Below the pieces are notes generated by a model. The model made no database searches and had not been told where the DNA came from. It worked only from the letters and a program-made list of their open reading frames with translations. A program made the translations under genes and the position numbers. A stretch of DNA of 64,000 nt from Pseudomonas sp. GGS8. GTDB lineage: Bacteria > Pseudomonadota > Gammaproteobacteria > Pseudomonadales > Pseudomonadaceae. Of this stretch, positions 1 through 64,000 are shown one piece after another. The stretch spans positions 1,603,001-1,667,000 of the forward strand of contig NZ_JALJWF010000001.1 in NCBI RefSeq assembly GCF_024168645.1, given 5' to 3'. Positions within the stretch are counted from its first letter, which is position 1. Every line of letters starts with the position of its first letter.

Positions 1-386
1 CAGCCCTCCCGTGCGGTACATATATATGTCCTGCAACAGATTCACTTCTCTTAAAATCCATGAAATCCCTCACCACCCTCACTCAACGGGTTGCTGACTC
101 CAGGGCGTAAAACCCACCAAATATTGGACTAAATTCGACAGCACGATGCGGTTTACTAACTACACTGCGTAGGAAATTTCTGAATAACCCATGAACCAGC
201 CTTTAGCCAATCAGTTCTATTGACACCTATTCGAACGCACTCTTATCTAGTCTCCAACAGGCGACTACCACCACACTCGATCATTCTTAAAACACACAAA
301 CAGTGAATCGTTTTGTTGCCTGGTAATTCACGCCTTTCGATCTTTCAGAAACGGACTTCGCGGTAAGGCTTCAAGGAGAGAACCCC
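1..386. other. Left-edge non-coding stretch
   Basis: No convincing coding frame, repeat or RNA is visible here. The stretch is less GC-rich than the genes that follow, and it ends with a good ribosome binding site (AGGAGAG) about 5-6 bases before the ATG at 387, so the promoter of that gene should lie within it. I cannot place -35/-10 boxes with confidence. Confidence 0.5.
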
Positions 387-1145
387 ATGACAAGCACTTC
401 GAACAAACCCGAGCTTGCAGCCCCGACCCTGGCGCAAACTCACAAGACTGGTATCAACATCACCTCGGCCGCTCACCTGATAATCGACGTGCCGCCCTAT
501 CCCGGCATGTACGAAGGCGACCTGATCGAGCTGTTCTGGAACAACTGCTACGTGGCCTCCAGCGTATTGGGAGTGGATCATGGCGACAAAGCGGTGAGCC
601 TGCGGGTGCCGGAAAGCTTCATCGCCAATGGTTCTGCCCGCGTCCATTACAAAGTCATGCAGGTCGGGCAAGGGCCTGCGGTATCACCAGCGGCGCGCAT
701 CCAGATCAAACTCGATTGCCCGGGCGGCCTGCTTCTTTGCGACGAGGAAAACCAGAGCCTGGCACCCGTGTTCATCCCCGAGACCATTCGCCGTCAGGGG
801 GTCAATCCAAACCAGGTCAAACGCGGTGTCCCGTTGACCATCGAACCGTACCTGAACATGGCTGCCGACGACGAAATCACCCTGCGCTGGGGCGATGTGC
901 GCATGGACCTGCCCAAACTCAAGGCCGACGATGTGGGTCAGCCGATTCATGTTTGGGTGCCACCGGCAATCATTCTCGAAGCCGGCGAAGACCTTCGACT
1001 GGAAGTGACTTACTGCATCCTCGACCGGGTGGGTAACAACTCGCGCTGGGCACCGGCCCGCACGCTGAAGATCGGCTGTGCCAATCCATACCTGAAAGTG
1101 CCGCCCAAAGAAGTGCTCAACGCTGCTGAGCCCAGAAAGAAGTGA
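387..1145 (+). CDS. Two-module beta-rich protein of unknown function
   Basis: A 252-residue protein without signal peptide or membrane segment. I do not recognise a named family. The sequence reads as two successive modules of about 90 residues (roughly 30-108 and 140-232). Each has a GD/DD-x-I-x-L-x-W strand near its start, a VP-x-x-x-I turn in the middle and a final strand of the type VxYxV/VTYxI followed by S..A.R..I. This pattern suggests tandem Ig-like or other beta-sandwich folds, like repeats found in large Pseudomonas proteins. The start is supported by AGGAGAG upstream. It stands alone, followed by a REP pair. Function is not inferred. Confidence 0.75.
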   Translation: MTSTSNKPELAAPTLAQTHKTGINITSAAHLIIDVPPYPGMYEGDLIELFWNNCYVASSVLGVDHGDKAVSLRVPESFIANGSARVHYKVMQVGQGPAVSPAARIQIKLDCPGGLLLCDEENQSLAPVFIPETIRRQGVNPNQVKRGVPLTIEPYLNMAADDEITLRWGDVRMDLPKLKADDVGQPIHVWVPPAIILEAGEDLRLEVTYCILDRVGNNSRWAPARTLKIGCANPYLKVPPKEVLNAAEPRKK

Positions 1146-1177
1146 AGCGCCTGTAGTGCGCGATATGAGGGCTTTTT

Positions 1178-1310
1178 GTGGCGAGGGAGCTTGCTCCTGC
1201 TGAGGTGCGAAGCGCCCCCCCAAAACTGGCTCACGTGTTTGTGCAATTGAATCGTGATAGCCGATTTTGCGACTGCTTCGCAGCCGAGCGGGAGCAAGCT
1301 CCCTCGCCAC
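1178..1310. repeat. REP pair (GTGGCGAGGGAGCTTGCTCC type)
   Basis: Two inverted copies of a REP element face each other: GTGGCGAGGGAGCTTGCTCC at 1178-1197 and its complement at 1291-1310. This is the family in which the hairpin is followed by a GGCTGCGAAGCAGTCGCAAA-like segment. It separates the 387 gene from the sulfur operon. Confidence 0.85.
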
Positions 1311-1346
1311 AGGGATCTCGACCGCCCAGGCGATGCCATCCTTCTA

Positions 1347-1402
1347 TGCATATTCCTAAAAGTTAGTTTATTAATTATTTATACACGTTTAGGGTATATA
1401 CA
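1347..1402 (+). promoter_or_regulatory. AT-rich promoter island of the organosulfur operon
   Basis: About 55 bases of strongly AT-rich DNA (starting ATATTCCTAAAAG, ending in TTATTTATAC and GGGTATATAC) lie 140-195 bases before the first SfnB gene. The first 13 bases match 11 of 13 bases of the island before oscA at 36215 (ATATTCTTAAAAA). The rest of 1146-1541 holds only the REP pair. I infer a CysB-type sulfur-starvation promoter; no start site can be fixed by eye. Confidence 0.5.
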
Positions 1403-1541
1403 CCGGACCACCGGACATTCGTGCTTTCGTTCGCCGCAACCCTTGCGGCGCTTTCATGAGATGTGAGGTAGGTATGGTCCGAAACACAATCACCCCAGTG
1501 CAAATCGCCAGGGCATTGCGTGCAGCCAAGGAGCGGCACTG

Positions 1542-2783
1542 ATGTCCAGTCTGGCAGATGCAATCGTCCAGAGTGATCTGGACATCGCCCCATTGTTGTT
1601 GCCCGCGCAGGTCTTGCGCAACGACGCACAAGCCATCAAGGCTGCCCAGGAGCTGGCGCAAGTCGCCCGCCTGCACGCCGCCAAACGCGACCAGCAGCGC
1701 AAGTTGCCCTGGTCGGAAATCGAACAGTTCACCCGCAGCGGCCTGGGCAGCATTGCCATCCCGCGTGAGTACGGCGGCCCCCAGGTTTCATTCGTCACCG
1801 TTGCCGAAGTGTTCGCGATCATTTCCGCAGCCGACCCGGCCTTGGGCCAGATCCCGCAGAACCAGTTCGGGATTCTCAACCTGATACTCGGCACCGCCAC
1901 CGAGTCGCAGAAAAAACAGCTGTTCAAAAGCGTGCTCGAAGGCTGGCGAATTGGTAATGCGGGGCCGGAGCGCGGGACTAAAAATACCCTGGAGCTCAAG
2001 GCGCGGATCACTGCCGACGGCGATGGCTTCGTCATCAACGGGCAGAAGTTCTATTCCACCGGCGCCTTGTTCGCTCACTGGGTGGCCGTCAAGGCGCTGA
2101 ACGACGATGGCAAGCAAGTGCTGGCCTTCGTCCGTCGCGGCACGCCGGGCTTGCGCATCGTTGATGACTGGTCGGGCTTCGGCCAGCGCACCACCGCCAG
2201 CGGCACCCTTTTGCTCAATAACGTGCGGGTCGACGCCGAACTGGTGGTGGATAACTGGAAGATCAATGACAGCCCGAACACTCAGGGCGCCGTATCGCAA
2301 CTGATTCAAGCGGCCATCGACGCCGGCATCGCCCGGGGCGCTATCGATGACGCCATCGAATTCGTAAAAACCCGTGCCCGGCCCTGGATCGATGCCAAGG
2401 TCGAACGGGCCAGCGACGACCTCTACGTGATCGCCGATATCGGCAAGCTGAAAATCGAACTGCACGCCGCCGAAGCGCTGCTGCGCAAGGCCGGGCAGGT
2501 GCTCGATCAGGTCAACGCCGCGCCGCTCACCGCCGAGTCTGCGGCACGCGCCTCGATTGCCGTGGCCGAGGCCAAAGTGCTGACCACCGAGATCTCGCTG
2601 CTGGCCAGCGAAAAGCTCTTCGAACTGGCCGGCAGCCGCGCCACCCTCGCCGAATTCAACCTCGACCGCCACTGGCGCAACGCCCGAGTGCACACGCTGC
2701 ACGACCCGGTGCGCTGGAAATATCACGCGGTCGGCGCTTATCACTTGAACGGCACGTTGCCCGCTCGCCACTCCTGGATTTAA
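1542..2783 (+). CDS. SfnB-family sulfur acquisition oxidoreductase (copy 1)
   Basis: A 413-residue flavin-dependent protein of the acyl-CoA dehydrogenase fold, in the SfnB/DszC branch that acts on sulfur compounds rather than acyl-CoA. Visible marks are the YGGPQVSF segment (about 83-90), the IPQNQFG motif after the ADPALGQ turn, the family block SGFGQRTTASGT (about 213-224), and the C-terminal DRHWRNARVHTLHDP block that is repeated almost unchanged in the next gene. SfnB proteins help release sulfur from dimethyl sulfone or methanesulfinate-type compounds. AGGAG lies just before the ATG. It is the first gene of a run of six plus-strand genes ending with MetI. The exact substrate cannot be read from sequence. 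Confidence 0.85.
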   Translation: MSSLADAIVQSDLDIAPLLLPAQVLRNDAQAIKAAQELAQVARLHAAKRDQQRKLPWSEIEQFTRSGLGSIAIPREYGGPQVSFVTVAEVFAIISAADPALGQIPQNQFGILNLILGTATESQKKQLFKSVLEGWRIGNAGPERGTKNTLELKARITADGDGFVINGQKFYSTGALFAHWVAVKALNDDGKQVLAFVRRGTPGLRIVDDWSGFGQRTTASGTLLLNNVRVDAELVVDNWKINDSPNTQGAVSQLIQAAIDAGIARGAIDDAIEFVKTRARPWIDAKVERASDDLYVIADIGKLKIELHAAEALLRKAGQVLDQVNAAPLTAESAARASIAVAEAKVLTTEISLLASEKLFELAGSRATLAEFNLDRHWRNARVHTLHDPVRWKYHAVGAYHLNGTLPARHSWI

Positions 2784-2806
2784 CGACCAGATCTCTGGAG
2801 AAACAC

Positions 2807-4000
2807 ATGTCTCTTTCTCACCACGTCGCGGTCATCACCAGCGATGAGCAAGCCCTGATCGTCGCCAGTGACCTGGCCGACGACTTCAAACGCGACAGCG
2901 TCCTGCGCGACCGCGAACGTCGTTTGCCGTACCCGGAACTGGAGGTGTTCTCCCGTTCAGGTCTTTGGGGCATCAGCGTGCCAAAAGAATACGGCGGCGC
3001 CGGAGTTTCCAACGTCACCCTGGCCAAAATAATCGCGTTGATCGCCCAGGCTGACGGTTCACTCGGACAGATCCCGCAAAACCATTTCTACGCCCTCGAA
3101 GTGCTCCGTGTGAACGGCAGCCATGAGCAGAAAAAACGCCTGTATGCAGAGGTATTGGCCGGTCAGCGCTTCGGCAACGCACTGGCGGAACTGGGCACCA
3201 AAACCGCCCATGACCGCGTCACTAGCCTGACCCGCGACGGTAGCGGCTATCGCATCAATGGCCGCAAGTTCTACGCCACCGGCGCGATTTACGCCCAACG
3301 CATCCCCGCCTCAGTAGTGGACGAAAACGGTGTGCAGCAACTGGCCTTTGTCCCGCGCAACAGCAAAGGTCTGACGGTCATCGACGACTGGAGCGGCTTC
3401 GGCCAGCGCACCACCGGCAGCGGTTCGGTGGTGTTCGAGGATGTCTACGTCGCCGCCGAAGATGTGGTGCCGTTTCAAAGCGCGTTCGAACGCCCGACCA
3501 CTGTCGGCCCATTGGCGCAGATTCTCCACGCCGCCATCGATACCGGCATTGCCCGCGCAGCCTATGAAGATGCATTGCATTTCGTGCGCACCAAAACCCG
3601 GCCGTGGATCGACGCCACGCATGAAACAGCCACCGAAGACCCGCTGACCCTCAAGAGTTTCGGCCACTTGAGTATTCGTCTGCACGCCACCGAAGCCTTG
3701 CTGGAACGCTCCGGCGAATTCCTCGACCGGGCCCAGGCCGACACCAATGCCGAGACCGTCGCCGCCGCGTCGATTGCGGTTGCCGAAGCCCGGGCCATCA
3801 GCACAGAAATCTCGCTCGCCGCCGGCAGCACGTTGTTCGAATTAGCCGGTAGCCAGGCAACTCTGATCGAGCACGGCCTGGATCGCCACTGGCGCAACGC
3901 CCGGGTACACACCCTGCACGACCCAGTGCGCTGGAAATATCACGCGGTGGGCAATTACTACCTCAACGATGAAAACCCTCCATTGCGAGGGACGATCTGA
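2807..4000 (+). CDS. SfnB-family sulfur acquisition oxidoreductase (copy 2)
   Basis: A 397-residue paralogue of the preceding gene, 23 bases downstream with a good ribosome binding site (TGGAGAAAC). It has the same landmarks: YGGAGVS, LGQIPQNHF, the SGFGQRTTGSG block, and a C-terminal DRHWRNARVHTLHDP segment. Conservation is strong at the C-terminus and around the flavin contacts and weaker at the N-terminus, so this is an old tandem duplication with probably distinct substrates or a hetero-oligomer. Its TGA overlaps the ATG of the monooxygenase by one base, indicating coupled translation. Reduced FMN or FAD would have to come from a partner reductase, which is not in this window. Confidence 0.85.
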   Translation: MSLSHHVAVITSDEQALIVASDLADDFKRDSVLRDRERRLPYPELEVFSRSGLWGISVPKEYGGAGVSNVTLAKIIALIAQADGSLGQIPQNHFYALEVLRVNGSHEQKKRLYAEVLAGQRFGNALAELGTKTAHDRVTSLTRDGSGYRINGRKFYATGAIYAQRIPASVVDENGVQQLAFVPRNSKGLTVIDDWSGFGQRTTGSGSVVFEDVYVAAEDVVPFQSAFERPTTVGPLAQILHAAIDTGIARAAYEDALHFVRTKTRPWIDATHETATEDPLTLKSFGHLSIRLHATEALLERSGEFLDRAQADTNAETVAAASIAVAEARAISTEISLAAGSTLFELAGSQATLIEHGLDRHWRNARVHTLHDPVRWKYHAVGNYYLNDENPPLRGTI

Positions 4001-5358
4001 TGGCCGATGCCAAAAAGAAGATCCTGCTCAACGCGTTCAACATGAACTGCATCGGGCACATCAACCATGGTCTGTGGACCCATCCGCGGGACACGTCCAC
4101 CCAGTACAAGACGATCGAATACTGGACCGAACTGGCACAGCTGCTGGAGCGCGGGCTATTCGACGGTCTGTTCATCGCCGACATCGTCGGCGTGTACGAC
4201 GTCTACCAGAACTCGGTCGACGTGCCGCTCAAAGAGTCGATCCAGTTGCCGGTCAACGACCCGCTATTGCTGGTATCGGCCATGGCTGCGGTCACCAAAA
4301 ACCTCGGCTTCGGCCTGACCGCCAACCTGACCTACGAGCCGCCGTATCTGTTCGCCCGACGCCTGTCGACCCTCGATCACCTGAGTCGTGGGCGGGTCGG
4401 CTGGAACATCGTCACCGGCTATCTCGACAGTGCCGCCAAGGCCATGGGCCTGAGCGAGCAGGTGGAGCACGACCGCCGCTACGACCAGGCCGACGAATAC
4501 CTGCAAGTGCTCTACAAACTCTGGGAAGGCAGCTGGGAAAACGGCGCGGTGCTCAACGACCGTGAGCAACGGATCTACGCCCAGCCGGATAAAGTGCACA
4601 AGGTCGAGCACAAGGGCGAGTTCTATCAGGTCGAGGGTTATCACCTCTGCGAGCCGTCGCCGCAACGCACGCCGGTGCTGTTCCAGGCTGGCAGCTCGGA
4701 TCGCGGTTTGCTGTTCGCCGGGCGGCATGCCGAGTGCGTGTTCATCAGCGGCCAGAACAAACCGGCGACCCGGATTCAGGTGGACAAGGTTCGCGCCAGC
4801 GCCGTCGAGGCCGGGCGCAAGCCTGAGGACATCAAGGTGTTCATGGGCTTGAACGTGATCGTTGGCGCTACCGAAGCGCTGGCCTGGGCCAAGCATGCCG
4901 AGTACCTGAGCTACGCCAGCGCCGAGGCCGGCGTGGCGCACTTTTCGGCGTCCACCGGGATCGATTTTTCCGAATACGAACTCGACGAACCGATCCAGTA
5001 CGTGAAGAGCAACGCCATCCAGTCCGCCACCAAGAACCTGCAAAACAACGACTGGACCCGCCGCAAACTGCTGGAACAACACGCCCTCGGCGGCCGCTAC
5101 ATCACCGTGGTCGGCTCGCCTGAGCAAGTGGCCGATGAGTTGGAATCGTGGATCGCCGAAACCGGCCTCGACGGCTTCAACCTGACACGGATCGTCACCC
5201 CGGAAAGCTATGTGGATTTCATTGAGCTGGTGATTCCCGAGTTGCAACGCAGGGGCTCGTACAAGACCGCTTACGACGACGGCAGTCTGCGGGAAAAGCT
5301 GTTTCACGGCGAAGCGCATTTGCCTGAGCAACACACCGGCTCGGCGTTCAGACGCTAA
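4000..5358 (+). CDS. NtaA/DmoA-family FMN-dependent monooxygenase
   Basis: A 452-residue member of the bacterial luciferase-like two-component monooxygenases (NtaA/SnaA/DmoA/DszA branch). These use FMNH2 and oxygen to open C-S or C-N bonds, for example in dimethyl sulfide or sulfonate-derived compounds. Typical family segments are visible: the start KKILLNAFNMN, WTELAQLLERGLFDGLFIAD, the GRVGWNIVTGY block (about 130-140), DQADEYLQVLYKLWEGSW, and QAGSSDRGLLFAGRHAE. It starts on the stop codon of the second SfnB gene. The grouping with SfnB proteins and a MetNIQ importer points to organosulfur compounds as sulfur source. Confidence 0.85.
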   Translation: MADAKKKILLNAFNMNCIGHINHGLWTHPRDTSTQYKTIEYWTELAQLLERGLFDGLFIADIVGVYDVYQNSVDVPLKESIQLPVNDPLLLVSAMAAVTKNLGFGLTANLTYEPPYLFARRLSTLDHLSRGRVGWNIVTGYLDSAAKAMGLSEQVEHDRRYDQADEYLQVLYKLWEGSWENGAVLNDREQRIYAQPDKVHKVEHKGEFYQVEGYHLCEPSPQRTPVLFQAGSSDRGLLFAGRHAECVFISGQNKPATRIQVDKVRASAVEAGRKPEDIKVFMGLNVIVGATEALAWAKHAEYLSYASAEAGVAHFSASTGIDFSEYELDEPIQYVKSNAIQSATKNLQNNDWTRRKLLEQHALGGRYITVVGSPEQVADELESWIAETGLDGFNLTRIVTPESYVDFIELVIPELQRRGSYKTAYDDGSLREKLFHGEAHLPEQHTGSAFRR

Positions 5359-5362
5359 AAGC

Positions 5363-5437
5363 ATCGCGGGCAAGCCCGCTCCCACAGTGGATCTCGGGCG
5401 TTCACAAAATCCCTGTGGGAGCGGGCTTGCCCGCGAT
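5363..5437. repeat. REP pair (GTGGGAGCGGGCTTGCCCGCGAT type)
   Basis: Inverted copies at 5363-5386 and 5414-5437, only 27 bases apart. They sit inside the probable operon between the monooxygenase and metQ and may act as an RNA-processing or stability hairpin. Confidence 0.85.
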
Positions 5438-5487
5438 GAGGCCCTACCAAACACCAAAAATTCAATGCACTGACTGGAAACCTAATC

Positions 5488-6297
5488 ATGACCAAAAAAC
5501 TCTTATCCCACCCAGTCAAAGCACTGGCCCTGGCCCTCGGCCTCTTCAGCTCCGTCACCTTCGCCGCCGACGCGCCGCTGAAGGTCGGCACCACCGCCGC
5601 CTTCGCCATTCCCCTGGAGGCCGCCGTAGAGGAAGCCAGCAAACAAGGCCTGAAAGTCGAACTGGTGGAATTCAGCGACTGGATCGCCCCCAACGTCAGC
5701 CTCGCCTCGGGCGACATCGACGTGAACTATTTCCAGCACATCCCGTTCCTGGAAAACGCCAAGGCCGCGGCCGGATTTGACCTGGTGCCGTTCGCCCCGG
5801 GCATCATCAACAACGTCGGCCTTTATTCGAAGAAATACAAAAGCTTCGATGAGTTGCCCGAAGGCGCCAGCGTGGCCATCGCCAACGACCCGATTAACAG
5901 CGGTCGCGGTCTGCAACTGTTGGCCAAGGCCGGCCTGATCACCCTCAAACCGGGCGTCGGCTACAAGGCCACCGAAGAAGACATCACCGCCAACCCGAAG
6001 AAAATCAAGATTCTCCAGGTCGAAGCCGTGCAACTGGTACGCGCCTACGATGACGCCGATCTGGTCCAGGGCTACCCGGCTTACATCCGTCTGTCGAAGA
6101 CCTTCGATGCCAGTTCCGCCCTGCTGTTCGATGGCCTCGATCACAAGGAATACGTGATCCAATTCGTGATCCAGCCGAAAAGCAAAACCGACCCGCGCCT
6201 GATCAAGTTCGTCGACATCTATCAGCACTCGCCAGCCGTTCGCGCGGCACTGGATAAAGCCCACGGCAAGCTCTATCAAGCCGGCTGGGAAAGCTGA
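5488..6297 (+). CDS. metQ: MetQ/NlpA-family periplasmic binding protein
   Basis: A 269-residue substrate-binding protein. It starts with a Sec signal peptide (about 1-26, cleavage after TFAA/D) and has no lipobox cysteine, so it is periplasmic rather than a lipoprotein. Family marks are LKVGTTAAF, the DINYFQH-like segment ([12 protein letters not shown]), the NNVGLYSKK stretch, and [18 protein letters not shown]. MetQ proteins normally bind methionine. Placed with SfnB and NtaA genes, this copy more probably binds an organosulfur compound; that is inference. metN starts two bases after its stop. Confidence 0.85.
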
Positions 6298-6299
6298 GC

Positions 6300-7421
6300 A
6301 TGACCGCCGCCCTCCAACGGCGACTGGAGACTCCAGAGCCGCACAGTGCTGCACGCACCGAGCTGCACCCCGAGCTCAACCGTGCCCATGTGCGCTTCAT
6401 CGGCCTGGGCAAAACCTACACCGGCCAGCAAGGTCCGGTGGCGGCCCTGCACGGTATCGACCTGGCAATCCAGCGCGGCGAAGTGTTCGGCATCATCGGG
6501 CGCAGCGGCGCCGGCAAGTCGTCGCTGATCCGCACCATCAACCGCCTCGAACAACCGAGCAGCGGGCGCGTGCTGATCGATCAAGTGGACATCGGCGAGT
6601 TCGATGAAGAGCGCCTGGTGGCGCTGCGCCGGCGCATCGGCATGATCTTCCAGCACTTCAATCTGATGTCGGCCAAAACCGTTTGGCAGAACGTCGAGTT
6701 GCCGCTGAAAGTCGCCGGTGTGCCCAAGGAAAAACGCGAGCAGAAGGTCCGTGAATTGCTCGAACTGGTCGGCCTACAAGGCAAGCACAAGGCTTATCCG
6801 GCGCAGCTTTCCGGCGGGCAGAAACAACGTGTCGGCATCGCCCGTGCGTTGGTGCATGACCCGGAAATTCTGCTGTGCGACGAGGCCACTTCGGCCCTCG
6901 ACCCGGAGACAACCCAATCGATCCTCGGCCTGTTGCGCGAGATCAATCAGCGACTGGGCCTGACCATCGTGCTGATTACCCACGAGATGGCGGTGATCCG
7001 CGATATCTGCGATCGGGTCGTGGTGCTGGAGCACGGACGAATCGTCGAGCAAGGGCCGGTCTGGGAAGTCTTCGGCAACCCGCAGCATGAGGTCAGCAAG
7101 ACCTTGCTCGCACCGCTGCAACACGGCCTGCCGGACGAACTGCAAAGCCGCTTACGGGCACAGCCGCAGTCTTCGGACGCCGCCGTGGTGCTGCGTTTGC
7201 AGTTCACCGGCAATACACGCGACGAGCCAGACCTGGCGGCGCTGTTCGGCGCCCTCGGTGGCCGCGTGCGTTTGCTGCAAGGGGGTGTGGAACGGATTCA
7301 GGGCCATGCGCTGGGGCAATTGCTGCTGGCGGTGACCGGTTCGTCCCTCGATGCCGAGCAATTGCGTCAGCGCGCCGGTCATTGGGCGCAACAGGTGGAG
7401 GTGCTGGGTTATGTGGTTTGA
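6300..7421 (+). CDS. metN: MetN-type ABC transporter ATPase
   Basis: A 373-residue ATPase of the MetNIQ importer. It has Walker A GRSGAGKS (about 68-75), the signature LSGGQKQR (about 165), Walker [13 protein letters not shown] and the switch histidine in LITHE. A C-terminal NIL-type regulatory domain (about 290-370) follows, which in E. coli MetN binds methionine and inhibits transport. The N-terminus is about 25-30 residues longer than usual before the first strand ([10 protein letters not shown]). The ATG is two bases after the metQ stop, and the 3' end overlaps metI by 11 bases. Confidence 0.88.
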
Positions 7422-8055
7422 TCGGTTGCTGCAAGGTTTCATCGACACCTTCCTGATGGTCGGCGTGTCGTCGCTGATCGCGCTGCTGGCGGGCATTCCG
7501 TTGGCAGTGATCCTGGTTACCAGCGCCAAAGGCGGGATCTACGAAGCACCGGCCCTGAACCGCGCACTGGGCGCGTTCGTGAACCTGTTCCGCTCGATTC
7601 CGTTTCTGATTTTGATGGTGGCGCTGATTCCGTTCACCCGGCTGATCGTCGGCACCACGTATGGCGTGTGGGCGGCGGTGGTGCCGCTGACCATCGCCGC
7701 CACGCCGTTCTTTGCGCGCATCGCCGAAGTCAGTTTGCGCGAGGTCGACCACGGGTTGATCGAAGCGGCACAAGCGATGGGCTGCCGACGCTGGCATATC
7801 GTCTGGCATGTGCTGTTGCCTGAAGCGCTGCCGGGGATTGTCGGTGGTTTCACCATTACATTGGTGACGATGATCAACTCCTCGGCCATGGCCGGGGCGA
7901 TTGGTGCCGGTGGGTTGGGCGACATTGCGTATCGTTATGGGTATCAGCGGTTTGATAGCCAGATCATGTTGACGGTGATTGTGCTGCTGGTGGTGTTGGT
8001 GGCGGGGATTCAGTTGGGCGGGGATCGGCTGGCGCGGGGGTTGAACAAGCGCTGA
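7411..8055 (+). CDS. metI: MetI-type ABC transporter permease
   Basis: A 214-residue integral membrane permease of the MetNIQ importer, close to the usual MetI length of about 217. Starting at the ATG at 7411 (inside the end of metN) gives the standard MetI beginning, a short amphipathic stretch and then the first membrane helix ([19 protein letters not shown]). An upstream frame extension would only add shadow sequence from metN. The EAA loop that contacts MetN is visible ([23 protein letters not shown], 20+ residues in all, near 128-150). It is the last gene of the organosulfur operon and is followed by a REP pair. Confidence 0.88.
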
Positions 8056-8094
8056 ACACTTATTGCGGTGATTACCTGTAGCGAGGGGGCTTTT

Positions 8095-8226
8095 GTGGTG
8101 AGGGGGCTTGCCCCCGTTCGGCTGCGCAGCAGTCGCAAACCGGCCGACCTGTTTTGCCTGATATACCTCGTTGAATGCCTTGGGGCCGCTTCGCGGCCCA
8201 ACGGGGGCAAGCCCCCTCGCCACAGG
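8095..8226. repeat. REP pair (GTGGCGAGGGGGCTTGCCCCC type)
   Basis: Inverted REP copies at 8095-8115 and about 8202-8226, with the GGCTGCGCAGCAGTCGCAAA-type flank. They lie directly behind metI. Apart from these and the leader listed next, 8056-8593 holds nothing I can identify. Confidence 0.85.
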
Positions 8227-8365
8227 TAATTACCCACCTTCGAAGGGAAGTTTTCGCACAGGAAAATCAGGGTGCCAGCAGGCCCGATCCCTTTCATTTG
8301 CAGGACATTTCCTAGATCATTCCGCTCGCTTGCGCCTTCCAAATCTGCTGGCTAGTCTCGGTTCG

Positions 8366-8593
8366 TCACTGCTCATCAGTGATCGGGTTTAGTAGCCCGG
8401 ATCAATAGGCGCATAGCGTTTCATGCTCATGTCTGGCACTTTTTGTCGGATGTTGAATATGGTGGCTGTGCGTGGGGCACCCTCGGGTGCACCGGTTTTC
8501 CTATTGACCGGCCTACTAACCTGCGTACAGCCGCCACCCATCGTTTAGTAGGCGAAAAGTGACGGCTCCCATGCAGCAATAGGAGCAACACTC
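8366..8593 (+). promoter_or_regulatory. Candidate structured cis-regulatory leader RNA
   Basis: Dense complementarity precedes the 8594 gene. Local hairpins are TCACTG/CAGTGA (8366-8371 with 8377-8382), CGGG/CCCG (8384-8387 with 8396-8399), GCACCC/GGGTGC (8477-8490) and CCGGT/ACCGG (8492-8496 with 8507-8511). Longer pairings are GGCTGTGCG with CGTACAGCC (8464-8472 with 8524-8532) and GCCTACTAA (8511-8519) with TTTAGTAGGC (8544-8553). Two segments are duplicated and compete for one partner: TTTAGTAG at 8388 and 8544 for CCTACTAA; CAATAGG at 8403 and 8577 for CCTATTG at 8500. The second CAATAGG overlaps the AGGAG ribosome binding site at 8581, so alternative folding could open or hide it. I recall similar leaders before related small genes in Pseudomonas, but cannot verify this here. 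Confidence 0.55.
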
Positions 8594-8950
8594 ATGGAAA
8601 GATCCATCCCCGATCCACCTCCCGAAACATCCTCCCACAAAGCCTTCACCGACGACCTGCTCAAGGACCGTTCCGCGCTTTACCGTGCGATCGATTTCCA
8701 CCTCACTGGCAAGCAACCTTCGGCCCCTGATGAACTGCGCTTCTACAACGTCAGCAAGGACGTGAGCTTCGAAGACGCCCAGCTCTATGTGGCGGATCTG
8801 CTGCGATGTGCGTCGGTCACGGCGTATCAGTGTGGCGATCAACTCAAGGGGGCCGATCGGGCATTGGTGTTTTCCGTCTGGCATTTGCTGGAGATCGCCA
8901 AGGCGATGGTGGATCGGTCCATTGAATGCCTGGGGATGAAACAGAGCTGA
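8594..8950 (+). CDS. Small DUF3077/DUF6124-like protein
   Basis: A 118-residue soluble protein with no signal peptide, membrane segment or enzyme motif. The C-terminal two thirds (about 48-112: FYNVSKDVSFEDA, then a predicted helix pair with GADRALVFSVWHLLEIAKA and MVDRSIECL) resembles the DUF3077/DUF6124 small proteins that occur in many copies in Pseudomonas. The function is unknown. AGGAG at 8581-8585 sets the start. The long structured leader suggests tight post-transcriptional control. It appears to be a single-gene unit. Confidence 0.75.
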   Translation: MERSIPDPPPETSSHKAFTDDLLKDRSALYRAIDFHLTGKQPSAPDELRFYNVSKDVSFEDAQLYVADLLRCASVTAYQCGDQLKGADRALVFSVWHLLEIAKAMVDRSIECLGMKQS

Positions 8951-8966
8951 GTCGTCAGTGATACCG

Positions 8967-9060
8967 CCCTCGCGAGCAGGCTCGCGCCCACCATGGATCG
9001 CACCGTACACAAACTTTATGTTCGCTGAAGATCAACTGTGGGAGCGAGCCTGCTCGCGAT
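8967..9060. repeat. REP pair (GTGGGAGCGAGCCTGCTCGCGAT type)
   Basis: A slightly degenerate left copy (8967-8992) and a clean inverted right copy (9037-9060). Confidence 0.8.
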
Positions 9061-9127
9061 GGCTGCGAAGCAGCCCCTGGCGTCATGGCGTATATTCGGC
9101 GAATCCCAATTGCCTGTGCAGCCAACC

Positions 9128-9757
9128 ATGAAACAGACCCCCGATGACCTGGAGCAGATCACCTCCACCACTCTGAGCCATTACAACTCGGTGGCCGAAG
9201 ACTTCCGTGAAGGCACTCGCGATCACGATGTCAGCCAGAACATCGATGCCCTGCTGCGACATATTCAGGGTGAGGCGCCCTTCAGCATTCTCGACTTTGG
9301 CTGCGGCCCTGGCCGCGACCTGAAAACCTTCACCCGCATGGGCCACATCGCCATCGGGCTCGACGGTTCGCAAAAGCTTGCGCAGATGGCCCGCGATGAC
9401 AGCGGCTGCGAGGTCTGGCAGCAGGATTTTCTGAAACTCGATCTGCCGGCCGAGCGGTTTGACGGGATATTTGCCAACGCGGTGCTGTTTCATGTCCCGA
9501 GTCAGGAATTGCCGCGGGTGTTGAAGCAACTGCGCGAGGCGTTGAAACCAGGCGGGGTGTTGTTCAGTTCCAATCCGCGTGGCGAGAATCAGGAAGGCTG
9601 GAACGGGCCGCGGTATGGGGCGTATTACGATCTTCAGGTGTGGCAGGACATGCTGACCGAGGCGGGCTTTGTGGAGTTGGAGCATTACTACCGGCCAGCA
9701 GGGCTGCCGCGGGAGCAGCAGCCCTGGTTGGCGAGTGTCTGGCGTAAGCCGGTGTAG
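9128..9757 (+). CDS. Class I SAM-dependent methyltransferase
   Basis: A 209-residue methyltransferase. The SAM-binding motif I is visible (SILDFGCGPGRDLKTF, about 56-71), followed by the acidic end of strand 2 (GLDGSQKLAQMA), a post-motif with QQDFLKLDLP, and FDGIFANAVLFHVP. I chose the ATG at 9128 because the 30 codons upstream in the same frame run through the REP repeat and would put repeat-derived sequence at the N-terminus. The substrate is unknown; small molecules are usual for this type. It stands alone between REP clusters. Confidence 0.8.
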   Translation: MKQTPDDLEQITSTTLSHYNSVAEDFREGTRDHDVSQNIDALLRHIQGEAPFSILDFGCGPGRDLKTFTRMGHIAIGLDGSQKLAQMARDDSGCEVWQQDFLKLDLPAERFDGIFANAVLFHVPSQELPRVLKQLREALKPGGVLFSSNPRGENQEGWNGPRYGAYYDLQVWQDMLTEAGFVELEHYYRPAGLPREQQPWLASVWRKPV

Positions 9758-9771
9758 TCTGACAGAACGCC

Positions 9772-9937
9772 ATCGCGGGCAAGCCCGCTCCCACAGGAAC
9801 CGAGTTGTCCAGGCGGACGCGATCCAATGTGGGAGCGAGCCTGCTCGCGATGACGCTAAGCGCTCGTCCTTACTCTCCCTCAAGGACCGAGCTTGCCTGA
9901 ACGACTCGATCACTGTGGGAGCGGGCTTGCCCGCGAT
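9772..9937. repeat. Cluster of three REP elements
   Basis: Copies at 9772-9795 (inverted), 9829-9852 and 9914-9937 of the GTGGGAGCG(G/A)GC family. They lie between the convergent methyltransferase and triC genes, the usual place for REP repeats. Confidence 0.85.
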
Positions 9938-9955
9938 GAGCGCGCAGCGCTCGCC

Positions 9956-12900
9956 TTACTGCGCTTGTTTGTTCGGCTCGCGAACCTTGTACCAGGCCAC
10001 GTACAGCGCCGGCAAAAACAGCAGCGTCAGCAACGTCGCAATGATGATCCCGCCAATCATCGCGTAGGCCATCGGCCCCCAGAACACTTCCCGGGCAATC
10101 GGGATCATCCCCAGGCTCGCTGCCGCCGCCGTCAACAGAATCGGCCGACGTCGATGTTCCGTGGCTTGTACCACCGCGTCCCACGGCGTGTAACCGTCCT
10201 TCTCGAAGGCGTCGATCTGGGTCACCAGAATCACCGAGTTGCGGATGATGATGCCGATCAGCGCCAGAATCCCGAGGATCGCCACGAAGCCCATGGGCGT
10301 GCCCGTCGGGATCAGCGCCAGCACCACACCGATCAAACCGAGCGGCGCGACGCTGGCCACCAGGAACAGTTTCTGCACGCTGTGCAGCTGGATCATCAGG
10401 AAGGTCGCCATCAAAAACAGCATCAACGGCACCACTTTGGCAATCGGCCCCTGGGCCTTGCCGCTTTCCTCCACCGTGCCGCCAGTGGCGACTTTGTAGC
10501 CCACCGGTAAACCGGCGGCGAACTTGTCGATGTCCGGTTGCAGCTGTTTCACCAGGTCGGTCGGCTGAATCTCGTCACGCACGGCGGCCTTGATAGTGAT
10601 GGTCGGTTTGCGGTCACGACGCCACACCAGCGGCTGTTCAAGTTCATAACCTATCGTGGCAAACGCCAGCAGCGGTATCGAAGTGCCGCCGGGGGTGACG
10701 ATCTGCAAATTCTGCAAGGTTTCCGGGCTACCGCGCTCGGCATCTTCAGCGCGGCCGACCACGTCGATCAGGTAGATATCGTCATCGACCTGCGTCACCG
10801 GCGAGCCGACGACGATGCTGTTCATCAGGTTCGCCACGTCTTCCGACGACAGCCCCAGTTGCCGTGCCTTGTCTTGGGCGATGTCGATGCGCAGGACTTT
10901 GCCCGGCTCGTTCCAGTCGTAAATGATCTCGCCGATGTGCGGGTTTTTATCCAGTTCGGTGGCCAGGGCGATCGCGTGTTTACGCACTTGATCGATGTCT
11001 TTGCCGCTGACCCGGTATTGAATCGGGCGCCCCACCGGCGGGCCCATTTCCAGGGCCTGGACGTAACTGCCGACACCAACGAACTCCTCACGCAGGCGCT
11101 TTTGCAGACGTGCGGTCAGGGCCGTGCGTGACGCCAGGCCTTTGCTGACGATCACCAGTTGCGCGTAGTACGGGTTCTGCAATTGCTGGTCGAGGGGCAG
11201 GTAGAAACGGATCGCACCCTCGCCGATATAGGTGCTCCAGCGCACGATGTCCGGGTCGCCCTTGAGCGTCGCTTCGAGCTTGTCCACCACCTTGCGGGTT
11301 TCGGCAATCGAGGCGTTTTGCGGCAGGTTCAGGTCGACGAGAATCTCCGGGCGGTCCGAGGACGGGAAGAACTGGTTCTGCACGAACTGCATCGAGAACA
11401 CCGAGAGCACAAACAGCGCCACGGTGATGCCGATGGCCCACCAGCGATTGCGCATGGCCCACAGCAGGCCACCATTGAACGCCCGACCGATGCGCCCTGG
11501 CTCTGCGTCGTGGGGTTTCACGTTGGTGCTCAGAATGTGCACACCAAGCACCGGGGCGAACAGCACCGCGACGATCCACGACACCAGCATGGCCACCGCG
11601 ATCACCGCGAACAGCGTGAAGGTGTACTCACCGGCCGAGCTTGCGTTCAAGCCGATCGGCACGAAACCGGCCACGGTAACCAGCGTGCCGGTGAGCATCG
11701 GGAACGCCGTCGAGGTATAGGCGAAGGTCGCCGCCTGCTCTTTGGTTTCGCCCATTTCCAGGCGCGTGACCATCATTTCCACCGTGATCATCGCGTCGTC
11801 CACCAGCAGGCCAAGGGCGATGATCAGCGCACCGAGGGAAATCCGCTGCATGGTGATGCCACTGTATTCCATGAAGAGGAAGACCATCGCCAGCACCAAC
11901 GGAATCGAGCACGCCACCACCAGCCCTGCGCGCACGCCAAGGCTGACGAAGCTGACGATCAGCACGATCACCACGGCCTCGAACAACGCACTGGTGAAGC
12001 CGCCGACGGCTTCTTCCACCACTTCGGCCTGATCAGACACGTTGTGCACGCCAACGCCCACCGGCAGGTCGGCGGTCAGCTCGTTCATGCGCAGGTGCAG
12101 CGCCTTGCCGAATGCCTGAATGTTGCCGCCCTTTTTCATGGCGATTGCCAGGCCAATGGCCGGCTGACCGTTGAAGCGAAATTCCGGAGTGGTCGGATCG
12201 ACGTAACCACGGCTGATGTCGGCAATGTCGGCCAATCGGTAGAAGCGGTCGTTGAGCTTCAGGTTGACGTTGGCCAGGTCTTTCTCAGAGGCAAACTGCC
12301 CCGAGGTCCGCACCGAAATCCGCTCCGGACCAGCCTCGATCACTCCCGCCGGGGTCACGGCATTCTGCGATTGCAGGCTCTGCACCACCTGGCGCTGATC
12401 GATGCCGAGGGCGGCGAGTTTGCGGGTGGAGAAGTTCAGGTACAGCACTTCATCCTGCTCGCCGATCATTTCGACCTTGCCCAACCCTGGCACTTCACGG
12501 ATTTCGGCACGCACCTGTTCCACGTAATCGCGTAGCTGGCGCATCGACAGGCCGTCAGAGGTAAAGGCATACACCGAACCGAACACGTCACCGAACTCAT
12601 CGTTGAAGCCCGGCCCTTGCAGGCCTTGCGGGAAGTCGCCGCGGATGTCGTTGATCTTCTTGCGCACCTGGTACCAGATTTGCGGAATGTCCTTGGCGCT
12701 GGTGGTGTCGAGCAGATTAACGAAGACCGTCGATTCACCGGGGCGGGTGTAGCTTTTCACGTAATCGAGCGAGTCGAGTTCTTCGAGTTTTTTCTCGATC
12801 CGGTCAGTGACCTGCTTGAGGGTTTCTTCCTGGGTCGCGCCGGGCCAACGGGTCTGGATCACCATGGTTTTGATGGTGAACGACGGGTCTTCTTCGCGCC

Positions 12901-13009
12901 CCAGGTTCAGGTAGGAAAACACGCCCATCAACAGCGCGACGAACATCAAATACCAGACAAACGACTGATGCTTGAGGGCCCACTCGGATAAGTTGAAACT
13001 CCCTTTCAT
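9956..13009 (-). CDS. triC: TriC-like RND efflux pump, inner-membrane transporter
   Basis: A 1017-residue proton-driven RND transporter, the size of P. aeruginosa TriC. It has the expected two halves, each with one membrane helix, a large periplasmic loop and then five or so helices. The proton-relay pair DD is seen in LGLLVDDAMITVE (about 405), and a GATQEETLKQVTDRIEKKL block follows the first helix. The start ATG overlaps the end of the second adaptor gene by four bases. Two adaptor genes before one RND gene is the hallmark of triABC, which exports triclosan and needs a separate outer-membrane channel (OpmH in P. aeruginosa). No outer-membrane gene is next to it here. The substrate is inferred from family only. 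Confidence 0.85.
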   Translation of the reverse strand: MKGSFNLSEWALKHQSFVWYLMFVALLMGVFSYLNLGREEDPSFTIKTMVIQTRWPGATQEETLKQVTDRIEKKLEELDSLDYVKSYTRPGESTVFVNLLDTTSAKDIPQIWYQVRKKINDIRGDFPQGLQGPGFNDEFGDVFGSVYAFTSDGLSMRQLRDYVEQVRAEIREVPGLGKVEMIGEQDEVLYLNFSTRKLAALGIDQRQVVQSLQSQNAVTPAGVIEAGPERISVRTSGQFASEKDLANVNLKLNDRFYRLADIADISRGYVDPTTPEFRFNGQPAIGLAIAMKKGGNIQAFGKALHLRMNELTADLPVGVGVHNVSDQAEVVEEAVGGFTSALFEAVVIVLIVSFVSLGVRAGLVVACSIPLVLAMVFLFMEYSGITMQRISLGALIIALGLLVDDAMITVEMMVTRLEMGETKEQAATFAYTSTAFPMLTGTLVTVAGFVPIGLNASSAGEYTFTLFAVIAVAMLVSWIVAVLFAPVLGVHILSTNVKPHDAEPGRIGRAFNGGLLWAMRNRWWAIGITVALFVLSVFSMQFVQNQFFPSSDRPEILVDLNLPQNASIAETRKVVDKLEATLKGDPDIVRWSTYIGEGAIRFYLPLDQQLQNPYYAQLVIVSKGLASRTALTARLQKRLREEFVGVGSYVQALEMGPPVGRPIQYRVSGKDIDQVRKHAIALATELDKNPHIGEIIYDWNEPGKVLRIDIAQDKARQLGLSSEDVANLMNSIVVGSPVTQVDDDIYLIDVVGRAEDAERGSPETLQNLQIVTPGGTSIPLLAFATIGYELEQPLVWRRDRKPTITIKAAVRDEIQPTDLVKQLQPDIDKFAAGLPVGYKVATGGTVEESGKAQGPIAKVVPLMLFLMATFLMIQLHSVQKLFLVASVAPLGLIGVVLALIPTGTPMGFVAILGILALIGIIIRNSVILVTQIDAFEKDGYTPWDAVVQATEHRRRPILLTAAAASLGMIPIAREVFWGPMAYAMIGGIIIATLLTLLFLPALYVAWYKVREPNKQAQ

Positions 13010-14073
13010 TGCGGGCTGCCCTCGTCAATTCTTACTTTCTGCCCCGGTTTGAGGCTATTCACACCGGCACTGACCACCCGCTCGCCGGACTTCACGCCGT
13101 TGGCCACGACCACCGTGTCGTCGGTCCGGCTGATCAGGCTGACTTCCCGTGGGGCAACGGTTTGCGTCTGCGGATCGACGATCCAGATCCGCGTCTTCCC
13201 ATCAACCTCCTGCAATGCACTCGCCGGCAGTTCGAGGCGTGGTTTGATGGCGGAGCTGAGGGTCACGCTGATCGCCGTGCCAAGGTGAAAACCCGGCGGC
13301 GTATCCGTCAGGCTCAGACGAGCGCGACGGGTACGGGTCGCGCTTTGGGCCTGAGGTTCGATTTCGCGCACGACGGCGGTGCTGGTGATGCTCGGGTCCA
13401 GTTGTGAGGCGACCTGGAACTCCACGTCGGCCGGCAAATCATCGATCAGGGTGTCGGGCAAGTCGATCACCGCTTCCTTGATGTCCGGCTGCGCCAGGGT
13501 CACCACTTGCTGGCCGGCGGTCACCACTTGCCCGGCTTCGGCATTCCACGCGGTGACAACGGCTTTGTGATCGGTGCGCAGCTCGACGTAGTTGAGTTGG
13601 TCCTTCGCCTGGTTGACTGCGGCCCTGGCTTGATCGAGGGACGCCTGGGTGGTTTTCAAATCGGTCTGGGCGATGTCCAGTTGCGCCTGCGCGCCGACCC
13701 CGCGATTGAACAATTCCTGCTGACGCCGGGCGTTGGCCTGGGCGTTGATGAGCTGCGCCTGGACACGCGCCAGATCACCCTGGGCCGAGCGCAACTGGTT
13801 CTGCTGATCGGTGGGGTCAAGGGTGGCGAGCAAGGCGCCCTTCTGTACTTCGGCGCCGACATCGACGTTACGGCTGGCGATACGCCCCGGCACCCGGAAA
13901 CCGACATTGCTTTCGTAACGAGCCTGAATGCTGCCGGCGAACCGGCCGAGGTCCTCTTGATTGAGCGCTTTCACTTCCACAGACAACACCGGCCGCACCG
14001 GTTCTGGCGGCGCTTCTTCCTTGGAACAGGCGCCCAGCAGTATGGCGGCGGATAACAGCAACAGGCGTTTCAT
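13006..14073 (-). CDS. triB: TriB-like RND periplasmic adaptor (second of two)
   Basis: A 355-residue membrane fusion protein. The N-terminus is a lipoprotein signal (LLGACSKE, cysteine about 16). Then follow the barrel-sandwich half motif VGFRVPGRI, a long coiled hairpin (about 95-160, rich in Q, A and N), the second lipoyl half, and a beta-barrel ending in VRIDEG. It overlaps both neighbours by four bases, so the three genes form a tightly coupled operon transcribed from 15.2 kb leftward. TriA and TriB are both required for a working pump in P. aeruginosa; the same is likely here. Confidence 0.82.
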   Translation of the reverse strand: MKRLLLLSAAILLGACSKEEAPPEPVRPVLSVEVKALNQEDLGRFAGSIQARYESNVGFRVPGRIASRNVDVGAEVQKGALLATLDPTDQQNQLRSAQGDLARVQAQLINAQANARRQQELFNRGVGAQAQLDIAQTDLKTTQASLDQARAAVNQAKDQLNYVELRTDHKAVVTAWNAEAGQVVTAGQQVVTLAQPDIKEAVIDLPDTLIDDLPADVEFQVASQLDPSITSTAVVREIEPQAQSATRTRRARLSLTDTPPGFHLGTAISVTLSSAIKPRLELPASALQEVDGKTRIWIVDPQTQTVAPREVSLISRTDDTVVVANGVKSGERVVSAGVNSLKPGQKVRIDEGSPQ

Positions 14074-15173
14074 GGTTGGGCTCCTGTCGCTGGGGTCTGA
14101 TCGGTATTCTCGACGATTTCCACCCGCACGCCCGGGTGCAGCAACTGGCCGCCCGCGGTGACAACTTTTTCACCACCGGTGAGGCCAGCGCTGACAATGA
14201 CTTTGCCGGTCAGGTAACGGCCAACGGTGACGGTGTGCAACTGCGCCTTGCCCTCGGCGTCCACCAGCCACACAGCCGGGTCGCTGAGATTTTTGGTCAG
14301 GGCCGCCCAAGGCAGCTCCACCGCGGTTTTGCCCGCTGGCTTGGCGGTGGCGCTCACCACCGAGCCGAGCTGCATGCCTTCAGGGAGACTGTCGAGGCTG
14401 ACTTTGACTTGCACCGTGCCGGTCTGCGCGGACACTGCCGGCGTGACTTCGCGAACGGTGCCCGTGGTCTTGATCTTCGGATTGTCGAGCAGGCTCACCA
14501 CAATCGATCGGTCCGACGGCGGCTCGGCCAACAGCGATTCATAAACGTTGAACACCGCGTCACGCTCGCCATCCCGGGCCAGGCTGAAAATTGGCACCGT
14601 GGCCTGCACCACCTGGCCGACCTCGGCCTGGCGCGCAGTAATCACGCCGGGTGCATCGGCAATCAGCGCGGTGTAGCTCAGCTGATCGCGAGCGTTGGCC
14701 AATTGCGCTTGAGCCGCGCTCAATGCACTCTGGCTGCTGCGCAAGGCCGCTTGGGCGGAGTCGTATTCGCTCTGGCTGGTATAGCCCTTGGGCAGGAGTT
14801 TTTGCTGGCGAACGAAGGCCGCGGCAGTCTGTTTGACCCGTGCCTGTTCGGCGACCACCTGGGCCTGGGCCGAATCGACATTGGTTTGCAGGTCTTTGGG
14901 ATCAAGCTTGGCCAGCACTTGCTTGGCCGACACCCGGTCACCGACGTCGACCATGCGCTGGATGATCTTGCCGCCCACGCGAAACGACAACTCGGTCTGG
15001 ACTCGCGCCTGGACGTCACCGGTGAGTGTCACCGCCGCGGCGTAATCAGTTGGTTTGACCTCTTGCACGAAGACTCGCGGACGGTCCTTCTCGACCGGCT
15101 TTTTATCGCCACAAGCAGTCAGCAAGGCAAAGAGGCTCAGGCCAACCACTAATTTCAATCCGGGACCCGCCAT
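14070..15173 (-). CDS. triA: TriA-like RND periplasmic adaptor (first of two)
   Basis: A 367-residue membrane fusion protein and lipoprotein (lipobox LLTACGDK, cysteine about 21). The lipoyl half LSFRVGGKI, the coiled hairpin (about 100-165) and the beta-barrel region with PDQ/PAT-rich tail are as in HlyD/AcrA proteins. First gene of the triABC-like operon. The region before it carries a short palindrome GTACGTAC (about 15191-15198) that could be part of a repressor site, but no regulator gene is adjacent. Confidence 0.82.
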   Translation of the reverse strand: MAGPGLKLVVGLSLFALLTACGDKKPVEKDRPRVFVQEVKPTDYAAAVTLTGDVQARVQTELSFRVGGKIIQRMVDVGDRVSAKQVLAKLDPKDLQTNVDSAQAQVVAEQARVKQTAAAFVRQQKLLPKGYTSQSEYDSAQAALRSSQSALSAAQAQLANARDQLSYTALIADAPGVITARQAEVGQVVQATVPIFSLARDGERDAVFNVYESLLAEPPSDRSIVVSLLDNPKIKTTGTVREVTPAVSAQTGTVQVKVSLDSLPEGMQLGSVVSATAKPAGKTAVELPWAALTKNLSDPAVWLVDAEGKAQLHTVTVGRYLTGKVIVSAGLTGGEKVVTAGGQLLHPGVRVEIVENTDQTPATGAQP

Positions 15174-15286
15174 GCAGACTCCTTTGCGTTGTACGTACGT
15201 GCCAGTGACGATACGACTGTGAGCTTAGAACAGGGTTCAACAGGTGCACGGGCTTGCTGCATTCCCTGTGGCTGAGGGGCTTGACT

Positions 15287-15419
15287 GTGGCGAGGGGGCT
15301 TGCCCCCGTTCGACTGCGCAGCAGTCGTAAGCCGGCTAACGCAGTGATCCTGAAAGAAACGCGGTGACTGGTTTAAGGGCTGCTTCGCAACCCAACGGGG
15401 GCAAGCCCCCTCGCCACAG
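15287..15419. repeat. REP pair (GTGGCGAGGGGGCTTGCCCCC type)
   Basis: Inverted copies at 15287-15308 and about 15394-15419 fill most of the stretch between the divergent triA and ATPase genes. The remainder of 15174-15478 should hold both promoters, which I cannot resolve. Confidence 0.85.
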
Positions 15420-15478
15420 GGATCACCGTGTTGCTGACAATAAGGCAGAATGACGAACCCTGCAGCAGGAAGCTTCCC

Positions 15479-16639
15479 ATGCTCAAAACCCTCGCGGTGG
15501 CCAACTACCGCTCGATCAATAAATTGGTGATACCGCTTCAACGGTTGAACCTGATCACCGGCCCCAACGGCAGCGGCAAGTCCAACCTCTACCGCGCCTT
15601 GCGCCTGCTGGCGGAAACTGCTCAGGGTGGAGTGGTCAATGGCTTGGCACGCGAGGGTGGACTGGACTCGACCTTCTGGGCCGGACCGGAAACCATCACC
15701 CAGCGCATGCGTAATGGTGAAATCCCGGTCCAGGGAACCGTGCGACACGGCGTCAAGCGCCTGCGCCTGGGGTTTGCCGGCGAAGACTTCAGCTACTCGA
15801 TCACGTTGGGCCTTCAGGAGTCGAGTCTTTCCGCGTTTTCTCTGGACCCGGAAATCAAAAGGGAATGCATCTGGTCCGGGCCGTTCTATCGCCCGGCCAG
15901 CCTGCTGGTGGATCGCGACGGCCCGATGATTCGCACACGGGCCGGACGCGGCTGGGAGGTGCAGGCCCAGCGCACACCGAATTTCGACAGCCTGTTCGAT
16001 CAGGTCGGTAGCTTGCGCACCTCGCCGGAAGTCTTGCAGCTGCGTGAATTCATCCGCCGCTGGCGCTTCTACGATCACTTTCGCAGCGATGCCGATGCCC
16101 CGGCGCGACAACCACAGCTGGGCACTCGCACGCCGGTGTTGCACCACGACGGTCGCGACCTCGCAGCGGCGTTACAGACCATCCGCGAAATCGGCGATCC
16201 CGAAGCCTTGCAGGCGGCGATCAGCGATGCCTTCCCCGGCGCGACGCTGAACATTGCACTGCTGCAGGGCGGGCGATTTTCGATCGAGTTTTATCAGGAA
16301 GGGTTGCTGCGGCCATTGTCCGCCGCCGAGTTGTCGGACGGGACGTTGCGCTATCTGTTGTTGGTCGCGGCACTGCTGACACCCCGACCGCCGACGCTGA
16401 TGGTGTTGAACGAGCCGGAAACCAGTCTGCATCCGGACCTGTTGCCGGCGTTGGCGCGGTTGATTATACGAGCGTCCGAGGAGTGTCAGGTCTGGGTGGT
16501 GTCCCACGCACGGCGCTTGATCTCGGCGTTGCAGCAAGACCCGGAGTGCAATTGCATTGTGCTGGAGAAAGATTTCGGCCAGACCGGGATGGTCGGGCAG
16601 CGGATGCTGGATGAGCCGGTGTGGCATTGGCCGGATTAG
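15479..16639 (+). CDS. Orphan AAA (RecF/OLD-like) ATPase
   Basis: A 386-residue ATPase of the AAA_21 / ABC-like group. Walker A is GPNGSGKS (about 29-36), a signature-like LSDGTLRYL lies near 292, Walker B is LMVLNEPETSLHPD (about 311-324), and the switch histidine is in VVSHARRL. There is no C-terminal TOPRIM nuclease domain, unlike OLD proteins, and no adjacent nuclease gene as in Septu-type defence pairs. The start at 15479 gives the canonical MLKTLxVxNYRS beginning; the 17 upstream codons are non-typical. Role unknown; DNA repair, chromosome or defence functions are all possible. Confidence 0.78.
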   Translation: MLKTLAVANYRSINKLVIPLQRLNLITGPNGSGKSNLYRALRLLAETAQGGVVNGLAREGGLDSTFWAGPETITQRMRNGEIPVQGTVRHGVKRLRLGFAGEDFSYSITLGLQESSLSAFSLDPEIKRECIWSGPFYRPASLLVDRDGPMIRTRAGRGWEVQAQRTPNFDSLFDQVGSLRTSPEVLQLREFIRRWRFYDHFRSDADAPARQPQLGTRTPVLHHDGRDLAAALQTIREIGDPEALQAAISDAFPGATLNIALLQGGRFSIEFYQEGLLRPLSAAELSDGTLRYLLLVAALLTPRPPTLMVLNEPETSLHPDLLPALARLIIRASEECQVWVVSHARRLISALQQDPECNCIVLEKDFGQTGMVGQRMLDEPVWHWPD

Positions 16640-16658
16640 AGGGTGCCTGATAAACCGC

Positions 16659-16749
16659 CATCGCGGGCAAGCCCGCTCCCACAATGTTCTTCAATGGACA
16701 CAAAATCTGCGTCCACACCAAACCCTGTGGGAGCGGGCTTGCCCGCGAT
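16659..16749. repeat. REP pair (GTGGGAGCGGGCTTGCCCGCGAT type)
   Basis: Inverted copies at 16659-16683 and 16726-16749, between the convergent ATPase and binding-protein genes. Confidence 0.85.
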
Positions 16750-16782
16750 GACGGTCGTGAGATCGCCGCAAAGGTTAGAGAC

Positions 16783-17664
16783 TCACCCCTGCCACTTCCC
16801 TCCCTCGACAATCACGCTCTCAGGCCTGGTGTCATCGCTCAGCTCTTTACGCACATACTGGTCGTACAGCTTGAGCAGGTACTTCTCCTCCCCCAGCTTC
16901 GCCAACTCCGCATTCACCCAGTCACGCAGTTCGATGTTGCCTTTCTTCACCGCCGGGGCGATCGGTGCTTCGGCGCCCAGTTTTTCCTCCAGCACGCGGT
17001 AGCCCGGGTTCTGCTTGGCCCAGCTGAACAGCACCAGATTGTCCTGCGCATAAGCATCGCCGCGACCGTTAGCCAGAGCTTGCAGGGACTCGGAGTTTTT
17101 CTCGAACTTCAGCAGTTTCCAGTCCGGATGATTTTTGGTCAGCCAGATATCCGCCGTGGTGCCCGTGGTGACAATGGTGGTGCGGGTCGCCAGGTCATCG
17201 AGGGTCTTCACCGAACTCGCCTGCGGCACCAGCGCCTGCACCGCCACCTTGAGGTTCGGGTTGGTGAAGTCCACTGCTTCCTTGCGCTCCGGGGTGACGG
17301 TCATGTTGGCCAGGATCAGGTCGACCTTGTCGCTTTGCAGGAACGGAATCCGGCTCGCCGGCTCCACCGCCACGAACTCGACCTTGTTTTCATCGCCCAA
17401 CAGATCCTTGGCGAATTGGCGACCAATGTCGGTATCGAACCCCACGTAGCGCCCGGCCTCATCGACAAAACCGAACGGCGGTTTGTCGGTGAACACGCCG
17501 ACAATCAGCTTGTCCCGGGCTTTGATTTTTTCCAGGTAACCGGTTGGTGCAGTGCTGACGCTGGCGACTTTCGGCTTGGCCGGTTCTTCGGTTTTGTTGC
17601 AGCCGACCAATAGCGCCAGGCCGAACAGCGGGAGCAGCAGCAGAGAAGACTTGGCAGTTTTCAT
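16783..17664 (-). CDS. Amino-acid ABC transporter substrate-binding lipoprotein
   Basis: A 293-residue family 3 solute-binding protein (polar amino acids, cystine, glutamate). It begins with a lipoprotein signal (ALLVGCNKTEE, cysteine about 22), followed by RDKLIVGVFTDKPPFG, a VGFDTDIGRQFA block and the ligand-region DLILANMTVTPERKEAVDFT. It is the last gene of a four-gene operon and overlaps the ATPase gene by four bases. Having the binding protein last and lipid-anchored is less common in Pseudomonas. Ligand not determinable; cystine or another sulfur amino acid would fit the AT-rich sulfur-type promoter in front of the operon (inference). Confidence 0.82.
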   Translation of the reverse strand: MKTAKSSLLLLPLFGLALLVGCNKTEEPAKPKVASVSTAPTGYLEKIKARDKLIVGVFTDKPPFGFVDEAGRYVGFDTDIGRQFAKDLLGDENKVEFVAVEPASRIPFLQSDKVDLILANMTVTPERKEAVDFTNPNLKVAVQALVPQASSVKTLDDLATRTTIVTTGTTADIWLTKNHPDWKLLKFEKNSESLQALANGRGDAYAQDNLVLFSWAKQNPGYRVLEEKLGAEAPIAPAVKKGNIELRDWVNAELAKLGEEKYLLKLYDQYVRKELSDDTRPESVIVEGGKWQG

Positions 17665-18443
17665 GGCAGTTCCAGTTCCTTTGTTTGAGTCGTTTTGGGT
17701 AGTGCGGCGACATAGGAGAACTTCTCCAGGAACTGCTGCGCTCGTGCGGTTTGCGGGTTCGTAAAGAAAATCTCGGGGGGGTGTTGCTCAAGGATGCGCC
17801 CGGCGTCCATGAACACGATGCGGTCGGCCACGGCGCGGGCGAAGGCCATTTCGTGGGTGACGATCAACAGGGTCATGCCCTCGCGGGCCAGGCCCTGAAT
17901 CACTTCGAGTACCTCCTTGACCATCTCCGGGTCGAGGGCGGCGGTGACTTCGTCAAAGAGCATGACTTGGGGATTCATGCACAGCGAACGGACGGCGGCG
18001 ATGCGTTGCTGCTGACCACCGGAGAGCTGACGCGGGAACGCATCGCGCTTGTCCAACAGGCCTACGCGCTCCAGCAAGGCTTCGGCCTGGGCACGGGCTT
18101 CGCGGCGGTCGCGCTTCTGCACTTTCAGCGGGCCAAGCAGCACGTTATCGAGCACGCTCATGTGCGGAAACAGGTGATAACTCTGGAACACCATGCCGAT
18201 CTGCTGCCGCACTTCACGCCAGTCGGTGCCCTTGTCCAGCAGCTCGCGCCCGGCAAAATTCAAGCTGCCGCTGTGAGCGACTTCCAGGCCGTTGAGGCAG
18301 CGTAGCAAGGTGCTTTTGCCGCAGCCGCTGGGGCCAAGGATGACGATCACTTCGCCCGGTTTCACCTTCAGGTCGATGCCATTGAGCACCTGCTGCTCGC
18401 CGAAAAACTTGTTGAAACCCTTGAACTCGATCAATGCGCTCAT
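17661..18443 (-). CDS. Amino-acid ABC transporter ATPase
   Basis: A 260-residue ATPase of the GlnQ/HisP type. Walker A GPSGCGKS (about 36-43), Q-loop MVFQSYHLFPH, signature LSGGQQQR, Walker B MLFDEVTAALDPE and the H-loop IVTHEMAFA are all present. The Walker B segment has V instead of the usual P after DE (DEVTAALD), a common variant in this subfamily. Overlaps the permease and binding-protein genes by four bases each. Confidence 0.88.
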   Translation of the reverse strand: MSALIEFKGFNKFFGEQQVLNGIDLKVKPGEVIVILGPSGCGKSTLLRCLNGLEVAHSGSLNFAGRELLDKGTDWREVRQQIGMVFQSYHLFPHMSVLDNVLLGPLKVQKRDRREARAQAEALLERVGLLDKRDAFPRQLSGGQQQRIAAVRSLCMNPQVMLFDEVTAALDPEMVKEVLEVIQGLAREGMTLLIVTHEMAFARAVADRIVFMDAGRILEQHPPEIFFTNPQTARAQQFLEKFSYVAALPKTTQTKELELP

Positions 18444-19099
18444 GCTTGCGTCCAGCGCCGCTCCAGCACGCGGGAAGCGGCTGACAGCGGGTAGCAGATG
18501 AAAAAGAAAAACAGAAACAGCGCGCCATAGATCAATACCGATTCGTAGGTGCGCTCGATGATCTGCTGGCCGACCTTGATCACGTCCACCACGCCGATCA
18601 GCACCGCCAGGGAGCTGGTCTTGATGATCCGCGTGTAGACGTTGATGGTCGGTGGCGTCATGCGTTTCAGCGCCTGGGGCAGCAGCACGTAGCCGTAGAG
18701 TTGCGGGCCGTTCAAGCCCATCGACAACCCCGCCTCACGCTGCCCACGGGGCAATGAATGCAAGGCGCCGCGCACCACTTCCCCGACTTCACTGGCGCCC
18801 CACAGCGACAACACCAACACCGCGCACCAGAAGCTTGGAATGCTCAGGCCGAAAAAGATCGGCAGGCCGAAGAACAGCAAATACAGCCAGACCAGCACCG
18901 GGATCGCCCGGAACAGCTCCAGATAAACCCGAAGAATTGCGTTGAGCCATGTTGAATTCAGCGTACGCAACACGCCGTAGAGCACGCCGCCGACGGTGCT
19001 GAAGGCGATGCTCAAGAAAGAAATCGACAAGGTTTGCGCAGCGCCCCTACCCAGTTGCGGCAACGACACCCAGAGCAATTCAAGACCCGAACTGGCCAT
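18440..19099 (-). CDS. Amino-acid ABC transporter permease 2
   Basis: A 219-residue HisM/GlnP-type permease with about five membrane helices and the EAA loop REAGLSMGLNGPQLYGYVLLP (about 138-158, split here only by description). The ATG at 19099 lies 20 bases inside the end of the preceding permease gene. A longer frame exists upstream but would begin with a cysteine-rich, non-family stretch that is just the shadow of the other permease. Confidence 0.84.
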   Translation of the reverse strand: MASSGLELLWVSLPQLGRGAAQTLSISFLSIAFSTVGGVLYGVLRTLNSTWLNAILRVYLELFRAIPVLVWLYLLFFGLPIFFGLSIPSFWCAVLVLSLWGASEVGEVVRGALHSLPRGQREAGLSMGLNGPQLYGYVLLPQALKRMTPPTINVYTRIIKTSSLAVLIGVVDVIKVGQQIIERTYESVLIYGALFLFFFFICYPLSAASRVLERRWTQA

Positions 19100-19745
19100 G
19101 CTGGAGCCTCCTTTCCAGACGGCTGAGCAGCAGCGACAACGGCAAAAACAACAGCACACAGATCAGCGTCAGCACGGCGAGCATTTCGTAGGTTTTGTAA
19201 TAGAGCGCGATGTAGCTCTTGGTGGTGTAGAGAATCTCCGGCACCGCCACCGCCGAGACCACCGTGGTTTCCTTGAGCAGGAAAATGAAATTGGCGAACA
19301 GCGACGGCAGGCTGAGGAGCCCGGCCTGCGGCAGGATCACGTGGCGCAGCAATTGTCCGTGGGACAAGCCGATTGAACGACCCGACTCAAGTTGCGCCTG
19401 GGGCACGGCGTCCACCCCGGCGCGCAGGACTTCAGTGAGGTAAGCGCCGCCGAGAAAGGTCATGGTGATGATCGCCGCCGCGAAGCCCGAGACTTTGATG
19501 CCCAGGGCCGGCAAAGCGAAGTAGACGAAGAACAGCTGGATCAGCAGGGGCGTGTTGCGCGCCAGCTCCACATACAGCCCGACCAGGCGTTGCAGGTAAG
19601 GCGTGCGAAACACCAGAATCGTCGCGTTGATCAGCGCCACCAGCAACGAAGTACCGATGGCGATCAAGCCGACCTGCAGCGTCACGCCCACGGCTTTGAG
19701 AAACGCCGGCAGGGTACTGAGGATAAATGCGTAATCGAAGGTCAT
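19080..19745 (-). CDS. Amino-acid ABC transporter permease 1
   Basis: A 221-residue HisQ/GlnP-type permease: five membrane helices, a YVELARNTPLLIQLFFVYF block and an EAA loop with ESGRSIGLSHGQLLRHVILP. The ATG at 19745 gives the typical short N-terminus (MTFDYAFIL); the 45 codons upstream in the same frame lie in the promoter region. It is the first gene of the operon permease-permease-ATPase-binding protein. Confidence 0.84.
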   Translation of the reverse strand: MTFDYAFILSTLPAFLKAVGVTLQVGLIAIGTSLLVALINATILVFRTPYLQRLVGLYVELARNTPLLIQLFFVYFALPALGIKVSGFAAAIITMTFLGGAYLTEVLRAGVDAVPQAQLESGRSIGLSHGQLLRHVILPQAGLLSLPSLFANFIFLLKETTVVSAVAVPEILYTTKSYIALYYKTYEMLAVLTLICVLLFLPLSLLLSRLERRLQHGQFGS

Positions 19746-19820
19746 TGAACATCCTGTACGCCGCTCGGTAAGCGACGATGGCGCAGTCCATGGGCGGTGG
19801 GTAACCACTCGGCAGACACC

Positions 19821-19880
19821 AACTTTAAAGGTATAAAAATAAGAATTTAAATACCGATAACGCATATAGATATCACGCAA
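19821..19880 (-). promoter_or_regulatory. AT-rich promoter island between the ABC operon and the 31-residue ORF
   Basis: On the minus strand this reads ATGCGTTATCGGTATTTAAA then TTCTTATTTTTATACC. The last part resembles the TTATTTATAC end of the island before the SfnB operon. It lies 75-135 bases before the first permease gene and about 150-200 bases before the small plus-strand ORF, so it may serve both. CysB-type control is inferred. Confidence 0.45.
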
Positions 19881-20026
19881 AAAACTATCCTGCGGATTTG
19901 CGGCGGCAGTGGAAGACGGCTATTTTCCTTTGCGCTGCAGGAAGGATCTTTTTTTCAAAATACTCCTCCAAGGACGTGCAGCTTTTGGCCAGACTCCCCC
20001 GGCCGAACCATCACAAGGAAGAGAAC

Positions 20027-20122
20027 ATGGCTGACGTAAAAGTGCCGCCGCGACTGGATCCGCAGGACATCGTGAAATTGCTGGTGGCGCTGCGCAGCGC
20101 GCTGAAGGCCAGAGAGGCCTAG
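20027..20122 (+). CDS. 31-residue small ORF, divergent from the ABC operon
   Basis: A short frame starting at an ATG with a clear ribosome binding site (AAGGAAGAG, about 6 bases upstream). It encodes a 31-residue peptide rich in K, L and A with one predicted amphipathic helix (DPQDIVKLLVALRSALK) and no membrane segment. The promoter side faces the sulfur-type AT-rich island. I do not recognise a family. Its location resembles oscA/yezD, a small gene linked to sulfur importers, but the sequences are not obviously alike. A longer in-frame extension to 19898 exists and looks non-coding. Confidence 0.5.
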   Translation: MADVKVPPRLDPQDIVKLLVALRSALKAREA

Positions 20123-20157
20123 ACCGAGAGCAGGTTCCCTGTGGCTGGGGACTTGTT

Positions 20158-20320
20158 GTGGCGAGGGGGCTTGCCCCCGTTGGGCTGCGAAGCGGCCCTA
20201 AAACCTGCATTCCAATTCCCTCTGACACACCTCATGAACTGATCGGCGACTGCTGCGCAGCCGAACGGGGCGATGCGGCGTTCCGACAAGCCCCCTCGCC
20301 ACGAAAGCCCCTCGCCACAG
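20158..20320. repeat. REP cluster with a loop-insert variant
   Basis: A left copy at 20158-20178 (GTGGCGAGGGGGCTTGCCCCC) faces an inverted copy at about 20261-20302, followed by a truncated third copy ending at 20320. In the second copy the hairpin carries an insert: GAACGGGG, then cgaTGCGGCGTTCCGAC, then AAGCCCCC. The same insert recurs at 36337-36360. Confidence 0.8.
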
Positions 20321-20340
20321 GTGAAACACACCCCAATAAA

Positions 20341-20370
20341 AACGCCGACGCTGTAGTAGCCGTCGGCGTT
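20341..20370 (-). terminator. Rho-independent terminator of the second metQ
   Basis: Perfect 10-base arms AACGCCGACG and CGTCGGCGTT with a 10-base loop. On the minus strand the stem is followed by TTTATT. It lies 34 bases after the metQ stop. Confidence 0.8.
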
Positions 20371-20403
20371 TGAAACCTTGAAGGGGTTCGAGACGGCAGT
20401 GAA

Positions 20404-21186
20404 TCAGAACGCCGGCAGTACCGCGCCGCTGTACTTCTTGGCGATGAATGCTTTCACTTCAGGACTGGTCAGGGCCTTGGCCAGTTTCTGGATGGCAACA
20501 CTGTCCTTATTGTCTGGACGAGCCACCAGGAAGTTCACGTAAGGCGAATCGGCACCTTCGATCACCAACGCGTCTTTAGCCGGGTTCAAACCTGCATCCA
20601 GCGCGTAGTTGGTGTTGATCATGTCCAGATCGACCTGATCCAGAACACGCGGCAGCATGGCCGATTCCAGTTCCTTGAACTTGAAGTTGTGCGGGTTCTT
20701 GGCGATGTCTTTCGGAGTGGCCACGGCGTTTTTCGGGTCTTTCAACTCGATCAGACCAGCCTTCTGCAGCAGGATCAGGGCTCGGCCGCTGTTGCTGCCT
20801 TCGTTCGGGATGGCGATAGTTGCGCCGTCTTTCAGCTCAGCCAGGCTTTTGACTTTCTTCGAGTAGCCGCCGAATGGTTCGACGTGTACACCGATCACGG
20901 TCACCAGATTAGTGCCTTTGCCTTCGTTGAAGTTTTTCAGGTACGGCAGGGTCTGGAAGTAGTTGGCGTCCAGACGCTTCTGGTCGACCTGCACGTTCGG
21001 CTGAACGTAGTCGGTGAAGACTTTGATCTCCAGATCCACGCCTTCTTTGGCGAGGGTTGGCTTGATCAGTTCAAGAATTTCGGCATGTGGAACCGGGGTC
21101 GCCGCAACCACCAGTTTCTCGCCGGCCTGGGCCAGGCCCGCGGTCAGGGCAGCCGCCAATGCGGTGAACAACAGAACCTTTTTCAT
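20404..21186 (-). CDS. metQ: MetQ/NlpA-family binding protein (second copy)
   Basis: A 260-residue periplasmic binding protein with a Sec signal peptide (about 1-21, ending GLAQA). Family landmarks are KLVVAATPVPHAEILE, LDANYFQTLPYLKNF, GVHVEPFGGYSKK, and NEGSNSGRALILLQKAGLI. This copy resembles classical MetQ more than the 5488 copy does. No metN or metI follows, so it must work with an importer encoded elsewhere, possibly the MetN/MetI at 6.3-8.1 kb. Single gene with its own terminator and an AT-rich promoter region carrying three TATTC half-sites. Confidence 0.86.
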   Translation of the reverse strand: MKKVLLFTALAAALTAGLAQAGEKLVVAATPVPHAEILELIKPTLAKEGVDLEIKVFTDYVQPNVQVDQKRLDANYFQTLPYLKNFNEGKGTNLVTVIGVHVEPFGGYSKKVKSLAELKDGATIAIPNEGSNSGRALILLQKAGLIELKDPKNAVATPKDIAKNPHNFKFKELESAMLPRVLDQVDLDMINTNYALDAGLNPAKDALVIEGADSPYVNFLVARPDNKDSVAIQKLAKALTSPEVKAFIAKKYSGAVLPAF

Positions 21187-21285
21187 ACAGTGTCCTTATC
21201 GAAAATCACGGTCGTCATCGACGACGGCTAAATAGTTAGGTGCCAGTGAAGTGCCATCGCTGGCGTGAGGCGGACAATACCGGGA

Positions 21286-21330
21286 TTTTTTATTCCAGAA
21301 CAATATCTTTTATTCACTTTCATATTCCAT
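21286..21330 (-). promoter_or_regulatory. AT-rich region with three TATTC half-sites before metQ
   Basis: On the plus strand TATTC occurs at 21291, 21311 and 21323 within 40 bases of AT-rich sequence, 100-145 bases before the metQ ATG. The arrangement resembles the islands before the other sulfur genes. A CysB-type activator site is inferred. Confidence 0.45.
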
Positions 21331-21372
21331 TTTGTTCATACAGCCGCCACCTTCGTGAAACTGCACGACCTC

Positions 21373-21464
21373 TGTAGGAGCGAGGCTTGCCCGCGAAGGG
21401 GGAGTGTCAGTCGACGTTAATGTTGCCTGACACACCGCGTTCGCGAGCAAGCTTCGCTCCTACA
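21373..21464. repeat. REP pair overlapping the end of the AAA+ gene
   Basis: TGTAGGAGCGAGGCTTGCCCGCGA at 21373-21396 faces its inverted partner at 21441-21464. The right copy includes the stop codon of the AAA+ gene (TAG at 21460-21462), so the last codon of that gene is repeat sequence. Confidence 0.85.
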
Positions 21465-22392
21465 GAATCCCGGTGTCTTTGAGCAGTTTTTTCAAGGCCT
21501 CTTTTTCGGCGGTGGTACCGTTGACGAGGATTTTTTTGAGTTGCTGCTCGATCTGCAGCAACGACGCCGGCGCCTCGGGCAAATTCAAATGCTCCGGCAA
21601 AATCTCGTCGCCGGTACTCACCAACAGCGCAAAGTGAATGACGTTCTCCAGCTCCCGGGTGTTGCCCGGCCAACTGTGTTGCTCCAGCAGATGCTGCGCG
21701 GCTTCGCTGATCAGTGGCACCGGCAGGTCGAGGCGTTGGCTGTAGATGCCGAGGAAATACTCGGCCAGCGACAAAATATCGCCCACCCGTTCACGCAAGG
21801 CCGGCAGTTCGAGCTGACCTTCACTGAGGTAGTGATAAAGCCGTTCATGGAATTTTCCGGCAGCCACCGCCTGGGCCAGATCGATGCTGGTGGCCGCTAC
21901 CAGACGCACGTCCACCGGGCTCGGCTGGTGCGCGCCGACGCGGGTGACTTCATGGTTTTCCAGGGCCGCGAGCAATTTGATCTGGATTGGCAGCGGCAGG
22001 TCGCCGATCTCGTCCAGGTACAAGGTGCCGCCGTTGGCCGAGCCAAACCAGCCGGCACGACTACTGGCCGAACCGCTGTAACTGCCGGCGGCGTAGCCGA
22101 ACAGTTCAGCGTCGGCGTACGTCGGGCTGATCGCCCCGCAATTGACTGAAACGAACAACCCGCCGCGATCACTGGCGCGATGGATGTGCCGTGCCAGCAG
22201 CTCTTTACCGCTGCCGGTTTCACCGCGAATCAACACCGAGATCGAACGTGGCGCCAGTTGTTCCAGCTCCTGACGCAATTGCCGGGAACGCGGATCGACG
22301 AACACCAACGCTTTGGCGCGGATGCTCAGCGGGCTTTTTTCCGCGTCGGGAAAGGTCAGCAGCGGCTGACCGAATGTTTCATGCAAGCTCAT
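21460..22392 (-). CDS. Degenerate sigma-54 activator-like AAA+ protein (SfnR-related)
   Basis: A 310-residue protein that is essentially only the AAA+ core of a sigma-54 activator. Present: Walker A GETGSGKE (57-64), Walker B GGTLYLDEIGDL (121-132), sensor II WPGNTRELEN (241-250). Changed: the GAFTGA loop that contacts sigma-54 reads GSYSGS (103-108); the two arginine fingers of the FRxDLxxRL motif are H182 and Y188; sensor I has S where N is usual. There is no N-terminal sensor domain and no C-terminal Fis-type helix-turn-helix: only about 36 residues follow the core and the stop codon is in a REP repeat. ATG at 22392 has GGGAG upstream. It sits downstream of a hydrolase gene in a sulfur neighbourhood, so an SfnR-type origin is likely, but classical activation looks doubtful. 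Confidence 0.75.
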   Translation of the reverse strand: MSLHETFGQPLLTFPDAEKSPLSIRAKALVFVDPRSRQLRQELEQLAPRSISVLIRGETGSGKELLARHIHRASDRGGLFVSVNCGAISPTYADAELFGYAAGSYSGSASSRAGWFGSANGGTLYLDEIGDLPLPIQIKLLAALENHEVTRVGAHQPSPVDVRLVAATSIDLAQAVAAGKFHERLYHYLSEGQLELPALRERVGDILSLAEYFLGIYSQRLDLPVPLISEAAQHLLEQHSWPGNTRELENVIHFALLVSTGDEILPEHLNLPEAPASLLQIEQQLKKILVNGTTAEKEALKKLLKDTGIL

Positions 22393-22458
22393 GGCAGACT
22401 CCCGCCCAAAACCGCCGGGAGGCGGGGGCCGATTCAAAAAAAGAAAAAAAGAAAGGGC

Positions 22459-23040
22459 TCAAGCGCGACGCAGGGCGTGCTGTTCCATGCGGTTCTGCAG
22501 CCGATAGAGGTAGGCAAAACCCTGCTCCCAGCGCCGATGACCGGACTTCACGTTGATGTGCCCTGCCCCCGATAAAATCCCCGCCTCGGCGCCCCACTGA
22601 CGCGCCAATTCAAGTGCACGGGGCGCGCTCACAGCGGCGTCGTTATCAGAGCTGACGACCTGGCTCGGGAACGGCAATAGATGGGTCGGAATCGGCGCGA
22701 AGTTGCGCAGGGCCGGCGCGCAGGCCGGGCGCTCGACGTCTGCCGGCGCGACCAGCAAGGCGCCGCGCACCTGACGCAAGAATTGCAAGGGTGCAGTAGC
22801 TGCCCAATGGGCGACGGTGATGCAACCCAGGCTATGGGCGATCAGAATCACAGGCGTGCTGTCGGCGGCAATCGCCTCGGCCAGTGCCGCGACCCAGTCT
22901 TCGCGACGTGGCGTCAGCCAGTCGGCCTGCTCCACCCGCGCGCTGTTTGGCAGACTGTTCTGCCAGTGGGTTTGCCAATGATCTTCTGGCGATCCTTGCC
23001 AGCCCGGCACAATCAGGTAGCGAATTGATTCGTTGCGCAT
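22459..23040 (-). CDS. RBBP9/YdeN-family serine hydrolase
   Basis: A 193-residue alpha/beta hydrolase. Family landmarks: VPGWQGSPEDHWQTHW at the N-terminus, nucleophile elbow AHSLGC (serine about 69), acid SSDND (about 132-136) and histidine GAGHINVKSG (about 158). It is intracellular, with no signal peptide. The substrate is unknown for this family. It is followed after 66 bases, including a long run of T on the coding strand, by the AAA+ gene, probably in one transcript driven by the AT-rich island at 23.1 kb. Confidence 0.82.
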   Translation of the reverse strand: MRNESIRYLIVPGWQGSPEDHWQTHWQNSLPNSARVEQADWLTPRREDWVAALAEAIAADSTPVILIAHSLGCITVAHWAATAPLQFLRQVRGALLVAPADVERPACAPALRNFAPIPTHLLPFPSQVVSSDNDAAVSAPRALELARQWGAEAGILSGAGHINVKSGHRRWEQGFAYLYRLQNRMEQHALRRA

Positions 23041-23091
23041 GGGGAGCTCTCCTGCTGCGTGTCTGTTCCTGATCGAGTATAGGGAGGAGAG

Positions 23092-23140
23092 TTATATTCG
23101 CTAAGGAATAAGAAGCTATTTATTAAGATCTATATCGAAT
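23092..23140 (-). promoter_or_regulatory. AT-rich promoter island before the hydrolase/AAA+ unit
   Basis: Contains TATTC-GCTAAG-GAATA (23095-23110), a 5-6-5 inverted repeat, within AT-rich DNA 52-100 bases before the hydrolase ATG. Similar TATTC half-sites occur before the other sulfur units of the window. Activator identity is inferred. Confidence 0.45.
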
Positions 23141-23152
23141 ATATAAAATCCC

Positions 23153-23242
23153 TGTGGGAGCGGGCTTGCTCGCGATAGCGGTGTATCAATCACCACCAAT
23201 GTTGGATGTGACGACGCCATCGCGAGCAGGCTCGCTCCCACA
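23153..23242. repeat. REP pair (GTGGGAGCGGGCTTGCTCGCGAT type)
   Basis: Inverted copies at 23153-23176 and 23219-23242. Confidence 0.85.
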
Positions 23243-23260
23243 GGGTATGGGTGTTCGCCC

Positions 23261-23297
23261 AAAAAAAGGGGCCGCACCCTGCCAAGGAAACGGCCCC
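23261..23297 (-). terminator. Rho-independent terminator on the minus strand
   Basis: Arms GGGGCCG (23268-23274) and CGGCCCC (23291-23297), with seven T following on the minus strand. It is about 205 bases beyond the desaturase stop, so it either ends a long 3' untranslated region or ends a separate short transcript starting near the AT-rich stretch at 23360-23400. The rest of 23298-23502 shows no gene I recognise. Confidence 0.65.
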
Positions 23298-23502
23298 GGA
23301 AACTCAAAATCTGCTTGCGCTGTTCAACAATCCTGAAGCCGATGATTGGCGAAATCAGTTATCCAATAAAGGAATATTTAATTACTTTAATAGGCCTGAA
23401 TTGCATATACCAATCACCCTCGCTGCTTGCGTCACAACGTAGCGTCCCTTTGGGTCAAATTGATGACGAACGTTTTTGCCTTTGAGTTTCCGCAGGCATT
23501 GC

Positions 23503-24576
23503 TTAGACCTGAGCAGCACGCACCTGCCGGGGTTCTGTGGTCTCTTTACGCGCAAATCGGTTCGCTCGAGTAAACGTTCCGAAATCATTGAACCGAACCC
23601 CCATCTCACGCATCACCTCATGGGCCACCGGAACGCTCATCTGGCGGATGTAAAACGGTTCCTTCACCACAAAATGATGGATCCCGTGGCTGCTGCCGAA
23701 GTTGAAGCAGAACGCCTGCAACGGCCACAGCCACCAAGGGTTCAATACCTGAGTCTGCTGAATCACATTGCCCGGCTCCACATCACCGTAGTAGTGCATG
23801 TTCGAGCTGACAAAGTGCAGGCAGAACGTGCGCAACACGTTCGGGCCAATGATCACCACGGCAGCGATGTCGATCACCTGCATCACCGCCAATGTCGCCG
23901 CCGACCATTCGATGGGCGCCGCCAATAGATGCGCGATGCCGTTGGCGGCGTGAAAACCGAGGAACACGTACCACGCCCCCCAATGCACCAACGCCAGCGG
24001 CGCGTAAACCTTCAGGGAGCGCTTGAGGATGCTGAACTTGTGTGCCCAGGTCTTGGCTCGCAGCAGACGGATGAACGCCGACATCACGTTGTCGCCGACC
24101 ATCAACAGCCGCGCGATCCCCCAGGGCTCACCGTTGGTGATCGCCCGCTCTTCCATGTCGGCTTCGGTGCCGGAGACCTTGTGATGGTTGAGGTGCAATT
24201 GGCGGCGGATCCACGGGTTGATGGTGCTCGGCCGCGCCAGCCACACCAGGCCCATCATCAGGTTGTGCGGTACCCGCTGTTTGCGAAAATACATGCTGTG
24301 GATCAGGTCATGCTCAAGTTCATGGGTCAGCGAGGCGAAAAACGCGTTGAGCAATAGGCACGCCCACCAAGCCATGCAGCCGTTGATGTAGAGCACCGCC
24401 GAACCGATCATCCCGGCCAGGGCGAAGGCCAGAATGCCCGCGCCCAAGGCGTCCTGATGATTGAGAATCGGGTAGCACCGACGCAGTTCGACGCCTTTGG
24501 CCAATACCACCTGGCGAATATGCGCTGATCGTTGTGCTGCATTCAGTCGCTGGGGACTTGCAGAAGTACCGTCCAT
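23503..24576 (-). CDS. Membrane fatty-acid desaturase family protein
   Basis: A 357-residue membrane di-iron enzyme of the fatty-acid desaturase/hydroxylase family. The three histidine boxes are HELEHDLIH (85-93), HLNHH (128-132) and HGIHH (297-301). Membrane helices lie at about 43-80 and 190-250. It is distinct from the DesA-type gene at 38.5 kb, whose boxes differ. It is divergent from an AraC-type gene across a 100-base gap, which probably contains both promoters. Substrate (acyl chain, alkane or other lipid) cannot be told from sequence. Confidence 0.8.
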   Translation of the reverse strand: MDGTSASPQRLNAAQRSAHIRQVVLAKGVELRRCYPILNHQDALGAGILAFALAGMIGSAVLYINGCMAWWACLLLNAFFASLTHELEHDLIHSMYFRKQRVPHNLMMGLVWLARPSTINPWIRRQLHLNHHKVSGTEADMEERAITNGEPWGIARLLMVGDNVMSAFIRLLRAKTWAHKFSILKRSLKVYAPLALVHWGAWYVFLGFHAANGIAHLLAAPIEWSAATLAVMQVIDIAAVVIIGPNVLRTFCLHFVSSNMHYYGDVEPGNVIQQTQVLNPWWLWPLQAFCFNFGSSHGIHHFVVKEPFYIRQMSVPVAHEVMREMGVRFNDFGTFTRANRFARKETTEPRQVRAAQV

Positions 24577-24676
24577 GCTTCCATCCTCTGGTTATTGATG
24601 TTCGCATCCTGCCCTGTGATGCTTCACACAGCGGTAGCCGTGAACGCCAACCTGTTGACCGGACGCGCCAATCGAC

Positions 24677-25681
24677 ATGACTGAACCGACCTCCCTCGCC
24701 AGCTGGACCCGTGCCCTGCGCAAGCAGCTCGATGCGCTGGGACTCGACAGCACCGCCCTGTGCCAACAGGCGGGGCTCGACCCGCAGTTGATGGACGACC
24801 CGAACGCCCGTTACCCGTTGTCCGGCACCACGCGCCTGTGGGAAATCGCGGTGCAGGTCAGCGGCGACCCGGCGATTGGCTTGCGCGTGTCGCGGTTTGT
24901 CAGCCCGACCACGTTTCATGCGCTCGGTTATGCGTTGGTGGCCAGCGGCAGCTTGCGGGAAGTGTTCGAGCGCATCGTGCGTTATCACCAAGTGGTCAGC
25001 GATGCGCTGGACCTGGAGTTGACCCGCGCCGAGGATCGCTACCGCTTCCGCCTGAAAATTCCCCAAGGCAATCCCGCGCCTGCCTTCGAAGCCATCGACG
25101 CCTTCGCGGCGATTTACGTGCGCACCTGCCGTAATCGGCTGGGCCGTGACTACGCGCCGCTGGCGGTTTATCTGCGCCGTCCGGAACCTGCCGACCCGCA
25201 TCAATGGCACAAAGTGTTCCGCTCACCGGTGTATTTCGCCGCCGAGGAAGATCGACTGGAATTCGCTCTGGTGGATTTCGACAGTCACCTGGACGACGCC
25301 AACCCGGAACTGGCCGAACACAACGAAACGGTGCTCAAACGCACCCTGGCGCAACTCAAACCCCTGACCTGGGAGCGCAAGGTTCGCGACGCCATCGAAG
25401 AGCAATTACCCGAAGGCGAACCGTCGGCCGAACGCATCGCCGAAGCCCTGCATTTGAGCTTGCGCAGCCTGCAACGGCACTTGGCCGACGAAGGTTGTCG
25501 GTTCGATACGCTGCTCAACGAAAGTCGGGAAAACCTGGCGTTGCTGCACCTGCGCGACCCGCACTGTTCGTTGAGCGAGGTCAGTTACCTGCTGGGATTC
25601 GCCGACACCAGCAGCTTCAGCCGCGCGTTCAAGCGCTGGACCGGAATGACGCCGGGGCAGTTTCGGGATGGGTTGCGGTGA
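24677..25681 (+). CDS. AraC-family transcriptional regulator
   Basis: A 334-residue regulator. Residues about 20-200 form the arabinose-binding-like ligand domain seen in OruR/ArgR-type Pseudomonas regulators (FVSPTTFHALGYALVASG; VFRSPVYFAAEEDRLEF). The C-terminal AraC double helix-turn-helix spans about 235-334, with LHLSLRSLQRHLADEG and the signature ending FSRAFKRWTGMTPGQFR. Divergent from the desaturase gene, so the obvious inferred target is that gene, with a fatty acid or lipid breakdown product as possible signal. Confidence 0.85.
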   Translation: MTEPTSLASWTRALRKQLDALGLDSTALCQQAGLDPQLMDDPNARYPLSGTTRLWEIAVQVSGDPAIGLRVSRFVSPTTFHALGYALVASGSLREVFERIVRYHQVVSDALDLELTRAEDRYRFRLKIPQGNPAPAFEAIDAFAAIYVRTCRNRLGRDYAPLAVYLRRPEPADPHQWHKVFRSPVYFAAEEDRLEFALVDFDSHLDDANPELAEHNETVLKRTLAQLKPLTWERKVRDAIEEQLPEGEPSAERIAEALHLSLRSLQRHLADEGCRFDTLLNESRENLALLHLRDPHCSLSEVSYLLGFADTSSFSRAFKRWTGMTPGQFRDGLR

Positions 25682-25714
25682 CAGATCCGGAAGGTGTTTT
25701 GTATGTTCCGGCCC

Positions 25715-25807
25715 CATCGCTGGCAAGCCCGCTCCCACAGGGTTTTCGGTTGTTCACAACATGGTGATTCACACAGGTCCACTGTGGGAGCGGGCTTGCC
25801 CGCGATA
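25715..25807. repeat. REP pair (GTGGGAGCGGGCTTGCCCGCGAT type)
   Basis: Inverted copies at 25715-25740 (one base changed) and 25783-25806, filling the space between the AraC gene and the receiver-only gene. Confidence 0.85.
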
Positions 25808-25833
25808 GCAATGTCTCAAACGCCACAGAACCA

Positions 25834-26199
25834 CTATCGCCCCCGATCCCGCCGCAACAGCTTGCGCACCCGCTTCACCAGCTCACTGACGGTAAACGGC
25901 TTGAGCAGGTAATCATCCTCATGCAGCTCCAGCCCGCGCAGGCGATCTTCGATGCCGTCCGTGGTGGTGAGCAACAGCACCGGCGTATCGCCGAGCTTGC
26001 GGATCTGCTGCAGCAACTGCCAGCCGTTGAGCCCCGGCAGCATTACGTCGAGGATGATCAGTTGGTACTCGCCGGACTCGATAAAGCGACGGCCGTCCAT
26101 GCCATTGAGCGCCACATCCACCGCATAACTCGCCTCGCTCAGGCCTTTGGCCAGGAGCCTCGCGGTCTCGGGTTCGTCTTCCACTAACAGCACACGCAT
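25834..26199 (-). CDS. Receiver-only response regulator (OmpR/CopR-like receiver)
   Basis: A 121-residue protein that is a complete CheY-like receiver: acidic pocket VEDE (6-9), phospho-acceptor D51 in LIILDVMLPG, switch LLLTTTDG and lysine in LLKPF (about 104). The sequence is closest in style to the receivers of OmpR-type CopR/PfeR regulators, but it ends at the linker (RKLLRRDRGR) with no winged-helix DNA-binding domain. No kinase gene is adjacent. A REP copy lies 27 bases after the stop. It may be a true single-domain regulator or the stump of a two-domain one. Confidence 0.75.
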   Translation of the reverse strand: MRVLLVEDEPETARLLAKGLSEASYAVDVALNGMDGRRFIESGEYQLIILDVMLPGLNGWQLLQQIRKLGDTPVLLLTTTDGIEDRLRGLELHEDDYLLKPFTVSELVKRVRKLLRRDRGR

Positions 26200-26276
26200 G
26201 GCACACCTCGATTGTCGTCGTTACAGGCTAGGCGCGTTCGGGAACAAAGCCCACCAATACCGTGGCGATCTTTTTT

Positions 26277-26963
26277 TCAAATCACCGCCAACGCCCGCAA
26301 TCGCTGCGCATCCAGAATCTCGATCTCGCCGTACTTGAGATTCAGCACGCCTTGCCCCTGCAAATCCTTGAGGATCTGATTGGTGGTCTGACGCGACAGC
26401 GCCAGCATCGACGCCAGTTGCTCCTGCGGCAATTGCAGGACACGGCGCGGCGGGTCGATTTCACCATAGCCCTCGGCGATCATCAGTAAACGATGGGCCA
26501 GGCGCGCCGGGGCCGGCATCAGGCTCAACTGCTCAAGGTTGATGAAGGTCAGGCGCAGTTTTTGGCTCATCAACAACGCCAGTTGCCGCCAGTACGCCGG
26601 CTGTTCGTCGAGCAACGCCAGCAGTGCCGTTTGCGGGATGTGCAACAGGATGCAATGGCCTGTACCGAACGCGTCGTGGGTTCGCGGCTGACCATCGAAC
26701 AGGCAGATTTCGCCAAACCAGTGCGGTGGTTCCACCAGGCTGAGCAACGCTTCCTTGCCCTGCTCGCTCACCGCGCCAATGCGCACCGAACCTTCAAGCA
26801 CCGCATACAACCCGCACGGGGGATCGCCACGTTTGAACAACCGCTGCCCCGGCGATAGGCGCCTGACCCGGGCGGCGGCCAGCAGACTATCCTGAAAGGA
26901 AACAGGCAAGTGACTGAACCATTGCCCCGTCATCAGGCGCGAACGCCAAACCTGCATGTCCAT
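26277..26963 (-). CDS. Crp/Fnr-family transcriptional regulator
   Basis: A 228-residue regulator with an N-terminal cyclic-nucleotide-type beta-roll (about 15-130; RLFKRGDPPCGLYAVLEGSVRI, GEICLFDGQPRTH) and a C-terminal Crp helix-turn-helix (about 170-215; LPQEQLASMLALSRQTTNQIL). The cysteine pattern of Fnr for an iron-sulfur cluster is absent. The phosphate-binding loop reads GEICLFDGQPRTHDA, near but not identical to the cAMP-binding form. ATG at 26963 was taken; the frame runs further upstream into the divergent gene. Divergent from the Mpo1-like gene. Confidence 0.83.
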   Translation of the reverse strand: MDMQVWRSRLMTGQWFSHLPVSFQDSLLAAARVRRLSPGQRLFKRGDPPCGLYAVLEGSVRIGAVSEQGKEALLSLVEPPHWFGEICLFDGQPRTHDAFGTGHCILLHIPQTALLALLDEQPAYWRQLALLMSQKLRLTFINLEQLSLMPAPARLAHRLLMIAEGYGEIDPPRRVLQLPQEQLASMLALSRQTTNQILKDLQGQGVLNLKYGEIEILDAQRLRALAVI

Positions 26964-27047
26964 GAAAACTCCTGGAGATTGTCGCTTGGCTGACAGAGTA
27001 AGAGATGAACCCGGGGCATCATCAATCACCCTACAGGAGGAATAACA

Positions 27048-27572
27048 ATGAAAAGCCTCGTTGACCATCTCAGTCAATACGCCGCCTACCACCGTGATCC
27101 GCGCAATATCGCCAGCCACTTCGTGGGCATTCCACTGATCGTCGTGGCGGTCGCGGTATTGCTGTCACGGCCAGAGTGGTCGCTGGCCGGGGCTTGGCTG
27201 TCACCGGCGGTGCTTTTGGCGTTGGCCTCGGCGTGGTTTTATTTGCGCCTGGAACTGCGGCTGGGGGTGTTGATGACGGTATTGCTGGGCCTGTCGGTCT
27301 GGCTGGGGCATGTGCTTGCGCAGCAGAGCACGTTCGTCTGGCTTAGCGCCGGCATCGGGATGTTTGTGGTGGGTTGGGCGATTCAGTTTGTCGGTCATCA
27401 TTACGAGGGGCGCAAACCGGCGTTTGTCGATGATGTGACCGGGTTGATTGTCGGGCCGCTGTTTGTGGTGGTGGAAGCAGGTTTCCTGCTGGGGCTTCGA
27501 GGTGAACTGAAACGGGCCATCGAAGAACGCGCCGGGCCTGTGGCCTTGCGCAATCAACGCTCCGCCGCCTGA
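27048..27572 (+). CDS. Mpo1-like (DUF962) membrane protein
   Basis: A 174-residue protein with four membrane helices and the conserved Mpo1/DUF962 marks: the N-terminal H-x-x-PRNIASHFVGIP block (about 15-29) and GWAIQFVGHHYEGRKPAF (about 106-123). Yeast Mpo1 is an iron-dependent dioxygenase that shortens 2-hydroxy fatty acids; bacterial members are less studied. The start has a strong ribosome binding site (AGGAGGAAT). Lipid-related function is inferred from the family. Confidence 0.82.
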   Translation: MKSLVDHLSQYAAYHRDPRNIASHFVGIPLIVVAVAVLLSRPEWSLAGAWLSPAVLLALASAWFYLRLELRLGVLMTVLLGLSVWLGHVLAQQSTFVWLSAGIGMFVVGWAIQFVGHHYEGRKPAFVDDVTGLIVGPLFVVVEAGFLLGLRGELKRAIEERAGPVALRNQRSAA

Positions 27573-27608
27573 AAAAAGAGCGGTAACGGATTGATGCCGT
27601 TACCGCTC
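27572..27608 (-). terminator. Terminator of the GMC dehydrogenase operon
   Basis: Perfect 12-base arms GAGCGGTAACGG (27578-27589) and CCGTTACCGCTC (27597-27608) with a 7-base loop. The T run follows on the minus strand, so it ends the dehydrogenase operon. It may also stop the convergent Mpo1-like transcript less efficiently. Confidence 0.85.
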
Positions 27609-27614
27609 ATGGTT

Positions 27615-29825
27615 TCACAGCGTGCCGAACTCGACCCGAACCGTCAGTGCACCGAGGTTGTCCTTCAAACCCGCACCGTAGAGGCCTAGCAGGTCATCAT
27701 TGATACACAACTGCAGCTCGCCTTGCTGGCCGGCCGGAATCTGCGCCAGATCACCGATCAGAAAGGGCATGCCAAAGTCACCAACACGGCCGATCAAAGC
27801 ACCTTCGGCAGCCCCCATCAGTGTATAGCCGAACTTGGCGATGTAGTCCGGATTGCCTTTTCCATCCACCCAGTTACTCGCCGGGCTGGCGCACCATAGG
27901 CCAAAGACACAACGAGCCAGACGTGGCACCAGACCGTTGATCTGTACACCGGTGCCCTGCCAGGGCAGATTGGCCAGAACCTCCACCGTCGCAGCTTTCA
28001 GGTCGTTGGCCAGCGTATCCCCGGCCTGGAACGACAACGCGGCAATCGTCAGGCTCGGGTTCGAAGTGCCCGTGCTGGGGAAGACGCCATCGCCGACCAG
28101 GAACAGGTTCTTGTGGTCCCAACTGCGCTGGTATTTGTCGACGACCGATTGGGTTGGATCATCGCCCATGCGATAGGTCCCCATCAGGTGCCCGGCGCCC
28201 TGGAAACTGTAAGGCTCATTATCGTAGATGAACGTCCCGGGCGTGAGAGGCTTCGTCAGCTCCACCGCGCCGAGCAGTTCGGTGATGATGTGAGTCGCCA
28301 ACTTCTTCGCCTGCTTGAAGCCCTCCTTGGTGTATTTGGACAGGTCATAGTGAATTTCCGGCCGGGGAATGCCGAGCCGGTCCTTGTACTCGGTCGACGG
28401 CACGATGTAACACGTGGGGTGATCGGGATCGTCCTCGACCTGCTCCACCAGAAACGCGATCCGGAACTGACGGATGAACAGGTCGTTGAGCTTTTGAACC
28501 AGCGCTGTCCCGTAGAGCACTTGCTGTGGTTTCACGGCCGGCGGTAGCGGGTTGGTTTGACTGTGATTCGCCCCGTCGATGAAGTCAGCCACGGTGGTGT
28601 AAGGATCGGTGACCGGCCAGTTCCAGCCCTCGTTACCGATTTCAATGCGCCACGCCGCTCGAGAGCTGCGAAAGTCACCGTCACGCAAACTCTCGATGCC
28701 CGCCGTGGACAGAGGACCACGGTACGGAAAAACCGCCTTGCCTTCAGGCATCAGCCCCCATGCGAGGTAGATCGGGTGATCGGCCAGGCTGCGCCCTACT
28801 TGCCCGCTGCTGTTGGCCACACCGTTGGGCCAGGCCGGACTCGTGGAGTTAAGCAATAGCTTGGGTGTCTCGATGGCATGGGCGGCGATCACATAACGCT
28901 GCCCGACAGCGACGCCGGTTCCAGTGGGCGGGCCGTCGCCCAGCTGATACTGGATGAATTCGATGCCGTTGATATTGCTGTCCGCCCCGACGGTCACTTT
29001 GCTCGCCACGGTTCGGTACAACACCTTGACCTTGCCGGTGGCCAGGGCTTTGTTCATTGTCACTGTCGCATCGTACTTGGCCTGGATCGGGCAGATCGGT
29101 GTGCAGTTGGTGTTGCCGGCACACACGCGGCGCCCCGCGTAAGGTTGGGAATTACGCCCGGCCGGCGTCGGGCTGACCACCAGCGGCAAGCCGTCGAACG
29201 TCTGCCCCGTCACGGCCGTGACAAAACTGCCATCGACCAGCGACAACGGAATGCTGTGCATCGGGAATGAATAACCTTCGGGGAAGGTCATGCCCAGATA
29301 GGCCTGGTCGGCGACATTGGCCGCCACGCCGATTTCCGCCTCGGCCCGGCAGTAGGCACTTTGCAGATCGTCGTAGCCGATAGGCCAGTCCACCCCGACG
29401 CCGTATTTTGATTTCAAGCAAAAATCATTCGGCACCATGCGCAGGCACGTCCCGACCCAATGCCAGGTGGTGCCGCCACCCACCCGTTCATAAGTGCTGG
29501 TGAAGGGCAGCGGGCCTTTCTGTACCAGGTAGCTGATCGCCGGCTTGTCCCAGCCCAGGATCAGATCGGCGATGGTCGCACGCGGGGCGTTCTCGTTGGC
29601 CGGATCACGGGGTGTGTCCAGGCTCGTCACCGGAGGGTAAGGGGCTTCGGGAGTTTTCAGCGTGGCCGTATAGAAGCGCTCCAGGTATTGAGTACGGTTG
29701 GCCGGGATTTCCGGGCCTGATTCGAGCACCAGCACCTCCACCCCGGCCATGCCCAGTTGATAAGCGATGATGCTGCCGGCCAGCCCCGCGCCAACGATCA
29801 CTACCTCGGCTTGTTCGGTACTCAT
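27615..29825 (-). CDS. GMC-family FAD oxidoreductase with C-terminal LecA-like domain
   Basis: A 736-residue flavoprotein. FAD motif VVIVGAGLAGSIIAYQLG lies at 8-25, the GGGTTWHWVG block near 115, and the GMC C-terminal segment HLMGTYRMGDD ... SNPSLTIAAL near 545-605. It would oxidise an alcohol or sugar and pass electrons to the cytochrome encoded upstream. The last 127 residues (about 610-736) are extra: their spacing and motifs (WQG start, WVDGKGNP, GALIGRVG, QGELQLCINDD, LYG, LTVRV) match the PA-IL/LecA galactose lectin fold. Of the LecA calcium ligands, the aspartate is kept but the threonine and asparagines are not clearly preserved. No signal peptide. The ATG overlaps the end of the small-subunit gene by four bases. 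Confidence 0.85.
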   Translation of the reverse strand: MSTEQAEVVIVGAGLAGSIIAYQLGMAGVEVLVLESGPEIPANRTQYLERFYTATLKTPEAPYPPVTSLDTPRDPANENAPRATIADLILGWDKPAISYLVQKGPLPFTSTYERVGGGTTWHWVGTCLRMVPNDFCLKSKYGVGVDWPIGYDDLQSAYCRAEAEIGVAANVADQAYLGMTFPEGYSFPMHSIPLSLVDGSFVTAVTGQTFDGLPLVVSPTPAGRNSQPYAGRRVCAGNTNCTPICPIQAKYDATVTMNKALATGKVKVLYRTVASKVTVGADSNINGIEFIQYQLGDGPPTGTGVAVGQRYVIAAHAIETPKLLLNSTSPAWPNGVANSSGQVGRSLADHPIYLAWGLMPEGKAVFPYRGPLSTAGIESLRDGDFRSSRAAWRIEIGNEGWNWPVTDPYTTVADFIDGANHSQTNPLPPAVKPQQVLYGTALVQKLNDLFIRQFRIAFLVEQVEDDPDHPTCYIVPSTEYKDRLGIPRPEIHYDLSKYTKEGFKQAKKLATHIITELLGAVELTKPLTPGTFIYDNEPYSFQGAGHLMGTYRMGDDPTQSVVDKYQRSWDHKNLFLVGDGVFPSTGTSNPSLTIAALSFQAGDTLANDLKAATVEVLANLPWQGTGVQINGLVPRLARCVFGLWCASPASNWVDGKGNPDYIAKFGYTLMGAAEGALIGRVGDFGMPFLIGDLAQIPAGQQGELQLCINDDLLGLYGAGLKDNLGALTVRVEFGTL

Positions 29826-30334
29826 GACAAGGCTCCTTGCTGTCCGCTGGCGGGTACCCCGGTGTAATCCTCAAGGCTCGGCGGCGTGGTATTCCAATAG
29901 CCGAAAAACATCTCGCTGTAGCCCATGGGATGGGCCTGGGCAATTTTCCAGGCCCAGCTGTTGATATAGGCCTGATCGGACACCACCAGCGAATCGGTCG
30001 ATTTGTAGCTCCCGGTGGCATAGGGCTGATACCAGACACCCAACAACCATAGCTTCATGATCGAACGCGCCGCTTGGGCCGTTTGCGTGGTCGCCGGTAG
30101 CGCCCCATTCATCAGTACCGCCTGGGCGATCCGGTCCGGGGGCTCAAGGTCCGCCGCCATCGTGGCGTACTGAGTCAGCAAGGCGTTGAGCACATCAGGC
30201 GTGATGCGCGGCGTGATGAACTCGAGAAAGATCGGCGGCAAGCCCACCTGGTCGATGGCCGGCGCCAGCCGATCGGCGGGAATGCCGGTGAGGGCCGATG
30301 AAAGGCCAATGAAGTTCTGCAGATCACTGCTCAT
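29822..30334 (-). CDS. Dehydrogenase small subunit-like protein
   Basis: A 170-residue protein resembling the small (gamma) subunit of membrane FAD sugar/alcohol dehydrogenases (FAD-SLDH type): FIGLSSALTGIPADRL at the N-terminus, a helix-rich middle and WLLGVWYQP then SYKSTDSLVVSDQAYINSWAW near the end. Such subunits normally carry a twin-arginine signal that takes the flavoprotein along; none is visible here with the chosen start at 30334, nor in the upstream in-frame codons. It overlaps the cytochrome gene by 11 bases and the GMC gene by four. Confidence 0.72.
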   Translation of the reverse strand: MSSDLQNFIGLSSALTGIPADRLAPAIDQVGLPPIFLEFITPRITPDVLNALLTQYATMAADLEPPDRIAQAVLMNGALPATTQTAQAARSIMKLWLLGVWYQPYATGSYKSTDSLVVSDQAYINSWAWKIAQAHPMGYSEMFFGYWNTTPPSLEDYTGVPASGQQGALS

Positions 30335-31694
30335 GGCTGACTCCTTGTCCACCCGTGGACTGTGCGCGTTCAAGCAGGTAGGTGAAATCCGCGAAGCTGG
30401 TGCGCGGGGATTCGGTGACATGGGTGGCCGCATTGCCGTGGCACGCCATGCAACTGGAAGACGCCTGGGGCACGGTGCCCTGGATGTAGGTTTCCAGCGT
30501 GGCGTTGGCCAGGAACAACGGCGCGGGGCTGCCCAGTGGGTTGGTCGCCGATATCTGGCAATTGGGCTGTGGAGCGGCTGACGGCCACTGGGTGCTGATC
30601 AATTGATAGTTCGCCCAGACGCTCTGCGGATTGGCCGTCCGCAGCAGGGCCTGGTACGTGGCGTTCAGGGTTTTGGTGGCATCGGTCAGCGGCGCGTCAC
30701 GCTCGATCTGCGAGGGCGTCGCCTTGACTGCCGGGTTCCACGGCCGTGGCGGAGGCTGGTTGACTTCGCTCTTGCTGTTGGCGTTGTAGAACAGGTACGG
30801 GCCCACCCGCTGGGCAGGAGGCGTGGATTTCTCCGGTACGTTTTTCACATGTTCAAAGGTTGACCAGACCCACTGCGCAGCATTGGCGGTCTTATGAACG
30901 ATGTGCAACCCCACCAGCCCGACCGGCTCGGATACGCACGACTCCTCGACAATCGGCCCATGACTCGGATCATTGTTGCCCGGTGTATAGACCAGTGCAT
31001 CGACGGTGTGGAAATCCTCCCGGCGATCATTGGGGCCAAGCACTTTCCACGACGCCTTCACCATCACCGCACCGACCTGCTTCGCCTCAGCCGAGCCACA
31101 GCTGAAAGCCACGGCGTTGCTCGGGCTCGCGGCGAAAAACTTCTGCTGGCCTTCGATGCTGTACAGCCCGTTGTTGACGATCCCGTCGAACATCGATTGG
31201 TTGACCACGATTTCGTTGCGCGTATAGACGCCGTTCTGATCCACCAGCGGGCCACTCTCGAAGGGCTGGATAAACTCATTCAGCACATCAGGCACCTTGC
31301 CCATCTGCTGCAGCAGGCGACCAGGCTTGAGCGACTTGCACGCTTCGGGGAGGGTTGCCGGGGCATTCCAGGGCAGCGGTGTCTGGCCCTTGGCCCGGAA
31401 TACCTGGTAGCTCTCTTTCCAGCTTTCCCACACCGTGGCCCCATCCTGCTTGCCGATGGGGGTGCCGGTATTTGGATCGCCGTTGTCCAGCGCCGGCCAG
31501 TTCAGGGCGATGAAGGTCTGCCACGACAAGTCATCGAAATTGGCCTGCAGGCTGGGCAGAGTAACCGGTTGGGTAACCGTGACATCGAAGGGTATCTGCG
31601 GCGACAGCGAGGGGGCGGCACTGGCGCACGGGCTCAGCAAAACGCTCAACAAGACACAGCCAAACGGGCCATGCCGACTGACTTCCTTTCTCAT
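30324..31694 (-). CDS. Mono-haem cytochrome c family protein
   Basis: A 456-residue exported protein with a Sec signal peptide (about 1-26, CASA/AP). A single haem c motif CMACH lies close to the C-terminus (about residue 419). The large preceding domain (SWQTFIALNWPALDNG near 58-73, ending WANYQLISTQWP) is of a type found in cytochrome-like proteins next to GMC dehydrogenases; I cannot name it. It is the first gene of the operon and a likely electron acceptor for the flavoprotein. Only one haem means the route onward to the respiratory chain is not obvious. Confidence 0.78.
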   Translation of the reverse strand: MRKEVSRHGPFGCVLLSVLLSPCASAAPSLSPQIPFDVTVTQPVTLPSLQANFDDLSWQTFIALNWPALDNGDPNTGTPIGKQDGATVWESWKESYQVFRAKGQTPLPWNAPATLPEACKSLKPGRLLQQMGKVPDVLNEFIQPFESGPLVDQNGVYTRNEIVVNQSMFDGIVNNGLYSIEGQQKFFAASPSNAVAFSCGSAEAKQVGAVMVKASWKVLGPNDRREDFHTVDALVYTPGNNDPSHGPIVEESCVSEPVGLVGLHIVHKTANAAQWVWSTFEHVKNVPEKSTPPAQRVGPYLFYNANSKSEVNQPPPRPWNPAVKATPSQIERDAPLTDATKTLNATYQALLRTANPQSVWANYQLISTQWPSAAPQPNCQISATNPLGSPAPLFLANATLETYIQGTVPQASSSCMACHGNAATHVTESPRTSFADFTYLLERAQSTGGQGVSHEQ

Positions 31695-31874
31695 GCTTTA
31701 TCTCCTTGGCATCAGGGCGCCAGGAGATAACACCGGTCCGTCATGGACTCTCACTGCCTCCTGGCAAGTCAGAGTCTAGGTAGGGTTTGAGGCAAAAAAA
31801 TCACGGGGGTAGAACCGATCGAAGCAAGGCCGGTTGGTGTTATTACAGATTGGGCGGGGTGTTCTTGGAGACGC

Positions 31875-31965
31875 CATCGCGCAGGCTCGCTCCCACAAGG
31901 ACGTTGGTTTGCCGACAGATTTTTGGTCAACACCCATCCACTGTGGGAGCGAGCCTGCTCGCGAT
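31875..31965. repeat. REP pair, left copy with a small deletion
   Basis: The left copy at 31875-31896 lacks two bases of the hairpin (ATCGCGCAGG for ATCGCGAGCAGG); the right copy at 31942-31965 is intact. Confidence 0.8.
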
Positions 31966-31975
31966 GCTTTTGATC

Positions 31976-32965
31976 TTAGAGGTTGGCGACTTTCTGCCAG
32001 ACCTTCGGCTTGAAGAACAATGTCTCGCCCTTCGCCAGGCCCACCAGGCTGTCGTGGTCCTTCACCACTTCCGCTTCAATCAACTCGCTCTGGCCTTCGA
32101 CCTTCAGCGTCACCCGCGTGGTGGCGCCCAACGGACGAATATCCCGCACTTCAGCGGCGTGGTGGTCTTCCAGTTCATGCCGCGACAGCGACACTTCGTG
32201 GGGACGGAACAGTACGTGCCGGTCTTCGCCCAAATGCAGACGGTTCGAATCGCCGAGGAAGTGATAGACGAAATCGCTGGCCGGATTTTCGTAGACGTCG
32301 CCCGGTGAGCCGATCTGCTCGATCACGCCTTTGTTCATCACCACGATCCGGTCGGCCACTTCCATCGCCTCTTCCTGGTCGTGGGTCACGAATACCGAGG
32401 TCAGGTTGATGTCCTCGTGCAGCCGTGCGAGCCAGCGCCGCAGTTCTTTACGGACCTTGGCGTCGAGGGCGCCGAAAGGCTCGTCGAGCAGCAGCACTTT
32501 CGGCTCCACCGCCAGGGCGCGGGCCAACGCGATGCGCTGACGCTGGCCGCCGGAGAGTTGTTCCGGGTAGCGATCGGCCAACCAGTCCAGTTGCACCATG
32601 TTCAGCAGTTCGTGGACTTTCGCCGCGATCTGGCTTTCGTTTGGACGCTGGTTTTTCGGCTTCATACGCAGGCCGAACGCGACGTTGTCGAACACCGTCA
32701 TATGGCGGAACAAGGCGTAGTGCTGGAACACGAAACCGACGTTGCGATCACGCACGTCGTGGCCGGAAACGTCTTCGCCATGGAACACGATGTTGCCCTG
32801 ATCCGGGGTTTCCAGGCCGGCGATGATTCGCAGCAACGTGGTCTTGCCGCAGCCGGACGGCCCCAGCAGCGCCACCAGCTCGCCGCTTTGAATGTCCAGG
32901 CTGATGTTGTCCAGCGCCTTGAACGCGTGGAAGTTCTTGCTGACGTTACGCACTTCGATCGACAT
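31976..32965 (-). CDS. cysA: Sulfate/thiosulfate ABC transporter ATPase
   Basis: A 329-residue ATPase, the usual CysA length. Walker A GPSGCGKT (about 35-42), Q-loop FVFQHYALF, signature LSGGQRQR (about 136), Walker [13 protein letters not shown] and H-loop [10 protein letters not shown]-terminal TOBE/CysA regulatory region (about 240-329) includes [12 protein letters not shown]. Last gene of the sbp-cysT-cysW-cysA run; three bases after cysW. Confidence 0.92.
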
Positions 32966-32968
32966 GAC

Positions 32969-33838
32969 TTATTCCTCCGCGGCGCTGGCGCGCAGGCGGT
33001 TAATACGGTTTTCGCTCCACTGCTTGAGCAGCAGGATGAAGAGCGCCAGGATCAGCAACAGGCTCGCCACGGCGAACGCGGCCACGTGGTTGTATTCGTT
33101 GTAGAGAATCTCGACATGCAGCGGCAAGGTGTTGGTCACCCCGCGAATGTGCCCGGACACCACCGACACCGCACCGAACTCACCCATGGCCCGCGCGGTA
33201 CACAGCACCACGCCATAGATCAGGCCCCATTTGATATTCGGCACGGTGACGTGCCAGAACATCTGCCAGCCATTGGCGCCAAGCAAACGCGCGGCCTCTT
33301 CCTCCTGAGTACCTTGTTCCTGCATCAGCGGGATCAGCTCACGGGCCACGAACGGCACGGTGACGAAAATCGTCGCCAAGACAATGCCCGGCAAGGCGAA
33401 GACGATCTGGATGTCGTGATCCTGCAACCATGGGCCGAACAAGCCCTGGGCGCCGAACATCAGCACGTAGACCAGACCTGCGATCACAGGCGACACCGAG
33501 AACGGCAGGTCGATCAGGGTCACCAGCATGCTCTTGCCACGGAACGAGTATTTGCTCACGCACCACGCGGCGCTGACACCGAACACCAGGTTCAGCGGCA
33601 CCGAAATCAACACCGCAATTACCGTGAGTTTCAACGCTGACAAAGCGTCCGGTTCAAAAATCGCAGTGAAGAATGCACCCAGGCCCAGCTTCAGGCCCTG
33701 GGACACCACGATGAACAGCGGCAGCAATAGAAACAGCGCAAAGATCAGCCAGCCGAGGCCGATCAGGATTCGTCGCGAAGCGGCACTGCCACGGCGGGCG
33801 GCGTTCGAGGAGGCCGCTGCAATAGACGATTGGGACAT
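32969..33838 (-). CDS. cysW: Sulfate ABC transporter permease CysW
   Basis: A 289-residue permease with six membrane helices and the EAA loop ([20 protein letters not shown], about 190-209). Family marks are [17 protein letters not shown] and [19 protein letters not shown]. The soluble N-terminus is rich in A, S and R. Pairs with CysT in the sulfate/thiosulfate importer. Confidence 0.92.
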
Positions 33839-33851
33839 TTTTCGCGCCTCC

Positions 33852-34670
33852 TTATGGGGTTTCGATGCGCCGCTGCAACAAGTTGATCAGCAGCAACAGG
33901 ACAAAGGAAACCACCAGCATCAGTACACCAATGGAGGTGGCGCCGGTGTAATCGTACTGGTCGAGTTTGACCATGATCAGCAGCGGCAGAATTTCGGTTT
34001 TCATCGGCATGTTGCCAGCAATGAAAATCACCGAGCCGTACTCGCCGACCCCGCGGGCAAAGGCCAAAGCGAAACCGGTCAGCCAGGCTGGGAGCAGCGC
34101 CGGCATCAGAATATGGCGGAAAACCTGCAACGGTTTTGCCCCCAGGCACGCCGCCGCCTCTTCCACTTCACGGGGGATATCGGCCAGTACAGGCTGTACA
34201 GTACGTACCACGAATGGAAGCGTCACAAAAGTCAGCGCCAGAGTGATGCCGAGGGGGGTATACGCGATCTTGAAACCGAGGTCCGCCGCGAACTGCCCCA
34301 CCAGGCCGGTGGGGGTGTACAGCGCGGTGAGCGCGATACCGGCCACGGCAGTGGGCAATGCGAAGGGCAAGTCGATCATCGCATCGATGACTTTGCGCCC
34401 CGGGAAGGTGTAGCGCACCAGCACCCAGGCCAGCAGCGTACCGATCACGCCGTTGATGACTGCGGCGTACAACGCGGTGCCGAAGCTCAGCTTCAACGCG
34501 GCCAGCACCCGAGGTGCCGAGATGATTGCCCAGAACTGGTCCCAGGTCAGTTGAGCGGCGTGCACGAACATCGCCGCCAGTGGAATGAGCACAATCAGGC
34601 TGAGGTACACCAAGGTGTAGCCCAGCGTCAGCCCGAAGCCGGGTATGACGGGGGAGATACGACGCGACAT
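33852..34670 (-). CDS. cysT: Sulfate ABC transporter permease CysT
   Basis: A 272-residue permease with the EAA loop ([20 protein letters not shown], about 176-195) and family marks [17 protein letters not shown] and [17 protein letters not shown]. The ATG at 34670 gives the common [19 protein letters not shown] start. The frame runs 32 codons further upstream, but these lie in the hairpin region after sbp and are not typical of the family. Confidence 0.92.
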
Positions 34671-34696
34671 AAAAGTCCTTGGTTGAGAACGCGCTA

Positions 34697-34781
34697 AGCC
34701 CCGACGGTGAAATCGGGGCCCGTTGGCTAATGCCTGCCAGTTAAGGTGCTCCCACATGGATTGCATTTAACTGACAGGCAT
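34697..34781 (-). promoter_or_regulatory. Two stem-loops between sbp and cysT
   Basis: GCCCCGA/TCGGGGC (34698-34719, approximate) and a larger stem TGCCTGCCAGTTAA (34731-34744) with TTAACTGACAGGCA (34767-34780), 14-base arms with one mismatch. Neither is followed by a good T run on the minus strand. They probably protect or partly terminate the sbp message, giving more binding protein than permease; this is inference from position. Confidence 0.6.
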
Positions 34782-34808
34782 CAGCCCCGTTGGATGATCC
34801 ATTTCAGG

Positions 34809-35822
34809 CTACTGCGCCTGATAAATCTGGTCGAACACGCCACCGTCATTGAAGAATTTCGGCTGCGCGGTTTTCCAGCCGCCGAAGTCCTTGTCGATGG
34901 TCACCAGTTCCAGGGTCGGGAACTGCTTGGCGTACTTGGCAGCGACGTCCTTGTCACGTGGACGATAGAAGTTTTTCGCCGCGATTTCCTGGCCGGCAGG
35001 GCTGTATAGGTGCTTGAGGTACGCCTCGGCGATCTCGGTGTTGCCCTTTTTCTCGGCGTTCTTGTCGACCACGGCCACCGGCGGTTCAGCAAGGATCGAC
35101 AGCGAAGGCACTACGATGTCGAACTTGTCGGCGCCGCCGTCTTCTTTCAAGGCCAGGAAGGCTTCGTTTTCCCAGGCCAGCAACACGTCGCCCTGACCGT
35201 TGTTGACGAAGGTGATGGTCGAACCGCGAGCTCCGGTGTCCAGCACTGGCACGTGTTTGAACAGGGTCTGCACGTACTCTTTGGCCTTGGCTTCGTTACC
35301 GCCGTTGGCTTTCAGGCCATAAGCCCAGGCCGCAAGGAAGTTCCAGCGTGCGCCGCCAGAGGTTTTCGGGTTCGGGGTGATGACTTCCACGCCGTTTTTG
35401 GTCAGGTCGCCCCAGTCCTTGATGCCTTTCGGGTTGCCCTTGCGCACCAGGAACACGATGGTCGAGGTGTAAGGCGTGCTCGCTTCCGGCAGACGCTTCT
35501 GCCAGTCAGCCGGCAGGCTCTTGCCGAGCTTGGCGATTTCGTCGATGTCACCGGCCAGAGCCAGGGTCACCACGTCAGCCCGCAGACCGTCGATCACCGC
35601 CCGGCCCTGCTTGCCTGAGCCACCGTGGGACTGCTGGATCTTCACGTTGTCGCCAGCGTGATCCTTTTTCCAGAAGTTGATGAACTCGGCGTTGTAGTCC
35701 TGATACAGCTCACGGGTCGGGTCATACGACACGTTGAGCAGTTCGTAATCCTTGGCAACCGCGGAACCAGCAAACAGTGCACTGGCCAGGGCGGCCAAGG
35801 CAAAATGGCGAATCGACGACAT
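34809..35822 (-). CDS. sbp: Periplasmic sulfate-binding protein
   Basis: A 337-residue binding protein with a Sec signal peptide (about 1-23, SAVA/K). The sulfate-binding protein signatures are visible: [13 protein letters not shown] (about 28-40), [15 protein letters not shown] and [16 protein letters not shown] second signature, [16 protein letters not shown], lies near 152-167. First gene of the sulfate importer block after oscA. Confidence 0.93.
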
Positions 35823-35892
35823 GGTGAAAGCTCCTGGAATTCTTGGTGTGATGGCTTTTTCTTATGGTCTGGAACGGGTTGCCTGACTCAAG

Positions 35893-35949
35893 GATCGCAG
35901 CCTTCGACGCTCCCGCAGGAGCTGCCGAAGGCTGCGATCTTTTGATCTT
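35893..35949. repeat. Hairpin repeat (GATCGCAGCCTTCG family)
   Basis: Perfect 14-base arms GATCGCAGCCTTCG (35893-35906) and CGAAGGCTGCGATC (35936-35949). This sequence family is common between genes in fluorescent pseudomonads and is different from the two REP families seen elsewhere in the window. It lies between oscA and sbp, with no T run in the direction of transcription, so I call it a repeat rather than a terminator. Confidence 0.7.
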
Positions 35950-35953
35950 TACT

Positions 35954-36136
35954 TCAGCTCGGCTTGTTGCTCGGATTCTGCAAACGGAATTTTTCTTTGC
36001 GTTCGATCTGTACCACCTGGGCGTTGTGCACGGTGATTTCCACCGCGCCAAAGCGTAGATCGCGCAAGGCGCTTTGGATTTCACGCAAAATGGTGGCTTC
36101 GTCCTGCCCGTCAACACTACGTAGGGATGCGCTCAT
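35954..36136 (-). CDS. oscA: OscA/YezD-family small protein (DUF2292)
   Basis: A 60-residue protein of the YezD/DUF2292 family: ATILREIQSALRDLRFGAVEI, then TVHNAQVVQIERKEKFRL. In Pseudomonas this gene precedes sbp and is needed for growth on organosulfur compounds and for chromate resistance in P. corrugata (OscA), apparently under sulfur starvation. AGGAG is six or so bases before the ATG. The molecular function is not established. The strong AT-rich palindrome upstream supports sulfur control. Confidence 0.85.
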   Translation of the reverse strand: MSASLRSVDGQDEATILREIQSALRDLRFGAVEITVHNAQVVQIERKEKFRLQNPSNKPS

Positions 36137-36216
36137 GGTGCTGCTCCTTTAATGAGATATGCCTGGCAGTGGCGGCACTGCGTACGGCGTGAGAGCAATA
36201 GTAGATAGGCGCAGAT

Positions 36217-36241
36217 ATTCTTAAAAAGACTATTTAAGAAT
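36217..36241 (-). promoter_or_regulatory. Palindromic operator/promoter site before oscA
   Basis: Perfect inverted repeat ATTCTTAAA - 7 bases - TTTAAGAAT, centred 93 bases before the oscA ATG in AT-rich DNA. It overlaps the sequence shared with the SfnB operon island. The rest of 36137-36461 holds a REP pair and no gene. Confidence 0.55.
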
Positions 36242-36321
36242 GTTTATATAACCAAAACACATTATTTGATGGCGCAGGGATTTGCAGGGGGTTCTACTAC
36301 TTTCAGGGGCGCGCAAATCCT

Positions 36322-36428
36322 GTGGCGAGGGGGCTTGTCGGAACGCCGCACCGCCCCGTTCGGCTGCGTAGCAGACGCAAAGATTTGGGGCCGCGATGCG
36401 CCCCAACGGGGGCAAGCCCCCTCGCCAC
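36322..36428. repeat. REP pair with loop-insert variant
   Basis: The left copy has an insert in the hairpin (GGGCTTG, then TCGGAACGCCGCAccg, then CCCCGTTC), the same as in the copy at 20.27 kb. The right copy (about 36403-36428) is ordinary, and a truncated fragment CTCGCCACAAG follows at about 36439. Confidence 0.8.
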
Positions 36429-36461
36429 AACTAACCTTCTCGCCACAAGAAGGTCAGGCGC

Positions 36462-38381
36462 TCATCCAATCAACGGCGCACGAGCCCAATTCAATGAAGC
36501 CGCCGGCACGGGCCGCCCAAACCAGTACCCCTGCCCCAGATCGCAATCGTGCTCGATCAGGAAACCCGCCTGCTCAACCTGCTCGATCCCCTCGGCATGC
36601 ACCTGCATTCCCATGCTTTGCGCCAGCGCAATGATCACCCGTGCGATTGCCGCATCATCCTCATCACCCGGCAAGCCTGCGACAAATCCCTGATCGATCT
36701 TGAGCTTTTGCACCGGCAAACGCTTGAGTCGCAGCAACGACGAATAACCCGTGCCGAAGTCATCGATGGCCAGCCGCACGCCTAACTCACGCAAGCGGTG
36801 CATCTGCTCCAGCGCCACTTCCGGGTCCTCCATCACCGCGCTTTCGGTGACTTCCAGCTCCAGATACGCCGGATCCAGCCCGGTGTCGTGCAGCACCTGA
36901 GCCACCTGCTGGTACAACTCACGGCGAGCGAACAGGCGCGAAGAAACGTTCACCGCGACAAACGACAACACCACGCCCGCCGCTTGCCATTGACACATTT
37001 GCTGACAGGCCTGGCACATGACCCAGGCATCGATCTCGGCAATCAGCCCGGTGCGCTCGGCAATGGGAATGAATTCAGCCGGCGACACCAGCCCGCGCTG
37101 TGGATGCTCCCAGCGCACCAGGGCCTCGACGCCGATCAGACGGCTGGTTTTGAGGTCGTGCACGGGTTGGTAATAAACCCGCAACTCCTGCTGCTCCAGC
37201 GCTCGGCGCAATTCGAAGGCAATTTCTACACGTTGCTGGGCATGGGCAGTCAGCTCTTCGGTGTACAGGGCATAACCGTCGCGACCGGCGCTCTTGGCCT
37301 TGAACAGTGCCGAGTCGGCATTGCGCAACAGTTGCTCGGCGCTCAACGCATCGCTGGGGAACAGGCTGATGCCGACACTGGCGTTGATGAACAACGAATG
37401 CCGGTCAATCAGAAACCGCTCCTTGAGACCATCGATGACCCGCTGGGCCAGCGCCGCGGCATGCCCCGGTTGCGGGCAATTTTCAGCCAATAGGGCAAAT
37501 TCGTCGCCACTGAGCCGCGCCAGGGTGATGCCCGGGCCGAACAAGGTGTTCAGCCGCTCGGCCACGCCCTTGAGCAGTTGATCCCCGACACTGTGACCGA
37601 GACTGTCGTTGATCAATTTGAAGTGATCCAGGTCGATCATCAGCAACGCACAACCGCGCTTATGAGCCTGCGCCGAGGCCACGGCCTGCCCGGCACGGTC
37701 GGTAAACAGCAGGCGATTGGGCAGATCGGTCAGCGGGTCGTGGTGCGCCAGGTGCGTCAGTTCATGCTCGGAGTTCTTGATCGCGCTAATGTCGGAAAAC
37801 ACCGCAACGTACTGGCTGCGCCGTCCCTCCTCGTCGTGAACGAGGCGGATCGTCTGCCATTGCGGGTAAATCTCGCCACTTTTGCGACGATTCCAGATTT
37901 CCCCGCTCCACTCGCCGAGGCTGTCGAGTGTCGCGAACATCGCCTGGTAGAAACCCGGCGGGTGATGGCCCGACTTGAACATGCTCGGTCGCTGGCCCAA
38001 CACTTCCTCATACTGGTAGCCGGTGATTTCCATGAATGCACGGTTTACATGGACGATCAGCCCCTTGCTATTGGTGACCAGCACCCCTTCGCGAGTGCAA
38101 TCGAACACCGCGGCCGCTTGTCGCAAACGCTCCCGGTCGGCAGTGCGCTCACGCAATTTGGCGCCGACGCCCAGGCAACGAAACAACCGTGCCCGTGCAA
38201 TGAAAATCAGCCCGGCACTGAAGGCCACCCAGGCATAACCGTTGATCAGTTGCCAGCGCAGCAGGTCGGTGGAGTTATCGAAGAAACTGTTCAATAAATA
38301 ACCACTGAACTGCAGCCAGACGACGGAAAGCACCAAGTAAAGCAACGCTGCACGCAAGGCATCACGATATGTGGCTGACAT
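36462..38381 (-). CDS. GGDEF/EAL cyclic-di-GMP protein with PAS domain
   Basis: A 639-residue membrane-anchored signalling protein. Two hydrophobic helices at about 12-60, a PAS domain (about 85-205; VFDCTREGVLVTNSKGLI, NRRKSGEIYPQWQTI), a GGDEF domain whose A-site reads RLSGDEF (about 300), and an EAL domain (IGVEALVRWEHP near 420; VTESAVMEDPE; DDFGTGYSSL). The EAL motif residues are intact, so phosphodiesterase activity is likely; the SGDEF form can also be active. It corresponds in position to PA0285 (PipA) of P. aeruginosa. Start: three in-frame ATG/upstream choices exist; 38381 is preferred because GGAAG lies six bases before it; 38393 is possible. Confidence 0.86.
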   Translation of the reverse strand: MSATYRDALRAALLYLVLSVVWLQFSGYLLNSFFDNSTDLLRWQLINGYAWVAFSAGLIFIARARLFRCLGVGAKLRERTADRERLRQAAAVFDCTREGVLVTNSKGLIVHVNRAFMEITGYQYEEVLGQRPSMFKSGHHPPGFYQAMFATLDSLGEWSGEIWNRRKSGEIYPQWQTIRLVHDEEGRRSQYVAVFSDISAIKNSEHELTHLAHHDPLTDLPNRLLFTDRAGQAVASAQAHKRGCALLMIDLDHFKLINDSLGHSVGDQLLKGVAERLNTLFGPGITLARLSGDEFALLAENCPQPGHAAALAQRVIDGLKERFLIDRHSLFINASVGISLFPSDALSAEQLLRNADSALFKAKSAGRDGYALYTEELTAHAQQRVEIAFELRRALEQQELRVYYQPVHDLKTSRLIGVEALVRWEHPQRGLVSPAEFIPIAERTGLIAEIDAWVMCQACQQMCQWQAAGVVLSFVAVNVSSRLFARRELYQQVAQVLHDTGLDPAYLELEVTESAVMEDPEVALEQMHRLRELGVRLAIDDFGTGYSSLLRLKRLPVQKLKIDQGFVAGLPGDEDDAAIARVIIALAQSMGMQVHAEGIEQVEQAGFLIEHDCDLGQGYWFGRPVPAASLNWARAPLIG

Positions 38382-38529
38382 TCGAGCTTCCATGTCCCAA
38401 CACAAAAGGCTGGAATTATAGTTTAAAGAAACATCCGGCCACTCTTATCTGAAAGGGCGACTGGTTTTATCTGTGGGCTAAGTGATAATGCAACGGCTGT
38501 TTTTTTCTTTATCGAGGGTCCTATAGGCT

Positions 38530-39714
38530 ATGTGGTACGAAGGTTTTCTTGGCTTATCGCCCTGGTCACTAGTGGCAGTCACCCTGCTGATGACCCATGT
38601 CACGATCGTCGGCGTCACAGTTTATCTGCATCGCTATTCAGCCCATCGCTCGCTTGAGCTCAATGCCGGCCTGAAACATTTCTTCCGCTTCTGGCTGTGG
38701 CTGACCACGGCGCAGAACACCCGCGAGTGGACCGCTATCCACCGCAAGCATCACGCCAAATGCGAAACCGCCGATGACCCGCACAGCCCGGTCATCAAAG
38801 GGTTGTCCACCGTTCTACGCAAAGGCGCCGAGCTGTACCGCGCCGAAGCGGAAAACCCCGAGACCCTACGCATCTACGGCAAGAACTGCCCCGAAGACTG
38901 GATCGAACGCAACCTCTACAGCCGCTTCCCGCTGCTGGGCGTGGCATTCATGGGCGTCATCGACCTGCTGCTGTTCGGCACCATCGGCATCACCATCTGG
39001 GCCATCCAGATGATGTGGATCCCGGTCTGGGCCGCCGGCGTGGTCAATGGCCTGGGCCATGCCATCGGCTACCGCAACTTCGAATGCCGCGATGCGGCGA
39101 CCAATCTGGTGCCCTGGGGCATCCTGATCGGCGGCGAAGAACTGCACAACAACCATCACACCTACCCTAACTCGGCCAAACTCTCGGTGAAGAAGTGGGA
39201 ATTCGACCTCGGCTGGGCCTGGATCCAGGTCTTCAGCTTTCTGCGTCTGGCCAAGGTCCAGCGAGTGGCGCCGATCGCCCACCGTGTCGAAGGCAAAGGT
39301 AGCCTGGACATGGACACCGCCATGGCGATCCTCAACAACCGCTTCCAGATCATGGCCCAGTACCGCAAGCTGGTGATCGCGCCGCTGGTCAAGCAAGAGC
39401 TGGAAAAGGTCGATCACTCGGTCCGTCACCAGTTCCACCGGGCCAAACGCCTGCTTTCGCGGGAAACCAGCCTGCTGGACGACAAGCACCACATGCGCAT
39501 CCAGACCATGCTCGAACACAGTCAGGCGCTGAAGGTAATTTACGAGAAACGCCTGGCCCTACAGCAGATCTGGGTCAAGACCAGCTCAAATGGTCACGAC
39601 ATGCTGGCCGCCATCAAGGATTGGGTGCACGAGGCCGAGGCCAGCGGGATTCAATCCCTGCGCGACTTCGCCGACCAACTGAAAACCTACTCCCTGCGCC
39701 CTGCCGCTGCCTGA
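38530..39714 (+). CDS. desA: DesA-type delta-9 acyl desaturase
   Basis: A 394-residue membrane di-iron desaturase. Histidine boxes HRYSAH (about 35-40), HRKHH (about 72-76) and HNNHH (about 207-211); helices near 12-55 and 140-185. A long C-terminal soluble tail of about 120 residues with coiled-coil character (LEKVDHSVRHQFHRAKRLL) follows. In P. aeruginosa DesA introduces a delta-9 double bond into acyl chains of membrane phospholipids. Same gene order as there (GGDEF/EAL gene, then desA). The ribosome binding site is weak. Confidence 0.88.
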   Translation: MWYEGFLGLSPWSLVAVTLLMTHVTIVGVTVYLHRYSAHRSLELNAGLKHFFRFWLWLTTAQNTREWTAIHRKHHAKCETADDPHSPVIKGLSTVLRKGAELYRAEAENPETLRIYGKNCPEDWIERNLYSRFPLLGVAFMGVIDLLLFGTIGITIWAIQMMWIPVWAAGVVNGLGHAIGYRNFECRDAATNLVPWGILIGGEELHNNHHTYPNSAKLSVKKWEFDLGWAWIQVFSFLRLAKVQRVAPIAHRVEGKGSLDMDTAMAILNNRFQIMAQYRKLVIAPLVKQELEKVDHSVRHQFHRAKRLLSRETSLLDDKHHMRIQTMLEHSQALKVIYEKRLALQQIWVKTSSNGHDMLAAIKDWVHEAEASGIQSLRDFADQLKTYSLRPAAA

Positions 39715-39716
39715 TT

Positions 39717-39832
39717 GTGGCTAGGGGCTTGCCCCCATTCGGCTGCGCAACCGCCGCAATACCTGATGACGCGTTTTAACTTAAAAAAACGCGTCGCCAG
39801 TACCGCCCAGCGGGAGCAAGTGCCCTCGCCAC
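39717..39832. repeat. Degenerate REP pair
   Basis: GTGGCTAGGGGCTTGCCCCC at 39717 and a decayed inverted partner at 39811-39832 (GGGAGCAAGTGCCCTCGCCAC). Confidence 0.7.
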
Positions 39833-39943
39833 ATAAAGCGGGAACTTCGTCCCAAATCCCCAATCTCAAAGACACTTCGCCATCCCGGCGGGCTTTGTGT
39901 TGGCCGCTGTCGAAATAGCGGCACGCCCTTGAGATTTGTGCCG

Positions 39944-40933
39944 ATGGTCAATAAAAACCTACAAGACACGTCCCTTCCACAGTGGCCCGAGGCCGCGCAA
40001 ACGCTGATGGCGCTGATGCATGCGCAAGGTGAAGTGGCGCGCCTGAGTGAACGCGAACAGCTGTTCAGCTCCCTGCTGGTCAGCGTCAACGCCGTGCTTT
40101 GGGCATTCAACTGGAAAACACGTCAGGTGCTCTACGTCAGCCCGGCCTATGACCGTATCTTCGGCCGCCCTGCCGGTTTGTTGCTGTCCGACTACAACCA
40201 CTGGCGCGACAGTGTTTATCCCGACGATCTGGACTATGCCGAGCACAGCCTGGCGCAGGTGCTGGTCAACGGCGCTGTTGAAGACCGCGAGTACCGCATC
40301 ATCGCGGCCGACGGCCAGGTGCGCTGGCTCAGCGACAAGTGCTTCATCAACCGTCACGCCGAGCCGGGCCAACCGATAATCATCGTCGGCATTGCCGAAG
40401 ACATCACCGAAAAGAAGCAAATGGAAACCGAACTGCACCGCCTGGCCACCACCGACGTACTGACCCAAAGCAGCAACCGCCGACACTTCTTCGAATGCGC
40501 CAATCGCGAATTCGAGCAGGCGCGCCAGCAAGGCAAGCCGCTGGCCTTCCTGCTGCTGGACATCGATGACTTTAAAGTGATCAACGACACCTACGGACAT
40601 CCGGAAGGCGATAAGGTACTGCAACGCATCGCCGAGAGCGGTCGTGCGGCCCTGCGGCGCGGTGATCTGTTCGGGCGGATTGGCGGTGAGGAATTCGCCG
40701 CCGTATTCCCCGGCTGTGCACCGGACATGGCCATGCAAGTGGCCGAACGCCTGCAACGGGAGATTCAGCGGTTGAGTTTCAGCCATGACGACCAGACGTT
40801 CGGCATCACCGTCAGCCAGGGCCTGAGCAGCCTCATGCCTGAGGATGAAAACCTCGACAGTCTGTTCGCCCGCGCCGATGCGGCGATGTACCAGGCCAAG
40901 CGCCAGGGCAAGAACCGGATAATCTCTGACTGA
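39944..40933 (+). CDS. PAS-GGDEF diguanylate cyclase
   Basis: A 329-residue soluble protein. PAS domain with PAC segment at about 45-160 (VLWAFNWKTRQVLYVSPAYDR; REYRIIAADGQVRWLSD), then a GGDEF domain (about 165-325) with active-site motif GGEEF (about 245) and, five residues before it, the inhibitory I-site RRGD. It should make cyclic-di-GMP and be feedback inhibited. ATG at 39944 is chosen; GTG at 39938 is in frame and possible. Homologous in position to PA0290. Confidence 0.87.
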   Translation: MVNKNLQDTSLPQWPEAAQTLMALMHAQGEVARLSEREQLFSSLLVSVNAVLWAFNWKTRQVLYVSPAYDRIFGRPAGLLLSDYNHWRDSVYPDDLDYAEHSLAQVLVNGAVEDREYRIIAADGQVRWLSDKCFINRHAEPGQPIIIVGIAEDITEKKQMETELHRLATTDVLTQSSNRRHFFECANREFEQARQQGKPLAFLLLDIDDFKVINDTYGHPEGDKVLQRIAESGRAALRRGDLFGRIGGEEFAAVFPGCAPDMAMQVAERLQREIQRLSFSHDDQTFGITVSQGLSSLMPEDENLDSLFARADAAMYQAKRQGKNRIISD

Positions 40934-40960
40934 GTTCGAATCAAAACTCAACACAAAACT

Positions 40961-41050
40961 TGTGGGAGCGGGCTTGCCCGCGATAGCGGACTATCAGCCT
41001 ACATTGATGCTGCATGTCAGCCCCTCATCGCGGGCAAGCCCGCTCCCACA
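40961..41050. repeat. REP pair (GTGGGAGCGGGCTTGCCCGCGAT type)
   Basis: Clean inverted copies at 40961-40984 and 41027-41050 between convergent genes. Confidence 0.85.
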
Positions 41051-41065
41051 GGTATTGCGTAAAGC

Positions 41066-42280
41066 CTATTTTTTGCGCAAACGCATCAACTCCGGCAAGC
41101 CAATCTTGAGCAACCGCGCCGTGCGGCTCTTGGACAACGCCTCGATCCCTTCATGCTCGGTCAGGCGCGCCAGTTGCGCGGCCATGTTCATCACCAGCGC
41201 TTCGCGGGAGTAAACCCCGCCGCCGAGCTGATAAACCGCCGCAATCAGCTCACGCAGCTCCAGCGGCAGGCGCCAGCGGGTGCGCAGCGCCGAACCGTAG
41301 GCCGCGCCGAATTCAGCCAGGGCATCGCCGACTTCCTCCCATTCATCCAGCTCACCGCCGGCCTGCTTCCACTCCTGCAAACAGCGCAGCAACGCCAAGT
41401 CGCCGAGGCGATGCAGCATGCCTGCGCAATAACAACGCTCCTGATCCAGATCCAGCAAGCGCGCCAGCGTCCGCGCGTATTCGGCGGTGTGCAGGGACAA
41501 TTCCCAATAACGCTCGGCATAGTCCGCCAGTTGCGGATCGCTGAGTCGGGCGCTGCGCTTGAGAGCGAGACCCAGAATCAGGTTCATGCTTTGCGCGGTG
41601 CCCAAGCGATGCAGCGCCTGGGCCAGGGTTTGCACAGCCGCGCCATGATGCTGGGCCGCGCTATTGGCGGCGGCAATCAGGACCGCGGTGATTTGCGGGT
41701 CGGTGCGGACTTCGTCTTCAAGCCGCGTCAGATCGAGGCCATCGGGATTGAGGCCACGTTTGATCGCCACCTGCACATCGGTCATCAGCGGCGCACCGTC
41801 CGCCAGTTCACGCCGCCGCTCCAGGTACACCGACAAGGTCATGCCCGGCGCCAGCGAGGGCACTTCGCAAGATACCTCTTCACCCGCGTTCAGCAGCAAA
41901 TCCTGCAGGCGCTGGGTCAGGTTTTCCATGTTCAGGGGTTTGGTCAGGTACGCCGTGGGCGCCAGGGGCAAGACCTCACGCACGCTGGCGCTGTCGTTGC
42001 GGCTGCTCATCAGAATGAAGGGCAGCGGCGGATTACGTTGGCGCTGACGAACACTGCGCAACACATTCAGGCCATCGACGCCGGGCAACTCCCAGTCGAC
42101 GATCACCAGGTCATAAGGATTTTCCGCCAACAGCTTCAAGGCCTCCTGGCCATCGGCACACACGTCCAGCCGTGCGTCGCAGCGCACATTCAACAACACC
42201 TGCTTAAGCAAGTCGCGGGACCAAGGGTCAGCCTCGGCAATCAGCACACGCGGCACAGCGGGTAACACCACAACAGTCAT
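41066..42280 (-). CDS. Response regulator receiver - HDOD domain protein
   Basis: A 404-residue protein. Receiver domain at about 8-125 (LIAEADPWSRDLLKQVL; phospho-acceptor in VIVDWELPGVDG; LTKPL), then an HDOD domain at about 190-395 (PQITAVLIAAANSAA; ALHRLGTAQSMNLILGLAL; CYCAGMLHRLGDLALLR). The metal-binding HD pair of true phosphodiesterases is absent, as expected for HDOD. Such proteins act as signalling scaffolds. Start at ATG 42280 with GGAG seven bases upstream; a GTG two codons earlier is possible. Likely linked to the neighbouring cyclic-di-GMP genes only by position. Confidence 0.82.
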   Translation of the reverse strand: MTVVVLPAVPRVLIAEADPWSRDLLKQVLLNVRCDARLDVCADGQEALKLLAENPYDLVIVDWELPGVDGLNVLRSVRQRQRNPPLPFILMSSRNDSASVREVLPLAPTAYLTKPLNMENLTQRLQDLLLNAGEEVSCEVPSLAPGMTLSVYLERRRELADGAPLMTDVQVAIKRGLNPDGLDLTRLEDEVRTDPQITAVLIAAANSAAQHHGAAVQTLAQALHRLGTAQSMNLILGLALKRSARLSDPQLADYAERYWELSLHTAEYARTLARLLDLDQERCYCAGMLHRLGDLALLRCLQEWKQAGGELDEWEEVGDALAEFGAAYGSALRTRWRLPLELRELIAAVYQLGGGVYSREALVMNMAAQLARLTEHEGIEALSKSRTARLLKIGLPELMRLRKK

Positions 42281-42367
42281 CTGCACACTCCAACGGCAAT
42301 GCTTGCACCTTAGTCAATGATGGCCATTCGATACAGCGCAATTGCCCTGATGTGTTTCAAGTGGCAT

Positions 42368-42394
42368 AAAAAAACCCGCCGAAGCGGGTTTTTT
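42368..42394 (-). terminator. Terminator after gabT
   Basis: AAAACCCGC - cgaa - GCGGGTTTT stem-loop with A and T runs on both sides, 22 bases after the gabT stop. It shields the downstream HDOD gene. Confidence 0.9.
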
Positions 42395-42415
42395 GTCGAT
42401 CAGTTCACAAACGGA

Positions 42416-43693
42416 TCAGAGCTCGGCGAAGCACTCTTCGATGATCGCCAGGCCTTTGTCCAGTAGCTCGTCCGGCGCGGTCAGCGGTACCAGCACGCGC
42501 AGAACGTTGCCGTAGGTGCCGCACGACAGCAAGATCAGACCCTTGTCGCGAGCCTTGGCCACAACGGCGGCTACAGCAGCAGGGTTCGGCTTGTGGCTGT
42601 CGCCGTTTTCGAACAGCTCGACGGCGATCATTGCGCCCAGGGCACGCACGTCGCCGATCACTGGGTATTTGGCCTGAATGGCTTTCAGGCCGGTCACCAG
42701 ACGTTCGCCAACCGCTTTGCAGCGATCCAGCAGGTGCTCTTCTTCGAACACTTCCATCACGGCCAGGGCCGCAGCGCAAGCGATCGGGCTACCGGCATAA
42801 GTGCCGCCCAGGCCGCCTGGAGCGATGGCGTCCATGTATTCGGCCTTACCGCACACACCGGCCAGCGGGAACCCGCCAGCGATGGATTTGGCGAAGGTGG
42901 TCAGGTCGGCGGCAACGCCCATCTGTTCCATGGCGAAGAAGGTGCCGGTACGGCCAGCGCCCGTCTGTACTTCGTCGGCGATCAACAGGATGCCGTGCTG
43001 GTCGCACAGGGCACGCAGACGCTTCATGAATTCTTTCGGCGCGACGTAGAAACCGCCTTCACCCTGCACCGGCTCGATGATGATCGCGGCGATGTCACGC
43101 GGCTCGGCGTCGTTCTTGAAGATGCGCTCGATGCTGGCGATCGAATCGTCGATGCTCACACCGTGCAGCTCGTTCGGGTACAGCGCGCGGAAGATGCCGC
43201 CTGGCATCAGGCCCATGCCGGCCGAGTAAGGCACGACTTTACCGGTCAGGCCCAAGGTCATCATGGTGCGACCGTGGTAAGCGCCGGTGAACGCAATCAC
43301 GCCGGCACGGCCAGTGGCGGCGCGGGCGATTTTCACGGCGTTTTCCACGGCTTCGGAGCCGGTGGTCACCAGCAGGGTTTTCTTGGCGAAATCACCCGGC
43401 ACCTTGGCGTTGATTTTTTCGCACACTTGCACGTACGGCTCGTAGGCCAGAACCTGGAAGCAGGTGTGGGTCAACTTGTTCAACTGCTCGGTGACGGCGG
43501 CGATGATTTTCGGGTGCACGTGACCGGTGTTCAGCACGGCGATACCGCCGGCGAAATCGATGAACTCGCGACCTTCAACGTCGGTCACGGTAGCGTTCTT
43601 CGCGTGGTCGGCGAAGATCGGGTGAATCTGGCCAACACCACGCGGTACAGCAGCGGTGCGGCGGGCCATCAACTCAGCGTTAGTCTTGCTCAT
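42416..43693 (-). CDS. gabT: 4-aminobutyrate transaminase
   Basis: A 425-residue PLP-dependent class III aminotransferase that transfers the amino group of GABA to 2-oxoglutarate, giving succinate semialdehyde. Visible: TGSEAVENAVKIAR (about 109-122), FTGAYHGRTMMT, the aspartate of LLIADEVQTGAGRTG (about 236-250), and the PLP lysine in TTFAKSIAGGFPLAG (about 266-280). Length matches GabT. It is transcribed after gabD in the same direction across a 198-base gap. Confidence 0.92.
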   Translation of the reverse strand: MSKTNAELMARRTAAVPRGVGQIHPIFADHAKNATVTDVEGREFIDFAGGIAVLNTGHVHPKIIAAVTEQLNKLTHTCFQVLAYEPYVQVCEKINAKVPGDFAKKTLLVTTGSEAVENAVKIARAATGRAGVIAFTGAYHGRTMMTLGLTGKVVPYSAGMGLMPGGIFRALYPNELHGVSIDDSIASIERIFKNDAEPRDIAAIIIEPVQGEGGFYVAPKEFMKRLRALCDQHGILLIADEVQTGAGRTGTFFAMEQMGVAADLTTFAKSIAGGFPLAGVCGKAEYMDAIAPGGLGGTYAGSPIACAAALAVMEVFEEEHLLDRCKAVGERLVTGLKAIQAKYPVIGDVRALGAMIAVELFENGDSHKPNPAAVAAVVAKARDKGLILLSCGTYGNVLRVLVPLTAPDELLDKGLAIIEECFAEL

Positions 43694-43891
43694 ACATTCC
43701 TCATTCGCCGCTCATCGGTCGGCGTGGTTCAAGGATTAAGCGGCGGGGAAGCAACTACGGCAGCATGCGATGATCGACTGCCACAGCGTTCCCGGCCGCA
43801 GAGAAAATTCCGTTTGAAGCGCGCAAAGGGACAGCGCTCTCGTGCCCTTTGCGCTTGAAGCAATGCCTTGCCGGGCTTATGTCTTCGGAGC

Positions 43892-45334
43892 TTAGATGCC
43901 CAGGCAGAGGTATTTGATTTCCAGGTAATCTTCGATGCCGTACTTGGAGCCTTCACGGCCCAGGCCCGACGCCTTGATGCCGCCGAACGGTGCGACTTCG
44001 TTGGAGATCAACCCGGTGTTAACGCCGACCATGCCGTATTCCAGGGCTTCAGCCACACGGAACACACGGCCCAGGTCACGCGCATAGAAGTACGAGGCCA
44101 AGCCGAATTCGGTGTCGTTGGACATCGCGATCACATCGGCTTCGTCTTTGAAACGGAACAGTGGCGCCAATGGACCGAAGGTTTCTTCCTTGGCCACGGC
44201 CGCGTTGTTCGGCACGTTGGTCAGGATGGTCGGCTCGAAGAAGTTGCCTTGCATGCTCTTGCCGCCCGCCAGCACGGTGGCGCCTTTGCCGACGGCGTCA
44301 GCAATGTGCTCTTGAACCTTGGCCACGGCTTTTTCGTCGATCAGCGGGCCAGTGGTGGTGCCGTCTTCCAGACCGTTGCCGATCTTGAGTTTGGCCACGG
44401 CCACTTTCAGTTTTTCGGCGAACGCGTCGTACACCGAATCTTGAATGTACAGGCGGTTGGCGCAGACGCAGGTCTGGCCGTTGTTGCGGTATTTGGAAAT
44501 GATCGCGCCTTCGACGGCCTTATCCAGGTCCGCGTCGTCGAACACGATGAACGGCGCGTTGCCGCCCAGTTCCAGCGAGACTTTCTTGATGTCCTTGGCG
44601 CACTCGGTCATCAACTGACGACCGATTTCGGTCGAGCCGGTGAACGACAGTTTGCGCACGATCGGGTTGCCGGTCAGCTCGCTGCCGATGTCGCCGGCGC
44701 TGCCGGTCACCACACTGAACACGCCGTTCGGAATACCCGCACGCTGAGCCAGTTCAGCCAGGGCGAATGCAGAGAACGGAGTTTGCGAAGCAGGCTTGAG
44801 CACCATGGTGCAACCGGCGGCCAAGGCCGGGCCGGCTTTACGGGTGATCATCGCGGCCGGGAAGTTCCACGGAGTAATCGCCGCGGTCACGCCGATCGGC
44901 TGCTTGATCACGATCAGGCGCTTGTCTGGCTGGTGGCCCGGAATCACGTCACCGTAGACGCGCTTGGCTTCTTCAGCGAACCACTCGATAAAGGAAGCGG
45001 CGTAAACGATTTCGCCCTTGGCTTCAGCCAATGGCTTGCCTTGTTCCAGAGTCATCAGGCGAGCCAGGTCGTCCTGATTCTCGATGATCAGCTCAAACCA
45101 GCGACGCAGCTTGTTCGCGCGCTCCTTGGCGGTCAGTGCACGCCAGGCCGGCAGCGCTTTATCAGCGGCTTCGATCGCACGGCGGGTTTCGGCAGCGCCC
45201 ATTTTCGGCACAGTGCCCAGAATTTCGCCCGTTGCCGGGTTGTTGACCTTGATCGTCTGACCGTTGTCCGCATCAACCCAAGCGCCATCGATAAAGGCTT
45301 GCTGGCGGAACAACTGGGTGTCTTTAAGCTGCAT
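43892..45334 (-). CDS. gabD: Succinate-semialdehyde dehydrogenase (NADP+)
   Basis: A 480-residue aldehyde dehydrogenase that oxidises succinate semialdehyde to succinate. The NAD(P) region FTGSTEIGRQLM, catalytic glutamate in LELGGNAPFIVF (about 253-264) and catalytic cysteine in NNGQTCVCANRLYI (about 283-296) are present. The start MQLKDTQLF at 45334 matches GabD; the frame extends 29 codons upstream without family similarity. With GabT it completes GABA degradation to the TCA cycle. Confidence 0.92.
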   Translation of the reverse strand: MQLKDTQLFRQQAFIDGAWVDADNGQTIKVNNPATGEILGTVPKMGAAETRRAIEAADKALPAWRALTAKERANKLRRWFELIIENQDDLARLMTLEQGKPLAEAKGEIVYAASFIEWFAEEAKRVYGDVIPGHQPDKRLIVIKQPIGVTAAITPWNFPAAMITRKAGPALAAGCTMVLKPASQTPFSAFALAELAQRAGIPNGVFSVVTGSAGDIGSELTGNPIVRKLSFTGSTEIGRQLMTECAKDIKKVSLELGGNAPFIVFDDADLDKAVEGAIISKYRNNGQTCVCANRLYIQDSVYDAFAEKLKVAVAKLKIGNGLEDGTTTGPLIDEKAVAKVQEHIADAVGKGATVLAGGKSMQGNFFEPTILTNVPNNAAVAKEETFGPLAPLFRFKDEADVIAMSNDTEFGLASYFYARDLGRVFRVAEALEYGMVGVNTGLISNEVAPFGGIKASGLGREGSKYGIEDYLEIKYLCLGI

Positions 45335-45487
45335 GTCGGCTTTCCTTAACAGCACCGCGCAGGCGCGGAGCGAATTATGATTGTAGAAAGGCGCCTTATA
45401 GGCTGCCGTCAGGGAAATCATTCACCGGGCTGAAGCACATAAATAGCGCACGGAACGAACTCGTGCGGTTCAGCACCCAGACAAGAG

Positions 45488-45505
45488 CGTTTGAAATCTC
45501 AAACG
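45488..45505 (-). promoter_or_regulatory. Palindrome upstream of gabD
   Basis: CGTTTGA-AATC-TCAAACG, perfect 7-base arms, 154 bases before the gabD ATG. It is a plausible operator for a dimeric regulator. Otherwise 45335-45682 shows no gene. Confidence 0.4.
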
Positions 45506-45664
45506 AATCCTAGGATCAAAGGGGGTAAAGGACAATAGGCTGTTCGAAAAAAAGAACGAAAACGCCGCATTTGCCTATTTTTTCGGATCAGCGTAGCAAT
45601 CGTAGGTTACGCTTTGGAAAAACGCAGACGATTCAGCAGCATGGACGCCCGCAACGCATATGAG

Positions 45665-45682
45665 TATCATGGCGCCCGCATT
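45665..45682 (+). promoter_or_regulatory. Probable -10 and GC discriminator of tRNA-Arg
   Basis: TATCAT (45665-45670) followed by GGCGCCCGC just before the tRNA is the usual form of a stringently controlled tRNA promoter. A -35 box is not clear. Confidence 0.35.
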
Positions 45683-45759
45683 GCACCAGTAGCTCAGCTG
45701 GATAGAGTACTGCCCTCCGAAGGCAGGGGTCGTGGGTTCGAATCCCGCCTGGTGCACCA
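45683..45759 (+). tRNA. tRNA-Arg (anticodon CCG)
   Basis: A 77-base tRNA with 3' CCA encoded. Acceptor GCACCAG pairs with CTGGTGC. The D arm is AGCTCAGCTGGATAGAGT, the anticodon arm CTGCC-CTCCGAA-GGCAG gives anticodon CCG (codon CGG), the variable loop is GGGTC and the T arm has GTTCGAATC. The bacteriocin locus follows it directly. Confidence 0.97.
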
Positions 45760-45773
45760 TCTGTAGAAACGAG

Positions 45774-45806
45774 AAAGCCTCAGGCCGTTGGGTCTGGGGC
45801 TTTTTT
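45774..45806 (+). terminator. Terminator after tRNA-Arg
   Basis: AAAGCCTCAG and CTGGGGCTTT arms (one G-T pair) followed by a T run, 14 bases past the tRNA. Confidence 0.85.
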
Positions 45807-45924
45807 GTGGGTGTTGTCTCAGGGCGCACAGCCAGCTCGGACAAATGCCGCAAAACTATTTTTTTCCTAGCGCGCTTCACGCTCTCCAGAATGCCTCCCC
45901 GAGGACTTAACCAAAGGGAACGCC

Positions 45925-47208
45925 ATGCGTTTGATAAGGAATGCCGACAAGGGCCTCGAACAAACCGAAAGCCCCAGCGCTGCTGCCCGATTGGTGAACG
46001 ACGCACTGATGCGAGGTCGCCACAACATCGAAGGACTCGCTAATTTTGGGAGCCATTCCCGCATCAGCAGCGACAGCGAAATTGTCGAAGCCGTCCGCAA
46101 GGGTGATTTGCTGCTGGTAAAGGAACGCTTCGCCAGCTCGGGCAGTGGCTTCATCGCGAGATCAGCGCCAGCGCCTGAACCGGTCTACATCCCCCCAAAA
46201 GATCCATGGCCACAGACCAGGCCGCGCGACGATCAGGTCTTTGCCAAATCCTGTATCCCCGATAACTGGTGTAGCACCGACGCCGGTACCGTCCCGGAGC
46301 CCGCTTCGAACTTCGGCAAGGTGATGGTGGCGGGCGCCATGCTTTTTCCGTCGGCCAGTACCGCCATAGCGACCGCACTCGGCGCCGATCTGGCACTAGG
46401 TCGCATGGCCGGTGGCGGCATCCTGCAACAGCGTCTCAATTGGGTAATACGCGGTGCGGGCGGGCCAGCCGGTGTTTTCATACTGGGCATGCTCCCGACC
46501 AAGATGGGCGACGGCACTCTCCACACCGACACTCAGTTACGCAGCATGACCCATGCACCTACCCGTGTGCGTTTTCAGTTTCGTCATGATGCTGAGGGTG
46601 CATTACAGATCTACGGCATCCACACCACCGCATCAGGCGACGACACCGTACGCACGGTGCAGGCCAACTGGAACGCCGATAAAACCGCCATGGAAGCCAA
46701 GCTCAATGGCATCACTATTCTATGGACGCCCCAGCGCGGGCCACTAGGAGAATTGCCGCCGCTGATCTATCCCGACAGTAGCGGAGAACAGCTCGGCACT
46801 ATCCTGGTACACCCGATCCCGGAAAACACAGACAGTCAGATCGAAGGCCTCCCCGGTGAAGACATCACCACCGACGACTGTATTCTGGTGTTTCCAGTGG
46901 ACACTGGGTTGAAGTCGCTGTACGTGGTGTTTGCTCGGCCTATTGGTGGGGATCACAGCTATCACCCTGCCCCCAAAGGGCTGACGGCCTTTCCGGATGC
47001 AGTGCTCAGCCCCTCAAAGAGTTCGGTCAAAGGTGGCGGGCATAAACGCAAACGCTGGAAAGACCGTAAGGGGCGCATTTATGAGTGGGATTATGAGAAC
47101 GGCCGGGTTGAGCTGTATGACAAACAAGGCAAGCATCTGGGAGAGTTCGACCCTGACACGGGAGAACGCACAAAAGACGCCGAGCCGGGTCGATTCACGC
47201 CAAAGTAA
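45925..47208 (+). CDS. S-type pyocin-domain bacteriocin with colicin E3-like rRNase domain
   Basis: A 427-residue toxin. Residues about 1-125 are a short N-terminal part of unknown role (with [11 protein letters not shown] and a CIPDNWC cysteine pair). About 130-345 form the pyocin S translocation-type domain ([51 protein letters not shown]). About 365-427 form the cytotoxic domain of colicin E3 type ([19 protein letters not shown], then [12 protein letters not shown]). E3 cuts 16S rRNA in the decoding site. Aligned with E3, catalytic D (D389) and E (E396) are kept, but the histidine is N392. There is no TonB-box/receptor region as in long S pyocins. The next gene is the likely immunity gene. 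ATG at 45925 has AAGGGAA upstream. Confidence 0.82.
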
Positions 47209-47228
47209 TCTTGAGAGGAACCCGAAAA

Positions 47229-47459
47229 ATGCAGCATGAGATTCTTGCATTCGACAAGAAAACCGAACAACTGGCATTCAGTATCGAGATACCTGCCGAC
47301 CAGTTCGATATATTAGCGGAGCTCATGGCCTGGAGTGAGCCAGAGGATGCGATCTATGAATACGAACTATCGTCTGAGCAGGTAAGTCGCCTTGAAAGCA
47401 TGACTGGCAAGACCTTCGGCAGTCCGGATTATATTTTTCAGTTGTCTTGTAGTGCTTAA
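47229..47459 (+). CDS. Probable bacteriocin immunity protein (DUF7683-like)
   Basis: A 76-residue acidic protein beginning MQHEILAFDKKTEQLAFSIE, with LAELMAWSEPEDAIYEYELS and a C-terminal GKTFGSPDYIF segment. It is not of the classical E3/cloacin immunity type; it resembles small DUF7683 proteins found next to Pseudomonas toxins, as far as I recall. AGAGGAA before the ATG and a 20-base gap to the toxin gene indicate co-transcription. The immunity role is inferred from position, size and acidity. Confidence 0.7.
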   Translation: MQHEILAFDKKTEQLAFSIEIPADQFDILAELMAWSEPEDAIYEYELSSEQVSRLESMTGKTFGSPDYIFQLSCSA

Positions 47460-47518
47460 GCCGGGAGATGCGGCGTTTTTCGCTGCCGATGCTCATCGCC
47501 GTAACCCACAATATTTTC

Positions 47519-47562
47519 TGGGTAGGTCTTGGGCAATTTCTTGGGTAGTTTCTTGGGTAGTC
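47519..47562. repeat. Imperfect 12-base tandem repeat
   Basis: TGGGTAGGTCT, TGGGCAATTTCT, TGGGTAGTTTCT, TGGGTAGTC: four units of 11-12 bases in an otherwise non-coding stretch after the immunity gene. Origin unknown. Confidence 0.6.
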
Positions 47563-47648
47563 AGCGGCGTTGCTGCTACCGCCCCCCTACACCCGTTGCG
47601 TAAAACACGCCTAGATGGACTCAAGGTCAAACAGCATTTCTTAAAGAC

Positions 47649-47672
47649 AAAAAACCGCCAAAGCGGTTTTTT
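47649..47672 (-). terminator. Terminator of the acidic-protein gene
   Basis: AAAACCGC - caaa - GCGGTTTT with flanking A and T runs on both strands, directly at the stop codon of the minus-strand gene; it may also stop the bacteriocin transcript. Confidence 0.85.
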
Positions 47673-47941
47673 CATTCTGTTGTCCAATCAAACTCGTCGT
47701 ACTCATCATCGTCTTCTTCGTCCTCGATCAACTCATCATCAAGAACGTCTTCCTCAAGATCATCTTCTGCCTGCTTCGCCAGAAGAAACTCCTTACGACT
47801 CTCAGTCACTGCTCGCCGTAATTCCTCACCCTTCACCGGGCAGTTGAGCATTTGGGCGATGCGGTCGATTTTTTGGGCCACGGCATCCTCCAACGCATCG
47901 GCTATAGGCCGATAGTGCGCGCTTTCAGGTGTCGTTGCCAA
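47672..47941 (-). CDS. Small protein with strongly acidic tail
   Basis: An 89-residue protein with a helical first half (ADALEDAVAQKIDRIAQML, EELRRAVTESRKEFLLAKQ) and a C-terminal tail of about 30 residues in which about two thirds are D or E. No known family recognised. It lies between the bacteriocin locus and the sigma-factor operon, in opposite direction to the bacteriocin. The coding case rests on the regular helix-like sequence and the exact terminator behind it. Confidence 0.6.
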   Translation of the reverse strand: MATTPESAHYRPIADALEDAVAQKIDRIAQMLNCPVKGEELRRAVTESRKEFLLAKQAEDDLEEDVLDDELIEDEEDDDEYDEFDWTTE

Positions 47942-47961
47942 ATCGTCGACCGCTGTTCAGC

Positions 47962-48582
47962 TCATTTTTTCTGCAAATCCTTGAGTTTTTCCGCAAGGTT
48001 TTCCTTGGGAAAGCGCTTGTGCAATGTCGTCATCAGCGCTTCGGCGGCTTGGGTTTGACCGGCGTCTTGCAGGCGTATCACTTCCCGTAATTGATCATCC
48101 AGCGACTTAGCCGGCGCGGCGGCGCGTTTGCTGAGTTTGGCTTCGTCAGCCATCTCGCTGTTGATCGACTCTCGTTGCATCGGTGCAGAAAACTCCGCCA
48201 TCGGCGCAGCCGGCGCGGGAGCGGACATAGCGCCGGTCGGTTCATCCTGGGAGCGCGCCGCGGCCTCCGGTTTGGCGGCCGGTGCGGAGGCTTTCGGCGC
48301 AGGCGCGAAGTCGTAACTCGGCAATTGCTCGGGCGTGCGTTGCACCAGCGCCAGCATCAGCGCGACGCCGACGAGGCTGGCGAATGCCACTTGCCAGCGG
48401 GGTTGTTGGCAGGCGTGGAGCCAGCGTTTCCACAGGTTCGGCTTCGGCGTGGGGGCTTCGCGGTGTGCGGTGGCGAGGATGAAGGCGTCGAGATGCGCCG
48501 GCGGTTCGCCGCTGCTGTGGTCACGAAAATGCTTGAGCACTTCATCGTCGGGCGATGGCGGTGTTTGTTTGGCGTCAGTCAT
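47962..48582 (-). CDS. Probable anti-sigma factor / membrane regulator
   Basis: A 206-residue protein with a cytosolic N-terminus (about 1-62), a single membrane helix (FASLVGVALMLALVQ, about 68-82), a long periplasmic stretch rich in alanine and proline, and a helical end (LDDQLREVIRLQDAGQTQAAEALM, then FPKENLAEKLKDL). The topology and its ATGA overlap with the sigma-factor gene fit an anti-sigma factor. The typical zinc-binding HxxxCxxC motif is absent, so the assignment rests on context. Confidence 0.65.
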   Translation of the reverse strand: MTDAKQTPPSPDDEVLKHFRDHSSGEPPAHLDAFILATAHREAPTPKPNLWKRWLHACQQPRWQVAFASLVGVALMLALVQRTPEQLPSYDFAPAPKASAPAAKPEAAARSQDEPTGAMSAPAPAAPMAEFSAPMQRESINSEMADEAKLSKRAAAPAKSLDDQLREVIRLQDAGQTQAAEALMTTLHKRFPKENLAEKLKDLQKK

Positions 48583-49160
48583 GTCAGTACCTCCTCGGCC
48601 AGCAGCCGACGCAGTTTTTGCTGGGCGTAGCGCAAGCGGCTTTTAACGGTTTCCAGCGGGGTTTCGGTGAGGGTGGCGATCTGTGGCAGGTCGAGGTCGC
48701 CGTGGGCGCGCAGCAGGAACACCTCGCGCTGGTCGGCGGGCAGGGTTTGCAGGGCGGCTTCGAGACGCTGGCCGTCACGGCTCAAGCTCAGCAGTTGTTC
48801 GGGGTCGGCTGCGTTATCGATCAGGGCGTGGGCCAGTTCGTCATAGCTGTCGTGCAAGGGGTTGTGAATGCCATGTTTGCGCCAGTGATCGATCAGGCGG
48901 TTGCGGGCAATCTGGTAGAGCCACGTGCGAAAGTTCGCCCGGCCTTGTGGCTGACTGGTGCTGCGGATCAGGCTCAGCCAGGTTTCCTGATAGACCTCTT
49001 CGGCCAGCTCGGGTTTACCGCTGAGGCCGAGAAGGAATCGATACAGGCCCTGGCGGTGGCGGGCGTACAAAACTTCGAACGCGGGCCCCTCACCAGAGCG
49101 GTAGCGCGCCAGCAGCGATTCGTCGCTGCTGGCGGTTGAGCTAATTGCTAGATCGGACAT
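48579..49160 (-). CDS. ECF-type RNA polymerase sigma factor
   Basis: A 193-residue sigma-70 family factor with region 2 (AFEVLYARHRQGLYRFLLG; AEEVYQETWLSLIR; FRTWLYQIARNRLIDHWRK, about 28-95) and region 4 (LPADQREVFLLRAHGDLDLPQIATLTETPLETVKSRLRYA, about 138-178). Start taken at ATG 49160; GTG at 49172 would overlap the VWA stop (GTGA) and is an equally coupled choice. The gene lies between a VWA lipoprotein and a probable anti-sigma gene. Confidence 0.85.
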   Translation of the reverse strand: MSDLAISSTASSDESLLARYRSGEGPAFEVLYARHRQGLYRFLLGLSGKPELAEEVYQETWLSLIRSTSQPQGRANFRTWLYQIARNRLIDHWRKHGIHNPLHDSYDELAHALIDNAADPEQLLSLSRDGQRLEAALQTLPADQREVFLLRAHGDLDLPQIATLTETPLETVKSRLRYAQQKLRRLLAEEVLT

Positions 49161-49168
49161 GTCAGCTT

Positions 49169-50902
49169 TCACTCTATCCGGTTGTCGCTGGGCGGTTGAT
49201 TGGAGGCGGTGGAGGTTCGCAGGCTCTGCGCCAATTCCACCAATTGCACGAACTCACCGCGCAGGCCGAACTGATCGTCACCCCGTGCGCCACGGGCCAG
49301 GGCTTCGGTGTCTTTCAGGCTGAAATCACCGGTGTAACGCCCGTCCTTGAGCTGCTGGGAAAACGCAGCGACGGCGGCGGCAAAGCGCAGGTCATCGCTG
49401 GCGGCCGAGAGTTTGCCAGCATCACCACTTCGTACTGGCCGCTCAATCAAGCGACTGCTCCCACCTTCCGGCAACTGATAACGCACCCGCAACATCGCCA
49501 GTTCCTCGTTTTTGGCGGAAACTTCTGCCCCGGAATTGCCGTAGCGCAACGGTTCCAGCCAGCCCTTCTCGCCCTTGGGCGCAATTTCGTACAGCGCCGT
49601 CACCGTATGCCCTGCGCCGATTTCTCCGGCGTCGACTTTGTCGTTGCTGAAATCCTCACGCTTCAAAGCGCGATTCTCATAGCCCAACAGCCGATATTCG
49701 CTGACCTGAGCGGGGTTGAACTCCACCTGCAACTTCACGTTCTTCGCCACCACCGCCAGGGTCGAGCCGAGTTGATCCACCAGCACTTTGCGCGCCTCGC
49801 GCAGGTTGTCGATGTAGGCGTAGTTGCCATCACCCGCGTCGGCTAGTTGTTCCATCAGGTGTTCATTGTAGTTATCCACACCAAAACCCAGGGTGGTCAG
49901 GGACACGCCGGTCTTGCGTTTATCCACAGCCATTTGCTTGAGGCTGTCGAAGTCGCTGATGCCGACGTTAAAGTCACCGTCAGTGGCCAGCAGGATGCGG
50001 TTGATGCCTTTGGGGATAAACGCCTGTTGCGCCATTTGATAAGCCAGTTCGATACCTGAGGCGCCGGCGGTCGAGCCGCCCGCCGTCAATTGCTCGATGG
50101 CGGTACGAATTTTCGCTTTTTCCCGTCCGGAAGTCGGCTCCAGCACCACACGGGATTCTCCAGCGTAGACCACCAGTGAAACCCGGTCCTGTTCACGCAG
50201 TTGATCGACCAGCAATTTCAGGGTGCTTTTGACCAGGGGCAAGCCTTCGCGACGGTCCATGGAGCCGGACACGTCCACCAGAAACACCAGGTTCGCCGGG
50301 GCCAGCTCCGCCACCGTGCGGTCGGAGGCCTTGATGCCGATGTGCAGCAACCGGGTATGCGGGTTCCAGGGTGATGGCGCCAGTTCGGTGGTCACGCCGA
50401 ATGGCGAGCCGTCGGTGGGCAAGGCGTATTCGTAGGGGAAGTAATTGACCATTTCTTCCAGCCGCACCGCCCCTTCCGGAGGCAAACGCCCCTGATTGAG
50501 CAAGCGCCGGACATTGGCGTATGCGCCGGTATCGACGTCGGCGCTGAAGGTCGAAACTGGCGCCTCGGTCACGCTGTGGATCGGGTTATCGGCCAGCGCC
50601 TGATATTGCTCGCGCTGTTCATCCCGGTAGCCCTGTGGATAAGTTTCACCGGCGGGCATTGGCGCCAAAGCGACCAACGGGCCCGGTCGTGCGCTGCGCT
50701 TGGCCATCGCGGTGTCCGCCATGGCCGATTCGCGCACTAATGCTTCAGTTTTCGGCGCATTTTGAGCCGGGGGCGCAACCGCTGCCGGGTTGTCCGTCTC
50801 GGAGGGTGGCGTGGATGTAGCGCCGCAACCGGCAACGGCCAGCAGCAACCCGGCGGCGAAACCCTGGGCGGCCGGGCGGAGGACATGCAGAGGGAGGGAC
50901 AT
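49169..50902 (-). CDS. YfbK-type von Willebrand factor A lipoprotein
   Basis: A 577-residue exported lipoprotein (LLLAVAGCGATS, cysteine about 26). An N-terminal VWA-associated segment with VDTGAYANVRRLLNQG precedes a VWA domain (about 205-385) with an intact metal-ion MIDAS DVSGSMD, followed by the DUF3520 C-terminal domain typical of YfbK. It is first in the unit VWA-sigma-anti-sigma. Such proteins are envelope-associated with unknown ligands. Confidence 0.84.
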   Translation of the reverse strand: MSLPLHVLRPAAQGFAAGLLLAVAGCGATSTPPSETDNPAAVAPPAQNAPKTEALVRESAMADTAMAKRSARPGPLVALAPMPAGETYPQGYRDEQREQYQALADNPIHSVTEAPVSTFSADVDTGAYANVRRLLNQGRLPPEGAVRLEEMVNYFPYEYALPTDGSPFGVTTELAPSPWNPHTRLLHIGIKASDRTVAELAPANLVFLVDVSGSMDRREGLPLVKSTLKLLVDQLREQDRVSLVVYAGESRVVLEPTSGREKAKIRTAIEQLTAGGSTAGASGIELAYQMAQQAFIPKGINRILLATDGDFNVGISDFDSLKQMAVDKRKTGVSLTTLGFGVDNYNEHLMEQLADAGDGNYAYIDNLREARKVLVDQLGSTLAVVAKNVKLQVEFNPAQVSEYRLLGYENRALKREDFSNDKVDAGEIGAGHTVTALYEIAPKGEKGWLEPLRYGNSGAEVSAKNEELAMLRVRYQLPEGGSSRLIERPVRSGDAGKLSAASDDLRFAAAVAAFSQQLKDGRYTGDFSLKDTEALARGARGDDQFGLRGEFVQLVELAQSLRTSTASNQPPSDNRIE

Positions 50903-50989
50903 GGGGGCTGACCTCAGGAGGAAATTGACTCATTCATCCTCTGAGACGGACAGCCCGCCGGGTTCGGGTTAAGCCGACGTGAAAAATCT

Positions 50990-51550
50990 TCAGCGGTGAT
51001 AACGCCGCACCACGCTGCTGTTCTTCAACACATGGCCTTTGATCTGCTCCAGCAGCTGCGCGCGGGTCAGGCCGGCAGGCAAGGCTTCTGGCGCCAGGTC
51101 CAGGGCGTAGATCTGGATGACGTAGTGATGGATGCTGTCACCGATGGGCGGGCACGGGCCAACGTAGTTAGTGGTGCCTTTGATGTTGGTGCCACCCACG
51201 CCTTCAAGGGTGGCTTTGGCGCCGACGCCGGCCGGAATCTGCCGCGTCGTGGCTTTGATGCCGTAATGAATCCAGTGATCGACGCCCAGGCCTTTCTGGC
51301 CGTCCGGGTCGTGCATGACGATGGCATAGCTGAGGGTGCCTGGGGGGCCGGCGCTCCAGTTCAGGGCCGGGGACTGATTCTTGCCGCCGCAACCGCTGGC
51401 ATCGCTGGCTTCCGCCGACGTGAACAGCCGATTGTCCGAAACACCGGGGATGCTGAGGGTGAAACGCTCCTGGGCCTGCGCCGGTAACTGCACGCAAAGG
51501 GCGACTGCAACGGCCGCCAGCCAAGGGTTCAAAGAGGTCAATCGGGTCAT
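50990..51550 (-). CDS. YbhB/YbcL-family (PEBP, Raf-kinase-inhibitor-like) protein
   Basis: A 186-residue exported protein with a Sec signal peptide (about 1-26, LPAQA/Q). PEBP marks are GGKNQSPALNWSAGPPGTLSY-type entry (about 52-72), the VMHDPDGQKG ligand-pocket segment, WIHYGI and the GPCPPIGDSIHHYVIQIYALD block. It may bind small phosphorylated or lipid ligands in the periplasm; role unknown. ATG 51550 gives the proper signal peptide. Confidence 0.85.
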   Translation of the reverse strand: MTRLTSLNPWLAAVAVALCVQLPAQAQERFTLSIPGVSDNRLFTSAEASDASGCGGKNQSPALNWSAGPPGTLSYAIVMHDPDGQKGLGVDHWIHYGIKATTRQIPAGVGAKATLEGVGGTNIKGTTNYVGPCPPIGDSIHHYVIQIYALDLAPEALPAGLTRAQLLEQIKGHVLKNSSVVRRYHR

Positions 51551-51690
51551 ACCGGAGCACCTTGTGCGGGGTGGGGCCGTCGTCGGCACGCAAACTATAG
51601 CCGGACCGTTCGTGCGGTGGCAGTGGGAATTGGCTGAACCTGTGAATAAGCACCAAACTCCTAAGTGAAACACCTGCCTGGAGATCGATC

Positions 51691-53220
51691 ATGGCACTGC
51701 ACCGCGTCGCCCGTTTTGCCGATGTGCCCCTCGACCGTGGCCTTGAGGTCCGGATCGACAAGATGAAAATCGTCTTGCTGCGGGTCGGCGATCAATTGCG
51801 CGCCTATCAGGGTAGATGTCCCCACGCCGGGGCTCCCTTGGCCAAAGGTGCGCTGTGTGAGGGCCGGCTGATCTGCCCGTGGCACAAAGCGGCTTACCGG
51901 CTCGAAGACGGCGCGCTGTGCGAGCCACCGTCCCTGGACAGTTTGCGGCGCTACCCGCTGGAGCTGCGCGACGATGAGGTCTGGGTCGATGACCAGCCGA
52001 TGCCCAGCCCCAGTACCCCGCCGGCGGACGACAAACGCACCTTTGCGATTATCGGCGCCGGTGCAGCGGGTACGGCCTGTGCAGCGGCGCTGCGGGAGAA
52101 AGGCTTCGGCGGCCGGGTGTTGCTGATCGACCGTGAGCCTGAAGCCGGTTACGACCGTACGGTATTGAGCAAATTCGTGATTGCCGGGGAAATGCCACCG
52201 GACGAAGTTCCGCCGCTGCGCGATGAAGATTTTTATCGTGAACAGCGCATTGAACGGATAAACAGCGATGTGATGGGCCTGGATGCACCGAACCGGACGC
52301 TGCGCCTGGCCGATGGCCAATCGCTGAGCTATGACGCCGCCGTGATCGCCACCGGCGGCATCCCCAAGCCCTTATCGCTGCCTGGCGCAGACCTGCCGCA
52401 AGTATTCGTGCTGCGCTCAAAAGCGCAGGCGCAAAAGATTCTGATGACCGCAAAACCCGGTCAACGGGCAGTGATTGTCGGCGCCAGTTTCATTGGAATG
52501 GAATCCGCTTCATCCCTGCGTCAGTACGGCCTGGACGTCACCGTCCTGGCCCGCCACGCCATCCCCTTCGAGGCGCAATTCGGCGAGGCCGTCGGCAAGG
52601 CGATTCGCGCCCTGCACGAGGCCAATGGTGTGGTGTTTCATACTGATGGCGAAGCGGCGAAGATCGAAGGCACAGGCAAAGTCGAAGCGGTGCTGCTGGA
52701 CAACGGTCAGCGCTTGCCGGCGGATCTGGTGCTGGTTGGCATTGGCGTCACCCCGGCAACCACCCCGTTTACCGATCTGCCGAAGGAAAAAGATCAGTCA
52801 TTGAAGGTCGACGGCGGAATGCGCGTGACCGACGGGCTCTGGGCCGTCGGCGACATCGCGACCTTCCCGCTCAACGGCCAGCCCCAACGGATCGAGCACT
52901 GGCGCCTGGCCCAGCAGCAGGCGCGGATTGCAGCGGCGAATATGCTCGGCGGCGACGAACGCTACCTCGACGTGCCGTATTTCTGGACCTGGCACTTCGG
53001 CAAAAACTACGACTACCTCGGACACGCCGAAGCCTGGGACGAGGTTGAATTCAAAGGCGACCCTGAGCATCCACCGTTTATTGGTCTGTTCGCCAAAAAC
53101 GGCGTGGTGGCGGCGGCCATTGCCTGCGATCAAGAACGAGCCATGGCGATGCTCGCCGAACGGATGAAACAGCCGCTGTCGATGGACGAGGCGTGGCGCC
53201 TGGTTCGGGATTTTGCCTGA
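51691..53220 (+). CDS. Rieske - FAD pyridine nucleotide reductase (AIFM3-like)
   Basis: A 509-residue fusion. Residues 1-105 are a Rieske [2Fe-2S] domain with both cluster motifs: C43-P-H45 and C62-PW-H65. About 112-420 is a class I NAD(P)H/FAD disulfide-reductase-type fold with FAD motif IIGAGAAGTACAAAL and NAD motif VIVGASFIGMESASSL. A C-terminal dimerisation-like domain with FWTWHFGKNYDYLGHA follows. The architecture is that of AIFM3 and of ferredoxin reductases of oxygenase systems. No oxygenase gene is next to it, so the electron acceptor is unknown. Confidence 0.88.
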   Translation: MALHRVARFADVPLDRGLEVRIDKMKIVLLRVGDQLRAYQGRCPHAGAPLAKGALCEGRLICPWHKAAYRLEDGALCEPPSLDSLRRYPLELRDDEVWVDDQPMPSPSTPPADDKRTFAIIGAGAAGTACAAALREKGFGGRVLLIDREPEAGYDRTVLSKFVIAGEMPPDEVPPLRDEDFYREQRIERINSDVMGLDAPNRTLRLADGQSLSYDAAVIATGGIPKPLSLPGADLPQVFVLRSKAQAQKILMTAKPGQRAVIVGASFIGMESASSLRQYGLDVTVLARHAIPFEAQFGEAVGKAIRALHEANGVVFHTDGEAAKIEGTGKVEAVLLDNGQRLPADLVLVGIGVTPATTPFTDLPKEKDQSLKVDGGMRVTDGLWAVGDIATFPLNGQPQRIEHWRLAQQQARIAAANMLGGDERYLDVPYFWTWHFGKNYDYLGHAEAWDEVEFKGDPEHPPFIGLFAKNGVVAAAIACDQERAMAMLAERMKQPLSMDEAWRLVRDFA

Positions 53221-53243
53221 CACACCTCTTCAACGCGTCAGGC

Positions 53244-53771
53244 TCAGACGTGGCTCATCGGCTCGCGGTTGTCGTCATCTTCGGCCGGCAGGCGGATCAC
53301 CAGCGGATGTTCCAATGGCGCCAGAGGCGGCGGCAGTTGGGACGGGTCCACCGGGGTGAAGTGCGTAACAACATGACTGACATCGCCGTCCTGATTGTTG
53401 TGAATGGTCATCGAACCCGGCGTGCGCAGTTTCGCCAGCCCGTCGCCGGTCAGCTTGAAGCTTTTGCTGAGCCCTTGATCATCCACCACCGGCGCCGGCA
53501 AGCGGCGCTGGGCGAAGCTCTTGCTTTTGCGTTGTTGGTAACGCGCCCAGCCAATCAGGATCACCGCGTTCACCAGCGCGACCCATAAGTAAATCTGCAA
53601 TGTGCCGAGGGCATCGAAAAATGATCCATCGATGCGCGGGCCGTCATGGGTATCGATCAACGGCCACAAACCCCGCGCCAGTAAATACAGCAGCCCGATC
53701 CAGGCCAGCACGGTGAAGAAAACATCGAGAACGACCAGAAAGGGCCGCTGCCGGGTTCTGATGATTTTCAT
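53244..53771 (-). CDS. pgaD: PgaD-like poly-N-acetylglucosamine synthase accessory protein
   Basis: A 175-residue protein with two membrane helices (about 12-30 and 58-76; [39 protein letters not shown]) and a soluble C-terminal part. Last gene of pgaABCD and overlapping pgaC by four bases. PgaD binds PgaC and is required for c-di-GMP-stimulated polymerisation in E. coli. Sequence conservation of PgaD is low, so the call rests on topology and position. Confidence 0.82.
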
Positions 53772-55123
53772 TTGATGACCTCCTCTTCATCGTCATCCAG
53801 CGGCTTGATGCCCCGGTCCGGACTGACCCAGCGCGCGCGCTTCTGATGTTGGCCGAACAGCACTTTGGGGAAGCTGACCAAGGTGGTGAGCAGGCTGATG
53901 AACCAGAACACCAGCGGGTACCAGACCACCCAGAACATGGTCCTGCCGAGCCCCTTTTCGTAACGGCGATCGATCATGATGCTGACCGCGAATTGCACCA
54001 GGCAGACCACCGCCAACAACAGCCCGGTAAAGGCCGGTGGCATCAGGTGATGGACGGCAATGGCGGGCGGCATTTCGACGAAGTTGCCGACACCCCAGAA
54101 GATCACCGACAACAGGAAGGTGAAGGCCCAACCGGTGGACAGGCAGTATTCGAACAACAGCGGCCACAGATAACGATGGCGGTATTGCCAGATGCCCCGG
54201 ATGTTTTTGAACAACACCTCGGCGCCGCCCTGGGCCCAGCGCAGGCGCTGCTTCCACAGGCCGCCGAGGGTTTCGGGCATGAGGATCCAGCACAACGCGC
54301 GGGGCTCGTAGAAAATGCTCCAGTGATCCAGTTGCAGCTTCCAACTGATGTCGATGTCTTCGGTGATCATGTCCGGGCTCCAGTAGCCAACCCGGTTCAG
54401 GGCCGTGCGACGGAAGGCGACGATCACCCCGGAGACGGTAAAGATCCGCCCGAACACCCGCTGGGTGCGCTTGATCAGGCCGATGATCGAGGAGAACTCG
54501 CCAACCTGTACCCGGCCGATCAAGGTCGAACGGGTGCGGATGCGCGGGTTGCCGGTCACCGCGCCCAGTCGCGCGTTGTCGAGCATCGGCGCCACCAGAT
54601 AGGCCGCGGTGTTCGGCGCCAGCAGCGCATCGCCGTCGATGCACACCAGGTACTCGCTGCGCGCCGCGATGGCCCCCATGCGCAGGGCAACGGCTTTGCC
54701 CTGGTTTTCCGCCAGGTGCAGCACTCGCAAACGCGGATCCTGCGCCGCCAGTGCGTCAAGCACCGCGGCGGTGTTGTCCTTGGAGCCGTCGTTGATCGCG
54801 ATCACTTCGATGTTCGGGTAATGCTGGGCCAGCGCCGCATGGATGGTATCGGCGGCGTTATCGCCTTCGTTGTAGCAAGGGATCAGGATCGAGATCAGCG
54901 GTTCGCCGGGCAGCGGTGGCGGCAAGGTGTCGTCCTGCCACGGCCAGTGCCGCTCCCAGTGCAGCCAGAAATACAGGCCGCCGGCGATCCACAGCCCCGA
55001 CATGAACAGTGGGTAGAAGAACACGAAGTCCATCAGGAATTGCCCGGTGACCAGAAAGATCAGCCCGAGGGGAACCCCAAGGACGATCGCCAGAACCAAT
55101 AGGGCCAGAAGTCTGTCCAGCAT
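53768..55123 (-). CDS. pgaC: Poly-beta-1,6-N-acetylglucosamine synthase
   Basis: A 451-residue family 2 glycosyltransferase that polymerises UDP-GlcNAc. It has two N-terminal helices, a catalytic domain with [20 protein letters not shown] (DxD), the catalytic aspartate in [11 protein letters not shown] and QRLRW (QxxRW), and two to three C-terminal helices. Length and motifs match PgaC/HmsR/IcaA. One base after the pgaB stop. Confidence 0.93.
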
Positions 55124-55124
55124 G

Positions 55125-57128
55125 TTATGGATTCCACTTGTTGGAGAGCGCGGGCCGCACGGTTTTCAGGTCCGGCTGGTTTTCGAGAAAGTCGTCCGGG
55201 TAGTAGCCGAAACTGGTGGCGCCCTGACGCTTGAGGCGGCCCATCCAGTCGGCCAACTGCGCGCCGTCGATGTCGGAGTCTTTGTTTTTCGTCCAGTCGC
55301 GGGCCTGCAACTCGAACACCGTGCGATCGAGGGCGCCGGGACGCGATTTGACCGTCGCCACCAGCGCTTCGAGCCAGGGGCCGGATTGCTGGAGGCTCTG
55401 TTTCTCCATCAGTGGCATGGCCATCGGTGCCGTCCAGTCGTAGGCACCCAGGAAGTCGTCGAGGTTCTGCGCAAACCAGGCTTCGCTCTCGGGGTTGAGC
55501 ATCGGCTCGGCGAAAATATTGCGCGCCGTGCTTACCTGCGGGCCGCGAATGGCGCGGACCTTGGCGGTCAGCTCATGGGTGAAATCGATCAGGTAGCGGC
55601 TCTTGAACCGCGTCCAGCGTTGCAGGGTGGCTGGGTCGTCGCGCAGGGCGGCAATCGAACCGGGCAGACCGTTGGCGGCATAGACCTTCAGGGCTTCGGG
55701 GCCAGCGTCTTCGAAGTCCGACAGCACGGCGTCATCGTGATAGAGGATGCCGTCGACCGAGGTCAGGCGTGCCACGTCTTCGTAGATTTCACCGATGATG
55801 CGCCGCACGTTCGGGTCGAATGGCGACAGGCGCTTGTACTGGTCTGGATCGATCGACGTGGTGCCGGTTTTCGGGTCCCAGCGAGTAACGCGCGGCAACT
55901 TCGAATCCAGGGCAAAACTCAGCACCGGCATCCAGGCATAGACTTTGACGTGAGCCCGGGTGCGCAACTGCCAGGCCACGCGATCGAAGATATCGGCGCG
56001 CATCGGCAGGTGGCGGTTGGGGAAGTACAGCGAGCGCACCAGGCCATCGCCCGCGGGGTCGGCGAAGGCTTGCAGGAACACCGTGTTGGCGCCCATGTCG
56101 GCCATGCGCTGGACCAGTTTGCCGAGATTGATTTCCTGTTGGGCCGGATCCGGGTCGTAAACGTTGTCCAGATCCACATGCACCACGCGCATCGGCGACT
56201 CGGACTGCACCGCGACGATGCTGTTGGCGAAGTGTTCGCCATCCGGGTCCGAGGCCACCAGAAAGCGCGGGCTGCTCATCAGGTTGTCGAGGGCATCGAG
56301 GCCGTCGTCCAGGGTCAGGGCCATCTGATACCCCTGGTCGTTGATCACTTGCAGCGAGGTGCCATCCGCAGTGCCGTATGGCCAGACCCAGACCCGCGGC
56401 TTGTAACCGGTGGCCTTGCGGATCTTCTCCGAGATGGCCGCCACATCGGCGCGCATCCGCGCCTGGAATTGGGCTTCGGTTTCATAACGACCGGTCGCGG
56501 CGTCATAGCGCCGGGTCGCGGCCGCCGGCTGCAGGTTGCCTTGAGGGTTGGCCAATACGCCTTTGTGGCTGGCGTCGGTGTGGGCGGCGATTTCCACCAG
56601 GCCAGACCGGGAAATCTCGCGGATCTGCTCCCAGGTCAAAAAATCCGAACGCTTGCGCGGTGTGCCGGCGAAGTCCACTGGCTGGTTCAGCGGCGTGTCG
56701 ATCCACACCCCGACCGGCGCCAGCAAGGCGTGCCAGTTATAGGCACGCAGCACCGGCAACACGCGGGTGTAGAAACTCGAATAGCCGTCGTCGAAACTCA
56801 GCAGGATCGCCCGTGGCGGCAATTCAGGGCCGCCTTTGCGAGCGGCGATGATCTGGTCAACGGTGACCGGGTGGTAGTTGTTCTCCCGCAACCATGCCAG
56901 TTGCTCGATCATGCGCTCGGTGCGCACGGCCACCACCGCCTGATCGGGGTCGCGGTCTTCGACATCGTGGTAAGCGATCCCCAATACATGGTTTTTCGGC
57001 CACGGCTTTTCATTGGCCGACACTGTGCGTTCAGACGGCGGTGCGAAGGTCGGGGCTTGCTGGGCACAGGCGCTGATCAACAGCACTCCCAGCAGGAGGA
57101 TGAAACGCGAAATAAAAGGCATCTTCAA
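55125..57128 (-). CDS. pgaB: Poly-N-acetylglucosamine deacetylase/hydrolase lipoprotein
   Basis: A 667-residue lipoprotein (LLISACAQQ, cysteine about 21). An N-terminal NodB-like deacetylase domain (about 60-310) has [11 protein letters not shown] for the metal-binding aspartate pair and [12 protein letters not shown] for the histidine motif. A C-terminal glycoside hydrolase domain (about 325-620; [28 protein letters not shown]) follows. It partly deacetylates PNAG and cuts it during export. Follows pgaA with a 6-base gap. Confidence 0.92.
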
Positions 57129-57134
57129 ACTCTT

Positions 57135-59615
57135 CTAGAAGCGGTAAGTAAGGTCGACGAGCAAGCGCAGATCAGTTTCGCGATCACCGTCAAAAGGCCG
57201 ATTGATCGCACTCAGCAGGCCGCCCACCTCGAACACGTCGTTCCAGCTATAACGCTGGCCGTAGCCCAGCAGGGCGATGCCGCCCGTACCGTGATCACGC
57301 TGGCTGTAAGTGCCCGCACCGGCCTGGAACTGCTGGCTCCAGGAGGTTTCGTAACGGTGGTAAAGCACGTGATTGACGTTCACCGTCGGCAGCACGCTGA
57401 AGTCGGATTTGGGATTGAAATACGGTACGTCGCCGGACTTGGAGTTATGGCTGCTGCCGACTTCCAGGCCGAGGTCGACTTGCAACCCCGGCGCGCGGTA
57501 AATGCCCTCGCGACCGGTGAGCATCGCTTCGACACGGTTGTTGCCGTCGCTGAAATGCGAGGGGCTGACCGCCAGTCTCCACTCGCGGCTTTCATTGGCG
57601 CGCCAGCGGATAAAACCGCTGCCGCCGTTGGCCGTGATGTCGCTGTTCAACGCTCGCAACGGTGTTTGTGCCGACAGGTACTCGAGGCTGCCGCCGTACT
57701 GCCAGTGATCGTCGATGTCTCGGGCAATCGCCAGGCGCGCGCCCTGTTTGTCACCGAAGCCGTAGGAATGGTTGGAGACTTCCGCTTCCAGGCTCATGTC
57801 GCGAGTCCGGCGTTCGAGCCCGACACGCTGGAAGCGATGGTGGCCAGTGCCTTCCTGGAAATCGCCGGTGGCGTAACCGGCACCGGCGAACAGGCGCCAG
57901 TCTTCATCGATGGGCGGGCTGTACAGCGTGGTTTCGATGCCGAAGTCGCGGCTGCCGTTGACCGCCCCGACGTTGCCGTTGCCACCGCCATAACTCTTGC
58001 CGCCGTAGGCCTGCACTCGCAGCTCGGCCATGTCGTGGACCGCACGCTGACGCTGTAAACGCTGCACCTGACGGTTGTCCGGAAAGCGCGCGACCACATC
58101 GTCGGTCAGTGCATCCATCTGCCGCCACTCCTGCAGGTCCATGGCGGTGTGGCCCTGAGCGACTTCCAGCCCGATATCCCGCGGGGCCATGCTCTCGGTT
58201 TCCTTGAGCTGATTCTCGGCGCGTCGTGGCCAGTCCCGGGCCAGGTACAGATCGGCCTGGGCCAGGCGCAGGCCGATGTTGCCCGGCGCCTGATCCACCA
58301 ACGCCTGTAAACGCTGCTCGCCCGACGGCAGATCGGCGCCGTAGGTGCCGGCCTGGGCGGCGAGTTGCTGCGCGTCCATCCATTCATCGTTGGGATTGCC
58401 CACCGGCAAGCCCTTGAGCTCGACCCGTGGCTTTTGGGTCTTGGCCAAGTCCTCGGCGACCTTGCGCGCGTCATCAGCCTTGTCACTTTCAAGCAAGGCG
58501 TAATAGAGCGCGGTGCTGTCTTCCAGGCGGTCGCCGACATCGGCATCCGGCGCCACCAGCACCTGGCGATACAACTCGGTGGCGATTTCCGGCTGACGCT
58601 GATCCAGATAGGACGACGCCACCCAACGCAGGGCATAGGTCGGAATCTTCACGCCTTCGGCGAGCAGTTTCTGGTATTCGGCGATCACTTCAGCGGTGCG
58701 TGCACGGGCCTTGAGGGCGCCCATGCGGTCGATTCGCCAGCGGATGACGTCATCGTGGGCCGCAGGGTCCGGCGTCCAGGTCGCCAGTAACTGGTCGTAA
58801 TCGGCCAGGGCCCGATCGGCGATCACATAACGTTCTTTTTCGCTGCGGGTGGCCAGTTCGGCCAGGCGCACGCGTTCAGCGGCCAGGTCACCTTCGAGAC
58901 GGCGTTGCGTGACCGGATCAATCAATCCCGGCCGCTGACGCGCCAGGCGCAAGGCCGGTTCCGGCAAACGGGCGCGTTGCAGGGCAACCACGTATTCCCG
59001 AGCGACTTCGGGTTTGCTGCCGGCGCGGGTGAAGGCCTGGTCGTACTCAAATAACGCATCGTAGTTGGCACCGGCGCGGGTCAAGGCGTAGGCCAGGGCC
59101 AGGCGGCGGGAAGGATCATCCGGTTTCGCCGCCACCAGTGCCCTGGCGCGGGCAACCGCCTCGTCAGGTTTACCGGCGTCGGCCTGGGTCATCGCCAGGC
59201 CCAGCTGCAGGTCGGCATTTTGCGGTTCAAGGGCCAGGGCCTTGTTGTACACCTGGGTCGCTGAGTCCCAGCGCTTGAGGTTGCGATAGGCCCGCGCGGT
59301 GGCGGTCAGGGCCTGGACCGGCAACGCCCGATCACGTCCCTGGGTTTCATAGACCTGTACCACTTCCGCATCCAGACCGGCCCAACTGGCGATCTGCAGG
59401 TGATCGCTGATCTGGCCAGTGGAGGCCTGGCTTACCGGCACCTGGCGCAACACCGTCAGCGCAGGCGTGTAGTTGCCGGCCCGCGCATCGCGAACCATTT
59501 GATCGTAAGGGGTATCGGCGAGCGCCAGCACCGGCCACAACAATTGGCCGCACAGCGCAACGCGAAACAAGGGGCGCAGCCCACGATGAATAAAGGGACC
59601 AGCAATACGCGGCAT
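57135..59615 (-). CDS. pgaA: Poly-N-acetylglucosamine export porin
   Basis: An 826-residue outer-membrane protein. After a signal peptide (about 1-34) come about eight TPR-like repeats (about 55-510; AYRNLKRWDSATQVYNKALALEP is the clearest) and a C-terminal 16-strand beta-barrel (about 530-826) ending in the outer-membrane signature LLVDLTYRF. First gene of the pga operon; E. coli PgaA is 807 residues. The biofilm polysaccharide operon is commonly raised by c-di-GMP, and two c-di-GMP genes lie 20 kb away, but no direct link is visible. Confidence 0.92.
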   Translation of the reverse strand: MPRIAGPFIHRGLRPLFRVALCGQLLWPVLALADTPYDQMVRDARAGNYTPALTVLRQVPVSQASTGQISDHLQIASWAGLDAEVVQVYETQGRDRALPVQALTATARAYRNLKRWDSATQVYNKALALEPQNADLQLGLAMTQADAGKPDEAVARARALVAAKPDDPSRRLALAYALTRAGANYDALFEYDQAFTRAGSKPEVAREYVVALQRARLPEPALRLARQRPGLIDPVTQRRLEGDLAAERVRLAELATRSEKERYVIADRALADYDQLLATWTPDPAAHDDVIRWRIDRMGALKARARTAEVIAEYQKLLAEGVKIPTYALRWVASSYLDQRQPEIATELYRQVLVAPDADVGDRLEDSTALYYALLESDKADDARKVAEDLAKTQKPRVELKGLPVGNPNDEWMDAQQLAAQAGTYGADLPSGEQRLQALVDQAPGNIGLRLAQADLYLARDWPRRAENQLKETESMAPRDIGLEVAQGHTAMDLQEWRQMDALTDDVVARFPDNRQVQRLQRQRAVHDMAELRVQAYGGKSYGGGNGNVGAVNGSRDFGIETTLYSPPIDEDWRLFAGAGYATGDFQEGTGHHRFQRVGLERRTRDMSLEAEVSNHSYGFGDKQGARLAIARDIDDHWQYGGSLEYLSAQTPLRALNSDITANGGSGFIRWRANESREWRLAVSPSHFSDGNNRVEAMLTGREGIYRAPGLQVDLGLEVGSSHNSKSGDVPYFNPKSDFSVLPTVNVNHVLYHRYETSWSQQFQAGAGTYSQRDHGTGGIALLGYGQRYSWNDVFEVGGLLSAINRPFDGDRETDLRLLVDLTYRF

Positions 59616-59811
59616 TCGTCAGCATCCTTACATGGCCAGCCGGGTCACAATGCCCCTTGCCCACTCGTAACGGAAAGCCGGATCGAAAGACCCAGCCAAG
59701 CTTTATCGAAGCAGTCTTGCATGCAAGCGTAGTCAATAATTCAGGAAACAATATTTCTTCAGATTCGTGGCGGGCCTCCACCTCACCCCGTTTCGAAACC
59801 CCAGACAGCAA

Positions 59812-59848
59812 AACGCCCGGCGTCTGCGTGTTGCAGAGGCCGGGCGTT
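59812..59848 (-). terminator. Terminator after the DUF945 gene
   Basis: Arms AACGCCCGGC (59812-59821) and GCCGGGCGTT (59839-59848), 18 bases after the DUF945 stop; on the minus strand the stem is followed by TTGCTG, a weak T run. Confidence 0.7.
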
Positions 59849-59866
59849 GTGCTCAAGCCTGCGGTG

Positions 59867-61372
59867 TTACTGGATGGTGGTAGTGCCACCGAGTTTGCCC
59901 ATCACGAAGCCGACAAATTCCTCAAGGGTCATTTTCTGGCCGTTGAAGTCCACTTGATTGTTGGCGTAATGCAATTTGGTGACGACGTTGTTACCGTCCA
60001 GTTTCGCCAGTTGCGTACCGACCGCCATGCTGCTGAACATATCAGCGGTTGCGCTCGCCTGATCGGCGATGAGCTTGGCGTCGGTCTGGCCGTCGATTTG
60101 CGACTGCACGGTGAGCACGTCAACGAGCATTGGCTTGGACACCAGTACGTTGAAATCCAGCAACGCGATCAACTGCTTGACCAACTGGTCCGGCGGCAGG
60201 TCCATGGATTGCGGTTTGGTCAGGTCCAGCACCAGGTTGGCGCGGCTTTCGCCGTTGCTGGTGTTGAACGACAGGTTTTCCAGGGCCACCTGGGGACCTG
60301 CGGCCAGCAGTTTCTCCAGACCCGTCTTGACCTGTGCTTCTTCGGCCGGGGTCAGGTTCAGCGGCGGCGCCGGTAGACCGGCGGCAGTGGCTTCGGCGGC
60401 GGCCCGCTCGTACGGTTGCAGTTTGGTCTGGTAGATCTGCATCAGCGACATCGTGGACGGGATGTCGAGGTTTTTCAGGCTCATGGCCATCTGCGCGGAG
60501 CCGATTACCTTGCCGTTCAAGGACACTTCACCGACCTTGTAATCGCCGCGCCCCGAAGCGTTGGTGCCTGATTCCTCGGTCTGGTTCTTGATTTCGAAAT
60601 TCTTGAAGCCGAGCACCGATTGCTTGGCGCCGAAGGTGGTTTTGCTGTTGCTCAGCTCGACGGTGTTTTCACCGACGTAATAGCCGTAGGTGCTCTTGTT
60701 CAGGTTGCTGGCCAGGGTCAAGCCATTGAGTTCAAACTGCACGGGGGTCTGGTCTTCAGCCACGGTGGTGAGCTTCAAGCTGTCCATGTAACCGTCGGCT
60801 TTGACCTTTTGCGCCTGGGCGCTGGCGGCCACATCAAGTTTCAACCCAGAGAACGTCAGATTGGATTTGTCATCCAGTGCTGCTTCCAGCGGCAGGAATT
60901 CGAGGGAGCCCTTGGTGGAGTTGTCGTAGCCGATGTTGACCACACCTTTGACCGGGGATTTGTCCTTGGCGGCAGCGAACCACTTCTCGGTCAGTGGCGT
61001 TTTTTCCAGCTCGTAGTGACTGGTGGCCAGGACTGGCAACAACTTCAGCGACACCAGGCGCGAGAACGGCAGTGGGCCGTGTTCGATGCGGTCGACGAAC
61101 AGCATCTCCATCGGCGCTTCACCAAACATCTCGCCCTCACCCTTGAGGCGGTAGTGCGCGGTGCTGCTGAACACATGACGTTCCAGCGATACCAGTTCCA
61201 GCGACGCCGTGCCGTTGGAGCCTGCCAGCGCGGCTTGCAGTTCTTTGTTGGCGTCGGCGATCGAGCTGTTCAGCACCCCATCGAGTTTGCTGCCGGTGTA
61301 CCAGGCGCCGCCAGCGCTGATCGCACCGATGGCCACGATAATTCCTAGAAACACGCCTGCTGATTTATTCAT
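59867..61372 (-). CDS. DUF945 (YdgA-family) protein
   Basis: A 501-residue protein with one N-terminal membrane helix (GVFLGIIVAIGAISAGGAWYTG, about 6-27) followed by a large periplasmic region of repeated beta strands, and a C-terminal end LEEFVGFVMGKLGG. It matches YdgA/DUF945 in size and opening. The function is poorly known. ATG 61372 gives the standard start MNKSAGVFLG; the frame is open 41 codons upstream but without family similarity. Confidence 0.83.
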   Translation of the reverse strand: MNKSAGVFLGIIVAIGAISAGGAWYTGSKLDGVLNSSIADANKELQAALAGSNGTASLELVSLERHVFSSTAHYRLKGEGEMFGEAPMEMLFVDRIEHGPLPFSRLVSLKLLPVLATSHYELEKTPLTEKWFAAAKDKSPVKGVVNIGYDNSTKGSLEFLPLEAALDDKSNLTFSGLKLDVAASAQAQKVKADGYMDSLKLTTVAEDQTPVQFELNGLTLASNLNKSTYGYYVGENTVELSNSKTTFGAKQSVLGFKNFEIKNQTEESGTNASGRGDYKVGEVSLNGKVIGSAQMAMSLKNLDIPSTMSLMQIYQTKLQPYERAAAEATAAGLPAPPLNLTPAEEAQVKTGLEKLLAAGPQVALENLSFNTSNGESRANLVLDLTKPQSMDLPPDQLVKQLIALLDFNVLVSKPMLVDVLTVQSQIDGQTDAKLIADQASATADMFSSMAVGTQLAKLDGNNVVTKLHYANNQVDFNGQKMTLEEFVGFVMGKLGGTTTIQ

Positions 61373-61565
61373 GAAATACCCGATCAATGTCCGTTGTTGA
61401 GAGTGTGGTCGTCTTCCCTGAACCCATGACGGGTCGCGGCTCGACTGCGCTGAAAGTGGCGAGGAGATTAGCATTTGCGCCGCGGGGCGGCCCAATGATT
61501 AAAGGTGAAAGAGTGTCTATGGACCGCGCATGGGGGGCGATAGTTTTGGTGGTCATGAGATCGCC

Positions 61566-61629
61566 ATCGCGGGCAAGCCCGCTCCCACAGGTTTAACGCA
61601 GTCCTTGTGGGAGCGGGCTTGCCCGCGAT
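61566..61629. repeat. REP pair (GTGGGAGCGGGCTTGCCCGCGAT type)
   Basis: Clean inverted copies at 61566-61589 and 61606-61629, only 16 bases apart. Confidence 0.85.
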
Positions 61630-61653
61630 GGCGTCAGTGCAAACGACATCGAC

Positions 61654-62289
61654 TCAGGAATACTGCACTTCAATTTCATCAAGCTGATGATCAAAGCTTT
61701 TCAGCCGTGCGGTCCACGTATACACCAGCACTTCAAAATCCCGATTGATCACCGCCCCGCCGGTCACCTCCCCGCGTGGGTCACAGAAGTCCAGCTGATA
61801 GCGTTCGCGGGCCATAGCGGTGGCGACATCGGACAGCTCGCGGGCATTGTTGAGCCAGTGCCAGCCCTCGTCGGCCACTTGCTTGTCCAGCGCCTGGCAT
61901 TGCTTCTTCAAGGTTTCGAGGCTTTTTTCCAGCGGCGTGCCAGTGAGTTCGCCCATGACCTCCTGAAACGTGCGCCCCGGTTGCCAGTAACTGCCCCAGA
62001 AATACCGGTCGAACACCGTTTCTACCCGGCGCAAAGCCACCTTGGTGTCCCAGATCAGCACCAGGGTTTTGCCTTGTTCAAGTTGTCGTTTCTTGATGCG
62101 CTGGTTCTGGAGCGAAGCCCAGGCGACCACCACGATGGCCATCACGGCGATCAGTGCCGCCGCGCTGTCGAGGAAGATCAGCGCCTTGTCGATCTGGTGG
62201 GCCAGCATGACGCCATAGAAATAGGTGGCCGACAGCAAAACCAATGCCGCAATGGCGCACCAGAAGCCGGGAGCGTAAGGGTTTTTCAT
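61654..62289 (-). CDS. Small two-helix membrane protein of unknown function
   Basis: A 211-residue protein with two N-terminal membrane helices (about 8-30, GFWCAIAALVLLSATYFYGVM; and about 42-60, AAALIAVMAIVVVAWASL) and a cytosolic part of about 150 residues with helical character (LEKSLETLKKQCQALDKQVADE). No family recognised. ATG 62289 (MKNPYAPG) gives a natural start. Stands alone. Confidence 0.72.
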   Translation of the reverse strand: MKNPYAPGFWCAIAALVLLSATYFYGVMLAHQIDKALIFLDSAAALIAVMAIVVVAWASLQNQRIKKRQLEQGKTLVLIWDTKVALRRVETVFDRYFWGSYWQPGRTFQEVMGELTGTPLEKSLETLKKQCQALDKQVADEGWHWLNNARELSDVATAMARERYQLDFCDPRGEVTGGAVINRDFEVLVYTWTARLKSFDHQLDEIEVQYS

Positions 62290-62370
62290 TATTAGATCCC
62301 CATGACCAACGCAAGCCTTGATCGACGGGTTCACCGCGCGACCCCATCAAATCAAAGCATAGCAACGGCC

Positions 62371-63819
62371 TCAGGGTTTGCCGGGTTGTGAGCCTTGCGT
62401 TCGTCCGCTTTCCCAGCCACCGCCCAAAGCGAGGAACAAATCGATCTGGCTCATGGCAACCTGGGTGTTGGCCGAGGCCAGTTGCGCCCGTACATCGGTG
62501 TAGGTGCGGGTGGCTTGCAAGTCCGCCAGGAACGACGCACGACCGGCCTGGAAGAAGCGGTGGGTCTGGTCTGCCGCCAGTTGCGCCGACTGTTCGGCGT
62601 CAGCCAACGCTTCGCGACGTTGAAGTTGCGCGGAATATTGCGCCAGGCCGGTCTGAGTCTCGCGGATGGCGTTGAGCACCACGCCATCGAAATGCGCCAG
62701 CGCGCCTTGGGTTGCGAACTCGGCCTCACGGATTCGCGCGCGGGAGCCGTTGGACGGTACGGTCCAGGTCAGCAACGGACCGAAGCCCCAGCGATTGGTC
62801 GACGGTTTGCCAAGGTTTTCCAGGGTGCCGACCGTACCCACGGTCGCGCCGATGCTGATGTCCGGGTACAACTCGCCGGTGGCAATGCCGATGCCAGCGG
62901 TTGCTGCAGCCAATCTGCGCTCGGCCTGGCGCACGTCGGGTCGGCGTTTAAGCAGCGCAGCGCCGTCACCCACCGGCAACAATTGGGCAATTTTCGGCAA
63001 CTCGGCGCAATCACGGGTACCCGCCGGCAGTTGCTCGACCGGTTTGGCCAGCAGCATCGACAAGCGGAACAACCCGGACTGACGTGCGGCTTCATAACGC
63101 GGCAATTCGGCGCGCAAGGATTTGAATTGGGTTTGCGAACGGGTGACCTGGGTTTCATCGCCGCGTCCGGCATCTCGCAAGCGCTGAGTCAACGTGGTGC
63201 TCTGGGCTTGCAAGTCGAGGGAGTGCTGCGCGATCTCCCGTTCTTCGTTGGCCGCGCAGACCTGGGTGTAAGCCCGCACCACATCGGCCACCAGCGTAAT
63301 GCGCGCGGTATCCGCTGCCGCCTGGGTCGCATCGGCATTGGCCTTGGCCGCTTCGATGCCGCGCTGCAAGGTGCCGAACAGGTCGAACTGGTACGAGGTC
63401 GTGATGCCGATATCGCCGACGTTGGCCACGGGCACTTTCTCCGGTAGCAAGAACGCTTCGCCGGACTCCTGCAGACGCTGGGCGCCGACCTTCACGCCGC
63501 CACTCCAACCGCCCGCCGCCTGCGCTTCGTCGACCTGAGCGCGAGCCCGCGAAAGATTCGCCGCCGCCACCCGCAAATCGGTGTTGGAGGCCATGGCTTG
63601 CTGCACCAATTGGTCCAGACGCGGATCCTGATACAGCCGCCACCAATCGGCGGGCACCGGCGCCGAGACGACATGTTTGCCGTTCACCGCCAGGTCGCCC
63701 TGAAAGTCTTCACGGTGCACGGCGGCCTCGTCCGGCAAGTGATAATCCGGCCCCACCACCTGACAGGCCGACAGCAACAAGCCCAATCCGGCAACCGCCA
63801 AACCCGAGGCCCTGCTCAT
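62371..63819 (-). CDS. NodT/OprM-type outer-membrane efflux channel lipoprotein
   Basis: A 482-residue outer-membrane factor. Lipobox LLLSACQVVGPDY (cysteine about 19), then two long coiled-coil halves of the TolC fold (LRVAAANLSRARAQVDEAQAAGG; LKRRPDVRQAERRLAAATAGIGIA). The start overlaps the stop of the HlyD-type gene by four bases. With that adaptor, and an inner-membrane pump beyond the window edge, it would form a tripartite exporter. Confidence 0.87.
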   Translation of the reverse strand: MSRASGLAVAGLGLLLSACQVVGPDYHLPDEAAVHREDFQGDLAVNGKHVVSAPVPADWWRLYQDPRLDQLVQQAMASNTDLRVAAANLSRARAQVDEAQAAGGWSGGVKVGAQRLQESGEAFLLPEKVPVANVGDIGITTSYQFDLFGTLQRGIEAAKANADATQAAADTARITLVADVVRAYTQVCAANEEREIAQHSLDLQAQSTTLTQRLRDAGRGDETQVTRSQTQFKSLRAELPRYEAARQSGLFRLSMLLAKPVEQLPAGTRDCAELPKIAQLLPVGDGAALLKRRPDVRQAERRLAAATAGIGIATGELYPDISIGATVGTVGTLENLGKPSTNRWGFGPLLTWTVPSNGSRARIREAEFATQGALAHFDGVVLNAIRETQTGLAQYSAQLQRREALADAEQSAQLAADQTHRFFQAGRASFLADLQATRTYTDVRAQLASANTQVAMSQIDLFLALGGGWESGRTQGSQPGKP

Positions 63820-64000
63820 TTCGCCGGCCCCCCGGTTTGATCGTCAATGATCGATACGGTGGCTGTACGCCCGGCAATCATGCGGAAATCCTCCGGCACC
63901 TCATCAAACGCGATTCGCACCGGAATCCGCTGGGCCAGCCGCACCCAACTGAACGCTGGGTTGACGTTGGGCAACAGGTTGCTGCCGCTGCTGCGGTCGC
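63816..64000 (-). CDS. HlyD/EmrA-type periplasmic adaptor (3' end only)
   Basis: The last 60 or so codons of an adaptor gene that continues beyond the window. The readable end is LLPNVNPAFSWVRLAQRIPV, followed by RIAFDEVPEDFRMIAGRTATVSI and a tail ending GGPAK. The segment LxPxxNPxFxWVRLAQRIPVRI is characteristic of the C-terminal barrel of EmrA/AaeA-type adaptors. Stop TGA at 63816-63818 overlaps the ATG of the outer-membrane gene. Confidence 0.85.
   Translation of the reverse strand, partial: DRSSGSNLLPNVNPAFSWVRLAQRIPVRIAFDEVPEDFRMIAGRTATVSIIDDQTGGPAK

Follow-up and report, generated by a model that had tools for sequence, protein, structure and literature searches.

A chromosomal C4-type antisense RNA locus in the leader of a Pseudomonas DUF6124 gene

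What is the role of a 228-base leader that carries two short words twice, each with a partner lying between its copies, when one of these copies reaches into the ribosome binding site of the gene that follows? The leader lies in a 64,000-nucleotide stretch of the Pseudomonas sp. GGS8 genome (the window; NZ_JALJWF010000001.1, positions 1,603,001 to 1,667,000), and had been predicted to switch between two mutually exclusive folds, one hiding and one freeing the ribosome binding site. Here, we propose that it is very probably a C4 antisense RNA locus on the chromosome, with the layout of the phage P1 immI operon, in which C4 would repress a DUF6124 gene.

Family membership and anatomy of the leader

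The words themselves are largely as described in the original prediction. By word search within 8366-8593, CAATAGG occurs exclusively at 8403 and 8577 and its complement CCTATTG exclusively at 8500, with the downstream CAATAGG copy joined to the AGGAG ribosome binding site; the ATG lies at 8594. The second word, TTTAGTAG, is found at 8388 and 8544, with no further copies. The complement claimed for it at 8512 needs correction: its full complement (CTACTAAA) is absent, and the CCTACTAA at that place pairs in part, over 7 bases with the upstream copy (the TTAGTAG of target a1, Table 1) and over 8 bases with the downstream copy (9 counting 8511/8553). When the leader was shuffled with its dinucleotides kept, 5 of 20,000 shuffles gave two separate 7-base words that were each present twice and complemented once. 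Real sequence reaches this pattern as well, in 26 of 3189 stretches of 228 bases taken from the window at a step of 20 (that of the leader included), so the word count alone is not decisive. The decisive evidence is the Rfam scores together with the comparison with relatives.

The leader belongs to a family already in the literature, that of the C4 antisense RNA loci known from phage P1. Both the C4 match (RF01695) and the upstream a1/b1 element (RF03163) score above their gathering thresholds (Table 1), and the record of phage P1 annotates a1, b1, C4 (as a separate RNA), a2, b2, icd, and ant; the idea that such leaders lack a published description is thus not supported. In P1, the single match is C4, at 48337-48422. 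What had been described as single partners are the segments b' and a' inside C4, and the duplicated words are their targets, a1/b1 and a2/b2. The segments a' and b' are complementary to both target sets, b2 lies over the ribosome binding site, and the order and spacing are P1-like. The downstream antirepressor gene of the phage immunity (immI) operon is absent, the window gene being DUF6124.

Table 1. Features of the leader and its gene (window coordinates)
Feature	Position	Strand	Basis
c4-a1b1 element (Rfam RF03163)	8352..8403	+	54.8 bits, gathering 46.7
Target a1, TTAGTAG	8389..8395	+	word search, pairing in relatives; P1 a1 at corresponding relative place
Target b1, TCAATAGG	8402..8409	+	word search, pairing in relatives
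C4 antisense RNA (Rfam RF01695), long stem and two hairpins	8455..8541	+	76.9 bits, gathering 45
Antisense segment b', loop of second C4 hairpin (CCTATTG 8500-8506)	8499..8507	+	word search, pairing in relatives
Antisense segment a' (GCCTACTAA)	8511..8519	+	word search, pairing in relatives
Target a2, TTAGTAGGC	8545..8553	+	word search, variable-base pattern count
Target b2, CAATAGGA, overlaps ribosome binding site	8577..8584	+	word search, pairing in relatives
Ribosome binding site AGGAG	8581..8585	+	sequence
118-aa protein, DUF6124 (PF19619)	8594..8950	+	42.6 bits, cut-off 27; predicted helical (model)

Scans of the locus found neither a promoter nor, between b1 and C4 in the window leader, a terminator-like hairpin; there was no Rfam riboswitch match, on which ground a metabolite riboswitch was rejected, and no signal to which the switch would respond was found. 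P1 does have a terminator-like hairpin between b1 and C4, and 17 of 87 loci from two genomes have one (5.3 expected from mononucleotide shuffles), on which count it was rejected as a general part. Close to the start codon, GGAGC (8582-8586) can pair locally with GCTCC (8565-8569), as seen in a hairpin scan and in the fold of 8540-8615. Inverted-repeat-rich intergenic stretches, REP-type by eye, flank the locus at 8090-8230 and 8958-9070. Elsewhere in the window, a gabT RNA motif (RF01738; 43739-43800, minus strand) and a tRNA gene (45683-45756, plus strand) score over Rfam gathering.

Joint changes of the pairing segments in relatives

A search of 298 genomes of the genus matched leader and gene at E <= 1e-20 in 154, and we aligned 30 loci listed from these matching genomes, the window's own included. 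Conserved complementarity is observed in this alignment, the partners in b1-b', b'-b2, and a1-a' changing together by three of five measures. The b1-b' pairing is kept in 94.1% of cells; 28 cells show a double change, the covariation is 0.439 (0.198 in shuffles), and sliding the partner leaves 30-56% paired. For b'-b2 the corresponding values are 92.6%, 22 double-change cells, 0.292 against 0.101, and 29-64%. In both pairings none of 500 shuffles reached the number of cells paired, of double-change cells, or the covariation score. The a1-a' pairing is kept in 99.5% of cells with 12 double-change cells, A-U having become C-G in 12 of 30 rows (covariation 0.142 against 0.035, reached by 0 of 500 shuffles). 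The two remaining measures, the numbers of double-change pairs and of pair types, are those least misled by relatedness, and were reached by 79 and 132 of 500 shuffles for b1-b', by 338 and 229 for b'-b2, and by all 500 for a1-a'; since they fail to beat the shuffles, the covariation signal may come partly from few events. The C4 stems are 97.8% paired in the 30 leaders, with mostly one-sided variation that does not beat the shuffles. The a'-a2 pairing gives no signal in this alignment, because a gap shifts one allele class, and emerges in a count of the variable base alone.

That count comes from a wider set of 68 loci that encode a relative of the window protein, in 63 of which the leader was read by pattern. 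Left out were L131 and L136 (misplaced by the pattern search), L183, L185 (a' deviating from the pattern), and L186 (a late match start); in L183 the relative's leader is recognisable by eye, with C4 apparently much shortened. Among the 63 read, L173, L174, L187, L194, and L195 also have late match starts, for which reason their b2 stretch is probably misplaced. For 59 of the 63, the variable base of the a segments is consistent across a', a1, and a2 (30 T/A/A, 29 G/C/C); it disagrees in 2 (with one possible G-U pair) and is partly unread in 2. Judged by this single base, a2 appears to change with its partners.

CCTATTG is the loop in 32 of the 63 leaders, and the remainder comprises 23 distinct loops. 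Their matches to the own b1 (5.04 against 4.17) and to the own b2 (5.70 against 4.24) modestly exceed those in all 10,000 permutations. The most clear-cut example is a pair of loci (L128 and L129) with the same permease and methyltransferase flanks, both encoding proteins 97.5% identical to that of the window; between the two, b1, b', b2, and the a segments all differ. Across the 68 loci, both of these flanking genes are found in 43, one in 10, and none in 15 (with at most 1500 bases of flank), and in the 30 aligned loci both in 20, one in 7, and none in 3 (within the DNA examined). Alternative pairing of a'/b' with two target sets is thus supported by the comparison of sequences.

The same alternative pairing is part of the model of the original prediction, a cis-acting two-state leader in which a'/b' pairs with a1/b1 or with a2/b2 in one transcript and no free C4 is formed. 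Both alternative pairings are kept in relatives, and the minimum free energy fold, taken over 8366-8620, contains both a1-a' (7 base pairs) and b1-b' (8 base pairs). Private codes, described below, would be expected if each leader must match itself alone, and no C4-less gene with a convincing loop match was found. We nevertheless regard a purely cis-acting leader as unlikely: the C4 stems, partly broken in that fold, have the high pairing given above, and the C4 of P1 is annotated as a separate RNA and called trans-acting in a passage of PMC8546580. Against the C4 reading, nested folding gives C4 no more than 1.4-3.7 kcal/mol with its targets, loop-loop pairing being outside the scoring of nested folds. 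What is supported of the two predicted folds is one antisense segment with two duplicated targets, whose partners change together in relatives. By the precedent of P1, the active part would be an antisense RNA of its own that targets the ribosome binding site, and not a refolding leader alone.

Multiplication of the loci and their private codes

In the window genome, C4 is matched 35 times, with 34 of the matches over gathering, and c4-a1b1 31 times, with 13 over gathering; of its 26 DUF6124 matches, 20 lie less than 500 bases 3' of a same-strand C4. Across 59 sampled genomes of the genus the C4 count runs from 0 to 54 (median 17), with at least 20 in 26 genomes and none in 5; a looser search of the C4-richest genome gives 55 matches, 52 over gathering. 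A phylum-wide search of 398 genomes gives a C4 match in 62, own genus included, copy counts there being lower bounds with the best 10 candidates per genome scored.

We compared 87 loci from two genomes, all 35 of the window genome and the 52 over gathering in a second (G049). A reading frame of at least 45 codons follows in 79, with a few doubtful picks (L038, L043, and L077), and the 79 downstream proteins include 51 DUF6124, 4 DUF3077, and 3 Bro-N (antirepressor-like) proteins; the others are without Pfam match, many being DUF3077-like by eye. L033, L037, and L038 are without a clear b2 match or gene. At L012, several small reading frames come after the C4 locus, and the final one is DUF3077-like by eye. 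An N-terminal TPNPP/PDPP-type motif is common to DUF6124, some DUF3077-like proteins (L041 and L042), and the L109 protein (Bro-N-like by eye); it is encoded at 8594-8620 in the window and at the start of many downstream genes, and its double proline near codons 8-9 could be relevant to early translation. The predicted fold of DUF6124 was rejected as a guide to function, its mean pLDDT being 75.5 and no PDB entry matching it at E <= 0.001.

Might these loci be prophage debris without present function? Some are degenerate (L021 is frameshifted and L039 startless), L014 encodes a Bro-N protein, and the L043 product is Bro-N-like by eye. We think this most improbable, given the joint changes in three segments and the 43 of 68 relatives that lie between common permease and methyltransferase genes. 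In addition, a search of 50,697 phage records gave no match to the window protein and, for one DUF6124 paralogue, a single match near a record end; that paralogue has none in 72,556 plasmids. By these searches DUF6124 seems nearly absent from phage records.

To what extent does each C4 match its own gene? Loops were cut at fixed offsets from the C4 ends, and tighter stretches were used in place of wide ones, for which the complementarity matrix was diluted. In the window genome (35 loci), the loop-b2 run is 6.97 for self against 3.86 for others, the maximum of 10,000 permutations being 4.91; in the second genome (52 loci) it is 6.83 for self, with a permutation maximum of 4.44. A match of at least 6 bases to the own b2 is found for 27 of 35 loops in the window genome (8 falling below 6) and for 41 of 52 in the second, as compared with 183 of 3842 cross pairs within genomes. 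Neither genome contains identical loop strings, and by a combined b1 and b2 score the own locus is the strict best for 19 of the 35 loops and tied for 6. The genome holds about 35 loci, and because most have a private a/b code, each probably controls mainly its own gene. Cross matches average about the same within as between genomes (3.839 and 3.875), which indicates neither enrichment nor detectable avoidance; active avoidance of cross-talk was rejected on this ground.

These data bear directly on whether C4 RNAs act mainly on each other's genes in trans, as a cross-regulating network, which we hold to be improbable. A few loops are indeed alike, those of L030 and L032 being almost identical, with 15 of 1921 within-genome pairs at least 80% alike in the two genomes, and the trans action reported for P1 C4 would allow such a network. 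However, self complementarity is far above cross complementarity, and cross matches are about equal between genomes and within them. Two of six DUF6124 matches without C4 (within 500 bases) keep a1/b1, with a best match to the 35 loops of 6 bases, and another C4-less match, L201, pairs with one loop over 8 bases; with best matches of 5-8 bases, the six C4-less genes were rejected as trans targets. The comparisons for L199, L203, and L204 say little because the chosen start codon is doubtful. L200 and L202 are DUF6124-type with a1/b1 kept and no C4 match, the L200 leader resembling a C4 deletion by eye. At L203, a PrrF RNA (RF00444, 152.8 bits; 78-225, minus strand) shares a 1.3 kb stretch with the C4-less DUF6124 match.

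Loops also differ among close copies. Among same-genome paralogues whose C4 stems are 90-95% alike, none of 13 pairs has like loops, against 14 of 37 pairs between genomes with stems at least 90% alike, orthologues among them (Fisher 0.010, with a threshold set after looking and pairs that are not independent). Irrespective of stem similarity, like loops are found in 26 of 1820 pairs between genomes, alongside the 15 of 1921 within. Loop divergence among paralogues fits duplicated loci that reset their code; a similar picture would arise if the stems underwent gene conversion. We tentatively raise the possibility that Pseudomonas expanded a phage immunity RNA to tens of antisense switches in each genome, insulated from one another and mostly guarding DUF6124/DUF3077-type genes, whose copies reset their three-part code after duplication and so become heteroimmune like P1 and P7. 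Orthologues would tend to keep their code, and one-site modular exchange of the code is possible.

Proposed mechanism and known systems

How might such a locus work? In the C4 reading that we favour, a single transcript would carry a1/b1, C4, a2/b2, and the gene. Segments a' and b' of C4 would pair with a2 and b2, masking the ribosome binding site and turning the DUF6124 gene off. Release of C4 as a separate RNA, translational repression, and action in trans are drawn from P1 and may hold here by analogy. The upstream a1/b1 would compete for a'/b' and thereby tune the available C4; this competing role is our own inference, not taken from P1.

Both elements have been reported from phages, C4 also from Proteobacteria and c4-a1b1 also from gamma-Proteobacteria (Weinberg 2010, PMC2864571). 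A 2025 review describes how the c4 RNA of P1 and P7 acts around the ribosome binding site and takes part in heteroimmunity (PMC12197685), and in Burkholderia cenocepacia isrK and C4 are placed in one transcriptional unit (PMC4603805). The passages that mention C4 in PMC4603805, PMC12189769, and PMC4666395 contain nothing about Pseudomonas, and the passage on DUF3077 in the P. putida literature concerns a mutated pseudogene, without C4. We found no paper on DUF6124 in the open-access literature, and no description of a chromosomal C4 expansion in Pseudomonas in open-access main texts, which is weak evidence of absence. Novelty may lie in the multiplication on the chromosome, in the partnership with DUF6124 genes, and in the private codes.

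If the expansion to insulated switches raised above is real, a phage immunity RNA has become a bacterial regulatory family. Tens of natural pairing codes in one cell would allow a measurement of how far antisense RNAs must diverge to be safe from cross-talk. In turn, the DUF6124 and DUF3077-like proteins, abundant here, would gain a common mode of control and a handle on their role.

Among known systems, the leader most resembles the immI operon of P1 and P7, with the same order of a1, b1, C4, a2, b2, and gene, a two-hairpin C4, and b2 just 5' of the start codon. The distance from a1 to b1 is 14 bases in both P1 and the window, that from a2 to b2 is 29 bases in P1 and 32 in the window, and that from the start of b2 to the start codon is 18 and 17, respectively. 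Unlike in P1 and P7, the window C4 is chromosomal and one of 35 matches in its genome, the gene that it would control is DUF6124 rather than icd/ant, and the pairing code varies between loci of the genome. IsrK RNA (RF01394) gives a weak match at 8365-8444, at 27.4 bits below the gathering threshold of 50, and the window differs from it in having no terminator-like hairpin between b1 and C4. A metabolite riboswitch or attenuator would likewise place an alternative pairing over the ribosome binding site, whereas the pairing segments described here differ between loci and change together in threes.
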